Assembly (NCBI RefSeq): GCF_023555385.1
Contig: NZ_JAJSED010000001.1
Span: 806,001-870,000 of the forward strand
Reading direction: 5' to 3'
From: Guyparkeria hydrothermalis
GTDB taxonomy: Bacteria; Pseudomonadota; Gammaproteobacteria; Halothiobacillales; Halothiobacillaceae
Length of the DNA stretch: 64,000 nucleotides
In this document: piece by piece, positions 1 through 64,000 of the stretch
Layout of the letters: each line of letters starts with the position of its first letter
Numbering within the stretch: the stretch's first letter is position 1
Program-made: the position numbers and the translations under genes
The notes under the pieces: generated by a model
Seen by the model: only the letters and a program-made list of their open reading frames with translations
What the model was told of the DNA's origin: nothing
Database searches by the model: none

Positions 1-935
1 CACAGCGGCATACGACCGAGCATGGTCGCAAAGCGGCCCTTGTCGAGAAAGCCCTCCAGCGTGTAATCACGCAGAAACGGCAGGATATGTCCGACGATCG
101 CCCCGGCCAGGAACACCCCGCCCACCGGCAACGTCTTCAGGGCCAGGTTGCCGGCTTCGGCACCGAGAATCCGTGCAAACATCCGGCAGGCGATCATCGC
201 GCATTCGTCTTCCCCGCGGCTCGCCCAGCGGGTGATCAGGGCGTTGGGGTCACTTGCCTCGGCAAGGCGCTGATCGGCATCGGCGGTCGGCCTACCGAGG
301 CCCGACTGGCGGGCGAATGCGTACAGGGAAGAAAACCCGTCACCGCTCAGGATGCGTTCATAGCTGACATGCCCGCCGAACCGCCCGCGCAGGAAGGTCA
401 GCAGGGCCGCCTCGCGATCATCGTTGGGGGCGAAATCGCAATGTCCGCCCTCGCTCGGCATCGGCCGGTGCCGCTCGCCATCGTCGAAAAAGATTGCCTC
501 TCCCAGGCCGGTACCGGGTGCGATCACCGCGGCATGCCCCGCGTCGGTCGCGGCTTCGGGATTGAGATTGACGCGTCGGTCAACGGGACTGGCCAACGCC
601 CCCATACCTACGGCGATCAGATCATTGGCCAGCCGCACGCGCGCGCCGCCCAACACGGCACTCAGTTCGGCCGCCGACAGCGTCCACGGCAGATTGGTCG
701 CCTGCACGCGCGCCTCGTCACCGTCACCACGGACCGGTCCGGCCACCCCGAACGCGGCCGCCGATATACCGTCGAAGCGGCTTGCCTGGACCTCGTCCAG
801 GAACGCTTGCAGAAGGGAGGCGAAGTCGTTGTATTCGCGGCTGTCCAGTGTCCGCTCGACTCCCGCGCCTTCCTCGCCTGGCGGGTAGAGCACCAGCCGC
901 GAGCGCGTCCCTCCGATATCGCCAGCAAGAATCAT
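1..935 (-). CDS. glk: Glucokinase, Glk family (3' end outside window)
   Basis: The frame stays open to the left edge, so the last residues are missing; 311 codons are present. The protein would phosphorylate glucose with ATP to glucose 6-phosphate in the cytoplasm. The N-terminus carries the phosphate-binding motif GDIGGTRSRL. A central APGTGLGEA segment and the SEGGHCDFAP motif are the usual signature of proteobacterial Glk, as opposed to ROK glucokinases. The ATG overlaps the stop codon of the upstream gene by one base (TAATG), so translation is probably coupled to the phosphorylase-kinase-like gene. That pairing suggests the kinase captures glucose released from a glucan. Identity is clear; the operon role is inferred. 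Confidence 0.93.
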   Translation of the reverse strand, partial: MILAGDIGGTRSRLVLYPPGEEGAGVERTLDSREYNDFASLLQAFLDEVQASRFDGISAAAFGVAGPVRGDGDEARVQATNLPWTLSAAELSAVLGGARVRLANDLIAVGMGALASPVDRRVNLNPEAATDAGHAAVIAPGTGLGEAIFFDDGERHRPMPSEGGHCDFAPNDDREAALLTFLRGRFGGHVSYERILSGDGFSSLYAFARQSGLGRPTADADQRLAEASDPNALITRWASRGEDECAMIACRMFARILGAEAGNLALKTLPVGGVFLAGAIVGHILPFLRDYTLEGFLDKGRFATMLGRMPL

Positions 936-3900
936 TACCCAACCCCCTCCTCTTGCAACGGTTCGGCATCGGCACGCAGCAGGTATTCGAGCGCTGCGGT
1001 CACCCATTCGGCCACCGCCGTCGGCGGCAGGCGATAGAACGCCTGCCAAGCATCCGCCCGGCGCTCGTCATAGCGATCCGCATCCTCGGGATGCTCGGCG
1101 AGCCAGGCCAGCCGCACGGCATGACCGGTGAGCACATCGAGCACCAGCGGTTCGGCAATCGACAGATCGGGCGTCCCCGCCGCGATCTCCGAGAGCGTCG
1201 CGAGTGTCTCGATGCACAACTGTCGGTATTCGGGTGCCTCGATCCGGTTCAGCCGGTGCTCGACGGCCAGGGCGAAGTTGTGTTCACCGGCCGTGTACTG
1301 GCCCCGATAGCGTTGGCTGTCGATCAGGCTGCGGGCATCGAACCGGTTACCGATCACCAAAGCCGGCACATGGCCCAACAGCTCCCAGACCCCGCGGAAG
1401 AAGACCTCGGGCAGCCGGCTCATCGCCCCGTCCACCTGTCGGCGATGGTACCAATCCACGTGACCAGTCTCGTTCGGGGTTGATTCGACCGCCGCGTAGC
1501 CCATGGGTTCGCCGGGCGCGCGAGCCAGGGACAGCCCGCCGCCGTCACGACGATGAAGCGCCTCGAGCCGCTCCGGATGGCCACGCCAGGTGATGGCCTC
1601 CCTCAGCCGCAGACGGATCTCGTGGGGCGGCATGGCGGCCAGGTCATCAAGCGCCTGCGACGGGCCGAGGTGTGCTTCGCGTGAGTGCAGCGCGACGAGA
1701 ATCTGCAACAACGGCCCGGTGCGCAGGGTAATGACGTCCTCGAACAGCCCGGGCTCGGCACGCAGCCAGGCGCCGAGATGGATGACCAGCTCCTGGGTCA
1801 GGGCGCGTTCCCGCCAGTCGTCACCACAGTACGCGGCGATACGCCGCAGGATTTCCTGGTTGGCGACCGGGGACTCGATTACCGCATCTCGGGTGTACGA
1901 ACGCCCCACCGCCACACGCTTCTGGTGCACGACCAGATCCATCATCGCCACCTCGAGAAAGGCATCGACCATGCCGGCCTTTTCGGCCGCCTGCCGCATA
2001 ATCCGCCAGTCACCCAGCGACTGCGCCACCCGGAACAGCGCGACCCGGTGACCCTCGAGATCACGGTCGTGTCCTTCCGCGTCGGCGAACGGCTGCTGCG
2101 CCGGCAATTCGGCCCGTTCCAGCCAGTCGAGGACGAAAAGCCGTTCGTCCAGCGCGTGGGTCCGAGCGTAGGTGGACAACAACTGATCGAGAGTCGGCGC
2201 ATCTCCCAGTTGCCGCTCGACGGCCGCCACATCCCCGGCAGCTCGCCATTCGACATCCGGCAACGGCTCAGGTGGCGTCCAGGATGGCAATCGACCCGGG
2301 AGTCGCCGCCGCATGATCAGGGCATCGAGGCGTTGGAGGGAATCCAGACGGACCGTGACTCCATCGACCGAGCCACCGGCAAGCTCGTCCCGGCAGAATG
2401 CGAGCAGCGTCTCGCCTCCCGGGTCGTCGAGCATCCAGTCGGCGATGGGCACCACGAACAACGGCCGCTTCGCACCACGCGCATAGCGAGCCAGATAGGC
2501 GATCGTGGTGCGCATCTCGTGGACGAGGAGGCGAACGTCACGGCCCAGGAGAAATGTCTGGGTATCGAAGACGGCCGGAATCAGCGCACAGCGGGTCTCG
2601 TCCGTGTCGATCACGGCCGCCGTCGCCAAACCCAGCAGCCGCCGCTTCGGCCGGCCGCCGAGCCCGAGTTTCGGGTTGCTTCCCAGCGATGCAAGCCGCT
2701 CGATCAGCACATCGGCAGGCACCGCAGCGGGTTCGACCCGATCACGCAATGCCACCGGCGCGACGCCAGCCTCTTCCAACCGCGCAAGTCCGGTCGACGA
2801 TTCGGCCAGCAGGGCGACCGCCACCTCGGCCGGGCCATTGCCGCCCTCACGACGGTGACGTCCGAGCGGATCGATATCCTCCGGCACGATGCGCTTCGCA
2901 CACATCAGCCGGCCGACGACCCACAGGCTCTGCGCCCACACGAGCGGTCGGTTCTCGTTCGCCAGCCGTCGGCTCGTCCCCGGCTGGGCGCGCTCGGATT
3001 CGATCGACTCGGCCGGGACGTAGTAAAGCTCGGGTATCACTCCCTGGCCGTCCTCGACCGTGGCAATCGCGCCGAGTCGGCGGTTGAAGGATTCGGCCAC
3101 CGAGCGGTCGCCGGCAAAGCAGGCGTTGATCAGCCGGTACGTGAAAAACAGCGGCCACTCGCATTCGATGCGGGCAAATGCCTCGAGCTCTTCCGGCTCG
3201 TAGTGCAGCTTGCTTTCGTCCTCGATCACCGTCTGGTGACCGTCGCGCAGGAATCGCTTGTAGCCGTACCCGCCGGCAAGCCGGTCCTCAATACGGTCTC
3301 TCACCTCGGCGGCGATGGTCGCCCGCCCCACGGCGAAGGCAGGAAAGCCGATCACCGCCAGCAACGCCGAATCGATCTCCTTGGACGCCGACTCCCTCGG
3401 CAGGATCGCCTCAAGGCACTGGGCAACGCGGACGATGTCGTCGGGTACCACCTGCAGTCGCGTAGCCTCGTCGCCCTGCTTACCGAACAGGTCGAAGCCG
3501 TCGGCTGCTTCCAGGGCCGCGAGCACCATTCCGAGCGAACTGGCGTTGAGCTCGCGCACGCCGATATTGATCTTGTTGCCCCGCTCCCAGATGCCGTAGT
3601 CGGGAATCACGTAGGCACGGGACAGGTACCAGACCAGGTTCTGGACGAAATCGACCTCGTCGCGACTCTGCACGATGGTCAGCCCGCCGGCGGTCATCTG
3701 GATCAGCATCAGCAGGAACAGCGAGGTGGCGTCCAGCTGCAGGTGGCCCCAGTCCTCGTCGCCCACCACCGCCTCCCCGGTCGCGGTGTCGTACTTGGCG
3801 TGCAGGGCGTCGATCGGATCGAGACTGTGCTTGAAGCGTTCGACCCGGTCGGACTGGCGCATCATCGCCTGGAGGAGACCGCGCATGTTTCGCACGACCG

Positions 3901-4165
3901 CCTGCTCGAGTTCGAAGGCACGAGCCTCCTCACCGGCACGACGACAGGCGATCCCGAGAGCCCAAGGGGCAAGAATGCTGTAGACGTTGTCGCGCACCCA
4001 GGCGTCGGTGTAGTCGCCGTGCGCGGTGACGGCGGTGCTCGCCGGCAGCAGGCCGGTGATCGGGTGCTGGCGATCGAGGATATGCCGACGCACCTCGGCA
4101 AACAGGGCGTCGAGAGACGCCTCGCCGCGATCAGACGAGTCGGAGGGCGGTCGGCCAGAAGTCAT
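935..4165 (-). CDS. Phosphorylase kinase alpha/beta-like GH15-family protein
   Basis: A 1076-residue cytoplasmic protein with no signal peptide. The N-terminal third resembles the GH15-like domain of eukaryotic phosphorylase kinase alpha/beta: TGLLPAS, then DAWVRDNVYS (residues about 38-62), IECEWPLFFTYRLI (about 333-346) and VWAQSLWVVGRLM. The similarity continues to the C-terminus, where RRQVDGAMSRLPEVFF and EHRLNRIEAPEYRQL match the PHK C-terminal region. It is therefore a full-length homologue and not just a glucoamylase domain. In eukaryotes these subunits regulate glycogen phosphorylase kinase; no kinase gamma subunit is visible here. Bacterial members are usually annotated GH15, and whether they hydrolyse glucan is not decided by the sequence. 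The gene is coupled to glk. A glycogen or maltodextrin role is likely but inferred. Confidence 0.85.
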   Translation of the reverse strand: MTSGRPPSDSSDRGEASLDALFAEVRRHILDRQHPITGLLPASTAVTAHGDYTDAWVRDNVYSILAPWALGIACRRAGEEARAFELEQAVVRNMRGLLQAMMRQSDRVERFKHSLDPIDALHAKYDTATGEAVVGDEDWGHLQLDATSLFLLMLIQMTAGGLTIVQSRDEVDFVQNLVWYLSRAYVIPDYGIWERGNKINIGVRELNASSLGMVLAALEAADGFDLFGKQGDEATRLQVVPDDIVRVAQCLEAILPRESASKEIDSALLAVIGFPAFAVGRATIAAEVRDRIEDRLAGGYGYKRFLRDGHQTVIEDESKLHYEPEELEAFARIECEWPLFFTYRLINACFAGDRSVAESFNRRLGAIATVEDGQGVIPELYYVPAESIESERAQPGTSRRLANENRPLVWAQSLWVVGRLMCAKRIVPEDIDPLGRHRREGGNGPAEVAVALLAESSTGLARLEEAGVAPVALRDRVEPAAVPADVLIERLASLGSNPKLGLGGRPKRRLLGLATAAVIDTDETRCALIPAVFDTQTFLLGRDVRLLVHEMRTTIAYLARYARGAKRPLFVVPIADWMLDDPGGETLLAFCRDELAGGSVDGVTVRLDSLQRLDALIMRRRLPGRLPSWTPPEPLPDVEWRAAGDVAAVERQLGDAPTLDQLLSTYARTHALDERLFVLDWLERAELPAQQPFADAEGHDRDLEGHRVALFRVAQSLGDWRIMRQAAEKAGMVDAFLEVAMMDLVVHQKRVAVGRSYTRDAVIESPVANQEILRRIAAYCGDDWRERALTQELVIHLGAWLRAEPGLFEDVITLRTGPLLQILVALHSREAHLGPSQALDDLAAMPPHEIRLRLREAITWRGHPERLEALHRRDGGGLSLARAPGEPMGYAAVESTPNETGHVDWYHRRQVDGAMSRLPEVFFRGVWELLGHVPALVIGNRFDARSLIDSQRYRGQYTAGEHNFALAVEHRLNRIEAPEYRQLCIETLATLSEIAAGTPDLSIAEPLVLDVLTGHAVRLAWLAEHPEDADRYDERRADAWQAFYRLPPTAVAEWVTAALEYLLRADAEPLQEEGVG

Positions 4166-4262
4166 GTTCGATACCGGGTGTGCTGTGGCCCGGCTTGCCC
4201 GGGCCTGTTCCCAGTATGGAGTCGTTGTACGCTTTCGGCCAACCGGAAGCGGGAACGCCGTG

Positions 4263-5231
4263 TCAGTGGCGGGTGGATTCCGGCGGCTCGACGCTGTCGT
4301 TGGTCAGCAGTTGTTCGACATCGACGCGATCGAAACGGTAGAGGCTGCCGCAGAAATCGCAGCGGATCTCGATCAATCCGGGCGGGGTCTCCTCGCTCGC
4401 CAGCGTCGCTTCGAGCTCGTCCCGACCCAGTCCGGTCAGCATCTGTCCCACACCCTCGCGGCTGCAGCCGCAACTGAAGGTAACGCGCGCCACGTCGTGG
4501 ATGCGCAGCGCGTCCTGGTGGAACAGCCGGTGCAACAGCTCGGGCGCCGAGACGGCACGCATCTCTGCCTGCCCCTTTTCGCCCACCAGGGTGTCGACCA
4601 GCTTGCCGACATGTTCGAAGCCGCGGGCCGACGGTCCGCTGGCCGGCACGATCCCGCCGGTCTCGGGCATCTGCTGGACCAGCATGCCGGCGGTGATCTG
4701 CTTGTCGGCGGCCAGCACGAGCCGGGTAGGCAGTTGTTCGGATTGCTGGAAGTAGCCCTCGATGGCCTCGGCCAGCGACTCGCCCTCGATCGGTACCAGC
4801 GACTGGTAGCGCGCACCCTCATCCGGTTCGATGGTCAGCACCAGCTGCCCCCGGCCGAGCAAGGCCTCCAGGCTTTCCCCCGCCCCGGCGAGGCGCTCAT
4901 CGTCCCACTTGGCCATGCAGCGGAAACGTCGGTCGGAGGTCACCTGCACCACCAGCAGGCTGATCGGTCCGCGACCGGCAAACTGCAGGATCAGCCGCCC
5001 GTCGAACTTGAGGTTCGCGACCATCAGCACCGCGCCGGCCACCGCCTCGCCGAGGAGTGCCCCCACCGCCGGCGGGTAGTCGTGGTTCTCGATCGCGGCC
5101 TGCCAGGTGGATTCCAGGCGCAGCGACACGCCGCGCACCCGGCCGTCCTCGAAGGAGAACCGGAACAGCTCGTCACCCTGCGGCAGGTTGTGCCAATCGA
5201 TCGACTCTCGCGTGCCGGACTCGTCGCTCAT
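4263..5231 (-). CDS. hslO: Hsp33 redox-regulated chaperone
   Basis: A 322-residue cytoplasmic holdase that prevents aggregation of proteins unfolded by oxidative stress. The zinc-binding redox switch lies near the C-terminus as CGC (in FSCGCSREGV) and CDFC (in IRCDFCGSLYRF). These four cysteines release zinc and form disulfides on activation in the known family. The N-terminal region (LPQGDELFRFSFEDGRVRG) is typical for the Hsp33 fold. Start ATG at 5231 has a GGGAG ribosome site about seven bases upstream. It sits between gatB (27 bp upstream) and the PHK-like gene (97 bp downstream), on the same strand, and may be read from the gat promoter. Length is slightly above the E. coli protein. Confidence 0.96.
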   Translation of the reverse strand: MSDESGTRESIDWHNLPQGDELFRFSFEDGRVRGVSLRLESTWQAAIENHDYPPAVGALLGEAVAGAVLMVANLKFDGRLILQFAGRGPISLLVVQVTSDRRFRCMAKWDDERLAGAGESLEALLGRGQLVLTIEPDEGARYQSLVPIEGESLAEAIEGYFQQSEQLPTRLVLAADKQITAGMLVQQMPETGGIVPASGPSARGFEHVGKLVDTLVGEKGQAEMRAVSAPELLHRLFHQDALRIHDVARVTFSCGCSREGVGQMLTGLGRDELEATLASEETPPGLIEIRCDFCGSLYRFDRVDVEQLLTNDSVEPPESTRH

Positions 5232-5258
5232 GCCTGACTCCCGGAGGTTGCCGGTGGA

Positions 5259-6728
5259 TTACTCGCCGTCGAGGCGACGCTTGAGCACCTCGTTGACGGC
5301 CTTGGGATTGGCCTTGCCCTTGGCCGCCTTCATCACCTGACCGACGAAGAAGCCGAACAGCTTGTCCTTGCCGCCGCGGTAGGCCTCGACCTGCCCCGGA
5401 TTGGCGGCGATCACCTCGTCGACCATCGCCTCGATCGCGCCGGTATCCGAGATCTGCTTGAGACCGCGCGCCTCGATGATCGCGTCAACCGAGCCGCCCT
5501 CCTCGGCCAGGGCCTCGAACACCTCGCGGCCGAGCTTGTTCGACAGCGTGCCGTCGGAAACGCGTTCGAGCAGATCGGCCAGCTTGTCCGCCGGCACCGG
5601 GCACTCATTGATCTCGAGCTCGAGCCGGTTCAGCAGCGCGGCGACCTCGCCCATCACCCAGTTGGCGGCAAGCTTGGCGTCGGCCCCGTCGCGGGCAATC
5701 ACCGCCTCGAAGTACTCGGCGGTGGCGCGGCTGGAGGTGAGCACGCCGGCATCGTAGGCGCTCAGGCCGTACTCGGATTGGTAGCGCTCGGCCTTGGCGT
5801 CCGGCAGTTCGGGGAGCTCGGCGCGCCACGACTCGATGGTCGCCTCGTCAAGCACCACCGGCAACAGGTCCGGGCAGGGGAAGTAGCGGTAGTCGTCCGC
5901 CTCTTCCTTGGTGCGCATCAGGCGGGTCTCGTCGCGATCCGGGTCGTACAGGCGCGTGGCCTGGACCACCTCGCCGCCGGTCTCGAGCAGGTCGACCTGA
6001 CGCTCGATCTCGAACTCGATCGCCCGCTGCAGGAAGCGGAACGAGTTGACGTTCTTGATCTCGGTGCGGGTGCCGAATGCCTCGTCGCCTTCGGGGCGTA
6101 CGGAGATGTTGGCATCCACCCGGAACGAGCCTTCCTGCATGTTGCCGTCGCAGATGCCCAGGTACTGCACGATCGCGTGGACCTTGCGGGCATAAGCGAC
6201 CGCCTGCTCGGGGCTTCGCATGTCCGGCTCGGAGACGATCTCGATCAGCGGCGTGCCGGCCCGGTTGAGGTCGATGCCGGACATGCCGTGGAAGTCCTCG
6301 TGCAGCGATTTGCCGGCGTCCTCCTCGAGGTGTGCGCGGGTCACACGGACGGTGTGCTCTTTCGCCTTCTTGCACTCGCCGGTGCTGATGGTCACCTCGC
6401 CACCGACGACGATCGGGCGCGCCAGCTGCGTGGTCTGGTAGCCCTTGGGCAGGTCCGGGTAGAAGTAGTTCTTCCGGTCGAAACTCGAGACGCGCGAGAT
6501 GTCGGCGTCGATCGCCAGGCCGAAGAGCGAGGCCATGCGTACCGCGCCCTCGTTGAGCACGGGCAGCACGCCCGGAAGCCCTAAGTCGACCGCGCAGGCC
6601 TGCGCGTTCGGCTCGGCACCGAAGGCAGTCGACGCCCCGGAGAAGATCTTGGAACGGGTGGCCAGCTGGGCGTGGATCTCCAGGCCGATGACGGCCTCCC
6701 AGCCCGAAGGGATTGCGTATTGACTCAT
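5259..6728 (-). CDS. gatB: Asp-tRNA(Asn)/Glu-tRNA(Gln) amidotransferase subunit B
   Basis: A 489-residue subunit that binds misacylated tRNA and carries the kinase site activating Asp or Glu before amidation. The N-terminus has the family signature [13 protein letters not shown] and the long GatB/GatE core follows, with [14 protein letters not shown] and [14 protein letters not shown]. The C-terminal YqeY-like tRNA-binding domain ends in [16 protein letters not shown]. It is the last gene of gatC-gatA-gatB, 11 bases after the gatA stop, with an AAGGAC ribosome site. Presence of GatCAB means the cell probably makes Gln-tRNA or Asn-tRNA at least partly by the indirect route, as Pseudomonas does and E. 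coli does not. Confidence 0.98.
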
Positions 6729-6739
6729 GCGTGCTGTCC

Positions 6740-8227
6740 TTACCCTTCGCGGTTGTCGTTGGCGGAGTCACCAGCGATCGACGGCATGCGCTCGTGCCAG
6801 TCGACGCGCTGCTGATACTGGTGCGCGACGTTGAGCAGGCGGCCCTCGTCGAAGTGGCGGCCGATCAGCTGCAGGCCGACCGGTCGACCCTCGACGAAGC
6901 CGGCCGGTACCGACATGCCCGGCAGTCCGGCGAGGTTCACCGGGATGGTGAAGATGTCCTCGAGGTACATCTTGGCCGGGTCGTCGCTGTGCGCACCGCG
7001 ATCGAACGCCGGGGTCGGGGTGACCGGCCCGGCGATCACGTCGCACTGCTCGAAGGCGCGCTGGAAGTGTTCGGTCACCAGACGGCGGGCCTTCTGCGCG
7101 CGCCGATAGAACGCGTCGTAGTAGCCGGCGGAAAGCGCGTAGGTGCCCACCAGGATGCGCCGCTTGACCTCGTCACCGAAGCCTTCCGAGCGGGTGCGCT
7201 CGTACAGATCCTGCAGATCCTTGGGATCCTCGCAGCGGTAGCCGAAACGCACGCCGTCGAAGCGCGACAGGTTCGACGAGGCCTCGGCGGGCGCCAACAG
7301 GTAGTAGGCGGCCAGGGCGATGTCGGCATCCGGCAGATCGACATCGACCGTCTGGGCGCCGGCAGCGCGCAACTCGTCGATCGCCGCGGTCACCGCGTCA
7401 CCCACCGCAGGATCGAGCGCATCGGAGAACCACTGCTTGGGGATACCGACGCGCAGGCCCTCGATCGAGCCGTCGAGCCCGGCGACGTAGTCCGGCACCG
7501 CCTCGTCTGACGAGGTGGAATCCTTCGGGTCGAAGCCGGCCATCTCCCCGAGCACCAGCGCGCAGTCTTCCGCCGACTTCGCGATCACGCCGCCCTGATC
7601 GAAGCTCGAGGCGTAGGCGATCATGCCGTAGCGCGACACGCGCCCGTAGGTGGGCTTGATCCCGGTCACGCCGCAGAAAGCGGCCGGCTGACGGATCGAG
7701 CCACCGGTATCGGTGCCGGTGGCAAACGGCACCAGCCGCGCGGCAACCGCTGCAGCCGAGCCACCCGACGAACCGCCGGGGACGGCAGCGGTATCCCACG
7801 GGTTGCCCACCGCGCCAAAGTAGCTGTTCTCGTTGGACGACCCCATGGCGAACTCGTCCATGTTGGCCTTGCCCAGCAACACTGCCCCACTGCGTGTCAG
7901 ACGCTCGTGGACCGTGGAATCGTAGGGCGCGACCCAGTCGGCGAGCATGCGTGAGCCGCAGGTGGTGCGTGTGCCCTTGGCGCAGAAGATGTCCTTGTGC
8001 GCGTAGGGAATGCCAGCCAGGGCACCGTAGGTTGCGGCCGGCTGGACCGGCTCGACGCGGCTGACCAGGCTGTTCAGTTCGGGATCGATGCTCTCGATGC
8101 GTCGCTCGAAGGCGACGGCCAGGTCGGCGGCGGAAAGCTCACCGGCGGCCAGCCATCCCTTGAGCTGGGCAATCGAGGCATTGATCAGCGCGGCGTCGCC
8201 GCCTTGAGGTGAATCATTCGTGGACAC
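6740..8227 (-). CDS. gatA: Asp-tRNA(Asn)/Glu-tRNA(Gln) amidotransferase subunit A
   Basis: A 495-residue amidase-signature enzyme that hydrolyses glutamine and passes ammonia to GatB. The Lys-cisSer-Ser triad is visible: Lys in PYAHKDIFC, and the Ser pair in [12 protein letters not shown] with [14 protein letters not shown] place the start at the GTG at 8227 ([10 protein letters not shown]). The longer frame beginning at 8335 would run into gatC, and the protein from 8227 has the normal family length. An AGGGGAA stretch lies about a dozen bases upstream. It follows gatC by 55 bp and precedes gatB by 11 bp. Confidence 0.97.
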
Positions 8228-8282
8228 GGAATGGGTTCCCCTGCCTTGAGATGTGTGGGCGTTCGGTCGGAGGCGACCGGGA

Positions 8283-8570
8283 CTATTCGATGACCTTGGG
8301 TACCAGGAACAGGCCGTTTTCCTGTGCCGGGGCACCGTCCATCAGCGTCTCGCGCTGGTCGTTCTCGGTGACGGTATCCGCCCGCAGTCGCTGCGTCTGG
8401 TCAAGCGGATGGGACATCGGCTCCAAGTCGTTGAGCCGCGGATCGTCGAGCAGACTCGCCTGATCGAGGATGGCATTCAGATCGGTGCGGAGCGCCTCGG
8501 TCCACTCCGGCTCGATGGCGATCCGGGCGAGATGCGCCACGGCCTGCAACTGATCATTGCTCAACGACAT
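8283..8570 (-). CDS. gatC: Asp-tRNA(Asn)/Glu-tRNA(Gln) amidotransferase subunit C
   Basis: A 95-residue subunit that wraps around GatA and stabilises the GatCAB complex. [13 protein letters not shown] near the N-terminus is the family signature, and the C-terminus ends FLVPKVIE as in most GatC proteins. The ATG at 8570 is preferred to the GTG at 8579 because AAGGGG lies eight bases upstream of the ATG and would nearly touch the GTG. It is the first gene of the gatCAB operon, read away from mreB. Confidence 0.95.
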
Positions 8571-10010
<1,440 letters not shown>

Positions 10011-10021
10011 CGGCGCCGATC

Positions 10022-10960
10022 ATGGCGCTTTTCGATTCCCACCGCCCCGGACTGAATCGGCTCCTGGTGCTGGTCGTGGTGTCGATCATCCTGATGAGCC
10101 TCGACCGCATCGGCACCCGCTGGGTGAGCCAGCTCGATCAGGGCATGGGGAGCGTCACGGACGGCATCATCCAGACGATCAACCAGCCGGTGGTCATGGC
10201 CAATTCCATCGGCCGCTGGTTTGTCGGGCGCGCCGAACTCCACGAGGATCTCGACCGGCTGCGCGAAGAGAACACCCTGCTGCGCGGCCAGATGCAGCAG
10301 TTCGTTTCCCTCAAGCGCGAGGTGGACGAACTGCGCACCCTCCTCGATGGCGAGGCCAGCGACGTGCCCGGCGTGCTACTCGCCCGGCGCATCGGTCACC
10401 CGCCAACCCCCAACGCCAACCTCTTCACCATCGGTCGCGGCTTCGACGACGACGTTCGCCCCGGGGATCCGGTGATCGATGCGTACGGCATCGTCGGCCA
10501 GGTGTTGCGCAGCACGGCAACCGGCGCGACCGTCATCAAGCTGACCTCGCGCGATCACATCCTCTCCGTCGTGCTTGGCGACACCGGACGCACAGCTCTG
10601 CTTCGCGGCACCAACGGCAATCAGCTGGTGGCCGAACGCGTCCCAGAGCGCACCAAGATTCAGGCCGGTGACGTGCTCAGCACCTCGGGTATCGACAAGG
10701 CTTTCCCACGCGGCTATCCGGTCGCCCAGGTTACCGCCATCGAAGCCGACGAGGCGCAGGGTTTCATCCGAGTGGTGGCGAGGCCAATCGCCGATCTGGC
10801 TCGACTGGACTACGTCCTGGTGATCACCGAGCCGCCGGACGCGGAAGAGCCCGACTCAGAGGCCGGTCAACCGGAAACCCTGGAGCGGCCGATGGTCGAC
10901 ATGACGGCGACGGAACATCCCGCCCCCGCCACGACCGGAGGGGGTGAGAATGGCGACTAG
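10022..10960 (+). CDS. mreC: Rod-shape-determining protein MreC
   Basis: A 312-residue bitopic inner-membrane protein of the elongasome. A short cytoplasmic N-terminus is followed by one membrane helix (about residues 13-27, LLVLVVVSIILMSL). A coiled coil spans about 67-104 (LHEDLDRLREENTLLRGQ) and the periplasmic beta domains follow (VIDAYGIVGQV, LSTSGIDKAFPRGYPV). The C-terminal 35 residues are acidic and low-complexity (PPDAEEPDSEAGQPET), an extension that varies between species. It overlaps mreD by 11 bases. Confidence 0.96.
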   Translation: MALFDSHRPGLNRLLVLVVVSIILMSLDRIGTRWVSQLDQGMGSVTDGIIQTINQPVVMANSIGRWFVGRAELHEDLDRLREENTLLRGQMQQFVSLKREVDELRTLLDGEASDVPGVLLARRIGHPPTPNANLFTIGRGFDDDVRPGDPVIDAYGIVGQVLRSTATGATVIKLTSRDHILSVVLGDTGRTALLRGTNGNQLVAERVPERTKIQAGDVLSTSGIDKAFPRGYPVAQVTAIEADEAQGFIRVVARPIADLARLDYVLVITEPPDAEEPDSEAGQPETLERPMVDMTATEHPAPATTGGGENGD

Positions 10961-11423
10961 CTGGTTCTCGATCATCCTGACGAGCCTGGCGGCCCTGGCT
11001 CTGGCCCTGATTCCCCTGCCGCAGAGCATGCAGGTCCACAACCCGCAATGGCTGCTGTTGGTCGTTATCTTCTGGTCCCTGTATCGGCCGGCGCAAGCGG
11101 GGCTGCTGTACGCCTGGACGGCCGGCCTGTTGCTTGACGTTGCGACCAACGGGCTGCTGGGCCTGAACGCGCTCATGTTCACCCTGACAGCTTTCCTGGT
11201 GCTTTCCCTGCGCCAGCGTCTCGGCGTCGCCCCGCTGCTTTCCCAGGCACTGCTGGTGGCCGGCTTCACGCTGGTCTATCTGATGGCATCGCTTTGGGTC
11301 GAGGGCGTGGCCACCGATCTTGTCTCCATGGCCACCTATCTGTCGCGCGCACTGAGCAACCTGGCCGCCTGGCCGGTGATCTACTTCCTGCTCAATCGAC
11401 TGGCCCGGGTTGCCGAACGCTAG
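10950..11423 (+). CDS. mreD: Rod-shape-determining protein MreD
   Basis: A 157-residue integral membrane protein with about five hydrophobic segments, the usual size for MreD. It works with MreB and MreC in the elongation complex. The ATG at 10950 is chosen over the in-frame GTG at 10944 because GGAGGGGG is ideally spaced for the ATG. The gene starts inside mreC and ends 15 bases before the convergent dgkA. Confidence 0.92.
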   Translation: MATSWFSIILTSLAALALALIPLPQSMQVHNPQWLLLVVIFWSLYRPAQAGLLYAWTAGLLLDVATNGLLGLNALMFTLTAFLVLSLRQRLGVAPLLSQALLVAGFTLVYLMASLWVEGVATDLVSMATYLSRALSNLAAWPVIYFLLNRLARVAER

Positions 11424-11438
11424 GCCACGCCAGCGGAG

Positions 11439-11801
11439 TCACCCGAACAACACGAAGCCCCAGACCACCGCGGCGATGACAATCGCCAAAAGAACGGCTG
11501 CAGATCCGACGTCCTTGGCCCGGCCGGATAGTTTGTGAGGATCCGGCCCGATCCGGTCAACCACGTTCTCGATGCCGGTGTTGAGCAACTCCACCATCAG
11601 CACCTGAAGCACCACGGCGATCAGCAGCGCGCGCTCCAGTGCGGTCTCGCCGACGAACAGCGCCACGGGTACGGCGACCAGCGCCACCAGCACCTCCTGA
11701 CGGAACGCCTCCTCCTTTCGCCAAGCCGTGCGCAGGCCTTTCCACGAGTAGCGCAAGGCCACCAGGGCATGTCGCCATCCGTGTCCCTGATCGGATGCCA
11801 T
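11439..11801 (-). CDS. dgkA: Diacylglycerol kinase (prokaryotic type)
   Basis: A 120-residue inner-membrane enzyme that rephosphorylates diacylglycerol to phosphatidic acid. The catalytic signature is complete: ELLNTGIENVVDRI followed by LSGRAKDVGSAAV, with three hydrophobic helices. The N-terminal amphipathic part (YSWKGLRTAWRKEEAFRQE) matches the family. It is transcribed toward mreD and lies 20 bases downstream of gcvH on the same strand. Confidence 0.96.
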   Translation of the reverse strand: MASDQGHGWRHALVALRYSWKGLRTAWRKEEAFRQEVLVALVAVPVALFVGETALERALLIAVVLQVLMVELLNTGIENVVDRIGPDPHKLSGRAKDVGSAAVLLAIVIAAVVWGFVLFG

Positions 11802-11821
11802 GATGTATTCCCCTGGTCGGT

Positions 11822-12202
11822 TCAGTCGGTGGCTTCGAGCATCCGGCCGTAGTCGTCGGGGCTCATCCAGTCCGCCGGCTCGCCCTCCATGCGGATCTTG
11901 AGAATCCAGCCTTCGTCGAGCGGGTCGTCATTGATCAGTTCGGGGCTGTCCTCGAGGGCATCGTTGATCTCGACCACCTCCCCATCCACCGGGCACAACA
12001 CGTCCGATGCGGCCTTGACCGATTCCAGCGTCGCGCAGGGCGCTCCCTCGGAAACCGCTTGCCCGACGTCCGGCAGGTCGGCGAACACCACGTCACCCAG
12101 CATTTCCTGCCCCTGTTCGGTGACGCCCACGGTCAGCACGTCGTCCTCGATGGTGTACCACTCGTGCGTTTCGCCGTAGCGCCGATCCTGCCGAATTTCC
12201 AT
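11822..12202 (-). CDS. gcvH: Glycine cleavage system H protein
   Basis: A 126-residue lipoyl carrier of the glycine cleavage complex, which moves the aminomethyl group between the P, T and L proteins. The lipoylated lysine is in TLESVKAASDVLCPVDGEV, and HEWYTIEDDVLTVGVT is the family N-terminal signature. The ATG at 12202 is favoured over the longer frame to 12256 because AAGGAG lies seven bases upstream. No gcvT, gcvP or lipoate-assembly gene is in the window. The sequence resembles canonical GcvH more than the sulfur-oxidation lipoate-binding proteins, but this is judged by eye. Confidence 0.94.
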   Translation of the reverse strand: MEIRQDRRYGETHEWYTIEDDVLTVGVTEQGQEMLGDVVFADLPDVGQAVSEGAPCATLESVKAASDVLCPVDGEVVEINDALEDSPELINDDPLDEGWILKIRMEGEPADWMSPDDYGRMLEATD

Positions 12203-12444
12203 GGGCGACTCCTTCGTCACGTTGAGCAAATGAACTGGTCCGCGATTCTGGCACAAACGGCCGCCCTTCTCGATTGCCCGCAGGCCGCGGTTGCGGCAAA
12301 TGCCCCACCAACTGCGTCATCTGCCGCGATTCAACGCGAGACTGACACCCCGAATCAACCACTTGCCGCTGGCCCGGTTCGTGCAATCCCTCGACCCGAA
12401 AAAAACGATACGCACACAACAAAACATCGAGGGATGACCATCGC

Positions 12445-14487
12445 ATGACAGCCAGCCGCGCACTCTTCCGTCCAACCCTTCTACGCGTCTCGATCGTCGC
12501 CGGCCTGATGGTCGGCACCCAGGCCGCGGCCGCGGATGGACTGGAAACCATCGTGATCACCGCCCCCGCCGCGGCCTCGCCGGCCGAGCCACTCGCCCTC
12601 ACGGCAGAGGACAGCGCACCGCGTGCCGATCTGGCCGAAGTGCTGCGTGAGATCAATGGAGTAACCTCGGGGCGGATGTCGGGCCACGGGCTGGACCCGA
12701 TCATCCGCGGCCAGCGCGAGCATCAACTCAACGTGTTTCTCGATGGGGCGGCCATCGCCAACGCCTGCCCCAACCGCATGGATCCGCCCACCAGCTTCGG
12801 CAATCTCGCCGGCTACGATGCCGTCGAGGTACGCAAGGGCGTGACCACCCTCACCCGTGGGCCCGGCGGCAGCGGCGGCAGCATCGAGCTGACCCGAAAC
12901 ACCTTCGAACGCGCCGCCGAGGCAGGCATCCAGTCACGCTTCGGGTTCGCCACCAGCAACAACGGCCTGACCGACCAGAGCAGTGCCGACGCGCTGTTCA
13001 GCAACGGCAACGCCTACGGTCGTGTCATCGGCCAGATCGCGAACGGCGAGAACTACGAGGACGGTGACGGCAACGAGGTGCCCTCCTCGTTCAAGCAGCG
13101 CAGCGGAACGATCATCGGCGGCTACCGAGTCAGCGACGAGACCGGCATCGAGGTCTCTGTCGATCGCAATCGCATGCTTGACACCCGCTACGCCGGCACC
13201 GGCATGGACTCGATCTACGACAACGCCACGATCTACCGGCTCGACGGGCGTCTCGGGGACCTCGAGGGACCGGTTGACGCCCTGCGAGTCGAGCTCTCGC
13301 GCGCCAACGTCGACCACCTGATGGACAACTACAGCCTGCGCGCACTCAACGCACCCATGCCGATGGAAGCGCCGGCAGAATCCCACACCACCACCACCAG
13401 GCTGACCGCCACATCCCGTATCGACGCGGTGGAGATCGACTATGGCCTGGACTTCGAGCGCGTCCGGCAGGACGCGCAAGCCATCAACGCCATGAACGAC
13501 ATGCTGATGTTCCGCCAATGGCCGGACGGACAGACGGATCAACTCGGCGCGTTCATCGAGAGTGACTGGCGCCTAACAGGTGATGATTCCCTGCGCGCCG
13601 GGATGCGCGTCGACCGCTTCGAGAGCGAGATCGACGCGGACCTCGAGAAGAGCATCGCCACCCACATGATGGTGCCGGCTTCGATCCGTACCAGCGCGGC
13701 GGACCCCAAGAGCGATACCGAGGTCAGCGGCCTGCTCCGCTACGACCATGCCTTCGACGCGCACCTGAACGGCCATGTCGGCGTCAGCCGGACGGCGGTC
13801 GCGCCCAACCTGACGCAGAAGTACATCACCCTGCTGATGAACGGCATGCTGGCGAAAGTGGGCAACCCCGATCTCGAGCCCGAAATCCACCACCAGCTCG
13901 AAGCGGGCTTGTCGTGGCAGCGCGAACGGCTGGCAACCAGTGCGACCGTCTACGTCGATCAGGTCGACGACTACATCCTGCAGGACCGACAGATCGCCGG
14001 CCTGATGCCGATGACCACCAGTTACCGCAACGTCGATGCCCGTCTGTTCGGTGGTGAGTTCGACCTGCGTTACGGCCTGACCGACTGGCTGGCCGCTGAG
14101 GGTCAGATCAGCTACGTGCGTGGCCGCAACACAAGCGATTCGCGCGACCTGCCGCAGATCCCGCCCCTGTCGGGCACCCTCGGCCTGAGCGCCGAGCGGG
14201 GCGCGATCGACGGAGCGGTCGTGCTGCGCTGGGCGGACGGTGCCGAGGCCATCGATGAGCAAAGCGGACTCGATACCACCGAAACCGGAGGATACGCCGT
14301 CCTCGATCTCACCGCCGGCTACGACATCACCGGAAACTGGCGTGTGGAAGCCGGCGTCGACAATGTCTTCGACCGCACCTACGCCCAGCACGTGAATCGT
14401 GCATACAGCAGCGTGTTCGGCGACCCGACCGCCCGAATCAACGAACCGGGACGTACCGTCTGGGCCCGACTCACCGCCACGTTCTGA
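12445..14487 (+). CDS. TonB-dependent copper receptor (OprC/NosA type)
   Basis: A 680-residue outer-membrane receptor with an N-terminal signal peptide (hydrophobic stretch to about residue 30, cleavage near QAAAADG). The plug domain contains ACPNRMDPPTSFGNLAGY, the characteristic segment of the copper-receptor subfamily, and a 22-strand barrel follows, ending in aromatic F. Methionine-rich loops fit copper ligation: RALNAPMPMEAPAE, AINAMNDMLMFRQW, ATHMMVPAS and LLMNGMLAK. OprC binds copper in Pseudomonas and NosA serves nitrous oxide reductase maturation. Start ATG has GAGGGA about ten bases upstream. It stands alone on the plus strand and ends at a strong terminator. Copper specificity comes from the subfamily; uptake itself is inferred. 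Confidence 0.9.
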   Translation: MTASRALFRPTLLRVSIVAGLMVGTQAAAADGLETIVITAPAAASPAEPLALTAEDSAPRADLAEVLREINGVTSGRMSGHGLDPIIRGQREHQLNVFLDGAAIANACPNRMDPPTSFGNLAGYDAVEVRKGVTTLTRGPGGSGGSIELTRNTFERAAEAGIQSRFGFATSNNGLTDQSSADALFSNGNAYGRVIGQIANGENYEDGDGNEVPSSFKQRSGTIIGGYRVSDETGIEVSVDRNRMLDTRYAGTGMDSIYDNATIYRLDGRLGDLEGPVDALRVELSRANVDHLMDNYSLRALNAPMPMEAPAESHTTTTRLTATSRIDAVEIDYGLDFERVRQDAQAINAMNDMLMFRQWPDGQTDQLGAFIESDWRLTGDDSLRAGMRVDRFESEIDADLEKSIATHMMVPASIRTSAADPKSDTEVSGLLRYDHAFDAHLNGHVGVSRTAVAPNLTQKYITLLMNGMLAKVGNPDLEPEIHHQLEAGLSWQRERLATSATVYVDQVDDYILQDRQIAGLMPMTTSYRNVDARLFGGEFDLRYGLTDWLAAEGQISYVRGRNTSDSRDLPQIPPLSGTLGLSAERGAIDGAVVLRWADGAEAIDEQSGLDTTETGGYAVLDLTAGYDITGNWRVEAGVDNVFDRTYAQHVNRAYSSVFGDPTARINEPGRTVWARLTATF

Positions 14488-14529
14488 CCCGCTCTCCTCT
14501 CCAGACTGCCACGCCGCGGCGTGGCCTTG

Positions 14530-14556
14530 CGGCAGCCTATGGCTGCCGTTTTTTTT
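14530..14556 (+). terminator. Rho-independent terminator of the copper receptor gene
   Basis: An 8-bp perfect stem (CGGCAGCC / GGCTGCCG) with a TAT loop is followed by eight T residues, about 43 bases after the stop codon. Confidence 0.93.
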
Positions 14557-14597
14557 GCCACACCGTTCACGCCCAACGATCGGCGGGCCCACAACGC

Positions 14598-14630
14598 AAA
14601 AACCCCGTGCCGGGAGAATCCGGCACGGGG
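14598..14630 (-). terminator. Rho-independent terminator of the sigma-54 activator gene
   Basis: On the minus strand an 11-bp perfect GC-rich stem (CCCCGTGCCGG at both ends of the hairpin) with a six-base loop is followed by a run of T, 35 bases after the stop of the activator gene. Confidence 0.92.
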
Positions 14631-14664
14631 AATTAGGAATCTCTGGCAGGACCAGGCGCTCGCG

Positions 14665-15636
14665 CTATTCGATGGCGAACTTCTTCAGCCGATAGAGGAA
14701 GGTATCGCGGCTGAGGTTGAGCAACCGGGCGGCGCGCGACTTGTTGCCGTCGGTGAGCGCCAACGCCTGTCGCAGCAGATCACTCTCGACCGCCTCGAGG
14801 TCGACCCCGCCCTCCGGCAACACGAACCCCGGCGCGATCGGCCCGCCCCTTTCGCTCTGCGTCGCCGATCGCATCGCCGGCGGCAGAGCCTCGACGTCGA
14901 CAACGCTGGCGGCATGGAAGATCACCAGACGTTCCACGAGTTGCTTGAGCTCGCGGACATTGCCCGGCCAACGATAGCGACGCAGCACACCGGTCGCCCG
15001 CGCCGTCAGGCGAGGAACGGCCACCCCGTTTCGTTCGGCGTTCTCCGCCAGAAAACGGTTGAGCAGCCACTCGATATCACCCTGGCGATCACGCAGCGGC
15101 AACAGCTCGATCGGCACGCCTGCCAGGCGGAAATACAAGTCGGCTCGGAAGTCGCCGGCCTCGACCATCGCTTCCAGATCCCGGTGGGTGGCGGCGACCA
15201 CCCGCAGGTCGACGCGGCGGGTACCGGTCTCGCCCACCGCCCGTGTTTCGCCGTTCTCCAGCAGCCGCAGCAGTTTTGCCTGCAGCGACAGCGGCAACTC
15301 GCCCAACTCGTCGAGGAACAGCGTGCCACCGTCAGCCTGATCGACAAGCCCACCCTGATCGGCGAGCGCGCCGGTAAAGGCACCGCGACGGTGACCGAAC
15401 AGAGTCGACTCGGCGAGATCGTCCGGGATGGTGGCGCAGTTCACGGTCACCAGCGGACGATCACGACGCGGAGAGCCGGCATGGATCGCACGGGCGGCAA
15501 GTTCCTTGCCGGTGCCGGTCTCGCCGGTAATCAGGACCGTCGCCTCGGTCGCCGCAACCAGCCCGAGGCTTCGTAGCGTGGACTCGAAACGTGGCGACTG
15601 GCTCTGCAATGCCTCAAGATAGGGGTTCGCGTTCAT
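14665..15636 (-). CDS. Sigma-54-dependent activator without sensory domain (PspF-like layout)
   Basis: A 323-residue AAA+ enhancer-binding protein that would remodel RNA polymerase with sigma-54. The central domain starts almost at once: Walker [16 protein letters not shown] (about residues 38-52), the sigma-54 contact loop GAFTGA (about 86-91), Walker [13 protein letters not shown], and the arginine-finger region [10 protein letters not shown] Fis-type helix-turn-helix ends the protein ([20 protein letters not shown]). There is no receiver, GAF or PAS domain, which is the layout of PspF. No psp genes adjoin it, so I do not name it pspF. Control must come from a partner protein or from expression. 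Confidence 0.9.
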
Positions 15637-15745
15637 GGCGGTGTGTCCATAACGTGACGAGAATGGTGGCTAGTCTACCGCTGCCAGCCGCCATGATAAA
15701 GCCAGCTTTTGCCGCCCAAACCCGAGTCAATTACCCGGAGATTTC

Positions 15746-17011
15746 ATGCCCGACGCGGTAACCGAGAACTTGCAGCGCTACATCGTCGGTGGGGCCGTAC
15801 GCGACCAGTTGCTAGGTCGTTCGGTGGTCGATCACGACTGGGTCGTGGTCGGTGCCACACCCGACGAGATGCTGGAACGCGGTTTTCGTCAGGTGGGGGC
15901 CGACTTCCCCGTCTTCCTGCACCCGGAAACCGGCGAGGAACACGCGCTGGCCCGCACCGAGCGCAAGAAGGGCCGTGGCTATCACGGCTTCACCGTGCAC
16001 GCCGCGCCCGACGTGACACTCGAGGAGGACCTGGCCCGTCGCGATCTGACCATCAACGCGATGGCCATGGATGCCGACGGCCACCTCGTCGATCCCTTTG
16101 ACGGACGCAAGGACCTCGAGGCACGCCGGTTGCGCCATGTGGGGCCGGCCTTCGTCGAGGACCCGTTGCGGGTGCTGCGCGTGGCGCGCTTTGCCGCCCA
16201 GCTGGCCGAACATGACTTCGACGTGGCGGACGAGACGCGTGCGCTGATGCGCGAGATGAGCGAGAGCGGCGAGCTGGCCGATCTCACGCCGGAGCGCGTC
16301 TGGGCCGAGACGGTCAAGGCGCTCGGCACCTCGCGTCCCTCCCGCTACTTCGGCCTTCTCCATGACGTCGGCGCGCTGGGGGACACGTTCCCCGAGCTTG
16401 AGGCCCTGTTCGGCGTGCCTCAGCCGAAGGAATACCACCCCGAAGTCGACACCGGCATTCACACCCTGCTGGTCCTCGATGCCGCCGCAGGCCTGAGCGA
16501 AGATATCGGGGTGCGCTTTGCCGCCATTTGCCATGATCTGGGCAAGGCGCTCACGCCGCATGAGGAATGGCCGCGCCATATCGGCCACGAGCGCCGCGGC
16601 ATCGAACCGACCCGCGCCCTGTGCGAGCGCTTGCGCACCTCGAAGGCGGTCCGCGAACTAGCGCTGACCGTCACCGCCCAGCACGGCCGAATCCACCATG
16701 CCCTCGAGATGCGTGACGCCACGCTGGTCGACCTGCTCGACGACCTGGACGCCCTGCGCCGACCGGAGCGCTTCGAGGCGATCCTGACCATCTGCCATGC
16801 CGACTCGCGCGGCAAGCCGGGAAAGGAGACCGTCGACTACCCGGAAGGCGACTGGCTACGCCGGGTCCGCGCGACTGTCGCCGCCATATCGCCGCAACCG
16901 CTGCTCGACCAGGGCATTCGCGGCAAGGCCCTGGGCGAGGCGCTGCGGCGTGAACGCATCCGGGCGGTCGGCGAGCTACGCCAGACCGAACGAGAGGGCG
17001 GTCCTGGTTGA
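15746..17011 (+). CDS. cca: CCA tRNA nucleotidyltransferase (multifunctional, with HD domain)
   Basis: A 421-residue class II enzyme that adds or repairs the 3'-CCA end of tRNA. The nucleotidyltransferase head shows YIVGGAVRDQLLG and DHDWVVVGATP, and RRDLTINAMAMD is the nucleotide-selecting motif. DPLRVLRVARFAAQL follows. The C-terminal HD domain (FAAICHDLGKALTP) indicates the gammaproteobacterial form with phosphatase and phosphodiesterase activities. GGAG precedes the ATG. It is convergent with metE, 53 bases away, with no obvious terminator between them. Confidence 0.97.
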   Translation: MPDAVTENLQRYIVGGAVRDQLLGRSVVDHDWVVVGATPDEMLERGFRQVGADFPVFLHPETGEEHALARTERKKGRGYHGFTVHAAPDVTLEEDLARRDLTINAMAMDADGHLVDPFDGRKDLEARRLRHVGPAFVEDPLRVLRVARFAAQLAEHDFDVADETRALMREMSESGELADLTPERVWAETVKALGTSRPSRYFGLLHDVGALGDTFPELEALFGVPQPKEYHPEVDTGIHTLLVLDAAAGLSEDIGVRFAAICHDLGKALTPHEEWPRHIGHERRGIEPTRALCERLRTSKAVRELALTVTAQHGRIHHALEMRDATLVDLLDDLDALRRPERFEAILTICHADSRGKPGKETVDYPEGDWLRRVRATVAAISPQPLLDQGIRGKALGEALRRERIRAVGELRQTEREGGPG

Positions 17012-17064
17012 GCCCCACCCACCGACGGACGACGAGCGCATAGCGCGCGTTGTCGCCCGGTCCC

Positions 17065-19365
17065 TCACCGGTTCCGCAGATGCCGCGCCGCCTCGACGAG
17101 GCGCTCCAATCCGAGGCGCGTTTCGGGCCAGCCCCGGGTCTTGAGGCCACAGTCGGGATTCACCCACAACCGGTCGACCGGCACCTTCGCCAAGGCGAGT
17201 TCCAGGCGCTCGACAATTTCTTCGACGGACGGCACCAGTGGCGAATGGATATCCCAAACGCCGGGACCGATCTCGTTCGGATAGTCGAAATCGGCAAAGG
17301 CATCCAACAACTTCATGTTCGACCGCGTCGTTTCGATCGTGATTACATCCGCGTCGAGCGCAGCGATCGACTCGATAATGTCGTTGAACTCGCTATAGCA
17401 CATATGGGTATGTATCTGCGTCGTATCTGGTGCCACTGCCGTGGCCAAACGGAACGAACGCACTGCCCAATCCAGATACTCGCCCCATTGGCTTCGACGC
17501 AAAGGCAGCCCCTCGCGGAATGCCGGCTCGTCCATCTGGATCGCCGCAATGCCGGCCTGAGCCAAGTCGGTCACCTCTTCGCGCAGTGAGGCTGCAAGTT
17601 GGTAAGCTACCTGCTCGCGCGAGAGGTCATCACGCACAAACGACCACGACAAAAGCGTGACCGGCCCGGTCAGCATTCCCTTCACGGGGCGATCCGTGAG
17701 TGACTGCGCATACGTGCTCCAACGCACCGTCATTGGCTGAGGCCGACCGACATCGCCCCAGATAATGGGCGGCTTCACGCAACGGGATCCGTAAGATTGC
17801 ACCCAACCGCCACGAGTGAAGGCAAAGCCCTCAAGCTGTTCGCCGAAATACTCGACCATGTCGTTACGCTCGGGCTCACCGTGCACCAGCAGATCGAGTC
17901 CCAACATCTCCTGGGCACGAATCACGGTCGCGACCTCGTCATGCATGCGATGCTCGTACTCAGTGTTGTCGATTTCTCCTCGGCGCCAGGCACGACGTGT
18001 TGCCCGGATGTCGTTCGTCTGTGGAAACGAACCGATCGTCGTGGTTGGTAGCAGTGGCAGGTCCAACGCCTCGCGCTGAGCACGCGCGCGTTCTCCGTAG
18101 GCATTCGAGCGAGCCGGTTCCATTTCCGTCAGTTCCGCTACCTGGGCCCGCTTGTCAGAACAAAGCCGCCCCTCCAACCTTTCCAGGCACCATCGAGCCG
18201 AGCGGGCCAACTCGATCTCCTCAGCGATTGCTTCACGACCCTCGGCCAATCCACGGGATAACAAGCTGAGTTCATTGAGCTTCTGCCGCGCGAAGCTGAG
18301 GTTCTCCGCGAGAACCGCCGGCAAATGCTGCTCCTCGGCGGCATCCAGAGGGACATGCAGCAGAGAACAACTCGGCGCCAACCACATGCGCTCGCCCAAA
18401 CGCCGATAGAGTGGCTCGACACGCTCTAACAACGAATCGAGATCGGCTCGCCAGATCGAACGTCCATCGAGCACACCGGCCGAAATCACCTTGAAATCAG
18501 GCAGGCGATCGATAAGGGCCTCTACGTCGGTACTGCTCGACGTGCTGAAATCGACATGCAGCCCGTCCACGGGCAGTCGTGAAAGCAACCCGAGCCGCCC
18601 TTCGATCGGAGCAAAATAGCTCGCCAAAAGCAGCCTGACACCGGGCGTTCTGAGGCGGTGGTAAATCGGCTCGAACGCCGCAAGCCATTCCGAGGGAAGA
18701 TCCAGGCCAACAACGGGCTCATCGATCTGAACCCATTCGACACCCGCATCCACGAGTCGGGATAAAAGAGACGAATAGGCGTCTGCAAGCGCGGGGGCGC
18801 GATCCAGTCTTTCGTCGGCTGTCGCGCCGCGTGCGAGCCACAGAAATGTCATCGGCCCGACCAGAACAGGCTTGGCCAGCGCATCCTGATCCAAAGCCTC
18901 GCGCACCAACCCCAGGTAGCGTTCGGCATCCAGCCGAAAGGGCCGCCCGGCATCCAATTCCGGTACCAGGAAGTGATAGTTGGTGTCGAACCACTTGGTC
19001 ATCGCCAGCGGCGCGACGGTGCCCTTATCGGTGTCGCGCCCCCGGGCGAGCGCAAACAGGGAGTCGGGACTCGCAGGCAAGTTGCCGAAGCGCGCCGGGG
19101 CCTGACCGAAAAGCAATGCCAGATCCGCTAGGCCATCGTAGAAACTGAAATCCGCCGCGGCCGGACGGGAAATACCCGCCTCGGCCTGCCAACGCCGAAC
19201 CGTATCCCTTACGGACCAGGCTTCCGCCTCTAACCGCTGTCGGTCGTCCGAGGTCCCGCTGCTGCGCCAGTAGGCCTCAAGTGCCCACTTGAGAGCGCGT
19301 CCGGTCCCGATGCGAGGAAGGCCGAGCGTATGAGTGATCGGCGGCTGAGAAAACGTCGCGCACAT
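17065..19365 (-). CDS. metE: Cobalamin-independent methionine synthase
   Basis: A 766-residue enzyme that transfers a methyl group from methyltetrahydrofolate triglutamate to homocysteine. The zinc ligands are visible: His and Cys in IHTHMCYSEFNDI, and Cys in WVNPDCGLKTRGW near the C-terminus. The substrate motif TTTIGSFPQTNDIR marks the start of the catalytic half. An ideally spaced AGGAG precedes the ATG. The codon choice is visibly more A/T-rich than in neighbouring genes, with many GCA, CAA, ATA-type third positions on the coding strand. The gene may have been acquired. An imperfectly known operator-like palindrome lies upstream at 19446-19462. Confidence 0.97.
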   Translation of the reverse strand: MCATFSQPPITHTLGLPRIGTGRALKWALEAYWRSSGTSDDRQRLEAEAWSVRDTVRRWQAEAGISRPAAADFSFYDGLADLALLFGQAPARFGNLPASPDSLFALARGRDTDKGTVAPLAMTKWFDTNYHFLVPELDAGRPFRLDAERYLGLVREALDQDALAKPVLVGPMTFLWLARGATADERLDRAPALADAYSSLLSRLVDAGVEWVQIDEPVVGLDLPSEWLAAFEPIYHRLRTPGVRLLLASYFAPIEGRLGLLSRLPVDGLHVDFSTSSSTDVEALIDRLPDFKVISAGVLDGRSIWRADLDSLLERVEPLYRRLGERMWLAPSCSLLHVPLDAAEEQHLPAVLAENLSFARQKLNELSLLSRGLAEGREAIAEEIELARSARWCLERLEGRLCSDKRAQVAELTEMEPARSNAYGERARAQREALDLPLLPTTTIGSFPQTNDIRATRRAWRRGEIDNTEYEHRMHDEVATVIRAQEMLGLDLLVHGEPERNDMVEYFGEQLEGFAFTRGGWVQSYGSRCVKPPIIWGDVGRPQPMTVRWSTYAQSLTDRPVKGMLTGPVTLLSWSFVRDDLSREQVAYQLAASLREEVTDLAQAGIAAIQMDEPAFREGLPLRRSQWGEYLDWAVRSFRLATAVAPDTTQIHTHMCYSEFNDIIESIAALDADVITIETTRSNMKLLDAFADFDYPNEIGPGVWDIHSPLVPSVEEIVERLELALAKVPVDRLWVNPDCGLKTRGWPETRLGLERLVEAARHLRNR

Positions 19366-19445
19366 GTCTGACTCCTGTCCGGTGAGTGGATGAAACCCAC
19401 CCTATCCGACTGGAGAATGCATTTCGCTGCGCGTTATTCCTCTTT

Positions 19446-19462
19446 TGAATTAATCACATTCA
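19446..19462. promoter_or_regulatory. Palindrome TGAAT-N7-ATTCA upstream of metE
   Basis: A perfect 5-bp inverted repeat with a 7-base spacer lies in A/T-rich DNA 81 bases before the metE start. It resembles the TGAA...TTCA half-sites bound by MetR, but MetR sites normally have a shorter spacer. I call it a candidate operator only. Confidence 0.35.
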
Positions 19463-19469
19463 TACTATT

Positions 19470-21704
19470 TTAAAAACCGGCCTTTCCCGAACCGGCCCGG
19501 AACACCATCGTGTCGCCCGATCCCCGCGTGGCTTCCTTGGCCCGGTACATGGCCGCGTCCGCGGAGCGCATCAGTCCGTCCAGCGTTTCCGCGTCCTCGG
19601 GGAAACGGGCCACACCCACGGAGGCGCGCACGCCAATCGGACTCGCCACCCCGGACACGGTCAAAGGAGTACTCAGACGCGCGCGGAGGCTCTGGCAGAG
19701 ATGTCTGATATCCGCGTCACTGTGCACCCCGTAGAAGGCGACCACGAATTCGTCCCCACCCAAACGGGCGACGATGTCCTCGCGCCGACCGACCGTCGTA
19801 AGGCGATGTGCCACCTCTTTCAGAACCTCGTCGCCGACGTGATGCCCGAGCGAGTCGTTTATCGGCTTGAAACCGTTGAGATCGACGAAGGCGAGCGCGA
19901 TCGACCGACCTTCACGAATGGCGTGCTGGCGCGCCTGCTCGAATCGCTCCTCCAGCCCCGATCGGTTGAGTACCTTGGTCAGGGGATCGTGCAACGCGCG
20001 GTAGTGCATGGCCTCCAGCCGCCGGTGGCGGACCGTCACGTCGTTGATCACGCACACGTATCGATTGATGCGCCGGCGGTCGTCGCGAATCAGGTCCACC
20101 GACCAACCCAGCACACGTTTTCGACCATCCGGCAGGCGGCACTCGATTTCCTCGGTCCAGCGCCCATGCAGGCGCAGGTTTCGCATACAGGACTCCAACC
20201 GGCGGCGACTGTTATCGACGACCTCGGGGGTGGTGAGCCGGTGACCGACCAACTCGGCCGACGGGAGTCCGACCAGTCGTTCGAAGGCAGGATTCACAGC
20301 CAGCACCTTGCGATGCCGGTCGAGAATCGCGATCGCGTCACCCGCTCCCTCGAAGACGGCGGTCGCCAAGCCCTCGAGTTGTTCGAAGGCCTGACGATCG
20401 GTCAGGTCCGTGAGTATGCCGACCAGCCCGGCGGGCGCGAATCGCTGCGATCCGACGCGCTCGACCCGCAGTTCGACCGGCAATTCCGAAGCCTCGCCGC
20501 ATGACAGACGGGTCGTCACCACGGCACGGGTCCGCGAGGTCCGCCGCTCGGGGAGCGCGGCCCAGTTCACGGCCTCCTGGACTCGCGCCTGGTCTTCGCC
20601 GTCCGCGAACAGTGTCAGCCAGGATTTACCCAGTCGGGACGAGCCGTCACAGCCCGTCATCCGGTCAAAGGCGGGGCTGAGAAAGATGAGCCGCCCCTTG
20701 GCGTCGGTGCGGAACACCGCATCGCTGACGCTGGTTGTCACGTCCCGCAGCAAACGCTCCGAACGCACCAGTTGCCGCTGCTGGATCTGCCACCGCATCG
20801 CGAGCCACATCACCGCCAACCCGAACAGGATCGCCAGCAGCTCGGCCACGCGGAACAGGCCCCTCATCGATCCGGACATCGGCGTGGGCCTCATCGCCAG
20901 CTGCCATTCCCCGTCGAGCGCAATCACCGGCGTGGTGAGCGCTTCCGGGCCGCCGAACAGCGCCGCTTCACCCGCAAAGACGTCGCCAACGGCACCAAGG
21001 CCCTCATAGCCCCTAACCGCCAAACGTCCTTCGTCCAGTAACTGTTTTGCACCGGCGCGTTCCATGACGGCCATCAAGTCGATCGGTGTGGACACTGCCC
21101 CCCAGTATTCCTTCTGCCCGTCGCCATCTACATCGAAGAAAATCGGCACCCGGTGGACAGCGGCATAGCCACCCTGTACCAATTCATAGGGTCCACCGAG
21201 GACCGACTCCCCGGATTCCATGGCGCGTCTTACCGATGCGGACTGCTCGGGATGCCCGCTCAGATCGAGACCGATGGCTGCCTCGTTGCCCTCCTCCGGC
21301 ACGATCAGGCGCAGGATATTGTCGGGGGCCACACCGATCAGGCGGATGACCGACGTGCGTTCGAGCATACGCTCGGCCACCTCGATCACCCGCGCCTCAT
21401 CCAATCCCTGATTGACCTCGATCAGCGCCCCGATGCTGTCGGAGACGTTCGATGCCTGATTGAGCTGGGATTCGATGCGAGTGCGGATGCCGGCGAGTTC
21501 GTCGAGGTCGGCGTGCAGGGTGGCCGTGGCCAGTTGCCGCTCCACGGCACCGATGCTTGCCAGCAGACCCGCCGTGACGAGCAGACCCGTGAGCAGTGGA
21601 AGGAGGCCGCCCACCAACCAGCCGCGCCGGTACGGGGGCAATCCCTGCACCCCGCCACGCTCTTCGCCGCTGTCGGAACTGGGTCGATTCAAGCGGGCCT
21701 CCAC
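19470..21704 (-). CDS. Membrane diguanylate cyclase: CHASE-like sensor, PAS domains, GGDEF
   Basis: A 744-residue inner-membrane protein that would make cyclic di-GMP. One helix spans about residues 29-53, a periplasmic CHASE-like domain about 55-280 (VPIFFDVDGDGQKEYWGAV), and a second helix about 285-304. Two PAS domains follow (FRTDAKGRLIFLSPAF and AILDRHRKVLAVNPAF), then the cyclase domain. The active site reads GGDEF in RLGGDEFVVAF, and RRED five residues before it fits the RxxD product-inhibition site. There is no EAL domain, so it is a cyclase and not a phosphodiesterase. The assigned start is a GTG with a weak ribosome site, so the true start may differ. The stimulus is unknown. Confidence 0.88.
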   Translation of the reverse strand: MEARLNRPSSDSGEERGGVQGLPPYRRGWLVGGLLPLLTGLLVTAGLLASIGAVERQLATATLHADLDELAGIRTRIESQLNQASNVSDSIGALIEVNQGLDEARVIEVAERMLERTSVIRLIGVAPDNILRLIVPEEGNEAAIGLDLSGHPEQSASVRRAMESGESVLGGPYELVQGGYAAVHRVPIFFDVDGDGQKEYWGAVSTPIDLMAVMERAGAKQLLDEGRLAVRGYEGLGAVGDVFAGEAALFGGPEALTTPVIALDGEWQLAMRPTPMSGSMRGLFRVAELLAILFGLAVMWLAMRWQIQQRQLVRSERLLRDVTTSVSDAVFRTDAKGRLIFLSPAFDRMTGCDGSSRLGKSWLTLFADGEDQARVQEAVNWAALPERRTSRTRAVVTTRLSCGEASELPVELRVERVGSQRFAPAGLVGILTDLTDRQAFEQLEGLATAVFEGAGDAIAILDRHRKVLAVNPAFERLVGLPSAELVGHRLTTPEVVDNSRRRLESCMRNLRLHGRWTEEIECRLPDGRKRVLGWSVDLIRDDRRRINRYVCVINDVTVRHRRLEAMHYRALHDPLTKVLNRSGLEERFEQARQHAIREGRSIALAFVDLNGFKPINDSLGHHVGDEVLKEVAHRLTTVGRREDIVARLGGDEFVVAFYGVHSDADIRHLCQSLRARLSTPLTVSGVASPIGVRASVGVARFPEDAETLDGLMRSADAAMYRAKEATRGSGDTMVFRAGSGKAGF

Positions 21705-21770
21705 AAATACATATGCCTTGGCAATTACGAGTCTAGCTCAGGTCTCTCCCAAGTCGTTCATGTAACGCAT

Positions 21771-21797
21771 AAAAAAACCGGCGCACCTGGCGCCGGT
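21771..21797 (-). terminator. Rho-independent terminator of the small membrane gene
   Basis: An 8-bp perfect stem (ACCGGCGC / GCGCCGGT) with a five-base loop ends, on the minus strand, in seven T residues. It lies 21 bases after the stop of the 49-residue gene and separates it from the cyclase gene. Confidence 0.88.
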
Positions 21798-21817
21798 CTT
21801 TCTGAGAGGCAAAAGCG

Positions 21818-21967
21818 TCAACTGTGCTGATGCCGATGTTCTTCTTCCAGGGCGTGTTTCGCGTCGCCCGACTTTCTCCACACCATCCACATAACGTATA
21901 GCGGCACACCAATAATGCCGATCATAGCGAGGATGCTGATGAGCACGATCTGCAGCTCGATGTCCAT
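21818..21967 (-). CDS. 49-residue single-span membrane peptide, function unknown
   Basis: Begins MDIELQIVLISILAMIGI, forming one strong membrane helix (about residues 5-29), and ends in an acidic, histidine-bearing tail (LEEEHRHQHS). GGAGG lies nine bases before the ATG and a clear terminator follows, so it is a self-contained transcription unit and likely real. A longer frame to 22027 exists but lacks such a ribosome site. It resembles in size small subunits or assembly peptides of membrane complexes, but I do not recognise a family. Confidence 0.65.
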   Translation of the reverse strand: MDIELQIVLISILAMIGIIGVPLYVMWMVWRKSGDAKHALEEEHRHQHS

Positions 21968-22104
21968 GAGATTCAACCTCCGCTGGTTTGTCTCGCATGA
22001 CCGACACCCACGGTGGGTATTGGTCACCCTGTCGACTGTAGACCTTCCTTATTGACCCATCAACCCAGAATATTACTTAAGTATTGCCTTTTATTCTTAT
22101 GTAC

Positions 22105-23028
22105 TTAGCGCATGTGCATCCCGAGTGAATCGGCGAGAAAGGCCGCACCACGCACCCCGCTGGAGTCGCCGAAGCTGGGCGGCACCAATCGCGTGGTAAT
22201 CGGGTCGGAAAAGACGAACTCGTCCCAACGAGCCGGGACCCGGTCGTACAGGACCTCGCAATTCGACATGCCACCGCCGAGCACGATGACATCCGGGTCG
22301 AACAGATTGATCACGTGTGCCAGCGCACGAGCCAGTCGGTCGACATATCGCTCCAGCGCCTCACTCGCGACCGAATCACCCGACTCGGCACGGGCGACGA
22401 TCTCCGCACCGTCGAGTCGCTCGCCGGACTGTTCGGCGTAGTCACGCTCGAAGGCCGGTCCGGAGAGCCATTGCTCGATGCAGCCCTCGTGCCCGCACCA
22501 GCAGGAGGGCCCAGGCTGCTCGCCCGCCGTCGTCCAGGGCAACGGGTTGTGCCCCCACTCCCCCGCGATCGCATTGCGGCCCAGAAGCACGCGCCCTTCG
22601 ACCACCAGGCCGCCACCGACACCAGTGCCCAGAATCACGCCGAAGACGGTGCCCGCTTCGGCCGCCGCTCCGTCAGCGGCCGATTCGGACAGCGCCAGGC
22701 AATTGGCATCGTTTGCCATCAGCACCTCGCGACCAAGGCGCGTCTCGAGGTCGCGCTTGAGCGGCCGGTCGTTCAGCACGACCGAGTTGGCGTTCTTGAT
22801 CAGTCCGGTGCGCGGCGAGATGGTCCCCGGTGTGCCGACCCCGATACTCGCGACCGCCCCGCACTCGGCCTCGGCTCGCTCGATCAGGGCCGCCATCGTC
22901 TCCACCGTGCCGGCGTAATCGCCTTGCGGCGTGGGTTCGCGCTCCCGCCACAGAATGTTGTGTGCGGCATCCAGTACCGCCACTTCGATCTTCGTCCCAC
23001 CCAGGTCGACGCCAAGTCGCTTTGCCAT
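22105..23028 (-). CDS. ROK-family sugar kinase (fructokinase/Mak-like)
   Basis: A 307-residue cytoplasmic kinase for a hexose, probably fructose or mannose. LGVDLGGTKIEVAVLD is the ATP phosphate loop. The ROK zinc motif CWCGHEGCIEQWLSG is complete and EWGHNPLPW precedes it. The order and sequence resemble E. coli Mak (YajF). ATG at 23028 starts the recognisable domain; the longer frame adds no similar sequence. It is separate from the Glk-type glucokinase at the left edge, so the region codes for two unrelated hexose kinases. The exact substrate cannot be read from the sequence. Confidence 0.88.
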   Translation of the reverse strand: MAKRLGVDLGGTKIEVAVLDAAHNILWREREPTPQGDYAGTVETMAALIERAEAECGAVASIGVGTPGTISPRTGLIKNANSVVLNDRPLKRDLETRLGREVLMANDANCLALSESAADGAAAEAGTVFGVILGTGVGGGLVVEGRVLLGRNAIAGEWGHNPLPWTTAGEQPGPSCWCGHEGCIEQWLSGPAFERDYAEQSGERLDGAEIVARAESGDSVASEALERYVDRLARALAHVINLFDPDVIVLGGGMSNCEVLYDRVPARWDEFVFSDPITTRLVPPSFGDSSGVRGAAFLADSLGMHMR

Positions 23029-23152
23029 GTCCAAATTCCCGTGTGTCCGCAAGAAAGACGGCCCGGCAGTCGGTCGGATCACAATCCACCCACTCGCCGG
23101 GCCGCATGCCTTCACTCCGGCCGACCGCTCGGGTCGACCGATGATGGCCGCA

Positions 23153-23650
23153 TCAGAGTGCCTTGAGGGCAGCCTCGTAATCCGGCTCGTCTGCGATTTC
23201 GCCTACCTGTTCGACGTGGCGAACCGTGTTGTCGGCATCCAGCACAACAACGGTACGGGCGGCCAGACCGGCCAGCGGACCATCGGCGATACGCACCCCG
23301 TAGTCGTCGAGGAATTCCGAATGACGGAAGGCCGAAAGCATGACCACGTCGTCCACCCCTTCAGCGCCGCCGAAACGTGCCTGGGCAAAGGGCAGGTCCA
23401 TGGAAATGCCAAGCACGGCCGTGTCGTCGAGCTCATTGGCGCGGCGATTGAACTCGCGCACCGACTGGGCGCAGGTGCCGGTGTCGAGGCTCGGGAAGAT
23501 GTTGAGCACCTTCTTCTGGCCCGCGAAGGCATCCAAGCCCTTGTCGGACAGGTCGCTGCCCGTGAGCGTGAATGCCGGTGCCTTTTCGCCGACGGACGGG
23601 AGCGTACCTGCCACCTGGACGGGAGTGCCCTTGAATGTGACCTGGGACAT
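23153..23650 (-). CDS. tpx: Thiol peroxidase Tpx lacking the resolving cysteine
   Basis: A 165-residue peroxiredoxin of the Tpx class, which reduces hydroperoxides. KVLNIFPSLDTGTCAQSVREFN holds the peroxidatic cysteine (C60). In E. coli Tpx the resolving cysteine lies in RFCGAEG; here the same place reads RFGGAEG (G94), and C60 is the only cysteine in the protein. The rest (DLPFAQ, RHSEFLDDYGV, GPLAGLAAR) matches the family closely. An AAGGAGG ribosome site fixes the start at 23650. The protein should therefore work by a one-cysteine mechanism with an outside thiol, or be altered in function. Confidence 0.93.
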   Translation of the reverse strand: MSQVTFKGTPVQVAGTLPSVGEKAPAFTLTGSDLSDKGLDAFAGQKKVLNIFPSLDTGTCAQSVREFNRRANELDDTAVLGISMDLPFAQARFGGAEGVDDVVMLSAFRHSEFLDDYGVRIADGPLAGLAARTVVVLDADNTVRHVEQVGEIADEPDYEAALKAL

Positions 23651-23720
23651 ACGTTGCCTCCTTAGCTTATTGCCAATATGCGATACGACGGCCGGCCACG
23701 CCAGCCGTCGGACGGAATGA

Positions 23721-24191
23721 TCAGTTGCGCAGCGTCGCGATGAGACGCTTGGGCTTGAGAAGCAGATCGAGCGCGCTGTTGATGTCCGGACAGACGACGT
23801 CGCAGGCATCCAGCGCGTGACGGGAAAGCCCCTCGGGCTGCATGACACCCAGACCGAGAACCGCCTCGGCGAGCATCAGCGCATCGTTTCGACCGTTGCC
23901 GATGGTGACGCACTCGCGCGCCGACAGTGTGCGCACGTAACGCTGCTTGGCCTCGTCCTGCAGGTGGTCGGACAAGGTCGAGAGCGTGACCGGCAGATCC
24001 TCGAGCCGGCCGGCGACATCCCCGTAGGTATCGGCCGTGATCACGTGCACGTCGACATGCTTGGACAACTCGCCCAGGCGCTCGCCGACACCCTCGACGA
24101 GTGCGCCGTCGAGCGCGAGCGTGCCGTTGTAGTCCAGAACCAGATGCGACAGGTGCAGAACACCCCGGCTGGGGATGGTGATTTCCAGCAT
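23721..24191 (-). CDS. HAD-family protein, soluble P-type-ATPase-like (COG4087 type)
   Basis: A 156-residue single HAD domain with no cap and no membrane segment. Motif I is LVLDYNGTLALDG and motif IV is TIGNGRNDALMLAEA. The position two after the nucleophile Asp is Asn rather than Asp, closer to P-type ATPases (DKTGT) than to ordinary HAD phosphatases. It starts seven bases after the stop of the Mrp gene and precedes tpx by 70 bases on the same strand. The substrate of this family is not established. Confidence 0.8.
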   Translation of the reverse strand: MLEITIPSRGVLHLSHLVLDYNGTLALDGALVEGVGERLGELSKHVDVHVITADTYGDVAGRLEDLPVTLSTLSDHLQDEAKQRYVRTLSARECVTIGNGRNDALMLAEAVLGLGVMQPEGLSRHALDACDVVCPDINSALDLLLKPKRLIATLRN

Positions 24192-24198
24192 TGACTCG

Positions 24199-25311
24199 TT
24201 ACTCCTCGATCACGATTTCCGGTCCGGCCTGGCTCTCGGACCGCACCGCCCGGCCTAGTCCGGCGGCCAGACGGCGCGCAGCCTGGCGATAAGTGCCGGC
24301 CAGCGCTCCCTCCGGGTCCTTCGATACCGTCGGGGTGCCGGCATCCAGATCCTCGCGGATCTGCAGATTGAGCGGCAACTGGCCAAGCAGTTCGGTGTCG
24401 TACTGTTCGGCGATCGCCGCACCGCCGCCCTCGCCGAAGATCGTCTCGACGTGTCCGCAATTCGAGCAGACGTGGGTGGCCATGTTCTCGATCACGCCCA
24501 GGATCGGCACCTGTACCTTGTTGAACATGTTGATCGCCTTGCGGGCGTCCAGTGTGGCGATTTCCTGCGGCGTGGTGACGATCACGCTTCCGGCCACCGG
24601 CACCTTCTGCGCCAGGGTGAGCTGCACGTCACCGGTGCCCGGCGGCATGTCGACGATCAGGTAGTCGAGCTCATCCCAGCGCGTATCGTTGAGCAGTTGC
24701 ATCAGTGCCGAGGTGACCATCGGACCGCGCCACACCATGGCCGACTCCTCATCGACCAGGTAGCCGATCGACATGGTCTGCAGGCCGTGGGCCATCACCG
24801 GCGCCATCGACTTTTCGTCCACCTGCTCGGGCTTGTCGCTGGTGCCAAGCATGCGCGGCTGGCTGGGGCCGTAGATATCGGCATCCAGCAGCCCGACGCG
24901 CGCGCCGTCTGCCGCCAGCGCCAGTGCCAGGTTGACGCTGGTGCTCGACTTGCCGACACCGCCCTTGCCCGAGGCGACCGCAATGATGTTCTTCACGCCG
25001 GGCAGCGGCTTGCCGTGCATGGCCGAGCCCTCCGGGGCGACGAACGCCACGGTGATCTTGGGGTCGATCGTGTCATCGACTCCCGCGACCGCCTCACGAA
25101 TCAGCCGAGTCAGCTCGGCCTCCCAGTCACCGAGAGGATAGTCGAGCACGACGTCGATGCGGCAGCCGCCGTCCCGGCACTCGACCCGTTCGATCGCCCC
25201 GGACTCGCCCAGGGTCTGGCCATTGTGGGGATCTTCGACCGCCGCCACCGCTCGCTCGATATCGGCGTTTCGGTCGTCGTTCGCGCTTCGCTTCTTGCCG
25301 AACAGGCCCAT
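24199..25311 (-). CDS. apbC: Mrp/ApbC-type iron-sulfur carrier ATPase
   Basis: A 370-residue cytoplasmic P-loop ATPase that binds and delivers Fe-S clusters. The N-terminal MIP18-like domain covers about residues 15-95. The deviant Walker A is VASGKGGVGKSSTSVNLAL, followed by LLDADIYGPSQPRML and IVDMPPGTGDVQLTL. The cluster-bridging CxxC is present as CSNCGH. The start at 25311 (MGLFGKKR) has GGAGA upstream; the longer frame to 25386 adds a segment unlike the family. It heads a probable unit with the HAD gene. Confidence 0.93.
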   Translation of the reverse strand: MGLFGKKRSANDDRNADIERAVAAVEDPHNGQTLGESGAIERVECRDGGCRIDVVLDYPLGDWEAELTRLIREAVAGVDDTIDPKITVAFVAPEGSAMHGKPLPGVKNIIAVASGKGGVGKSSTSVNLALALAADGARVGLLDADIYGPSQPRMLGTSDKPEQVDEKSMAPVMAHGLQTMSIGYLVDEESAMVWRGPMVTSALMQLLNDTRWDELDYLIVDMPPGTGDVQLTLAQKVPVAGSVIVTTPQEIATLDARKAINMFNKVQVPILGVIENMATHVCSNCGHVETIFGEGGGAAIAEQYDTELLGQLPLNLQIREDLDAGTPTVSKDPEGALAGTYRQAARRLAAGLGRAVRSESQAGPEIVIEE

Positions 25312-25460
25312 CAATTTCGTCTCTCCGGTTGGTTCTCTTGGCGCAGATGCCGGCGCGACGACCGGCACGACCCAACAGGGTAGCAAAATCGGACCATTTC
25401 GGTCTGGTTAAGCACAAGACAGCAGGCCCCGCTGCCGGGTCGGATGCGTACCGACACGCC

Positions 25461-27851
25461 CTATCGCCCCTTTTCCGCCGCCAGCACCGTTTCCTGCATC
25501 GGGAGCAGACTGTCGGGGTTGAGAGAGAGACTCGAGATGCCCTGCTCGACCAACCAGCGGCTGATTTCGGGAAAATCCGATGGCGCCTGCCCACAGATGC
25601 CGACGTACTTGCCCTGGCGCCGGCAGGCCTCGATGGCCATGCCCATCAGTTTCAGCACCGCCGGGTTGCGCTCGTCGAGTCCCTCGATCAGCGAGGAGTC
25701 GCGGTCCACGCCCAGGGTGAGCTGCGTCAGGTCGTTCGACCCGATGGAGAAGCCGTCGACGCGTTCGAGGAACTCGTCCGCCAGCAGCGCGTTCGCCGGG
25801 ATCTCGCACATCAGGTAGATCTTGAGGTCATGTCGGCCGCGCTCGAGCCCGGCCTTCGTCATCAGGTCGAGCACGCGATCGACTTCCTCCACGCTGCGGA
25901 CAAACGGCAGCATCACCTGGGCGTTGGTCAGGCCCATGCGTTCCCGCACACGGCGCAGCGCCTCGCACTCGAGCCCGAACGCCTCGGCGAACGAGTCGGC
26001 GTAGTAGCGCGAGGCACCACGGAACCCGAGCATGGGATTCTCCTCGTGCGGCTCGAAGCCCTCGCCGCCGATCATCGAGGCGTATTCGTTGGACTTGAAA
26101 TCCGACATCCGCACGATCACGGGCCGTGGGTAGAAGGCGGCCGCGATGTTCCCCACCCCTTCGGCCAGCGTCTGGATGTAGTACTCGTGGCGATCGTCGT
26201 AGCCAGCGGTATGCCGATCGATCTCGGCGCGCGTATCGGCATCCAGGGTGTCGTATTCCAGCAGCGCGCGCGGGTGCACGCCGATGCGGTTGTTGATGAT
26301 GAACTCCAGCCGGGCGAGCCCCACCCCGGCGGCCGGTAACGAGGAAAGCGCGAAGGCCTGTTCCGGATTGCCGAGGTTGATCATCAGATCGGTACGCGTG
26401 GGCTCGCTCCCCGAGAGGTCGAGCCGCTCGACCGTGAACGGCAGGATGCCACGGTAGACGTTGCCGGTGCTGCCATCGGCGCAGGAGACGGTCACCTCCT
26501 CGCCGTCCGGCACGCGCTCCGTGGCATCCCCACAGCCCACTATCGCCGGAATGCCCATTTCACGGGCGATAATCGCGGCATGACAGGTCCGCCCGCCGCG
26601 GTTGGTAACGATCGCCGCGGCGCGTTTCATGATCGGCTCCCAATCGGGGTCGGTCATGTCGGTGATCAGGATCTCGCCTTCGTCGAGCCGGCCCATGTCT
26701 GACGACGAGGCGATGATGCGCGCCCGCCCGGCAGCGATGCGATCACCGACGCTCTTGCCCTCGACGAGTACCTCGCCACGCTCCTCGAGGCGATAGGTGG
26801 CATGGGTCGCCGCCTCGCGCTGCGAGTGCACGGTCTCCGGACGCGCCTGCAGGATGAACAGCTCGCCCGTCTCGCCATCCTTGGCCCACTCGATGTCCAT
26901 CGGGCGGAATTCGCCCGCCTGTTCGGTGTAGTGCCGCTCGATCTCGACGGCAAAGCGTGCCAGTGTCAGCACCTCCTCGTCGGTGATCGCGAAACGCCGG
27001 CGTTCCTCCGCCGGCACGTCGACGTTGCGAGTCGAGGCCCCGTGGCGCGCCTCCTCGGTGTAGACCATCCGCACGGCCTTCTCGCCGAGCTGTCTCGAGA
27101 CGATCGGACAGAAATCGTCCGTGAGCATCGGCTTGAAGACATAGAACTCGTCCGGGTTGACCGCTCCCTGCACGACGTTCTCGCCCAATCCGTAGGCGGC
27201 CGTGATGAACACCGCGTCGCGGAAACCGGACTCCGTATCGATGGTGAACATCACCCCCGAGGCGGCCAGGTCGGAACGCACCATCTTCTGCACCCCGGCG
27301 GACAGTGCCACGGCCATGTGATCGAAACCCTGGTGGACCCGGTAGGAGATGGCCCGGTCAGTGAACAGCGAGGCGAAGACGTGACGGATGCTGTCCAGCA
27401 GCGCCGACTCGCCGGCAATGTTCAGGTAGCTCTCCTGCTGGCCGGCAAAGGAGGCGGTCGGCAGGTCCTCGGCGGTGGCCGAACTGCGCACGGCGACGTC
27501 CGGATTCTCGCCGTACTCCCGGCCCAGTTCGTGATACGCCGTGACGATCTCCTCGGCCAGATCCTTCGGCATCTCGGCTTCTGCGATCCAGTGGCGAATC
27601 TGCCGCCCGGCGCGCTCAAGGGCAACGACATCATTCGTGTCCAGCGATTCGAGCGTCTCGCGAATCCGGGACTCCAGATCGTTATGTCGCAAGTAGTGGC
27701 GGTAGGCCTCAGCCGTCGTGGCAAAGCCGTTCGGGACGCGAACACCTCGCTCGGACAAGCGAGCCACCATCTCACCCAACGACGCGTTCTTGCCCCCGAC
27801 AATGGCGACGTCGCCCATGCCGAGTTCGGAAAACCGACGGACAAATTGCAT
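25461..27851 (-). CDS. ppsA: Phosphoenolpyruvate synthase
   Basis: A 796-residue enzyme converting pyruvate and ATP to PEP, AMP and phosphate, the entry to gluconeogenesis. The ATP-grasp domain is N-terminal (VAIVGGKNASLGEMV, VAVRSSATAEDLPTASFAGQ). The phosphohistidine domain shows GGRTCHAAIIAREMGIPA, and the C-terminal PEP-binding barrel shows LMCEIPANALLADEF and GSNDLTQLTLGVDRDS. The ATG at 27851 with AGGGGG upstream begins the family sequence MQFVRRFSEL. It is divergent from the MBL-fold gene. Confidence 0.97.
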   Translation of the reverse strand: MQFVRRFSELGMGDVAIVGGKNASLGEMVARLSERGVRVPNGFATTAEAYRHYLRHNDLESRIRETLESLDTNDVVALERAGRQIRHWIAEAEMPKDLAEEIVTAYHELGREYGENPDVAVRSSATAEDLPTASFAGQQESYLNIAGESALLDSIRHVFASLFTDRAISYRVHQGFDHMAVALSAGVQKMVRSDLAASGVMFTIDTESGFRDAVFITAAYGLGENVVQGAVNPDEFYVFKPMLTDDFCPIVSRQLGEKAVRMVYTEEARHGASTRNVDVPAEERRRFAITDEEVLTLARFAVEIERHYTEQAGEFRPMDIEWAKDGETGELFILQARPETVHSQREAATHATYRLEERGEVLVEGKSVGDRIAAGRARIIASSSDMGRLDEGEILITDMTDPDWEPIMKRAAAIVTNRGGRTCHAAIIAREMGIPAIVGCGDATERVPDGEEVTVSCADGSTGNVYRGILPFTVERLDLSGSEPTRTDLMINLGNPEQAFALSSLPAAGVGLARLEFIINNRIGVHPRALLEYDTLDADTRAEIDRHTAGYDDRHEYYIQTLAEGVGNIAAAFYPRPVIVRMSDFKSNEYASMIGGEGFEPHEENPMLGFRGASRYYADSFAEAFGLECEALRRVRERMGLTNAQVMLPFVRSVEEVDRVLDLMTKAGLERGRHDLKIYLMCEIPANALLADEFLERVDGFSIGSNDLTQLTLGVDRDSSLIEGLDERNPAVLKLMGMAIEACRRQGKYVGICGQAPSDFPEISRWLVEQGISSLSLNPDSLLPMQETVLAAEKGR

Positions 27852-27954
27852 CGAAGCCCCCTGCTGATTCCGTGCCGAGTTACCGCTCGCCCGGGAGCGG
27901 TCCATGTCTGGAGCTTAGCACCGCTACCGGTGGCGTAAAGCCGGGCCGGGCGGG

Positions 27955-27992
27955 TTCATTGCGCACCGTCGGGCGCTATACTTCTGCCCGAC
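27955..27992 (+). promoter_or_regulatory. Promoter with inverted repeat over the -10, before the MBL-fold gene
   Basis: TTCATT at 27955-27960 and a good -10 TATACT at 27977-27982 are 16 bases apart and about 35 bases upstream of the ATG at 28018. A perfect 7-bp inverted repeat, GTCGGGC at 27968 and GCCCGAC at 27986, brackets the -10. It could be a repressor operator. Prediction by eye. Confidence 0.45.
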
Positions 27993-28017
27993 AGATTCTC
28001 TCCGCAAAGGCCCCATC

Positions 28018-28956
28018 ATGCTGCGATCAATGCTCCCTCTCCTCGGACTTGTCGGCCTGCTGTTCACCGGTCTGGCCCCGGCCGGCTCGACCTATGAACC
28101 GACCGCCGAGCAAGTGACTGAAAACGTCTACGCCATCATCGGCCCGACCGATGCCCGCACCTACAAGAACCACGGCATGAACGCCAATTACGGCGTGATC
28201 ACGACTGGCGAGGGCGTGATCCTGATCGATTCCGGCCCGGGTGCCTTCAGCGGGCCGTACATAGAACGGGCAGTTGCCGCGGTAAGCGACGAGCCGATCC
28301 GTTGGGTCATCAATATCGGGGTTCAGGATCACCGCTGGCTGGGCAATGACTTCTTCCAGCGCCAGGGCGCCGAGGTGATCGCGTTCGAACAGACGGTGAA
28401 AGCACAGGAGCGCTTTGCGGACCAGCACATGGTAGGCCGGCTTCCGGCGGCGTTGGGCGAGCGTTTCGACGGCACCCGACCGGCCTACGCCGATCGCCGC
28501 CTCGAGGGCGATACGGCAAGCGTCACGCTGGGCGGGGTGAACATCGAACTGTCACTGACCGATGCCCACTTCCCGGGTGACGCGATGGCCTACCTGCCGC
28601 AAAGCGACGTCGCCTTCACGGGGGACCTCGTCTATGTCGACCGCCTGCTGGGCATTCACCCCTGGTCCGACCCGCGCAATGGTCTGGCGGCGTTCGAACG
28701 TCTGGAGGCTATCGACCCGGCATTCGTCGTGCCCGGCCACGGTCGCGTCAGTGACATGGCGCGCGCCCGGCGCGATTCCGGGGCCTACTACGATTTCCTT
28801 GTCAACACGATCGGCCAGGCCGCGCGGGACTTCGAGCCCATGAGCGAGGTGCTCGACAAGTACGAGGATCTGGACGCCTTCCGCCACCTCGAACACTACG
28901 AGGATTGGCATCGCACCAACATGAACCGCACGTTCGTGCAGTTCGAGAGTCTCTGA
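28018..28956 (+). CDS. Exported metallo-beta-lactamase-fold protein with altered zinc site
   Basis: A 312-residue protein with an N-terminal signal peptide (hydrophobic about residues 6-22). The beta-lactamase fold is clear: GVILIDSGPG, DAHFPGDAMAYLP, FTGDLVYVD and FVVPGHGRVSD. The usual HxHxDH zinc motif reads IGVQDH in INIGVQDHRWLGN (about residues 100-105), so the first two histidines are lost while Asp-His, the later His and GDL remain. It may bind one metal or use other ligands. The general architecture recalls periplasmic hydrolases found near sulfur- and quinoprotein systems, but no such genes adjoin it. Function unknown. Confidence 0.8.
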   Translation: MLRSMLPLLGLVGLLFTGLAPAGSTYEPTAEQVTENVYAIIGPTDARTYKNHGMNANYGVITTGEGVILIDSGPGAFSGPYIERAVAAVSDEPIRWVINIGVQDHRWLGNDFFQRQGAEVIAFEQTVKAQERFADQHMVGRLPAALGERFDGTRPAYADRRLEGDTASVTLGGVNIELSLTDAHFPGDAMAYLPQSDVAFTGDLVYVDRLLGIHPWSDPRNGLAAFERLEAIDPAFVVPGHGRVSDMARARRDSGAYYDFLVNTIGQAARDFEPMSEVLDKYEDLDAFRHLEHYEDWHRTNMNRTFVQFESL

Positions 28957-28982
28957 GGGAACAGCGGGTCCGTCGCTACGGT

Positions 28983-29204
28983 TCAGGGTTCATCGACCGC
29001 GCGAACGGCAGCGATCTCGCTGACAGCGATACGCTCTCCGTCCGCCGTCACCAGCCAGTCCTCGCCCTCCGCGCTGGTCACGTCCCGCACCGTCAGGCGT
29101 TGCCAGCGCTCGCCCTGGCGCACGTCCACCGGCGCGGACCGCAGGGCTGCAGCCTCGAGCAGGTCCAGCACACCACATCGCCAGTCAACGCAGCGATTGG
29201 CCAT
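28983..29204 (-). CDS. Small Rof-like protein (possible Rho-binding antiterminator)
   Basis: A 73-residue protein whose pattern fits the Rof/YaeO family: a Cys-x-Asp start (RCVDWRCGVLDLLEAAAL), a run of short beta strands, and a closing ERIAVSEIAAVRAVD like the IRLDRIxxV end of Rof. Rof binds Rho and inhibits termination. Its ATG lies inside the 3' end of the upstream membrane protein gene (20-base overlap), so it is likely translated by coupling. The match is by pattern only. Confidence 0.45.
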   Translation of the reverse strand: MANRCVDWRCGVLDLLEAAALRSAPVDVRQGERWQRLTVRDVTSAEGEDWLVTADGERIAVSEIAAVRAVDEP

Positions 29205-29850
29205 CCGCGTCTCGTTTGTCGGCCAGAAAGAGGAACAGGGCGAGGAGGAAAAGCATGGGCAGGACGGTCTCGAAACCCTCCTCGAGGGCCTTCATCACCG
29301 TACCGACGTGCTCCGGCAACACGAGGTCGAAACGCTGCCGCAGGATCGACGGCGCCCGGTCGATGATTTTCAGCATCGGCGCGATCCCCACACCGGCAAT
29401 GGCCACCCAGCCCCAGGGCCGACGCCAGCCGCCCCGACCGAAAAGCTGGCGTCCGCCGGCCACCAGCAGCCAGATCAGCGTGATCGTCAGACCGACCGCC
29501 ACCAGACCGGCGATCACCTTCTCGACTAACGGCACACCGCTCATCTGGTAGTAGTCCGTCTTGAACAGGCTGTCGGCGGTGAACGCCTTGTGCCACCCCT
29601 CCTCGCGCGCGGCGAGAGCGGCGGCCACCACGGCCATTCCAATCCGCTTAACCAGCGCCACGGGCCGTGCGAGCAGGATGACAAGGGCAAGTCCGAACCA
29701 GAGCACTGCACTGAGGTCCTCGAACCAGCCCTCCTCGCTGAACAACCGCTCCGCCGCCTCCGGCGACATCGTGTTGGCGAGGGTGACGAGCAGGATTCCG
29801 TAGCCGACCAGCAGCACCGCGGCGGCGAGCACCAAGGATCGTTGTGTCAT
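29185..29850 (-). CDS. Conserved integral membrane protein, function unknown
   Basis: A 221-residue protein with about six hydrophobic helices. Between helices are motifs EEGWFEDLSAVLWF, ALAAREEGWHKAFTADS and EEGFETVLPMLFLLAL, where conserved-looking Glu, Trp and His lie close to the membrane. I recall similar hypothetical proteins with a REEDWHKxFT-type segment but no known role. The ATG at 29850 is used; an upstream TTG at 29865 is possible. The 3' end overlaps the Rof-like gene. Confidence 0.75.
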   Translation of the reverse strand: MTQRSLVLAAAVLLVGYGILLVTLANTMSPEAAERLFSEEGWFEDLSAVLWFGLALVILLARPVALVKRIGMAVVAAALAAREEGWHKAFTADSLFKTDYYQMSGVPLVEKVIAGLVAVGLTITLIWLLVAGGRQLFGRGGWRRPWGWVAIAGVGIAPMLKIIDRAPSILRQRFDLVLPEHVGTVMKALEEGFETVLPMLFLLALFLFLADKRDADGQSLR

Positions 29851-29912
29851 GGGCAGGTCGTCCAAAAGCCGGATATGCTACCAGCCGGATGGGCGCCGGC
29901 AACGCGATATTC

Positions 29913-30641
29913 TCAATCCACGTACGGGCCCCGTTGGCGGATGGGTTCGCCGTGAGGGTGAGCCGCCGCGATCATCAGTTCGCTGGCTGAGGTGGGTCGC
30001 ACATGGATGCGCGACTCGTCTTCGACAAAGGCAGCCTGAGCGCTCGTCAGACCGTTGCCGTTCACCTCGGCCGTCCCCGTCTTGAGATAGACGATCGCCC
30101 GCCAGCCTTCCGGCAGATCCAGTTCGTAGTCGGCACCGGCTTCCAGCGTCACATGCCGGTAGAGCGCCTCGGTCAGCAGGCTCACCTCGCCGCCCTCTCC
30201 CGCGATGCGACGTTCACGGCCACCGGGAATGGCCGCCTCGGGGATCGAGTCGGTCGGGGCCTCCTGGTAGCTTGGTTGCCGGGTCTTGAGGCGCTTCGGC
30301 AGGTTCACCCACAACTGGATGCCGCTGGTCGTCTCCTCCACCGAGGGCATCTCCGAGTGCACGATCCCGGCGCCCGCCGTGAAACGCTGCACCCCTCCGG
30401 CGCCCACCCGCGAGACATTGCCCAGATTGTCCCGGTGCTCGATCTCGCCGTTGAACAGGTAGGTGATCGCCTCGAAGCCCCGGTGAGGATGCTCCGGAAA
30501 GCCGGTGCCGGGACTGAGCTCGAAGTGATCGAACATCACGAACGGATCGAAGTTCATGAATGCCGGCAACGGCAGATGACGCTTGACGCGCGCGCCGGCA
30601 CCCTCCTGCATCACGGTCGCATCGCGAATCGTCACGCTCAT
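29913..30641 (-). CDS. Pirin family protein
   Basis: A 242-residue bicupin. The metal-binding cupin shows FPEHPHRGFEAITYL, with His residues typical for pirin, then GGVQRFTAGAGIVHSEMP. Bacterial pirins such as YhhW have quercetin 2,3-dioxygenase activity; others act in regulation. GGAGGGG precedes the ATG. The ATG overlaps the stop of the hydroquinone reductase gene (ATGA, four bases), so the two are one operon, which supports a role with quinones or phenolics. Confidence 0.93.
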   Translation of the reverse strand: MSVTIRDATVMQEGAGARVKRHLPLPAFMNFDPFVMFDHFELSPGTGFPEHPHRGFEAITYLFNGEIEHRDNLGNVSRVGAGGVQRFTAGAGIVHSEMPSVEETTSGIQLWVNLPKRLKTRQPSYQEAPTDSIPEAAIPGGRERRIAGEGGEVSLLTEALYRHVTLEAGADYELDLPEGWRAIVYLKTGTAEVNGNGLTSAQAAFVEDESRIHVRPTSASELMIAAAHPHGEPIRQRGPYVD

Positions 30642-31627
30642 ATCAGCACCCCTCCCTGATCTCGGTGATGTGGCTGCCGGAAATCGATGTCCGGCCCGGC
30701 CGGCACGATGCCGGTGGGATTGATCCAGTCGTGGCTGCGGTAATAGTGGTGCTTGATGTGCTGGAGGTTGACGGTCTCGGCCACACGCGGCCACTGGTAG
30801 AGCTCGCGGGTGAATGCCCAGAGATTGGGAAAATCCACCAGCCGGTTCCGGTTGCACTTGAAGTGGCCGTAATACACGGCGTCGAAACGGACCAGCGTGG
30901 TAAACAGACGCCAGTCGGCCTCGGTGATGCGCTCGTCGACCAGATAGCGCTGCCTGGCCAGTCGCGCCTCGAGCTCGTCGAGCGTGTCGAACAGGCGCTC
31001 GAAAGCGGATTCGTAGGCCGACTGTGTGGTGGCGAACCCGGCCCGGTAGACGCCGTTGTTGACGGTGTCGTAGACGATCTCGTTGATCGCGTCGATCGCG
31101 CCTCGGGCGTCCGCCGGGTAGTAGTCGTCGTGGTTGCCGGTGAGCTCGTCGAAGGCCGAGTTGAACATGCGGATGATCTCGGACGACTCGTTGTTGACGA
31201 TCGTCTGGCGTTTCTTGTCCCAGAGCACCGGCACAGTGACGATGCCACTGGCCTTCGGGTCCGCACGGGTATAGAGCTGGTGCAGGTGATGGGCGCCCAT
31301 CTGGCTGTCCGGCGTCGCGCCGGGAAAATCGCCGAAATGCCAGCCCTCCGGCCCCATGTACGGGTGGACCACATCGACACTGATCAGGTCGTTCAACCCC
31401 TTGAGCGCCCGGAAGATCAGGGTGCGGTGCGCCCAGGGGCAGGCGTAGGAGACGTACAGGTGATAGCGGCCGGCTTCGGCCGGAAAGCCGCCTTCGCCGC
31501 TCGGCCCCGGTGAGCCATCGGGGGTGATCCAGTGACGGAACATCGAATCCTTGCGGACGAACTCGCCGCCCTTCGATTCCGACTCGAACCAGTCGGTGTG
31601 CAGTTTTCCCTCGACAAGCAGGCTCAT
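30638..31627 (-). CDS. Glutathionyl-hydroquinone reductase (YqjG/EcM4 type)
   Basis: A 329-residue Xi-class glutathione transferase that reduces glutathionyl-hydroquinones to hydroquinones. The catalytic cysteine is in YVSYACPWAHRTLIFR, followed by DVVHPYMGPEGWHF, and the C-terminal helical domain contains RITEADWRLFTTLVRFD. ATG at 31627 has a GGGAG ribosome site. An A/T-rich stretch with ATTT-N4-AAAT at 31727-31738 lies about 100 bases upstream and may be a LysR-type operator. It forms an operon with the pirin gene. Confidence 0.93.
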   Translation of the reverse strand: MSLLVEGKLHTDWFESESKGGEFVRKDSMFRHWITPDGSPGPSGEGGFPAEAGRYHLYVSYACPWAHRTLIFRALKGLNDLISVDVVHPYMGPEGWHFGDFPGATPDSQMGAHHLHQLYTRADPKASGIVTVPVLWDKKRQTIVNNESSEIIRMFNSAFDELTGNHDDYYPADARGAIDAINEIVYDTVNNGVYRAGFATTQSAYESAFERLFDTLDELEARLARQRYLVDERITEADWRLFTTLVRFDAVYYGHFKCNRNRLVDFPNLWAFTRELYQWPRVAETVNLQHIKHHYYRSHDWINPTGIVPAGPDIDFRQPHHRDQGGVLI

Positions 31628-31896
31628 CAACAGCTCCCTGAAACGAAAAGACGCGCCGATCCGGCCACGGGGTGACGTCGATTGATGACAGTCACGGTGG
31701 CCGAGTATGGACCACTCCGAGCATTAATTTATCGAAATATACTGAAGATTGACTTCGACGGCACCGTAACGCGAGCGCACCCCGGCATCGAGGCCAAACT
31801 TATGACCCGATCACGAGATTCTGTGCGTTAAACCGCGGCAGGACGGGGAAAACCCCTTACCATGAAAGGCAGACACACCACAGCGATCCGACTTCC

Positions 31897-33150
31897 ATGA
31901 CTGCTTCGCTTCTCGCTCACCCCTGGCTGATGCTGCTCGCCGGCGCACTGGTCATCGGACTGGCCTTCGGCGCCATCGCCGGTGCCACCCGCTACTGCAA
32001 CATGGGTGCCGTGTCGGATTGGGTACTGACCGGTGACCTGGGCCGCATGCGGGCGTGGCTGCTGTCGATCGCCGTAGCCGTAGCCGGTGTCGCACTGCTC
32101 GAGTACGCCGGCGTCTTCGACCTCGACCAGACTCGAGTGAACTACCGCGCGGCGTACTTTCCCTGGCTGCGCTATCTGCTCGGCGGACTGCTGTTCGGCA
32201 TCGGCATGGTGCTGGCCGGCGGCTGTACCACCAAGACACTGGTAAACATCGGTCAAGGCGACATGAAGTCGCTGTGGGCCTACGCGGTGGTGGGTCTGAC
32301 CGCCGCGGGCCTGCTGTACTGGCCGGAGGCGCGCTGGTTCATCGACCAGACGCTCGCCTGGCCGGGGCTGAGCCTCGAATCGGTCTCGATCGAGCATCAG
32401 GATGTCGGCGCCGTGATCGCCGGCGTCACCGGGCAGGGCACGTTGGGCGACTGGCGTCTGGCTACCGCCCTCTTTATCGCCGCGGCACTGCTGCTATGGC
32501 TGTGGCGACTGGACGAGGCGCGCCGCATGCGTCGGCCGGACTTGATCGGTGGCCTCGGCATCGGACTGGTGATTACGGCCGGCTGGCTCTGGACCGGCTC
32601 GTCCACCGGCCAGGCCCTGATGAACGAGGCAAGCCTCGCCTTCCAGCCTCCGTCCGGCACCGGCAGCCAGTCACTGAGCTTCGTCGCGCCGGCGGCCGAG
32701 ACCTTCCGCCTGGCGACCAACCCGATGCTGGCCTGGCTGACCTTCGGCATCGTCGCCATGGGTGGCGTCATCCTCGGCGCGGGGCTCTGGGCGGTGCTCC
32801 GTCGGCAGTTCCGTTGGCAGGGCTTTGGCTCCTGGCCACAGTTCGCCTCCTATACCGCCGGCGGTGCGTTGATGGGCAGCGGCGGCATCATCGCCATGGG
32901 CTGCTCGGTGGGCCAGGGACTGTCCGGCACCTCCACCCTCGCGTTTGGCAGCCTGCTCGCGCTTGGCACCATCGTGCTGGGTGCCTTCATCGCCCTGAAG
33001 ACCCTGCTGTACCGGGCGCTCTACCCAGAAAGCCGTCCACACCTGACCGCCTGCGCGCTGCTCGCCGACATGCGATTGATTCCCTCCCGTTGCCACCCCT
33101 TCCGGGACGAGGATCCGAGCGGGACCCGCCCCAGCGGCTGCTCCCGCTAG
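31897..33150 (+). CDS. YeeE/YedE-family sulfur-compound permease
   Basis: A 417-residue inner-membrane protein with about ten helices arranged as two repeats. Cysteines known to matter in the thiosulfate transporter family lie in ATRYCNMGAV, LAGGCTTKTLV and AMGCSVGQGLSG. YeeE imports thiosulfate in E. coli; other members handle other reduced sulfur compounds. A tail of about 35 residues containing further cysteines ends the protein. It stands alone on the plus strand with no tusA-like gene next to it, so the substrate is inferred from the family. Confidence 0.9.
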   Translation: MTASLLAHPWLMLLAGALVIGLAFGAIAGATRYCNMGAVSDWVLTGDLGRMRAWLLSIAVAVAGVALLEYAGVFDLDQTRVNYRAAYFPWLRYLLGGLLFGIGMVLAGGCTTKTLVNIGQGDMKSLWAYAVVGLTAAGLLYWPEARWFIDQTLAWPGLSLESVSIEHQDVGAVIAGVTGQGTLGDWRLATALFIAAALLLWLWRLDEARRMRRPDLIGGLGIGLVITAGWLWTGSSTGQALMNEASLAFQPPSGTGSQSLSFVAPAAETFRLATNPMLAWLTFGIVAMGGVILGAGLWAVLRRQFRWQGFGSWPQFASYTAGGALMGSGGIIAMGCSVGQGLSGTSTLAFGSLLALGTIVLGAFIALKTLLYRALYPESRPHLTACALLADMRLIPSRCHPFRDEDPSGTRPSGCSR

Positions 33151-33521
33151 TCGGACACGGCCAAGCCCGTCTGCACCAGCAAGCGTGTGGACTTTGTCAT
33201 TTTGTAACCTAGCCCCCCAACATCGACTGAGTTGCCGGTTTTACAAAAACACGCGCTTACTGTTGCAAAACAGCAACGTTCTGGCCCGGCGATGGCGCTA
33301 AAAAACACGCCCCAAGCCACATCCATTGCTAAATATGGATATACGAACCACCATTTTGTCTTCTTATATCAGAGTGTTACACGCATATCCTTTCACCAAC
33401 TATGCACACTAGTGGTCACAATCGGCAGGGTTGCATCCCTAATCGGTTGCGCCAATCATTTCGTTTACAAGAAGAACAACAAACATTCAATCAATGCGTT
33501 GAAAGAACGAAGGACAATGCA
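33151..33521. promoter_or_regulatory. A/T-rich upstream region of the autotransporter-like gene
   Basis: About 370 bases, far more A/T-rich than the rest of the window, with no convincing gene. It holds two small inverted repeats: GTTGC-N6-GCAAC at 33262-33277 and ATCCAT-N8-ATGGAT at 33321-33340. These suggest operator sites or DNA bending. No promoter is certain. Confidence 0.4.
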
Positions 33522-35774
33522 ATGAAAAAAGTGCAATCGAGCCAATTCCGCAGGAACACTCTCTCCGTACTGGTCGCCATTGGATGTGGCGTCTGGGGCA
33601 GTCAGGCGATCGCTGGCGAGGTCCTGAACCTCGACTACACCGCCGGTGATGGTTTCGTTTTCTATGACGAGTCGGATGGACTGCACGAGCCGGGCCTGAA
33701 GATCATCACCGAGCAAACGAACAATGACGATGCTAACGGCACCACGCCGCGCACGGCACTCAACTGCATTCTCTCCAACCGCGACGGGGTCGTTTGTGAT
33801 TCACCCCCGCGTTCGAGCAAGCGGGTCAAGAACCACCTGACCGGAGTGGGTGCCTTCGACACGGTCTACACCACCGCCTCGACCGGCGGTACCACCGAGT
33901 ACTTCAACTACGGCAAGATCACCAACGACACCGGCGCCCGCCTCACCGGCTTTCGCGTGATTGTCGGCACCGGCACCGGCGAAAATTTTGTTGCTGCGGA
34001 CGATTCCAGCCTCGCCGGCCTGCTCTCCCTCGACGGCTACGACGGTGACCAGCAGGACCCGCGCGCCCAGGTGCCCTGCGGGCTATTCGGCTCCAACTGT
34101 GCCCAGACCGGAGAAGTCGGCTATTTCGAGATGCAGGATGGCGTAGACGACGGCAACGATGAGTTCAGCTTCGTGCTGAACGGCACCGATACGCTCGTCG
34201 CAAGCGGCATCACGGACGATTACCTCGCGATCGTGGGTGACGGCCTGCTCTCCTCCAACCAGGTACCGGATGGCCTGTTCCTCGATGACGGCGATCCGGA
34301 CACCGAGGACGAACTCCTGTACTGGTACACCGGTAACGAATGGCGGGACGGCAACAACCAGCCGGTCGACCAGGCGACCGTCGACGCGGCGAAGGCTCAG
34401 TCGAACACGTACGTGTCCGAAATCGAGGACATGGCGAACGCCAACCTCAACTACTCATTCGATATCGCTGATGTCAACGGCTTCACGGTGCGCTTCGTCC
34501 CGGTCTTCTCGCCGATCGTCACGGCGGCAGCCTCTGACTACCAGTTCGGCGTTGCCGCCGGTCTCGATAGCAGCGCGATCAGCTTCCTGGACGCGGATCC
34601 CGAGTACGCCACCATCATCGGCGACGTGCTCGCCCTACCGACTGCAGCCGAACAGCAACAGGCTCTCGAACGCATCGGGACCAGCTACCTTCGCAACTAC
34701 GGCACCCAGGGTTTCCTGATCGGTCGCGATCAGTTCGATCAGGTACTCAGCCATCTGTCGCGCGGTCGGATGACGGCTACCACCGCCAGCGGGCAAATGA
34801 ACGCCAGCGCAACCTCCGTTGAGGACATCAGCGCCGTACGACTGGCATCTTCGGATTCCTCACCGCAAGCACTCGCGGGCCTGATGGCAGGTACCGGCTC
34901 GGACGGCACCATGGCCCTGACCGACCGATTCTCCGTGTTCTTCGGCGGCAGCATCTCGCAGGGCGAGATGGACAGCACCACCAACGGCGCCGGCGCCGAC
35001 TACGACGGCTACAGCCTCACCGGCGGCGCGGACTACCGCTTCTTCGAGAACACCCGCCTGGGTGCCGCAATCGGTTACGGCGAAAACGATGCCAGCGTAG
35101 TCGACAACCGTGGTGACCTGACGGTCGACGGAACCACCGCCATGCTCTACGGCAGCTACGGCGAAGCGACCGGCCCGTTCGTCGATGCCGCGGCAGGCTA
35201 CTCGTGGCTCGACTACGAGAACGATCGCTACATCGTAGTCGGTGACAGCATCAACGAGCGTGCCCAAAGCGATACCGACGGCACGCAGAAGAGCTTCACC
35301 CTCGGTGGTGGCTACAACTTCGAACTGGGTCGCGTGATTGCCGGTCCGAGCGCGCGCTTCGAGTACCACAACCTCGACATCGACGGTTACGAGGAGACCG
35401 GCGCCGGCGTGCTCTCCATGTCGGTCGAGGACATGGAATTCAAATCCCGCACCATGTGGTTCGGTGGCCAGGTCGCCATGCCGATGGAGCTGGACAATGG
35501 CGGCTCGATCCGCCCGCACGCCTCACTTCACCTGGTGAAAGAGCTGGAGAACGGTGGCAGCTCGGTGCAGACCAACTTCACCGGTGGCACCCTGCCCTTC
35601 AGCACCCCGATCGACGGTCGTGACGACAGCTACTACCGTGCAGGCTTGGGCCTGGATGCCAACTTCACCTCGTTCGGTCAGCCGATGACCGTTTCGCTCA
35701 ACTACGACGGCACGCTCGGCAACGACGACTACGACGAGCACCGCGGTAGCGTCAGCGTCAGCATGTACTTCTGA
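33522..35774 (+). CDS. Autotransporter-type outer-membrane protein with unusual passenger
   Basis: A 750-residue exported protein. The signal peptide runs to about residue 30 (LVAIGCGVWGSQAIAG). Residues 31-350 are an acidic, beta-rich passenger rich in Asp and Gly, with TTEYFNYGKITNDTGARLTG and FTVRFVPVFSP. This pattern recalls proteins annotated choice-of-anchor F. A linker follows, then a C-terminal barrel of about 280 residues starting at TDRFSVFFGGS and ending SVSVSMYF with terminal Phe. The linker contains LERIGTSYLRNYGTQ, similar to segments before autotransporter barrels. AAGGA precedes the ATG at 33522. The passenger has few cysteines (two pairs). Role could be adhesion or surface display; substrate unknown. 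Confidence 0.8.
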   Translation: MKKVQSSQFRRNTLSVLVAIGCGVWGSQAIAGEVLNLDYTAGDGFVFYDESDGLHEPGLKIITEQTNNDDANGTTPRTALNCILSNRDGVVCDSPPRSSKRVKNHLTGVGAFDTVYTTASTGGTTEYFNYGKITNDTGARLTGFRVIVGTGTGENFVAADDSSLAGLLSLDGYDGDQQDPRAQVPCGLFGSNCAQTGEVGYFEMQDGVDDGNDEFSFVLNGTDTLVASGITDDYLAIVGDGLLSSNQVPDGLFLDDGDPDTEDELLYWYTGNEWRDGNNQPVDQATVDAAKAQSNTYVSEIEDMANANLNYSFDIADVNGFTVRFVPVFSPIVTAAASDYQFGVAAGLDSSAISFLDADPEYATIIGDVLALPTAAEQQQALERIGTSYLRNYGTQGFLIGRDQFDQVLSHLSRGRMTATTASGQMNASATSVEDISAVRLASSDSSPQALAGLMAGTGSDGTMALTDRFSVFFGGSISQGEMDSTTNGAGADYDGYSLTGGADYRFFENTRLGAAIGYGENDASVVDNRGDLTVDGTTAMLYGSYGEATGPFVDAAAGYSWLDYENDRYIVVGDSINERAQSDTDGTQKSFTLGGGYNFELGRVIAGPSARFEYHNLDIDGYEETGAGVLSMSVEDMEFKSRTMWFGGQVAMPMELDNGGSIRPHASLHLVKELENGGSSVQTNFTGGTLPFSTPIDGRDDSYYRAGLGLDANFTSFGQPMTVSLNYDGTLGNDDYDEHRGSVSVSMYF

Positions 35775-35792
35775 CGCCCCACCGGCACAAAC

Positions 35793-35828
35793 AAAAAAGC
35801 CCTTGCCATCTCGGCAAGGGCTTTTTTT
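35793..35828. terminator. Bidirectional terminator between convergent genes
   Basis: A 10-bp perfect stem (AGCCCTTGCC / GGCAAGGGCT), loop ATCTC, is flanked by six A residues on the left and seven T residues on the right. It can stop both the autotransporter-like gene and the lipoprotein gene. Confidence 0.95.
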
Positions 35829-35850
35829 ATGCCGGGCTGTCCGCGAAGGG

Positions 35851-36525
35851 TCAGTCAGACGACTCGATCTTGAGTAACGGTGCGCGCTCCCCGCGCAGGA
35901 CGTGTTTGCTGAGCTCGGTCGACAGTTCGATGTCGGCCCGCGCCGCACCGCCCAGTTCCCGACGCTCACTCCAACCGACCGGCCCCGACTCGTCATAGGT
36001 CGCCACCCGGTAAATGAACGGCTCGGCGCTGCTGTTCAGCAGGGTCAGCTCGCCACTGATCTTCGGACCCGACTCGGCTCCCACCTGGTCCCGCACGCGC
36101 CGGATGTGATCCTGCACGTACCCGGGCAATCCGACGTAGAGCTCGTCACCCTGCAACTTGAGGTTCACGTGGGACTGTCCCCTCAGCGCCTCTTCGGGGA
36201 AGGCATCGAACACGAACATGTTGAGAAAGGTCGCGGTCGCGCCGTCATCGCCCTCGCGACAGCCACGGAACCGCGTGTCGGGGAATACGCCGGCAAGCAC
36301 CCAGGTCGTCCAGCCCAGCGTGTCCTCGCGCTCGGAAGCCCCGATACCGCGGTCGCAATCACCGGTGGAGACCCTTGATGTCGCGAATAGCCCGGTCGTG
36401 TTGCGTTCGCGGATATCGCTGACGTCGAGCTCGGCCGACACCTGCGCCTCGCAACCGGCCACCAAGAAACCACCGACGAGCGCCAAGGGCAGTAACAGGG
36501 AGGATCTCGAAGGGAAACGTTTCAT
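35851..36525 (-). CDS. Putative lipoprotein, function unknown
   Basis: A 224-residue protein with a lipoprotein signal peptide ending in the lipobox LVAGC (Cys at about residue 25). The mature part has two more cysteines (GDCDRG and FRGCREG) that could form a disulfide, and a C-terminal half with beta-strand character (ISGELTLLNSSAEPF). I do not recognise the family. It is convergent with the autotransporter-like gene and divergent from the phosphate transporter gene. Confidence 0.75.
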   Translation of the reverse strand: MKRFPSRSSLLLPLALVGGFLVAGCEAQVSAELDVSDIRERNTTGLFATSRVSTGDCDRGIGASEREDTLGWTTWVLAGVFPDTRFRGCREGDDGATATFLNMFVFDAFPEEALRGQSHVNLKLQGDELYVGLPGYVQDHIRRVRDQVGAESGPKISGELTLLNSSAEPFIYRVATYDESGPVGWSERRELGGAARADIELSTELSKHVLRGERAPLLKIESSD

Positions 36526-36693
36526 GAAAATTCTCTCGCTGGGGTGAAGCGACACGCCGAGTGCCGCCTTGCCGCCTCACCGGACCGACGCGATGACGGC
36601 CGCGCACGTACCGCCTCGCCATAAAGGAATTCTAGCACCCCGCAGCACGCGCCACGCCCCGCGACGGCCCTCGGCCCGTCCCGGACTTCGGGC

Positions 36694-36706
36694 TAGAATC
36701 GAGCCA
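36694..36706 (+). promoter_or_regulatory. -10 element directly before the Na/Pi gene
   Basis: TAGAAT at 36694-36699 ends six bases before the ATG at 36706. If it is used, transcription would start at or next to the start codon and the mRNA would be leaderless. No Shine-Dalgarno sequence is seen in the gap and the -35 match is poor. Confidence 0.35.
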
Positions 36707-38469
36707 TGAATCTGAGTCTCACCCTGACTTTCCTCGGCGGCGTCGGGCTTTTCCTGCTGGGCATGCGGCTGATGACCGACGGTCTCAAGGTGGCAGCCGG
36801 TGATGCGTTGCGCGAGATACTCGCGCGCGGCACGGCCACCACGCCCCGCGGCATCCTTTCGGGCATTGCGATCACCGCCGTGGTGCAGTCCTCCTCGGCC
36901 GTCATCTTCGCCACGGTGGGGTTCGTCAACGCCGGGCTGCTGACGCTGTTCCAGGCGATCGGGGTGATCATCGGCAGCAACATCGGCACCACCGCGACCT
37001 CGTGGCTGGTCGCGCTGGTCGGCTTCAAGGTCGACCTGCAGGCCCTCGCCCTGCCGGCGGTGGCCATCGGCATGCTGTTGCGCGTCACCGGCCAAGGCAA
37101 ACGTCGCGCCTATCTCGGCGACGCGCTAACCGGGTTCGGCATCTTCTTTCTCGGCCTGGACGTGCTCAAGACGGCCTTCGGTGATTTCGGAGAAAGCTTC
37201 GATCTCGCCGAGCACACCGGCAACGGCATCCTCAGTCTGCTGATGTTCGTCGCCATCGGCGTGGTGATGACGGTGGTGATGAATTCATCCAGTGCCTCGC
37301 TCGCCCTCACCCTGACCGCCGCCGGCACCGGCCTGATCCCGGTGACCGCGGGTGCCGCCATGGTGATCGGCGCCAACGTCGGCACCACCTCGACCGCCCT
37401 GTTCGCGGTGATCGACGCCACCTCCTCGGCAAAGCGCGCGGCAGTGGCCCACGTGCTATTCAACGTCGTCGTCGGCGTGGTCGCCTTCGCCGGCTTGCCG
37501 GTGCTGCTGTGGCTGGTCGCCCACGCGGCCGAGCTGCTGCGCCTGGAGCCCGGCCCGGCGACCTCGCTGGCCATCTTCCACACCACTACCAAGCTCCTCG
37601 GGATGGCGATCTTCTGGCCGCTGACGCACCGGCTCGTGGGCCTGCTCGAGACCCGATTCCGCACTGCCGAGGAGGACGAGGGCCGCCCCCGCCACCTCGA
37701 CCGGCACATCGCCTCGACGCCCGACCTTGCACTCGATGCGCTCGACATGGAACTCCGACGCATCGGCGAGATCGCCCGCCGGGGCGCCCGAGACGTGATC
37801 AGCATGGAAGGGTCCGCGGCGATCGACCGGCTGCATCGGGACCGCGAGATTGTCGACCGACTGATACTGGCCACCGCCGAGTTCAGCAATCGCGCCCAGT
37901 ACGGCGAGATCCCGGCCTCGATCGCCGAGGGCTTCCCGCTGGCTATGCGCATCAGCCGCTACTACGGCGACATCGTCGAGCACGTCGAGGAGATCGCGAA
38001 AATCGAGGCGACCGTGACCACGCCGTCCGACCCGAGCCTGCGCGAGGCGCTCACCGAATTCCGCCGCGAGACCGCCCGCTTCCTGTCACTCGCCGACCCG
38101 GACGTCGAGGGCTTCGGCATGAAACCGCTCAAGCGGGCGATCAAGGACTTCGCCGACGACTACCAGGCCGTCAAGGCACTGTTGCTGCGAGCCGGCGCCG
38201 ACGACCGTCTGCCAGTGCGCCAGATGGTCGCCCGCCTCGACGAGTTGAGCCACGTCCGCCGAATCGTCGATCAGGCCTACAAGGCGGCCAAGTACACCCG
38301 AAAACTACGCAAGCAGATCCACCAGCCGGGCACGGAAGTGGCTATCGAGGGCGAAGAGACATACCGCGACGATGCCGTGCTGCGCATGACGGATGCCCAT
38401 ACCCCGGGTAACCGGGAAGACGAATCGAACGACGAGGCGGAGGACAACGGCCGGCGCACGGATTCGTAA
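36706..38469 (+). CDS. Na/Pi cotransporter with C-terminal PhoU-like domain
   Basis: A 587-residue protein of the NptA/YjbB (PNaS) family. The two inverted repeats carry the transport motifs ITAVVQSSSAVIFATVGF and TVVMNSSSASLALTLTA, each with GxNIGTT-type partners (GSNIGTTATS and GANVGTTSTA). About ten membrane helices fill residues 1-320. Residues from about 340 form helical bundles like PhoU (RRIGEIARRGARDVIS). E. coli YjbB exports phosphate. The second motif begins NSSSA rather than QSSSA. No pst or pho genes adjoin it. Confidence 0.92.
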   Translation: MNLSLTLTFLGGVGLFLLGMRLMTDGLKVAAGDALREILARGTATTPRGILSGIAITAVVQSSSAVIFATVGFVNAGLLTLFQAIGVIIGSNIGTTATSWLVALVGFKVDLQALALPAVAIGMLLRVTGQGKRRAYLGDALTGFGIFFLGLDVLKTAFGDFGESFDLAEHTGNGILSLLMFVAIGVVMTVVMNSSSASLALTLTAAGTGLIPVTAGAAMVIGANVGTTSTALFAVIDATSSAKRAAVAHVLFNVVVGVVAFAGLPVLLWLVAHAAELLRLEPGPATSLAIFHTTTKLLGMAIFWPLTHRLVGLLETRFRTAEEDEGRPRHLDRHIASTPDLALDALDMELRRIGEIARRGARDVISMEGSAAIDRLHRDREIVDRLILATAEFSNRAQYGEIPASIAEGFPLAMRISRYYGDIVEHVEEIAKIEATVTTPSDPSLREALTEFRRETARFLSLADPDVEGFGMKPLKRAIKDFADDYQAVKALLLRAGADDRLPVRQMVARLDELSHVRRIVDQAYKAAKYTRKLRKQIHQPGTEVAIEGEETYRDDAVLRMTDAHTPGNREDESNDEAEDNGRRTDS

Positions 38470-38484
38470 CCATCGTCCGTCCAC

Positions 38485-38513
38485 AAAAAAACCGCCGGGA
38501 AGCCCGGCGGTTT
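38485..38513. terminator. Bidirectional terminator between Na/Pi gene and katG
   Basis: An 11-bp perfect stem (AAACCGCCGGG / CCCGGCGGTTT) with a three-base loop sits between the convergent genes. A seven-A run on its left gives a good T tract for katG; the plus-strand T tract is short. Confidence 0.9.
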
Positions 38514-38547
38514 CTGTCGTTCGGTGTCTCGCCCTGGTCAGTTCGCG

Positions 38548-41109
<2,562 letters not shown>

Positions 41110-42558
41110 ATGCGCCTGCGTCGAAAAACGATTTTGCGGACCCTGATCGCGCTCTTCCTGCTGGCCTGGCTGCTCATGGGCGTCTTGCACGTCTACAAGC
41201 CCATGCCCGCCGGACTGGATGTCGCCACACCCTGGGTTCCGGCCGTGGACGTCACCTTCCTCTCGGATACCACCTACGTCACGAAGGACGGGGACACACG
41301 CAGCGATCAGGCGATCATCGATTCGGTGCTGACGATGATCCGTGACGCCGAGCAGCTGCTGGTGCTCGACATGTTCCTGTTCAACGATTTCGCCGGTGAA
41401 ACCGACCGGCGGCATCGTCCGCTTTCCGAGGAACTGACACAGGCCCTGGTGACGCAGCAAAATCGCCACCCGTCGATGGACGGGTTCTTCATTACGGATC
41501 CGGTGAACACGGTCTACGGCAGCCTCGCGCCGAGTCACTTCCAGCGACTGGAAGCGGCCGGTGTGCGCGTGCTGCAAACGGATCTCGCGCGTCTTCGCGA
41601 CCCGAACCCGTTGTGGTCGGGGCTCTGGCGGCTGTGCTGTCGCTGGCTGGATGCCGAACCCGGCGAAGGCTGGCTGCCCAACCCCCTGGCCGAACGACAG
41701 GCCAGCCTCGCCTCCTGGATGCGGTTGCTCAACTTCAAGGCCAACCATCGCAAGACGGTGGTCGCCGACCAGGATGACCGATGGGTGGGGCTCGTGACCT
41801 CGGCCAATCCGCACGATGCCAGCAGCCGCCACGGCAACGTCGCCCTGCGTTTCGCCGGTCCGGCCGCCCTCGACCTGCTGGCCACCGAGCGATCGGCCGC
41901 CGCCATCAGCGGCCTCGATCCGGCATTCCCGATGCCCAAGCCCCCGGCGAAGAGCTATCTCGATGCCGACGAGGGACGGCTGCGCATCCTGACCGAAGCC
42001 CGCATCCGCGAAGCCACCATCGCGATGATCGACGCCGCGAAGGCGGACGAGCGGCTGGATCTGGCGATGTTCTACCTCTCGCATCGCGGGGTGATCGAGG
42101 CCCTGAAACGTGCCGCCGACCGGGGCGTGCAGGTCCGTGCCCTGCTCGACCCCAACCACGACGCCTTCGGCCGCAAGAAGAGCGGCCTGCCCAACCGCCC
42201 GGTGGGGATGGAGCTGCATCGAGCCGGGGTCGACGTGCGCTGGTGCCTGACCACCGGTGAACAGTGCCACGCCAAGCTCCTGCTGCTGCGCCATGCCGAC
42301 GGCAGTGGCGAGGTACTGCTGGGCTCGGCCAACTTCACCCGCCGCAACCTCGACAACTTCAATATGGAGACCAACGTCGAATGGCAGGCGCCGGCCGACC
42401 ACCCAGCGCTGGCAGCGACGATCGATTACTTCACCCTGCGCTGGGGCAACGGCCACGGCGAGCGACACAGCCTGCCGTTCTCCGACTACGCCGACGACTC
42501 CTGGTGGCGGTACTGGCGTTACCGGCTGATGGAAGCGACCGGCCTCTCGACCTTCTGA
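41110..42558 (+). CDS. Membrane-anchored phospholipase D-like protein
   Basis: A 482-residue protein with an N-terminal signal anchor (LIALFLLAWLLMGVLHV). Two HKD-type catalytic motifs are present: FKANHRKTVVADQDD with GLVTSANPHD, and EQCHAKLLLL with LLGSANFTRRNLDNFN. The layout is like cardiolipin synthases and other PLD-type phosphatidyltransferases, but the protein has only one membrane helix and two long intervening segments. It may process phospholipids on the periplasmic side. The first HKD is HRK-x4-D and the second HAK-x4 without a clear Asp; the second may be weaker. Confidence 0.83.
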   Translation: MRLRRKTILRTLIALFLLAWLLMGVLHVYKPMPAGLDVATPWVPAVDVTFLSDTTYVTKDGDTRSDQAIIDSVLTMIRDAEQLLVLDMFLFNDFAGETDRRHRPLSEELTQALVTQQNRHPSMDGFFITDPVNTVYGSLAPSHFQRLEAAGVRVLQTDLARLRDPNPLWSGLWRLCCRWLDAEPGEGWLPNPLAERQASLASWMRLLNFKANHRKTVVADQDDRWVGLVTSANPHDASSRHGNVALRFAGPAALDLLATERSAAAISGLDPAFPMPKPPAKSYLDADEGRLRILTEARIREATIAMIDAAKADERLDLAMFYLSHRGVIEALKRAADRGVQVRALLDPNHDAFGRKKSGLPNRPVGMELHRAGVDVRWCLTTGEQCHAKLLLLRHADGSGEVLLGSANFTRRNLDNFNMETNVEWQAPADHPALAATIDYFTLRWGNGHGERHSLPFSDYADDSWWRYWRYRLMEATGLSTF

Positions 42559-42565
42559 TCGCGCC

Positions 42566-44569
42566 TCACAGCCCGAATGGATAGGTATCTGCCGCCCCCT
42601 CGAGCGCGCGGCTGTCCAGCGGCGTGACCGCCCGACTACGGTCGACCCAGACATACTCGTCGAACTGCCGTGGCAATTCGGCGTGGAAGTAGTGACTGAC
42701 CCGCTCGGTCTCCGGCCGGTAGATCACGCCGACGGCGCGCTCCAGCCGCTGCTCGGCCAACCCGGCACGGACCTCGGCGTCGCCGTCTTCCCCCAGCGGC
42801 AGAAGGAAACCGGCGCGGCCGGTCTCGTGGCAGAGACGCTCGTAGCTGTCGGGCAGCGATGGCCGCAGGTTCTTGACCTCCATCGGCTCGTCCCAGTTGG
42901 AGGCGGCCGCCACCGTGCCGGTATCCGTGCCGAAACCGATCGTGTAGACGGCCTCGCCGTAGCGCGCCCGGCACAGCTGGCCGATATTGAATTCGCCCCG
43001 TCGCGACATGTCGGTGGCCCGCGCATCACCGACATGCGAGTTGTGCGCCCAGATGACGCCACGACTGCCCTCGCCGTGATGGACCAGCAGCGCCTCGAGA
43101 GTCTCGAACATGTGCGTATCGCGCAGGTTCCAGGAGCTGCGCGAACCGTAGAACATCGAGCGGTAGTACTCCTCGGCATTGGCGACCAGGCGGGCGTTCT
43201 GTACGGCATCGAGAAACCGGTCGCCATCCTTCTCGGCGTAGACGCGGTGGCGCTGCTGCAGGTCGCGCAGCATCTCGACCACCGGCGCCTCGCAGCCGGC
43301 ATAACCCGGACTCAGGGCCATGCGGGCATAGGTGGCCGGGTCGGGCTCGAACGGCGTCAGGCAGCTATAGCGTTCGCGGGCGACCATCGCCGCCTCGGGG
43401 TCGACCTCGTCAAGGTAGTCGAGCACTGCCGCGATCGAGTTGTAGAGGCTGTACAGGTCCAGCCCGTGGAAGGCGACCCGATCCGACGGTGCCCGCTCGG
43501 CATTGTGCCCGCGCAACCAGTCGACGAAGCCGCGCACCTCCTCGTTGCGCCACATCCAGGTCGGAAAGCGCGCGAAGGCCGTCCATTCGGATGGCGGATA
43601 CTCGGCGTGTCGCACGTAGTGGTCGATGCGGGCGGCATCCGGCCAGTCACCCTCGATCGCGACGAAATCGAAGCCCTTCTCCTCGATCAGCGCGCGGGTG
43701 ATGCGTTGTCGGGCCCGATAGAACTCGGAGGTGCCGTGCGATGCCTCGCCGATCAGGACGAGGCGGGCATCACCGATGCGGTCCAGCAATCCGGACAGCG
43801 GCAGGTCGTCGACCGAATCGAACGGCTCCGACACCGCCACCACGCGATCGACCAGGCGCTGATCGGCCTCGGAGACGGTCCGACGGCCGAAGCCTCGCCG
43901 AGGCCTTGGTGACGACTCGGACCAGCCGGCCTCGCCGACAAGCGGCACGAAGCGGACGTCGGCAAGGTCCTCGGACTGATACTCGTCCTCACCCACCCGG
44001 GTAATGCGCATCAGTTCCTGCACACCGTCATCCGATCCGACCGGCACCACCAGACGCCCGCCGATGGCCAGCTGCCGCTTGAGCGCCTCGGGCACCGTCG
44101 GACTGCCCGCCGCCACCATGATGGCATCGAACGGAGCGGCTTCCGGCCAACCACGCGAGCCGTCACCGGTGCGCACCTCGACGTTGGTGAAACCGGTCGA
44201 TCCCAGTGCCTGCTCGGCAAGCTCCGCCAGTTCACCGATGCGTTCGATCGTGAATACCCGCCCGGCGATACAGGCGAGCACGGCGGCGGCGTAACCGGAG
44301 CCGGTCCCCACGTCGAGAACCCGCTCGCCGCCGTTCAGGTCGAGTGCCTCAACCATCATCGCCACGATGGCCGGCTGGGTGATGGTCTGGCCGGCAGCGA
44401 TCGGCAAGGCCGTGTCGTCGTAGGCGAATTCGCGCAGATCGGCCGGCACGAAAGCCTCGCGCGGCACGCGCCGCATCGCATCGAGCACCTCGGGCGAGCG
44501 CACTCCCCTGGCACGAACCTGGTAGTCCACCATCGCCTCGCGACGGCTGGTCTGGTCCCGTTCGGTCAT
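42566..44569 (-). CDS. Fusion of protein-isoaspartate methyltransferase and erythromycin-esterase-like hydrolase
   Basis: A 667-residue two-domain protein. Residues 1 to about 215 are Pcm: the SAM motif VLDVGTGSGYAAAVLA and the substrate-binding ITQPAIVAMMVEAL. Residues about 235-660 are an Ere-like domain: LIGEASHGTSEFYRAR with the catalytic His, FDFVAIEGDWPDA with Glu, and VIWAHNSHVGDAR. The linker is about 20 residues, rich in Arg and Pro. Pcm repairs isoaspartyl damage; Ere enzymes open macrolide lactones, but most housekeeping relatives have unknown substrates. The ATG at 44569 has GGAGGAAGG directly upstream. It is divergent from amt. Similar fusions are known in other bacteria; their role is unsettled. 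Confidence 0.88.
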   Translation of the reverse strand: MTERDQTSRREAMVDYQVRARGVRSPEVLDAMRRVPREAFVPADLREFAYDDTALPIAAGQTITQPAIVAMMVEALDLNGGERVLDVGTGSGYAAAVLACIAGRVFTIERIGELAELAEQALGSTGFTNVEVRTGDGSRGWPEAAPFDAIMVAAGSPTVPEALKRQLAIGGRLVVPVGSDDGVQELMRITRVGEDEYQSEDLADVRFVPLVGEAGWSESSPRPRRGFGRRTVSEADQRLVDRVVAVSEPFDSVDDLPLSGLLDRIGDARLVLIGEASHGTSEFYRARQRITRALIEEKGFDFVAIEGDWPDAARIDHYVRHAEYPPSEWTAFARFPTWMWRNEEVRGFVDWLRGHNAERAPSDRVAFHGLDLYSLYNSIAAVLDYLDEVDPEAAMVARERYSCLTPFEPDPATYARMALSPGYAGCEAPVVEMLRDLQQRHRVYAEKDGDRFLDAVQNARLVANAEEYYRSMFYGSRSSWNLRDTHMFETLEALLVHHGEGSRGVIWAHNSHVGDARATDMSRRGEFNIGQLCRARYGEAVYTIGFGTDTGTVAAASNWDEPMEVKNLRPSLPDSYERLCHETGRAGFLLPLGEDGDAEVRAGLAEQRLERAVGVIYRPETERVSHYFHAELPRQFDEYVWVDRSRAVTPLDSRALEGAADTYPFGL

Positions 44570-44669
44570 CCTTCCTCCCCCGGCAGGTATCGCCGTGGCT
44601 GAAACTCGGGCTACCACCTCCTGGCCGGAGCATAGATGCTCCACGCCCCTCCGTCGGACAATCGACCGA

Positions 44670-44686
44670 AGCACCGCTATAGTGCA
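44670..44686. promoter_or_regulatory. NtrC binding site upstream of amt
   Basis: GCAC-N7-GTGC at 44671-44685 matches the NtrC consensus core with the correct seven-base spacer. Further GCAC half-sites lie at 44690 and 44702. It lies about 75-90 bases upstream of the sigma-54 element, a normal enhancer distance. Confidence 0.7.
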
Positions 44687-44758
44687 TTTGCACGAGAGAA
44701 CGCACCATGCAAGAGCATCATCAGGCCGATTTCTGCCCCTCGATGCGGCATGCGGGCA

Positions 44759-44774
44759 TGGAACGATTCCTGCT
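44759..44774 (+). promoter_or_regulatory. Sigma-54 promoter of amt
   Basis: TGGAACG-N4-CTGCT keeps the invariant GG and GC with the exact ten-base spacing of -24/-12 promoters (consensus TGGCACG-N4-TTGCW, two mismatches). It ends 35 bases before the amt ATG. Together with the upstream NtrC site this indicates induction under nitrogen limitation. Confidence 0.7.
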
Positions 44775-44809
44775 CATGGTGCACGCAGCAATTCAGACGG
44801 GAGACTTTG

Positions 44810-46003
44810 ATGGAAACCTTTCAGGATGGTGCGAACACCTTCTTCCTGTTGATCGGCGCCGCCATGGTGCTGGCCATGCACGCGGGCTTCGCCTTTCTCG
44901 AGGTGGGCACGGTTCGCGAGAAGAACCAGGTCAACGCGCTGGTCAAGATCATCGCCGACTTCGCCGTGGCAACGATCGCCTATTTCTTCATCGGCTACTC
45001 CATCGCCTACGGGATGGACTTCTACGCCGCGGCCGCCGAACTGAACGTCGGCAACGGCTACGAGCTAGTGAAGTTCTTCTTCCTGCTGACGTTCGCCGCC
45101 GCCATCCCGGCGATCGTCTCGGGCGGCATCGCCGAGCGGGCCAAGTTCTATCCGGTGCTCGCCGCCACCTTCCTGCTGGTGGCGTTCATCTATCCGCTGT
45201 ACGAGGGAATGGTCTGGAATGGCCGCTTCGGTCTGCAGGGCTGGCTCGAGTCGACGTTCGGCGCCGGCTTCCACGACTTCGCCGGCTCGATGGTGGTGCA
45301 CGGTATGGGTGGCTGGATCGCACTGATGGCTGTTGTGCTGCTGGGCGCGCGTCGCGGCCGCTACGGCAAGCACGGGATGGCGGCCCACCCGCCGTCGAGC
45401 ATCCCGTTCCTCGCGCTGGGTGCCTGGATCCTCACCGTCGGCTGGTTCGGCTTCAACGTGATGTCCGCCCAGTCGGTCGAGGCCGTCTCGGGCCTGGTCG
45501 CGCTCAACTCGCTGATGGCGATGGTCGGCGGGGTGCTCGCCGCGCTGTTCGTCGGCCGCAATGACCCGGGCTTCGTTCACAACGGCCCGCTGGCCGGCCT
45601 GGTCGCCATCTGCGCGGGCTCGGACATCGTGCACCCGCTCGGTGCGCTCGCCATCGGCGCGGTCGGCGGCGCCCTGTTCGTGGCGACATTCATCCTCACC
45701 CAGAACCGCTGGAAGATCGACGACGTGCTCGGTGTCTGGCCGCTGCACGGCCTCTGCGGCGCCTGGGGCGCGATTGCCGCGGGCATCTTCGGTCTCGAGG
45801 CCCTCGGCGGCATGGGCGGCGTCAGCCTGCTCTCGCAGCTGGTGGGCACGCTGGTCGGCATCGGTATCGCCCTGATCGGCGGCTTCGTCATCTACTGGGT
45901 GCTCAAGCGCACCGTCGGAATCCGCCTGACCCCGGAAGAGGAGTTCGAAGGCGCGGACCTGACGATCCACCGCATCACGGCCACGCCGACCACCGGCGAC
46001 TGA
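44810..46003 (+). CDS. amtB: Ammonium transporter
   Basis: A 397-residue integral membrane channel for ammonium with about eleven helices. The pore twin histidines are in HDFAGSMVVHGMGGW and VLGVWPLHGLCGAWG. The first helix carries FFLLIGAAMVLAMHAGFAFLE. The start at 44810 follows GGGAG; a longer upstream frame to 44636 adds no membrane sequence and crosses the promoter. Mature AmtB proteins usually have a cleaved signal peptide, which is not evident here. No glnK is next to it, unlike the common glnK-amtB pair. Sigma-54 and NtrC sites upstream predict nitrogen control. Confidence 0.95.
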   Translation: METFQDGANTFFLLIGAAMVLAMHAGFAFLEVGTVREKNQVNALVKIIADFAVATIAYFFIGYSIAYGMDFYAAAAELNVGNGYELVKFFFLLTFAAAIPAIVSGGIAERAKFYPVLAATFLLVAFIYPLYEGMVWNGRFGLQGWLESTFGAGFHDFAGSMVVHGMGGWIALMAVVLLGARRGRYGKHGMAAHPPSSIPFLALGAWILTVGWFGFNVMSAQSVEAVSGLVALNSLMAMVGGVLAALFVGRNDPGFVHNGPLAGLVAICAGSDIVHPLGALAIGAVGGALFVATFILTQNRWKIDDVLGVWPLHGLCGAWGAIAAGIFGLEALGGMGGVSLLSQLVGTLVGIGIALIGGFVIYWVLKRTVGIRLTPEEEFEGADLTIHRITATPTTGD

Positions 46004-46036
46004 GTCGCCGGCCGGCCCCGGCCGCAAGCCCTGACC

Positions 46037-46064
46037 AAGCCACCGCCCATGCGGTGGCTTTTTT
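46037..46064 (+). terminator. Rho-independent terminator of amt
   Basis: A 10-bp perfect stem (AAGCCACCGC / GCGGTGGCTT), loop CCAT, runs into six T residues, 34 bases after the stop codon. Confidence 0.95.
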
Positions 46065-46113
46065 GGTTCGGCGATCGAATAAGCCTCGAGCCGCCGCCTG
46101 TCCCGGGTGCTAA

Positions 46114-46126
46114 GGTCAATTTGACC
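46114..46126. promoter_or_regulatory. Inverted repeat GGTCAA-T-TTGACC before the P-type ATPase gene
   Basis: A perfect 6-bp inverted repeat with a one-base spacer lies 36 bases upstream of the ATG. A possible extended -10, TGCTAAGGT, overlaps its left end at 46108-46116. It looks like a repressor operator; the regulator is unknown. Confidence 0.45.
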
Positions 46127-46161
46127 CCACCCTGTCGGGACGACGATAGCGAGACCGAGGG

Positions 46162-48888
46162 ATGCCTAGACACGACGGCCATCCGGATGACATGCACGCC
46201 CATCGACTACCCGTCGATGCGGTCCTCGACCATCAGGGAACCTCTCTCGAAAGCGGCCTGAGCGCTACCGAGGTGCGCGCCCGCCGCCGTCGCCACGGCC
46301 CCAACCGATTGCCTGAATCACGCGGCCCGTCCGTGTGGCGGATCCTGGTCAATCAGGTCGAGAGTCTGGTGGTGATCTTGTTGTTCAGTGCCGCCGTCGC
46401 GGCAGCGGCCTTCGGCAGCACCATCGAGGCGCTGGCCATCCTGGCCGCCCTGGTGGTCAACACAGCCGTCGGCTTCGCCATGGAGTGGCGCGCCACTCGT
46501 GCCATGGAGGCACTCGAGCGCATGGGCACCGCGCAGGTGCACGTCCGGCGCGACGGCAAGACGCACCGCATCGGTGCCGACCAACTGGTCCCCGGCGACA
46601 TCGTGCTTCTCGAGGCCGGCGACATGATCATGGCCGACATGCGGCTGGTCGAGTCCAACCGATTGCAGTGCAACGAGTCGGCCCTGACCGGCGAGTCCGT
46701 CGCCGTCGACAAGATTACCGAGCCGTTGTCCGAGGAGAATCCACCGATCGCCGACCGGCTCAACATGGCCTATTCCGGCACTGCGGTCACGCAGGGTTCG
46801 GGCAGCGGCGTGGTGGTGGCCACCGGATTGGCAACCGAGCTCGGCGAGATCGCCCGATTGGTCTCGGAATCGGGGCAATCGATCACGCCGCTGGAAAGAC
46901 GCCTCGACCGGCTTGGCCAGCGGCTGATCTGGCTCACGCTGGTGGTCGCCGTGCTGGTTGCCGGCGCGGGCATGCTTGCCGGCACCGATCTGCGCCTGAT
47001 GGTGGAAACCGCCATCGCCATGGCGATTGCCGCCGTGCCCGAAGGGTTGCCGGTGGTCGCCACACTGGCGCTCGCCCAGGGAATGCTCCGCATGGCCAGC
47101 CGCAATGCGCTGGTCAAGCGCCTGTCGGCCGTCGAGACGCTGGGCTCGGCGAACGTCATCTTCACCGACAAGACCGGCACGCTGACCCAGAACCACATGT
47201 CGCTTCACCGAGTAGTGCTCGAGCGCGGCACGGTGGAAGTTGAGGACAGCACATTCCAACTGGACCAGACCGCTCTCGATCCGGCGGAAACCTCCGACCT
47301 GCTCGCCTTCCTGGAAACGGCGGCGCTGTGCAACAACGCCAGCGTGGAATCGCACGGTGCGGTCGGCGACCCCACCGAGATCGGGCTGCTCGAGGCCGCG
47401 ACCCAAGCCGGTCTCACGCGGTCCACCCTGCTCGAGTCCTGGCCGGAGACCCGTGAGGTGAGCTTCGATCCGGCCACCAACATGATGGCCACCTATCATG
47501 CCGCCAACGACGGCTTCCGCGTGGCGGTCAAGGGGGCACCCGAATCGGTCATCGAGGCCTGCGATCGGGTGATGACCGCAGACGGGGAGCGGGCGCTCGA
47601 CGAGTCGGATCGTGCCGAATGGCGACGGCGCAGCGAGGCGCTGGCAGGCGATGGCCTGCGCACCTTGATGCTGGCGCAGAAGACCGTCGACGATGAGTCA
47701 GGCAATCCCTACGAGGGACTGACACTGCTGGGTGTTGCCGGGCTGCACGATCCCCCGCGACCGGGCATTCGCGAGACCATCAGTGCCTGCCAGGAAGCCG
47801 GCATTCGACTGGTGATGGTCACGGGCGATCACGACGCCACCGCCCGGGCGATCGCCCGCGAGATCGGCATTGCCGGGACCGACGCGCCGGCCACCGATCC
47901 CGCCGTTCTCGATCGTCTCGACGCCCTGTCCCCCGCCGAACGCGAGGCCCTGCTCGACCAGGGCGTGTTCGCCCGCATCTCTCCCCGGCAGAAGCTCGAA
48001 CTGATCCAGCTCTATCAGGAGGCCGGCTGGATCGTCGGCATGATCGGCGACGGCGTCAACGATGCTCCCGGTCTCAAGAAGGCGGATATCGGCATCGCCA
48101 TGGGACAACGCGGCACCGAGGTGGCTCGGGAGGCCGCGGACATGGTGCTCAAGGACGATGCCTTCGCCACCATCGTCGACGCGGTGCGGCACGGACGGAC
48201 CATCTTCCAGAACATCCGCCGCTTCATCGTCTACCTGCTCTCGGGCAATCTCGGCGAGATACTCGCCATCTCGGCCGCCGCGATGGTGGCCGCGCCGCTG
48301 CCGATGCTGCCCCTGCAGATCCTCTACATCAACTTTGTCTCGGATGTGATGCCCGCCCTCGCGCTGGGACTGAATCGCAGCGAGACGGGCATTATGGATC
48401 GCCCGCCCCGCGACCCGACCGAACCGATCCTGATGCGTCGCCACTGGTCGGCTATCGGGGGCTATGCGGTGATCATCGCGGCCACGGCATTGGCGGCCTT
48501 CGCCGTCGCCCTGCTCGTCCTGCAACTCGACACCGGGATGGCGGTGACGATCTCGTTCCTGACCTTCGGCTTCGCGCGGCTCTGGCACGTGTTCAACATG
48601 CGCAGCAGCCGCTCGGCGATGATCGTCAACGAGGTGACCCGCAACGGTTTCATCTGGGCGGCGATCGCCGTCGGCGTGCTCCTGCTGCTGGTGGCCACCT
48701 ATTTCGCCCCGCTCGCCGGCATTCTCGGCGTGACGCCGCCAGGCGGGCGCGAGTGGCTGCTGATACTGGGTTTCTCGCTGCTGCCGTTGCTGGTGGTCCA
48801 GTCGCTCAAGCGCGCCGGTCTGTGGTGGGAGCGCCCGGCCGACGTCGAACCGGCGAGTGATCAGTTGAGATCACGCGGGATCTCGTAG
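46162..48888 (+). CDS. P-type cation ATPase, Ca2+-type (P2A-like)
   Basis: A 908-residue ion pump. The phosphorylation site is IFTDKTGTLTQNHMS; TGES is present in NESALTGESVAVDK; the hinge is MIGDGVNDAPGLKKADIGIAMG. Transport-site residues match the SERCA-type pumps: AAVPEGLPVVATLA in helix 4, LSGNLGEILAI in helix 5, and YINFVSDVMPALALGLN in helix 6, which keep the Glu, Asn, Glu, Asn and Asp ligands. This favours Ca2+ over Mg2+ or heavy metals. The N-terminal 15 residues are His-rich (HDGHPDDMHAHR). An alternative start is ATG 46192. It overlaps the convergent S15 gene by 28 bases at the 3' end. Confidence 0.9.
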   Translation: MPRHDGHPDDMHAHRLPVDAVLDHQGTSLESGLSATEVRARRRRHGPNRLPESRGPSVWRILVNQVESLVVILLFSAAVAAAAFGSTIEALAILAALVVNTAVGFAMEWRATRAMEALERMGTAQVHVRRDGKTHRIGADQLVPGDIVLLEAGDMIMADMRLVESNRLQCNESALTGESVAVDKITEPLSEENPPIADRLNMAYSGTAVTQGSGSGVVVATGLATELGEIARLVSESGQSITPLERRLDRLGQRLIWLTLVVAVLVAGAGMLAGTDLRLMVETAIAMAIAAVPEGLPVVATLALAQGMLRMASRNALVKRLSAVETLGSANVIFTDKTGTLTQNHMSLHRVVLERGTVEVEDSTFQLDQTALDPAETSDLLAFLETAALCNNASVESHGAVGDPTEIGLLEAATQAGLTRSTLLESWPETREVSFDPATNMMATYHAANDGFRVAVKGAPESVIEACDRVMTADGERALDESDRAEWRRRSEALAGDGLRTLMLAQKTVDDESGNPYEGLTLLGVAGLHDPPRPGIRETISACQEAGIRLVMVTGDHDATARAIAREIGIAGTDAPATDPAVLDRLDALSPAEREALLDQGVFARISPRQKLELIQLYQEAGWIVGMIGDGVNDAPGLKKADIGIAMGQRGTEVAREAADMVLKDDAFATIVDAVRHGRTIFQNIRRFIVYLLSGNLGEILAISAAAMVAAPLPMLPLQILYINFVSDVMPALALGLNRSETGIMDRPPRDPTEPILMRRHWSAIGGYAVIIAATALAAFAVALLVLQLDTGMAVTISFLTFGFARLWHVFNMRSSRSAMIVNEVTRNGFIWAAIAVGVLLLLVATYFAPLAGILGVTPPGGREWLLILGFSLLPLLVVQSLKRAGLWWERPADVEPASDQLRSRGIS

Positions 48889-50897
48889 TCCCAGTTCTCG
48901 GAGAACACGCGCTTTTCCTCCTCGTGCTCGCCTTCGTAGGCATCGAGCTCGGCATGCAGCAGGAAGTGGGTCGAGGTCGCGGTCAGCACGGTGCGCGTGA
49001 CGGTACGTACCGCCCAACCGCCACGACGGTATCCCCGCTCCCAGAGCGTCTCGCCACGCGGTGACTGGTAGTCGTAGCCGCGGTAGCTGTACCACTCGAG
49101 CGCCTTGCGCTGCATCTCGAGATCGACCGGTTCGAGATAGACGGTGCCATCGTCGTTGATGACCTCGAGGGTGGATTCGTCGGTCTCGAGATCCCGCACC
49201 ACACGCCACTTGTGCTGGCCGGCCTCGACCCGCCGGGTCGGCGTGGGCGGAGCGCCCTCGGGCTGGGCGAATGTGATCTCGCGATCGCTCTCGTCGCGCC
49301 GCGGACGCTCGGGGAGCACCAGCTCGCTCGCGCCGGTGTGGATGGTCACACGTGTCGGCTGCGGCGCCGGCCACGCCAACGGCCAATAGGACGTCGATAT
49401 CGACACACGCAGGCGGTTCCCGGCGGGGAACACGTGGCCGATGTGATTCAGCGTGACCTCTACCCGGTAACGCCGCCCCGGCTCGAGCCGCTCGGGATGC
49501 TCCGAACTGTCACGGTGAGTGAGGTTCAGCAGGCCGTAGGTGACCCGGGTCGCCTTGTCGTCGGGGGCCACATCGGACAGGCGCACCGCGACCATCGCCA
49601 CGGGCTGGTCGACAGACAGATCAAGGACCAGACGCGGCGCACCGAGAATCTCCAGTGGCGTTTCCAGCCGGGCGGTGTCGAACACAAGCGCCCCGCCGTC
49701 TTCCTCGCGCTGGTCGTGCGGAAGATCCGGCGTGGCGGCGTAGGAACACCACTTGCCCGCAAAACGTCCCACCGAGAGCGGAGACTGGATCGACATCGGC
49801 ACCTCGTCGACCTCGGCATCTTCCGCCTCGAGCAGGCCCGGCCAGGCCAGGACCACGCGCCGGGAGCGGATTTCCGATGACGGCCAGCTCGTCTCGCCTA
49901 CCCAGCGGCCCGGGCGCTCCTGGTAGAACGTCGTCGGCGGCATGTATTCCTGCATCCAGGCACGGAGCATGGGTTCGTCCATGATCCCGGTCTCCTTGCC
50001 CTTGAGCCACTTGTCCCACCAGCGCAGGCATTCCTGCAGAAAACCGATCGCCGGCCCGGGGACACCCTGGTGGGGATACTTGTGGCTCCAGGGGCCAACC
50101 AGCCCCAGTCGCGGCACCTTGAGGCCGGCGAGCAACCGGAACACGGAATTGGTGTAGCCGTCGGCCCAGCCGGAGACGGCCATTACCGGGCACTGGATGG
50201 CATCCCAATCCTCGCAGACCGAGCCATGGCGCCAGTAGGCGTCCCGGCGCTGGTGGCGCAGCCACTTCTCGAGCCACAGGCCGCTGCCCTCGAGGCGTTC
50301 GAACCACATCTCCCGCCAGCGCTCGCCGACCATCTGCGGATCCGGCGGCAGCGAGTTGAAGGCGAACATCGTCGAGGCCCAGGAAAGGTTGTCCCCCAGC
50401 AGGCAACCGCCCATGTGGTGCACGTCGTCACCGTAGCGATCGTCGGTGGAGGCGACGGTGACCACCGCCTTGAGCTCCGGCGGACGCAGGGCGGCGATCT
50501 GCAGGCCGTTGAAGCCGCCCCAGGAAATCCCGATCATGCCGACCGAGCCGCTGCACCACTCCTGCGAGGCAATCCAGCGGATCACCTCGACGCCATCGTC
50601 CAGTTCCTGCTGCAGGTACTCGTCGAGCAGGACCCCCTCGGAATCGCCGCTGCCGCGCAGATCGACGCGCACACAGGCGTAGCCGTGGCCGGCGACGTAG
50701 GAGTGCATGACGTCGTCGCGCGCCCGGGTGTTGTCGCGGCGTCGGTACGGGATGTACTCGAGGATGGCCGGCACCGGCTCGGCCTCCGCACCTTCCGGCA
50801 GCCATAGCCGTGCGGCGAGTTGCGTGCCGTCACTCAGCGGAATCCAGACGAGTTCGATCTCGCGCACCGGGTTGGGCAGAGTGTCTATGCGCTTCAC
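48861..50897 (-). CDS. CocE/NonD (S15) serine hydrolase
   Basis: A 678-residue alpha/beta hydrolase of the X-Pro dipeptidyl-peptidase/cocaine esterase family, acting on acyl or peptide substrates. The catalytic triad fits S125 in IGISWGGFNG, D246 in SGWADGYTNSV and H272 in VGPWSHKYPHQG. A C-terminal jelly-roll domain (RVSISTSYWPLAWPAP) is typical. No signal peptide is present, so it is cytoplasmic. A GTG start at 50897 has an ideal GGAGG. It follows the ATP-grasp gene by 42 bases on the same strand, likely one operon. The substrate may be the product of that ligase; this is inferred from the pairing only. Confidence 0.88.
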   Translation of the reverse strand: MKRIDTLPNPVREIELVWIPLSDGTQLAARLWLPEGAEAEPVPAILEYIPYRRRDNTRARDDVMHSYVAGHGYACVRVDLRGSGDSEGVLLDEYLQQELDDGVEVIRWIASQEWCSGSVGMIGISWGGFNGLQIAALRPPELKAVVTVASTDDRYGDDVHHMGGCLLGDNLSWASTMFAFNSLPPDPQMVGERWREMWFERLEGSGLWLEKWLRHQRRDAYWRHGSVCEDWDAIQCPVMAVSGWADGYTNSVFRLLAGLKVPRLGLVGPWSHKYPHQGVPGPAIGFLQECLRWWDKWLKGKETGIMDEPMLRAWMQEYMPPTTFYQERPGRWVGETSWPSSEIRSRRVVLAWPGLLEAEDAEVDEVPMSIQSPLSVGRFAGKWCSYAATPDLPHDQREEDGGALVFDTARLETPLEILGAPRLVLDLSVDQPVAMVAVRLSDVAPDDKATRVTYGLLNLTHRDSSEHPERLEPGRRYRVEVTLNHIGHVFPAGNRLRVSISTSYWPLAWPAPQPTRVTIHTGASELVLPERPRRDESDREITFAQPEGAPPTPTRRVEAGQHKWRVVRDLETDESTLEVINDDGTVYLEPVDLEMQRKALEWYSYRGYDYQSPRGETLWERGYRRGGWAVRTVTRTVLTATSTHFLLHAELDAYEGEHEEEKRVFSENWDYEIPRDLN

Positions 50898-50939
50898 TCA
50901 CCACCTCCTGCAGAAAGGGAACGTGGAACCGGTCGCGGT

Positions 50940-52229
50940 TCAATCGACCGGGTGAAATTCCAACGGCAGGCGCGCCAACAACTCCCGATAGAGCCGGTGC
51001 ACCTCGTCATGGCCGGACCCGCCGAGAAAGATCACCGCCACCTCGTAGCTATAGGCATCCTGGCCACGCATCTCGGAAAGCCGATCGCCCTCCTCCACCT
51101 CGATCTGGATCAGCGCTCCGGGAAAATCGCGCTCCAGTACTTCGAGCTCCGCGCTCGTCGGCACACGGGTGACCACGGCGTCCTCGTAACGACGAACCAT
51201 GTACTTGACGGCCACCTGGTGCCGGCCTTCCCAGCGCGGGAACGAAGGGCGATGGCCGAGGGCAACATCGATCGCCACCTCGTGATGCGAGGCACCGGCG
51301 ACGTCGATGAACAGTGGCGAATGCGACTTCGAGATGCGGGTGTTCACCTCGAGCAGCCAGATCTGGTCGGCGGTCTCGTCCCAGAAGTACTCGATGTTGA
51401 ATGGCGTATCGTCGAGCTCCATCGCCGGGATGGCTTCACGGGTGATTTCGATCATCCGCGCCTGCACCGATTCGGGCAGTTGCGACGGAAACTCGTAACG
51501 CCCGAATGACGAATTCATCATCCCTTCCCGGATCGAGTCGACCACGCCGTAGACCGACACCCGGCCGTGACGAACATAGCCCTCGAGGGTGCATTGCCAG
51601 CCGTCGATCGGCTTTTCCAGTGTGCAGTGATAACCATCGATCGTGGCCGGGATGTCGTCCGGCAGCGAGACCCGCTCCATGAAGCGCGCGAAAGGCTCGC
51701 CGAAACGGTTGATGCCCGCCCGCAAGCCAGCGAGTGCATCATCGAGCTCACGCGGGCCATCGACCCGATAGACCATCTGCGAGGAGAAGCCGATGTTGGG
51801 CTTGATCCAGAAGGGATAGTCGAGCGTGACCTCGCGGGCGGCCTGTTCGTCGAACGGGTCGAGGCTCTGGAAGGCGGGGATGTTTTCCGGGACCACCGTT
51901 GCCTGACGCAGGCGCGACCAGTACTTGTGCTCGGCGATCAGGATGCTTTCCAGACTGGGCCCCGGCAGGCCGAAGGCGTCACGGAAGATGACCCGCAGGG
52001 CGTAGGTCGGGAAGTCCCAGTGACCGATGACCGCATCGGGACGCACGCCGGCGCCCTCGATTTGCCGCATGCCCGTCTCGATCATCTCGTCGATCGGGTA
52101 CGAGGCCGGGTTGACCATCATCCCGTAGGGCAGCAGGCCGTGAAAGGCGTACTCACGGGCGTGCCGGACAGTGTTCAGCTGCCTGAGGTGGAAGTCGTCC
52201 AGCCCGATGACGAACACATGTCTGGTCAT
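50940..52229 (-). CDS. ATP-grasp ligase of unknown substrate
   Basis: A 429-residue enzyme likely forming an amide or peptide bond with ATP. The ATP-grasp core is visible: DYPFWIKPNIGFSSQMV with the nucleotide-binding Lys (K143), FNIEYFWDE (E280), and IWLLEVNTRISKSHSP with metal ligands E294 and N296. A short internal repeat, IDGYHCTLE and IDGWQCTLE (residues about 198-216), lies in the centre and holds two cysteines. GAGGAGG precedes the ATG. With the S15 hydrolase it forms a two-gene operon. Substrates cannot be told; relatives include D-Ala-D-Ala-ligase-like and biotin-carboxylase-like enzymes. Confidence 0.82.
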   Translation of the reverse strand: MTRHVFVIGLDDFHLRQLNTVRHAREYAFHGLLPYGMMVNPASYPIDEMIETGMRQIEGAGVRPDAVIGHWDFPTYALRVIFRDAFGLPGPSLESILIAEHKYWSRLRQATVVPENIPAFQSLDPFDEQAAREVTLDYPFWIKPNIGFSSQMVYRVDGPRELDDALAGLRAGINRFGEPFARFMERVSLPDDIPATIDGYHCTLEKPIDGWQCTLEGYVRHGRVSVYGVVDSIREGMMNSSFGRYEFPSQLPESVQARMIEITREAIPAMELDDTPFNIEYFWDETADQIWLLEVNTRISKSHSPLFIDVAGASHHEVAIDVALGHRPSFPRWEGRHQVAVKYMVRRYEDAVVTRVPTSAELEVLERDFPGALIQIEVEEGDRLSEMRGQDAYSYEVAVIFLGGSGHDEVHRLYRELLARLPLEFHPVD

Positions 52230-52377
52230 GAGTCCTCCTCGAACAGCACGCGGCCGGCCACCGCACGTGACCGCTCGCCTGTCAGTTGGGATCGTCGAGG
52301 AAGAAGATAGCAGTCTGGGGGCACCACTGCCGGCCGCGGGGCACTCGCCATGACCCGTCGTCAGTGCCGGCGGCTAC

Positions 52378-54771
52378 TTACGTGCGCGCCTTGTGTGCTT
52401 GTTTCTGTCGATACATGGAGTCGTCGGCGGCCGCGAGCAACTCCTCAACGGTCGTACCCGAATCTGGGTAGACCGCCAGGCCGACACTGGCACTTGGATT
52501 AAGAGTCAGCTCATCAAGCTGGACGGGCGACTCGATCGCCTCATGGATCTTCTCCGCCACACGCTCGACCGCCTCCGGATTGACCGGCCGAGCGACCAGC
52601 ACCGCAAACTCGTCGCCGCCCTGCCGGCTGACAGTGTCCTCGTCGCGCGTGACCGTCTCCATGCGCCGAGCGAGCTCGACCAGCAGACGGTCTCCCACGT
52701 CGTGGCCATAGGTGTCGTTGATGGGCTTGAAATCATTCAGATCCACGTACAGTACGCCCACGCGCTCACCGTGACGTTCGGACGAGGAAAGTGCCCGCTC
52801 TAGACGCTCGTGGAACAAACTGCGATTGGCCAGCCCGGTCAGCGCATCGTGATGGGCCTTGTGCCACATAGCCCACTCGCGGGCCTTCGCCTCAGAGATA
52901 TCCGAGAACATGACCACGAACCGCCGATCTCCAAGATCGCTGGTAATCGAGGTGAACGAGGCCAAAGTCGGGAAGAAGTTGGTGCCGTCGCCAAATCGGC
53001 GCAACCAGAGCTCCCCTTCCCAGCTGCCGGCAGCCCGCAACACCTCACGCACCTGGTTAAAAGGTGTGGTGTCGTCACGATCGAACACCAGTTCGTCAAC
53101 GAACCGGCCGAGCAGCTCGGACTGGTCGTTTCCCAGCAGATGCTCGACCGCGGGGTTGGCCGACAGAATGCGCCCCGATTCATCAGCTATCACCACGCCC
53201 TCGTGGGTAGTCCGCAGGATGGTCGCCGCCTGCCGGGATTCCTCACTGGCGATAATACGGTCGGTTATGTCTTGCGTTGTCCCGACCATCCGAGTTGGAC
53301 GCCCCGAGCCATCGCGCTCGACCGTACCGCGCTCGTGCACATAACGGATCTCGGTATCGGGGAGCACGATACGGTGGTCGATCTGGTAGGTGTTTCCCGT
53401 CTGCAGCGAACCTTCCACGGCCTGTTCGACCCGCTCGCGATCGTCGGGATGGACCATCTCCATGAAGCGCTCGTAGGTCGGCGTCAGGCTCCCCGGCTCC
53501 TGACCGAAAATCCGGTAGACCTCGTCGGACCAGGACAGCCTGTTGCTGCCGACATCGAAACGCCAGCTGCCTACCCGGGCAATCCGCTGTGCCTCGTTGA
53601 GCATCCGAAGCCAATGTTCCCGCTCGCCGGCACGGCTGGACTCCCGCAGATTCATGTAGATCATCGATCCGATGGTCAACAGCACCAGCATGGCCGTCAG
53701 ACCCACCTTGATCCACAACCACGACCAGGCTTCGGCAAGCTGCGGCGCGGCGGCGTAGCGAAGCAGATAGGCCCCCTTGAGCCCCGTCGTGGTCTCGATG
53801 GGCAGGAAAGAGACCACGGCCGGCTCGGGTTGCCGCGTGGCCACGGAGAAGGTCTGCCAGTCGTTCATGCGCCGACGCACCCGGGGGCCGACGGCCTCGC
53901 CGATCTCGGCCAGTCGTGACTGACTCCAGTTGCGGGCCATCGGCAGGACGTCGGTGAGCTGGGTCAGATCCGCATGCCAGTCAATGACGAAACCCGGGTG
54001 CATGACCGAATCCATGTAGTTGTGCCGGCGCTCGTCGTCCCAGACCTTTCTCACCACCAGATCGCGGGAGACCAGCAGCCGGTAGGCACCGAGGTGTCTG
54101 TCGCCGTGAGAAAGCAGAAAGGAGCGAAACGAGTACGACGTCTCGACCGAGCCAACGAACTCCCCCTCGAAGTACAGCGGGAAAATGTAGCGAAAGCCGT
54201 TGAAGACCCGCCCCTCCTCGAAGCCGCTGACCGGCACGCGCTCGGTATTCACTCGGGCAATGCCGGTACGCACCTTCCACAAATCGTCGCCGAACTTCTC
54301 CGGGCGGTGAAAGCGCAGGAAGCTGATGGCCCCCGGCAAATGGAAATGCAGCTGGCGAAAGCCCTTGTCGCGCATCCGCTCATACAAAGGTCCGAGCCGA
54401 TCGAGCAATTCGGCGCGCAGATCGGCGAGCCGCTCCGGGTCTTCCGTACGCGACGCCGCGGCCATCAGCCGGAGGACTTCGGGCTGGTTGATCTTGTCCT
54501 CGAAGACCTGGTCGGCAAGCTCCGCCTGGTACTGGCTCAGCGCCCGGTACTCGATCGTAAGATGCTCGACCGACTTGTCCTGGGTGGACCTGACGAGGTC
54601 GGCGTAGGCATCCAGGTACGACCAGAGCAACAACAGAAACACGAGGCCGCCGAAGATCGCCACCAAGGTATTGCGCAACCTGATGCGATGTTTGACGCCG
54701 TCCGTTTTCGATTTGGCGGGGGTCCGATCCTCTGACACGTTGACGGTTCTACTCCCGAAATATCTGCCCAT
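52378..54771 (-). CDS. Membrane diguanylate cyclase: double-Cache-like sensor, two PAS, GGDEF (copy 2 of tandem)
   Basis: A 797-residue protein. Helix 1 is at about residues 35-53, a periplasmic Cache-like domain at about 60-345 (LHFHLPGAISFLRFHRPEKF), helix 2 at about 352-373, PAS domains at about 400-505 and 520-625, then GGDEF at 718-722 in RQGGDEFAVLV. RDED five residues before it is the RxxD inhibitory site. It is a close paralogue of the cyclase just upstream. The ATG at 54771 lacks a clear ribosome site; a GTG at 54738 with GGGAG upstream is an alternative. Input ligand unknown. Confidence 0.9.
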   Translation of the reverse strand: MGRYFGSRTVNVSEDRTPAKSKTDGVKHRIRLRNTLVAIFGGLVFLLLLWSYLDAYADLVRSTQDKSVEHLTIEYRALSQYQAELADQVFEDKINQPEVLRLMAAASRTEDPERLADLRAELLDRLGPLYERMRDKGFRQLHFHLPGAISFLRFHRPEKFGDDLWKVRTGIARVNTERVPVSGFEEGRVFNGFRYIFPLYFEGEFVGSVETSYSFRSFLLSHGDRHLGAYRLLVSRDLVVRKVWDDERRHNYMDSVMHPGFVIDWHADLTQLTDVLPMARNWSQSRLAEIGEAVGPRVRRRMNDWQTFSVATRQPEPAVVSFLPIETTTGLKGAYLLRYAAAPQLAEAWSWLWIKVGLTAMLVLLTIGSMIYMNLRESSRAGEREHWLRMLNEAQRIARVGSWRFDVGSNRLSWSDEVYRIFGQEPGSLTPTYERFMEMVHPDDRERVEQAVEGSLQTGNTYQIDHRIVLPDTEIRYVHERGTVERDGSGRPTRMVGTTQDITDRIIASEESRQAATILRTTHEGVVIADESGRILSANPAVEHLLGNDQSELLGRFVDELVFDRDDTTPFNQVREVLRAAGSWEGELWLRRFGDGTNFFPTLASFTSITSDLGDRRFVVMFSDISEAKAREWAMWHKAHHDALTGLANRSLFHERLERALSSSERHGERVGVLYVDLNDFKPINDTYGHDVGDRLLVELARRMETVTRDEDTVSRQGGDEFAVLVARPVNPEAVERVAEKIHEAIESPVQLDELTLNPSASVGLAVYPDSGTTVEELLAAADDSMYRQKQAHKART

Positions 54772-54827
54772 CAGGATATCGCGTAGGCGTCGCCGGGGCG
54801 AAGACCGCCAACCGGCTGAATATCCTC

Positions 54828-57203
54828 CTAGACGCCCTGATCGTGCAGCTTTCGCGCGGCATTGGCTTCCTTGCGCCGACGCTTCTCCTCGTACATGGCA
54901 CGGTCGGCGGCCTTCAGCAGCACCTCGGCGGCCTCGCCATCGTCAGGATAGATCGCCATACCGATGCTGGGCTTGATCCGGAGCTCATGGCCCCGCCAGA
55001 CGACGGGGCGATCCAGTTCCACGCGCAGTTTGTCCACGACTGCATCAAGATCCGATCGGGACGTGGGTCGAGCGATCAGCACCGCGAACTCGTCGCCGCC
55101 CAACCGGCTCACCGTATCGGTCTCTCGCATGATGCTCTGCATGCGATTGGCCACCTCACACAGCAGGTGATCACCGGCATCGTGGCCCCAGACGTCATTG
55201 ACCGGCTTGAAGTCGTCCAGGTCGATATAGAGCAACCCGAGCAGGTCACCGTGCCGGCGCGCTTCCTTGATCGCCCGCGACATCCGTTCCTGAAGCAGCA
55301 CGCGGTTGGACAATCCGGTAAGCGCGTCGTGGTGCGCACGCTTCCACATGGCCGCCTCACGTTCCTTGAACAAGGTAATGTCCGTCATCATGCCGACGTA
55401 GCGGGTCGCGCCCCATTCCGAGGTCAACGATGTCAGGGACAGGCGCATCGGAATACGCTCGCCGTCCCGCCGCTTTTGCCAGGTTTCCCCTTCCCAGGCA
55501 CCCTCACGTTCCAGTTCCTTCCAGGCCTCCTCGCAACGCGGTTCACCGGGTTGATCCACGCAGAGGTTCACGGCTGGACGTCCAATAACCTCGTCCGGCG
55601 AATACCCCATCAACTCGGTGAACGCCGGATTGACGCGCAGGATGAGTCCGTCCTCGTCGGTGACCATGATCCCCTCGTGGGTCGATTCGATGATCGCGGC
55701 GGCCTGTCGGCGCTCCTCGTCGGCACGTCGCCGGGCGGTCACATCCTGCACCGTGCCGTAAAGGCGCCGGGGTGCCTCCCTGGGCTCGGCCCGGCCACGC
55801 GACTGGATGAACCGCAGTTTGCCGTCCTTGCGGTAGATCCGATGCTCGACGTTGTAGGCCGTGCCTTCTCGCATGGCCTGCTCCACGGCCGCCTGGATGC
55901 GCTCCCGATCGGCCGGATGGACCGCGTCGAGAAAGAGCTTGTAGGTCGGCTCGACCTCGCCGGGCTCGTAGCCGAAGATGCGGAAGATCTCGTCGGACCA
56001 ACGAACCTCCATCGAGGGCAGCAGACACTCCCAGTTACCCACGTTAGCCAGGCGCTGCGCCTCGCTCAGGCTCTGTTCGCGCTCATGCAGGGAGACCAGC
56101 AGTGCCTCGCGTTCACGCGCGCGTCGCGTCTCGCGACGATCGAGGTTGACGACCAGCACGATGGCCACCAGCAAGAGCAGGCCCGTGAACAGGATCTTGA
56201 ACCATAGGTACTGCCATTCACGCCCCATCGCCGGCGCTTCCTCGTAGCGAACGATGTAGGCACCCCAATCACCGGCAATCGTCTGGATGGGCAGGAAGGC
56301 GACCACCAGTGGTCGACGCTGGTGCAGCGTGACGGCAAAAGCGTCCCATTCGGCCATTTGGGCCGCCACTCGCGTTCGGAGGGACTCGTCGAAATCCGGG
56401 AGACTCTCAAGCAGCCAGCCGTATCCGGGTGGTGTCAACCCCGGATTGGCGACCAGATCGGCATAGCGATCCACGTGAAATTTCGGGTTGAGATTTGCCG
56501 CCAGGTAGTTCCGCGAGATGGCACCTTCCCACCCCTTCTTTCGAACCAGATCCCGATCCACCAGCAGGCGATACAGTCCGTGATCTAGCTCCGAATGGTG
56601 GAGCAGCACGGCGCGGAACGAGAACGACACCTCCACCGAACCGACGAACTCGCCCCGGTGGAACAACGGGTAGACGTGGCGGAAGCCATTGAACAGCCGC
56701 CCTTCCTCGAAGCCGGCGATGGGAGTCTTTTGCTCGTTGACGAATCGCAGACTGGCACGCACGTCCCACAAGGAGTCACCGAAGCGCTCGGGACGATGGA
56801 AACGGAGGAAACTGACCGCACCGGGCAGGTGGAAGTGAAACTGGCGAACCCCCTTGTCCTTCAGACGGGGGTAGAGATCCTCCAGGGAGGCAAAAAGCCG
56901 ATCGCGGAGCACGGCTCGCCGTTCCGGAGCGGACGCCTTGGTCGCCTCGGCCATGATCGCCGTGACATCGGGGCGCTGCAGGCGATCCTCGTAGACCTGA
57001 TCCGCCAGCAGGCCCTGCCAGTCGGCCCAGGCGTCATACTCGGCATGCAGATGGCCCAGGGCCCTTTGCGTCGTGGTGTTCTCGAGCTCCTGGTATCCCT
57101 GCCAGTAGCTCCACACCAGCAGGCCATACCCGACGACGCCGAGTACCAGCGTGATCAGATGGCGCGTATTCCGTCTGACAATCGATTTCTGCCCCAACAG
57201 CAC
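54828..57203 (-). CDS. Membrane diguanylate cyclase: double-Cache-like sensor, two PAS, GGDEF (copy 1 of tandem)
   Basis: A 791-residue protein with the same order as the next gene: helix about 15-34, Cache-like domain about 40-325 (FHFHLPGAVSFLRFHRPERF), helix about 333-353, two PAS domains, and GGDEF at 702-706 in RLGGDEFAVLI. RETD before it is the RxxD site. The start is a GTG at 57203 with GGGAGG close upstream. The 56-base gap to the paralogue suggests one transcript. The closeness of the sensor motifs in the pair indicates local duplication. Confidence 0.9.
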   Translation of the reverse strand: MLLGQKSIVRRNTRHLITLVLGVVGYGLLVWSYWQGYQELENTTTQRALGHLHAEYDAWADWQGLLADQVYEDRLQRPDVTAIMAEATKASAPERRAVLRDRLFASLEDLYPRLKDKGVRQFHFHLPGAVSFLRFHRPERFGDSLWDVRASLRFVNEQKTPIAGFEEGRLFNGFRHVYPLFHRGEFVGSVEVSFSFRAVLLHHSELDHGLYRLLVDRDLVRKKGWEGAISRNYLAANLNPKFHVDRYADLVANPGLTPPGYGWLLESLPDFDESLRTRVAAQMAEWDAFAVTLHQRRPLVVAFLPIQTIAGDWGAYIVRYEEAPAMGREWQYLWFKILFTGLLLLVAIVLVVNLDRRETRRAREREALLVSLHEREQSLSEAQRLANVGNWECLLPSMEVRWSDEIFRIFGYEPGEVEPTYKLFLDAVHPADRERIQAAVEQAMREGTAYNVEHRIYRKDGKLRFIQSRGRAEPREAPRRLYGTVQDVTARRRADEERRQAAAIIESTHEGIMVTDEDGLILRVNPAFTELMGYSPDEVIGRPAVNLCVDQPGEPRCEEAWKELEREGAWEGETWQKRRDGERIPMRLSLTSLTSEWGATRYVGMMTDITLFKEREAAMWKRAHHDALTGLSNRVLLQERMSRAIKEARRHGDLLGLLYIDLDDFKPVNDVWGHDAGDHLLCEVANRMQSIMRETDTVSRLGGDEFAVLIARPTSRSDLDAVVDKLRVELDRPVVWRGHELRIKPSIGMAIYPDDGEAAEVLLKAADRAMYEEKRRRKEANAARKLHDQGV

Positions 57204-57390
57204 ACGCCCTCCCGTCTGGCGTATCGCTCGACCAGGTCCCTGGCGGTTATCCGCGAGCTTCGGTGAAGGTTAGCTCACTTTTGCGCTGGGTTTTTCAGTA
57301 ATGAGCTTCATGCGCACAGGGCAATATAGGGCGATTGACCTCCCTCACGGCAGGGGGCAGCACGACGGAGGGATGGTCTTTGCGCCGTGA

Positions 57391-58692
57391 TCACGAACGG
57401 GGGATGGATGAGACGGCATCAAGGACGTGGGCGGCGCCTTCGCGGATCTCGTCGACGATCCCCTCGACCGAATGCACCTGCTCGCGGCCACGCTCCGCTA
57501 CCAGACTGGCGCTCTCGATGCGCTGGACGATATCGCCGGTGTGGTCGAGGTTGCCCCGGATGACCTCGGCGATCTCGGCGGTGGCCGTACTGGTACGGGC
57601 CGCCAGCTGGCGCACCTCGTCGGCCACCACGGCAAACCCCCGTCCCTGCTCGCCGGCACGCGCCGCCTCGATCGCGGCATTCAGGGCCAGGAGGTTGGTC
57701 TGGTCGGCAACCGCGCGGATGGTCGCGACGATCGTCTCGATGTTCTTTGACTCGGCATCCAGACTGCCGATGACGTCCTTGGCCTCGCCGATCAGGTCAC
57801 GGATCTGCTCCGAGGTCTCGATCGATGTCCGCAGCGACTCGGCGCCGCGCGCGGCGATCTCGGCCGTCTGCTGGGCGGTCGAAGAGGCGATCGCGGACGC
57901 CTCCCGGGTCCGGTCGGCAGCGTGCACCGCGGCGGTGATGTCGGTGGCGAACTTGATCACCTTCTCCACGTCGCCCTTCTGGTCGAACACCGGGTTGTAG
58001 GTGGCCTCCAGCCACAGCTCGTCGCCATTGGACCGCTGCCGGCGAAAACGCCCCGACTTGAAGGCACCGCCCGCGAGCTCTGTCCAGAACTCCGGGTGGT
58101 CCCGGTAGAAGGACTCGTCGCAGAACAGGCGGTGATGACGTCCGCGCACCTCGTCGAGCGAGTAACCCACGGCATGAAGAAAATTGTCGTTCGCGTCGAG
58201 GATCTCGCCGGTCGGTGTGAAGGAAATCACCGCCATCGAGCGATCAAGCGCGTCGAAGACAGCCTCGTGATCCCGCAACTTGCCGGTCCGCCGGGTGACG
58301 TCGGATGCAATTTTGACCACCCGCCCGACAAGGCCTTGCTCGTCCTTGACCGGGAAATAGGTCGCCTCCAGCCACAACCGCTCTCCATCCGCCCGTCGCC
58401 GCGGGAAGGTGCCGCTGTGCGAATGCCCCTGCCGGAGGTCGCTCCAGAACGCCCGATACGTCGACGAGGCAGCGTAATCGTCGTCGCAAAAGAGACGATG
58501 ATGCGCGCCCACCACCTCGCCTCGCGGATAGCCAACCGTCTCGAGAAAGCGCTCATTGACATCCAGGACGACGCCGTCGGGCGAAAATTCGATGTAGGCC
58601 ACGGCATCGCGCACCGCATCGATCACGGCGCGCGTCTCCTGCAATGCCTGGCGGCAATCGGCCAATTCCTCACGCGTACGACGACTGAACAT
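57391..58692 (-). CDS. Soluble chemoreceptor with two PAS domains (BdlA-like)
   Basis: A 433-residue cytoplasmic receptor. Two PAS domains in tandem share a pattern, each with [16 protein letters not shown] (residues about 70 and 190) and [20 protein letters not shown]. The methyl-accepting domain keeps the conserved hairpin tip [20 protein letters not shown]. It has no membrane helix and a shortened C-terminus without a CheR tether. This is the layout of Pseudomonas BdlA, which signals biofilm dispersal. The start at 58692 has CAGGAG upstream. It is followed by the two tandem cyclases, which makes a joint role in c-di-GMP-linked biofilm control likely but inferred. Confidence 0.9.
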
Positions 58693-58748
58693 CCTGACTC
58701 TCCTGGACCGGCCGGGGAACACGTGCCCAGCCCGACCGTTAGGTGTGT

Positions 58749-58777
58749 GTATCGGTATTGTACAACTGTTGTATCGG
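58749..58777. promoter_or_regulatory. Direct repeat GTATCGG flanking TTGTACAA
   Basis: GTATCGG occurs at 58749-58755 and 58771-58777, 22 bases apart (two helical turns), with the palindrome TTGTACAA at 58758-58765 between them. It lies between the receptor and trpB starts and may be a binding site for a dimeric regulator. Confidence 0.4.
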
Positions 58778-58817
58778 CCAAGGATAGCCTCGGCAGGCCC
58801 GGTGATCCGTGCCGGAC

Positions 58818-58846
58818 TTGGCAAGCGGGGTATGGCGTTGGATCAT
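58818..58846 (+). promoter_or_regulatory. Sigma-70 promoter before trpB
   Basis: TTGGCA (58818-58823) and GATCAT (58841-58846) are separated by exactly 17 bases and match the consensus at five and four of six positions. A leader of about 55 bases would follow, with a small hairpin GATGGC/GCCATC near 58856-58875. Confidence 0.5.
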
Positions 58847-58907
58847 GCAAGCAGCGATGGCCTGCGATCGCCATCCCCGAACCAGAACCGACCCGCAGGG
58901 AGTCTCA

Positions 58908-60098
58908 ATGTCTTATCTAAAGGAATTTCCGAACAAAGAAGGCTACTTTGGTGATTTTGGGGGCGCTTTTCTGCCGCCGGAGCTTGAGCCGCACTTCGCC
59001 GAAATTGAGCAGGCCTACCTGCGCCTGATGCGTTCAGCCGATTTCCTCAGCGAACTGCGCTACATCCGCAAGCACTACCAGGGCCGCCCCACCCCGGTGT
59101 ACTACGCCCACAATCTCAGCGAATCGGTCGGCGCGCACATCTACTTAAAGCGCGAGGACCTCAACCATTCCGGCGCGCACAAGCTCAACCACTGCATGGG
59201 CGAGGCACTGCTGGCCAAGCACATGGGCAAGAAGAAGCTGATCGCCGAGACCGGCGCCGGCCAGCACGGCGTGGCACTGGCGACCGCGGCGGCCTACTTC
59301 GGCATGGAGTGCGAGATCCACATGGGCGAGATCGACATCGCCAAGGAAGCGCCCAACGTCACCCGGATGAAGCTTTTGGGCGCGAACGTGGTCCCGGTGG
59401 GCTTCGGCGGGCGCAGCCTCAAGGAAGCGGTCGATTCGGCCTTCCAGAGCTACCTCTCGCAGGCCGACGAGGCGATCTTCGCCATCGGCTCGGTGGTCGG
59501 CCCGCACCCGTTTCCGAAGATGGTGCGCAACTTCCAGTCGGTGATGGGCCTGGAGGCGCGCGAGCAATACCTCGAGATGACCGGCGAGCTGCCGGACCAC
59601 GTCACTGCCTGCGTTGGCGGCGGCTCGAACGCGCTGGGCCTGTTCGCCGGCTTTATCGACGACGACGTCCAACTGCACGGTGTCGAGCCGCTGGGCAAGG
59701 GCACCGAAATGGGCCAGCACTCGGCCACCATGACCTTCGGCAAGCCGGGCATGATCCACGGCTTCAAGTGTCTGCTGCTGAGTGACGAGGAAGGCAACCC
59801 GGCCCCGGTGCACTCGATCGCCTCGGGCCTCGACTACCCGGGCGTGGGCCCCGAGCACTCGCACCTGAAGACTTCCGGGCGGGTGAACTACCACGCGGTC
59901 ACCGACGACGAGACACTCGATGCCTTCTACACGCTCTCGCGCAAGGAAGGCATCATCCCGGCACTGGAATCCGCCCACGCGATCGCCTGGGCGATGAAGT
60001 TCGGTCGGGAAAACCCGGGCGCCACCATCCTGGCCAACCTCTCCGGACGTGGCGACAAGGACATCGACTACGTCACGGAGAACTTCGGTCATGGCTGA
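58908..60098 (+). CDS. trpB: Stand-alone tryptophan synthase beta chain-like protein
   Basis: A 396-residue PLP enzyme that joins indole and serine to tryptophan. The PLP lysine is in [14 protein letters not shown], where most TrpB have [24 protein letters not shown] and the phosphate loop [13 protein letters not shown] are intact, as is [10 protein letters not shown]. No trpA adjoins it, and its next gene is purT, overlapped by eight bases. ATG at 58908 has GGGAG upstream; a longer frame to 58809 crosses the promoter. It may be a second TrpB with an altered partner or substrate. Identity as a TrpB homologue is firm; normal alpha-beta pairing is uncertain. Confidence 0.9.
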
Positions 60099-61302
60099 AC
60101 TCGGCACCATCGAGACCCGCGCGGCCACCATCGGTGCGCCCGGATCGCCGGACGCCCTGCGGCTGATGCTGCTCGGCTCGGGGGAGCTGGGCAAGGAAGT
60201 CGCCATCGAGGCGCAACGCCTCGGGCTGGAGGTGATTGCCGTCGATCGCTATGCCAATGCGCCGGCGATGCAGGTGGCGCACCGCTCCCACGTGATCGAC
60301 ATGCTCGACGGCGCGGCACTCAAGAGCGTGATCACGCAGGAGATGCCCGCGCTGATCGTCCCGGAAATCGAGGCGATCGCGACCCCCACGCTGCTCGAAC
60401 TCGAGGATCAGGGCTTCGTGGTCACGCCCAACGCCCGCGCCGCTCGGCTGACCATGGACCGCGAGGGCATCCGCCGCCTGGCCGCCGAGACGCTCTTACT
60501 GCCCACCAGCCGCTTCGCCTTCGCGGAGACCGAGGATCAGTACTACAACGCGATCGACACCATCGGCACCCCCTGCGTGGTCAAGCCGGTGATGAGCTCC
60601 TCGGGCAAGGGCCAGTCGCTGGTACGCGATTCCTCCGAAGTGCTGCGCGCCTGGCATGCCGCCCAGTCCGGCGGTCGGGCCGGGCGAGGCCGGGTGATCG
60701 TCGAATCGTTCATCGACTTCGACTACGAGATCACCCTGCTCACCGTCCGTCACCGCGACGGCATCACCCTGTGCCCGCCGGTGGGCCACACCCAGGTCGA
60801 CGGTGACTACCGCGAGAGCTGGCAACCGCACCCGATGAGCGAGACCGCCCTGGATCGCGCTGGCGAGATCGCCCGAACGATCGTCGAGGAACTGGGTGGC
60901 TACGGCATCTTCGGCGTGGAGTTGTTCGTCAAGGGCGACGAGGTCTGGTTCAGCGAGGTCTCGCCGCGACCGCACGACACGGGCCTGGTGACACTGGTGT
61001 CGCAGGACCTGTCGGAGTTCGCCCTGCACCTGCGCGCCATGCTGGGCCTGCCGATCCCTGCGATCGCACAGACCGCCCCCTCGGCCTCCTGCGCAATCGT
61101 GCGCGAGGGCGAAACCGATCACCCGCAACTGATCGGCGCGGCGGCGGCCCTGACCGAACCGGGCACGGAACTGCGCCTGTTCGGCAAGCCGGCCGTCCAT
61201 GGCAAGCGCCGGCTCGGTGTGGCCCTGGCCCGCGGCGAGTCGATCGAGCAGGCACGCGAGCGCGCTCGTCGTGCCGCGGGATCGGTACAGCTCAAGCCCT
61301 GA
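60091..61302 (+). CDS. purT: Formate-dependent GAR transformylase
   Basis: A 403-residue ATP-grasp enzyme of purine synthesis that formylates glycinamide ribonucleotide with formate and ATP. Signatures are [33 protein letters not shown] and [16 protein letters not shown]. The ATG at 60091 is inside the end of trpB (eight-base overlap) with GGAG ten bases upstream, so translation is probably coupled. It is an alternative to the folate-dependent PurN. The pairing with trpB is unusual. Confidence 0.97.
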
Positions 61303-61360
61303 TCAACCACCGCCGTTGAGCCATACTCCGGCAGATGAAGACAAACGGAGCATCGCCAAC

Positions 61361-62299
61361 ATGAGCACGCGCCAGATCATCCGGCTAGACGGCAGCGGCG
61401 GCCGAACCTCTCCTCACCGAGAACCGGTCGGTAGCTGGATCCAGTTGAACTGGGAGGATCGGGACGACCGCGCCTGGCTGGAGGACGAGGCCGGCGTGGA
61501 CGAGCTGGTCGCCGACAGCCTGCTCGCCGAGGACACCCGGCCCCGGGTCGTCGAGCACGAGAATGGCCTGATCCTGATCCTGCGCGGGGTGAACCTGAAC
61601 CCCGGCCAAGACCCCGAGGACATGATCTCCCTGCGCCTGTGGTTCGACGGCGAGCGCCTGATCAGCACCTCACGCTACCCGCTGCGGACGGTCGCTGGCA
61701 TCGTCGAACGACTCGACGAGGGCACCGGGCCGGCCTCGCTTGCCGAACTGCTGCTGGAGCTGATCGAGGGCCTGACCGACCGCATCGACGAGCTGATCGA
61801 ATCCATCGAGGAGGAAATCGACGAGCTCGAAGCCGCGCTGCTTGAAGGGGCTGACCGCGAACTGCGCGACCAGATCGGCCAGGTGCGCCGCACCGTCATC
61901 GTGATCCGGCGCTATCTCGCGCCCGAGCGTGATGCCCTGGTGCGCCTGACCAGCATCAACCGTCCCATCTTGGCGGAACTGGACCGCGGCCGGATTCGCG
62001 AACAGGCCGATGCACTGACACGTCTGGTCGAGGATCTGGACATGGCGCGTGAGCGCGGCTCCATGATTCACGAGCAGCTGCTCACACGCCTGTCGGACCA
62101 GCTCAACACCCGCATGTACCTGCTGTCGATCGTCGCGGCGATCTTCCTGCCGCTGGGCTTTCTCACCGGCCTGTTCGGCATCAATGTCGGCGGCATGCCG
62201 TGGGTGGAAACGGATCTCGGCTTCTGGTGGGTCACGCTTCTGGTCGCGCTCATCGCCGGAGGGCTGGGCATCTGGCTCAAGCGCCGACGCTGGTTCTAG
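61361..62299 (+). CDS. CorA/ZntB-family metal ion transporter
   Basis: A 312-residue protein. The large cytoplasmic N-terminal domain ends in long acidic coiled helices (LIESIEEEIDELEAALLE). Two membrane helices close the protein, with the loop FGINVGGMPW after the first. The GxN motif reads GIN followed by VGG, as in ZntB zinc transporters, rather than GMN of CorA magnesium channels. The start at 61361 has GGAG about ten bases upstream. It lies 58 bases after purT and is convergent with the ZIP gene four bases away. Confidence 0.88.
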   Translation: MSTRQIIRLDGSGGRTSPHREPVGSWIQLNWEDRDDRAWLEDEAGVDELVADSLLAEDTRPRVVEHENGLILILRGVNLNPGQDPEDMISLRLWFDGERLISTSRYPLRTVAGIVERLDEGTGPASLAELLLELIEGLTDRIDELIESIEEEIDELEAALLEGADRELRDQIGQVRRTVIVIRRYLAPERDALVRLTSINRPILAELDRGRIREQADALTRLVEDLDMARERGSMIHEQLLTRLSDQLNTRMYLLSIVAAIFLPLGFLTGLFGINVGGMPWVETDLGFWWVTLLVALIAGGLGIWLKRRRWF

Positions 62300-62303
62300 G
62301 CTC

Positions 62304-63137
62304 TCACCCCAGCGCCACGTCCAGAACCATCATCACGGTGAAGCCGCCGATCACGCCCAGCGTGGCGGCATCGGCATGTCCGCTGCGCTGCGCCTCGGGG
62401 ATCACCTCCTCGACCACGACGAAGATCATCGCCCCGGCAGCGAAGGCAAGCGCGTACGGCAGGACCGGCTCCCAGAACAGCACCGCCGCCGCACCGATCA
62501 CCCCGGCAATCGGCTCGACCGCGCCGGACAGCTGCCCGTACCAGAAGCTCTTGAACCGTCCCACGCCTTCCCGGCGCAACGGCATGGCCACGGCCATGCC
62601 TTCGGGGAAGTTCTGGATACCGATGCCGACGGCCAGCGCGATCGCCGCTCCCAGGCTCGCATTATCGAAACCATGAGCCAGCGCCCCGAAGGCAACGCCG
62701 ATCGCCAGTCCCTCAGGAATGTTATGAAGGGTGATCGCAAGCACCAGCAGCGTCGTGCGCCGCCAGGTCGTCGAGAGGCCCTCGGCTTCGTCAATCGGCG
62801 CATTGAGATGCAAGTGCGGCAGAATCATATCGGTGCCCCGCAGGAACACCGCTCCGAGCAGGAACCCGACGGCGGCCGGGAACCAGGCCGGCACCGCCAG
62901 ATCAGCGGCCATCTCGATCGAGGGCGCCAGCAGCGACCAGAAGCTCGCCGCAATCATCACCCCGCCCGTGAATCCCAGCAGAACGTCCAGCAGACGGCGA
63001 TTTTCGCGGTCCGTGAAGAAGACCGGCAGGGCGCCGGCCGCCGTCATGCCCCAAGTGAACAGGGTGGCGACCAACGCCTGCATCACCGGCGAGGCACCGA
63101 GAAAGGCCTCGACCGGGCTCGTCATGAACTCGGGCAT
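62304..63137 (-). CDS. ZIP-family divalent metal transporter
   Basis: A 277-residue membrane protein of the ZIP/ZupT family with eight helices. The metal site motifs are [17 protein letters not shown] (helix 4) and [14 protein letters not shown] (helix 5). A short histidine loop (LPHLHLNAP) lies before helix 4. Such proteins import zinc, and in some cases iron or manganese. It is convergent with the CorA/ZntB gene, so two metal transporters are adjacent but not co-transcribed. Confidence 0.92.
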
Positions 63138-63300
63138 CCAGACTCCTGTACAACGTTCATGGTGGACCCCATCGCGCGGACAGGCGGGCCGTCCGTTTCT
63201 CAGGATAGCGCGCAGATCCCATGACGTGTGGCGAGCGTGCAGTTTTGCCCGCCGATTACTAATCTCGGGACCACTGACAAGTCAATGACATGGAGGCCGC

Positions 63301-64000
63301 GTGAACCAGTCTACGCGTGCCCGGCAGCCAACGTCCGCAGAGCGGCCGACGGTGAAACGGATTCCCCTTTCTCGACAGGCGCCCCGAGCGGTCGTCGCCC
63401 TGTGGCTGTTTCTGGGCGGCGCCCTCGCCCCACCGGCACCAGCCATTCCGGCCACCTCAACCGCCACGCCCTCCCTCGACCGCGCGTCGATATTGTTTGC
63501 CGGATCCCGGAACTACCCACCCTTCGAATGGGAGACCACCGATGGCGAGGCAAAGGGCTTTCTGATCGAGCTTGAGGACACCCTCGCCGCTCAGGCCGGC
63601 ATTACGGCCCGGCACCAGCAAATGGAATGGCGCCTGGCGCCCTACGCGCTCGACCACGGCGAAGTCGATGCCGTGCCCATGTTCATCTCCGAGGAGCGCC
63701 GCAAGCGTTTCCGCTTTACCGACCCGTTCTACTACGTCACCCACGCGATCTATGGCCGCCGCAACGGCCCGACGGCTGGCGACGTTGCAGACCTCGCGGG
63801 ACATTCCGTCGCCGTGGTGGGCAATAGCTACGCCGCCGAGCAACTGCGCGGGGCCGCGCAAACGGTCCAACACCTGGAACTGGAGGACATCGCGACCGCT
63901 CTCCGTGCCGTGGATAACGGACGAGCAGACTTCGCCGTGCTGGCCACCCACACAACGCGCCGCCTGATTGCCGACATGGACCTGGCAATCGACCAGGTCA
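63301..64000 (+). CDS. Periplasmic solute-binding-domain protein (3' end outside window)
   Basis: The frame runs open past the right edge; 233 codons are present. GTG at 63301 has GGAGG four bases upstream. The N-terminus is a basic region followed by a hydrophobic segment (VVALWLFLGGAL) and an APPAPA-type cleavage region. A type-3 extracellular solute-binding domain follows (FAGSRNYPPFEWET, FTDPFYYVTHAIYGR). Such domains are found alone or as sensors of membrane kinases, cyclases and phosphodiesterases. With several c-di-GMP genes nearby, a signalling protein is likely but cannot be shown here. Confidence 0.82.
   Translation, partial: MNQSTRARQPTSAERPTVKRIPLSRQAPRAVVALWLFLGGALAPPAPAIPATSTATPSLDRASILFAGSRNYPPFEWETTDGEAKGFLIELEDTLAAQAGITARHQQMEWRLAPYALDHGEVDAVPMFISEERRKRFRFTDPFYYVTHAIYGRRNGPTAGDVADLAGHSVAVVGNSYAAEQLRGAAQTVQHLELEDIATALRAVDNGRADFAVLATHTTRRLIADMDLAIDQV

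Follow-up and report, generated by a model that had tools for sequence, protein, structure and literature searches.

Organization of the ligase–hydrolase locus

The stretch of Guyparkeria hydrothermalis DNA that we analysed (64,000 nucleotides, referred to here as the window) carries a gene for an ATP-grasp ligase and, immediately downstream on the same strand, a gene for a serine hydrolase of the CocE/NonD (S15) type. The two genes and their candidate expression signals, in order of transcription, are as follows:

52304..52312, minus strand: TGCTATCTT, a promoter −10-like element 5′ of the ligase gene, conserved in relative G005 (L016)
52234..52240, minus strand: ribosome-site-like GAGGAGG ahead of the ligase start codon
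50940–52229, minus strand: ATP-grasp ligase gene (open reading frame, 429 amino acids, ATG start)
50898..50939, minus strand: 42-base intergenic gap between ligase and hydrolase
50902–50909, minus strand: Shine-Dalgarno-like AGGAGGTG within the gap, ahead of the hydrolase GTG
48861–50897, minus strand: CocE/NonD S15 serine hydrolase gene (open reading frame, 678 amino acids, GTG start)

The positions of both reading frames, their 42-base spacing and the strong ribosome sites (GAGGAGG and AGGAGGTG) agree with a first-pass annotation made from the sequence alone. Both the −10-like element and the short gap would fit a bicistronic unit, and the element weakly suggests that the ligase gene may have its own promoter at TGCTATCTT; a scan of the sequence for sigma-70 consensus promoters gave no match. 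We rejected co-transcription with the GGDEF gene upstream, since relatives do not preserve that gene order and the spacer carries the conserved promoter-like element. No Rfam family was found in the window. The genes flanking the pair encode a P-type ATPase and GGDEF proteins. The first-pass annotation saw no recognizable partner pathway in the window; relatives supply one, as described below.

Domain content and predicted structures

The identities initially assigned to both proteins were upheld by Pfam and NCBIfam matches above cut-off. The ligase matches Pfam ATP-grasp_4 (42.5 bits; cut-off 27), and scans of both collections show ATP-grasp only, with no GNAT domain. Its AlphaFold model (pLDDT 95.9) has as its three closest folds the L-amino acid ligases 3vot, 3wnz and 3vmm (Z 31.9, 28.7 and 28.4), the first of these matching across 385 residues, and Foldseek assigns the BL00235/BacD type of fold with an E-value of 1e-21. 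Residues K102, K143, E280, E294, N296 and R298 are invariant in an alignment of 52 sequences, and three of them form one motif:

51336..51350, minus strand: ligase E294-x-N296-x-R298, predicted Mg/phosphate and substrate motif (alignment; invariant in 52 relatives)

The catalytic role of this motif and of the invariant ATP, Mg and substrate residues is presumably that of ATP-grasp enzymes in general. Taken with the modelled fold, these features point to a predicted amide synthetase of the L-amino-acid-ligase type.

The hydrolase matches Pfam Peptidase_S15 (229.6 bits) and PepX_C (166 bits) as well as NCBIfam TIGR00976 CocE_NonD (221.8 bits; cut-off 66.3). Its model (pLDDT 87.7) resembles cocaine esterase (Z 28.0) over residues 5–533, followed by a beta-rich domain that lies beyond the listed solved CocE-type structures:

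50745..50747, minus strand: Tyr51, likely oxyanion Tyr (CocE Tyr44; alignment, invariant)
50523..50525, minus strand: catalytic Ser125 (HMMER alignment to CocE Ser117; invariant in 37 relatives)
50160..50162, minus strand: catalytic Asp246 (aligned to CocE Asp259; invariant in 37 relatives)
50082..50084, minus strand: catalytic His272 (aligned to CocE His287; invariant in 37 relatives)
48864..49295, minus strand: extra C-terminal beta-rich domain, residues 535–678 (secondary structure of the model)

As aligned, the Ser-Asp-His triad of cocaine esterase is retained intact. The first-pass annotation called the hydrolase cytoplasmic; inspection of the N-terminus by eye revealed no hydrophobic signal stretch.

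Conservation of the gene pair

We collected 87 ligase matches in loci taken from genome contigs (80 loci) and from a whole-genome search (four loci). A CocE gene lies 12–261 bases downstream of the ligase on the same strand in 60 of the 87 matches; contig ends cut four further pairs, the order is reversed in two, and 21 (about a quarter) have no adjacent hydrolase. Hydrolase–ligase order was noted for G317, G253, L071 and L087, and a divergent pair for G143. Adjacency extends to dozens of genomes from several phyla, with differing flanking genes. Searches of plasmids returned only distant ligase relatives, from Paraburkholderia and Sphingobium, none of them with a CocE neighbour.

Co-occurrence in other genomes, which the first-pass annotation had set beforehand as a test, was examined in 370 gammaproteobacterial genomes (20 with the ligase and 350 without). 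The hydrolase is present in 18 of the former and one of the latter (p=2e-27, kinship ignored), and adjacency survives changes of both order and flank. The pair is a conserved linkage and not a local accident.

Nearly all of the named hosts come from saline or marine settings. Neighbouring genes vary, with EgtB-EgtD in one Thiohalocapsa, TreS in Thiogranum and MdoH in Thiohalobacter. In Desulfogranum and Nitrosomonas, genes for TRAP transporters adjoin the pair or lie close to it. The Halomonas copies have biotin-synthesis-like genes nearby, which reflect genus synteny and were set aside as a general link.

Hydrolases paired with the ligase fill nearly all of one supported clade, and most importer-linked relatives fall outside it; the latter include alphaproteobacterial proteins encoded next to oligopeptide importers. 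More distant hydrolase relatives in Ancylobacter are flanked by betaine ABC genes. The importer-linked relatives, and the TRAP transporters mentioned above, would fit a scavenging role, with amides or dipeptides taken up from outside, broken down by the hydrolase and their amino acids passed to the ligase. We regard this as highly improbable, however, because most ligase-paired copies have no adjoining importer and scavenging has no need of an ATP-consuming ligase.

Association with osmolyte genes

Either ectC or a glycine/sarcosine methyltransferase (GSMT) gene is present in 17 of the 20 ligase-bearing genomes and in 59 of the 350 others (p=3e-10, again with kinship ignored), and the host genome itself encodes ectABC. 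Ectoine or betaine synthesis is a general marker of saline habitat. In one genome (G078) the gene order is GSMT-SDMT-ProV-ProW-OpuAC-ligase-hydrolase, where the pair apparently terminates a combined betaine-synthesis and betaine-transport operon; this is a single case, and an osmolyte gene is usually absent next to the pair.

A second physical association was found in five genomes from two genera of one family, in which the ligase, the hydrolase and an ArgE/DapE-type deacylase are followed by a convergent gene for an EctC-like/ATP-grasp fusion that is restricted to this family. The companions found in a subgroup of relatives comprise an ArgE/DapE family deacylase (scores of 242.7 and 269.6 bits against a cut-off of 217.6), a D-Ala-D-Ala-ligase-like ATP-grasp protein and a gamma-glutamyl-GABA-hydrolase-like protein. 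The fused EctC domain (PF06339, 133 bits) retains Trp21, Ser23, Arg25, Thr40, Tyr52, Glu57 and Tyr84. The iron ligands of ectoine synthase are Glu57, Tyr84 and His92 (PMC6344544), and each of the five fusions has Ile or Val at the position of His92, along with His in place of Asn38 and an altered Phe106. Because a metal ligand is gone, the fused domain is not an ordinary ectoine synthase, and it may lack ectoine chemistry.

The statistical link to ectoine and betaine could reflect shared habitat only, the product being a different metabolite of marine or saline bacteria, for instance an antioxidant, a signal or a dipeptide antibiotic. That the neighbours differ between genera, and that the ligase is close in fold to the bacilysin ligase BacD, would both fit this explanation; we nevertheless judge it unlikely, since the link is also a physical one, beyond habitat, in the EctC-like fusion and in the betaine operon, and no recurrent exporter or resistance gene was seen adjoining the pair among its neighbours in relatives. 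The latter observation also led us to reject detoxification. Of the osmolyte, storage or detoxification cycle originally suggested, the osmolyte version gains from the ectC/GSMT association, the fusion and the one betaine operon, and the detoxification version is unsupported.

Proposed function

Given that the pair travels with salt-linked genes and with EctC-like fusions, it probably makes and recycles a salt-protection compound. We put at about even the chances that it is a salt-adaptation cassette that makes and takes apart an amide-type derivative of a compatible solute. In the manner of L-amino acid ligases, the ATP-grasp enzyme would spend ATP on converting a carboxylate to its acyl-phosphate and would then couple this activated acid to an amine. 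The product would be a compatible solute of amide or dipeptide-like character, or a compatible-solute conjugate. Within the same cell, the CocE-type serine hydrolase would cleave this amide, so that the compound could be removed or recycled as salinity falls. Since the fused or neighbouring domains handle such molecules, our guess is that the acyl group comes from an acid of the compatible-solute type, either one resembling ectoine or betaine or a diamino acid in acylated form.

That the two enzymes make and cleave the same amide or ester bond, as the first-pass annotation suggested, is inferred, as are amide chemistry and opposing roles. We consider an amide product more likely than an ester, because the ligase is closest in fold to dipeptide-forming L-amino acid ligases and because some relatives have a D-Ala-D-Ala-ligase-like protein and a deacylase of the ArgE/DapE type as companions. 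Alternatively, both enzymes might work in the same direction, with the ligase making a precursor that the hydrolase completes by trimming or acyl transfer, and no make-and-break cycle. Relatives of the hydrolase include the alpha-amino acid ester hydrolases (Z about 24), enzymes that can transfer acyl groups and synthesise amides, and constant tight pairing fits a linear pathway; the position of alphaproteobacterial hydrolase relatives beside oligopeptide importers, however, suggests hydrolysis of small amides, and we think a shared direction quite unlikely.

If the make-and-break reading is correct, many well-studied halophiles (Halomonas, Thioalkalivibrio, Ectothiorhodospira and marine Nitrosomonas) harbour a salt-protection metabolite for which no description has been found so far; open-licence literature on ATP-grasp, CocE or peptidase S15 proteins with osmolytes or halophiles yielded no published account of the pair. 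A bolder version, possible though doubtful, is that this ATP-grasp family makes, and a dedicated CocE hydrolase degrades, a class of compatible solutes not described before, in which ectoine, betaine or some related diamino acid is present as an amide, and which has spread in halophiles of several phyla. The EctC-like fusions would then share this molecule as their substrate, and some of the solitary EctC proteins that are so far unexplained would gain a role.

Comparison with known systems

The NAGGN osmoprotectant system consists of a GNAT/ATP-grasp synthetase, an asparagine-synthase-like amidotransferase and an M42 peptidase, and resembles the present pair in using an ATP-grasp ligase and a hydrolase in osmotic adaptation. 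An amidotransferase of that kind and an M42 peptidase are not beside the pair in the window, nor were they seen to recur in the neighbourhoods of relatives. Membership of the NAGGN system was ruled out, as both the GNAT domain and the amidotransferase are missing, and S15 takes the place of M42. The fused domain of the relatives differs from ectoine synthase EctC in its ATP-grasp fusion, besides the changes at His92, Asn38 and Phe106.

Carnosine synthase and carnosinase, an ATP-grasp ligase and an M20 hydrolase, form a pairing that resembles the deacylase module of the relatives; the proteins described here belong to other subfamilies, are bacterial and have S15 as the constant partner. The window hydrolase shares its fold with cocaine esterase (Z 28) and alpha-amino acid ester hydrolases (Z about 24.5), along with their Ser-Asp-His triad, oxyanion Tyr and PepX_C domain, and differs in its additional C-terminal beta domain of ~140 residues and in its ligase partner. 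The L-amino acid ligases BL00235, BacD/YwfE and RizA share with the window ligase a whole-chain fold (Z 31.9 to 26.4) and an ATP-grasp_4-type domain, and BL00235 also shares the Glu and Arg of the E-x-x-x-R motif. The window ligase is nonetheless only 14–17% identical to these enzymes, and it is set apart from them by the absence of an antibiotic cluster, by its constant CocE partner and by its saline hosts.

The gene pair and its products

The pair lies in a gammaproteobacterial genome of 2.39 Mb, assembled as a single contig, and comprises two genes whose Pfam and NCBIfam assignments all exceed curated cut-offs:

50940-52229, minus strand: ATP-grasp ligase gene, 429 aa (ATP-grasp_4)
48861-50897, minus strand: S15 CocE/NonD hydrolase gene, 678 aa (Peptidase_S15 + PepX_C / CocE_NonD)

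The ligase gene comes first, with the ribosome-site-like sequence GAGGAGG before its start, and is followed after 42 bases by the hydrolase gene, preceded by AGGAGGTG; the spacing and ribosome sites described in the first-pass annotation were thus both found. Upstream of the pair, and sharing its strand, two dCache/PAS/GGDEF proteins are encoded in tandem (window 52378-57203, minus strand); relatives differ in how many they have and where these lie. Elsewhere, a single ORF (window 42566-44674, minus strand), kept in three relatives of the genus, fuses a protein-L-isoaspartate methyltransferase (PCMT) to an erythromycin-esterase domain.

The structure model of the ligase (mean pLDDT 95.9) most closely matches the solved L-amino acid ligases BL00235 (Z 31.9), YwfE (28.7) and BacD (28.4), and amino acid ligases also rank first with Foldseek. 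Purine-pathway ATP-grasp enzymes lie just behind (Z about 28), such that only BL00235 holds a clear lead over them and YwfE and BacD are tied with them on Z; biotin carboxylases score lower. Residues K102, K143, E280, E294, N296 and R298 are invariant among 52 relatives. By its modelled fold, the ligase falls within the L-amino acid ligase fold group as a divergent member.

The hydrolase is a CocE/NonD member. Over residues 5-533 its model (pLDDT 87.7) matches cocaine esterase at Z 28 and the alpha-amino acid ester hydrolases at about 24.5, and S125, D246, H272 and Y51, invariant among 37 relatives, line up with the CocE catalytic residues. Residues 535-678 form an additional beta-rich domain outside the coverage of the matching structures listed.

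Conservation of the pair

A genome-collection search seeded with a five-sequence alignment yielded 80 loci. Among 87 full-length ligase matches (from this set plus four loci out of a whole-genome search), 60 have the hydrolase gene following the ligase gene on its strand after 12-261 bases; four further pairs are truncated by contig ends and two are in reversed order. Across 370 gammaproteobacterial genomes, the hydrolase subfamily (>1000 bits) is present in 18 of 20 ligase-bearing genomes versus 1 of 350 lacking the ligase (Fisher p=2e-27). The first-pass annotation had proposed that the two enzymes might make and cleave the same amide or ester, and the co-occurrence of the pair in other genomes, which bears on that idea, is upheld by these counts. 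Since the flanking genes vary from genus to genus, the conserved unit is the ligase and hydrolase themselves. Gene order among relatives may be ligase-hydrolase, hydrolase-ligase or divergent, with adjacency mostly preserved. One supported hydrolase clade consists almost wholly of ligase-paired hydrolases; paired and solo ligases intermingle in the ligase tree.

In one species of the same genus (G002), conserved flanking genes enclose a stretch (L020:9835-10220) in which ligase residues 1-32 are joined to hydrolase residues 421-528. This deletion remnant of the operon marks a recent loss, so the pair can be dispensed with under some circumstances.

Several other arrangements were observed. A Halothiobacillus MAG (L021:246-2824) carries two diverged tandem ligases followed by one hydrolase, the first ligase grouping with that of the window and the second elsewhere. 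In Nitrococcus and relatives (L034:10001-15830, L026, L070), a solo ligase adjoins genes for a CsbD-like small protein (judged by eye), Fe-alcohol dehydrogenase, aldehyde dehydrogenase and glutamine-synthetase-like proteins. In a Thiohalocapsa MAG (L041:7213-9494), the pair is immediately preceded by the genes for EgtB and EgtD (ergothioneine synthesis).

Association with osmolyte genes

Judged by name or known habitat, almost all the named hosts are saline or marine, among them Halomonas, Thioalkalivibrio, Ectothiorhodospira, Halorhodospira, Microbulbifer halophilus, Nitrosomonas marina, Desulfogranum, Marinobacter and Thiohalocapsa. Outside Pseudomonadota, hosts belong to Thermodesulfobacteriota, and single MAGs carry the labels Planctomycetota and Actinomycetota; these MAGs may reflect binning errors. 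The window's host carries its own ectA-ectB-ectC-like cluster. Among the 20 ligase-bearing gammaproteobacterial genomes, ectC is present in 10 and glycine/sarcosine N-methyltransferase (GSMT) above cut-off in 9; 17 have one or both, versus 59 of 350 others (p=2.9e-10, by a test that ignores kinship), with 13 of 14 families represented. Both genes also mark saline life generally, and physical links to osmolyte genes are the stronger evidence.

Four genomes (G281, G416, G405 and G408) share a module of ligase, hydrolase, M20 deacylase and a convergent EctC-like/ATP-grasp fusion of ~560 aa, with flanks that vary by genome; a fifth (G407) has it in part, its contig ending there. The fusions, from five genomes and two genera, all have an altered EctC metal site:

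L101:11053-12735, EctC-like/ATP-grasp fusion
L137:10032-11711, EctC-like/ATP-grasp fusion
L138:10639-12342, EctC-like/ATP-grasp fusion
L118 and L117, EctC-like/ATP-grasp fusions

Compared with the catalytic residues published for Paenibacillus lautus EctC (PMC6344544), all five retain Trp21, Ser23, Arg25, Thr40, Tyr52, Glu57 and Tyr84, and all five carry Ile/Val at the position of metal ligand His92, His at that of Asn38 and Leu/Val/Ile at that of Phe106. Because of these substitutions we call the domain EctC-like and do not count it as a proven ectoine synthase; a related molecule may be what it binds or converts. The function of solitary EctC-type proteins has been described as unresolved (PMC5924519).

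In another relative (G078), genes for GSMT (505 bits; cut-off 350), a sarcosine/dimethylglycine methyltransferase-like protein (below its own cut-off), ProV, a permease, OpuAC, the ligase and the hydrolase follow one another on one strand. Remoter hydrolase relatives on alphaproteobacterial plasmids adjoin oligopeptide importers or, in Ancylobacter, glycine betaine ABC transporter genes together with a gene for a carbon-nitrogen hydrolase; on Ancylobacter plasmid pB (L144:2802-12465), two CocE genes are interspersed with these.

Proposed function

The companions in the M20 subgroup point towards amide-bond chemistry on amino or diamino acids: one is an ArgE/DapE family deacylase that scores above cut-off, another a D-Ala-D-Ala-ligase-like ATP-grasp protein that falls below the NCBIfam cut-offs, and one case adds a gamma-glutamyl-GABA-hydrolase-like protein, also under its own cut-off. 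Neither ectoine nor betaine has an ordinary free amine, though each has a free carboxylate, and we therefore reason that they could serve such a ligase only as acyl donors.

Our preferred reading, which as a whole we give about an even chance, is that the ligase is an ATP-driven synthetase of a salt-protective amide and the hydrolase its matching serine amidase, the two together setting the level of that amide. Any specific named compound as the product is far less probable. A literature search of open-licence papers found no published account of the pair. Although the pair is missing the defining features of the NAGGN osmoprotectant system (GNAT domain, amidotransferase and M42 peptidase), it would work like that system in combining a ligase with a hydrolase.
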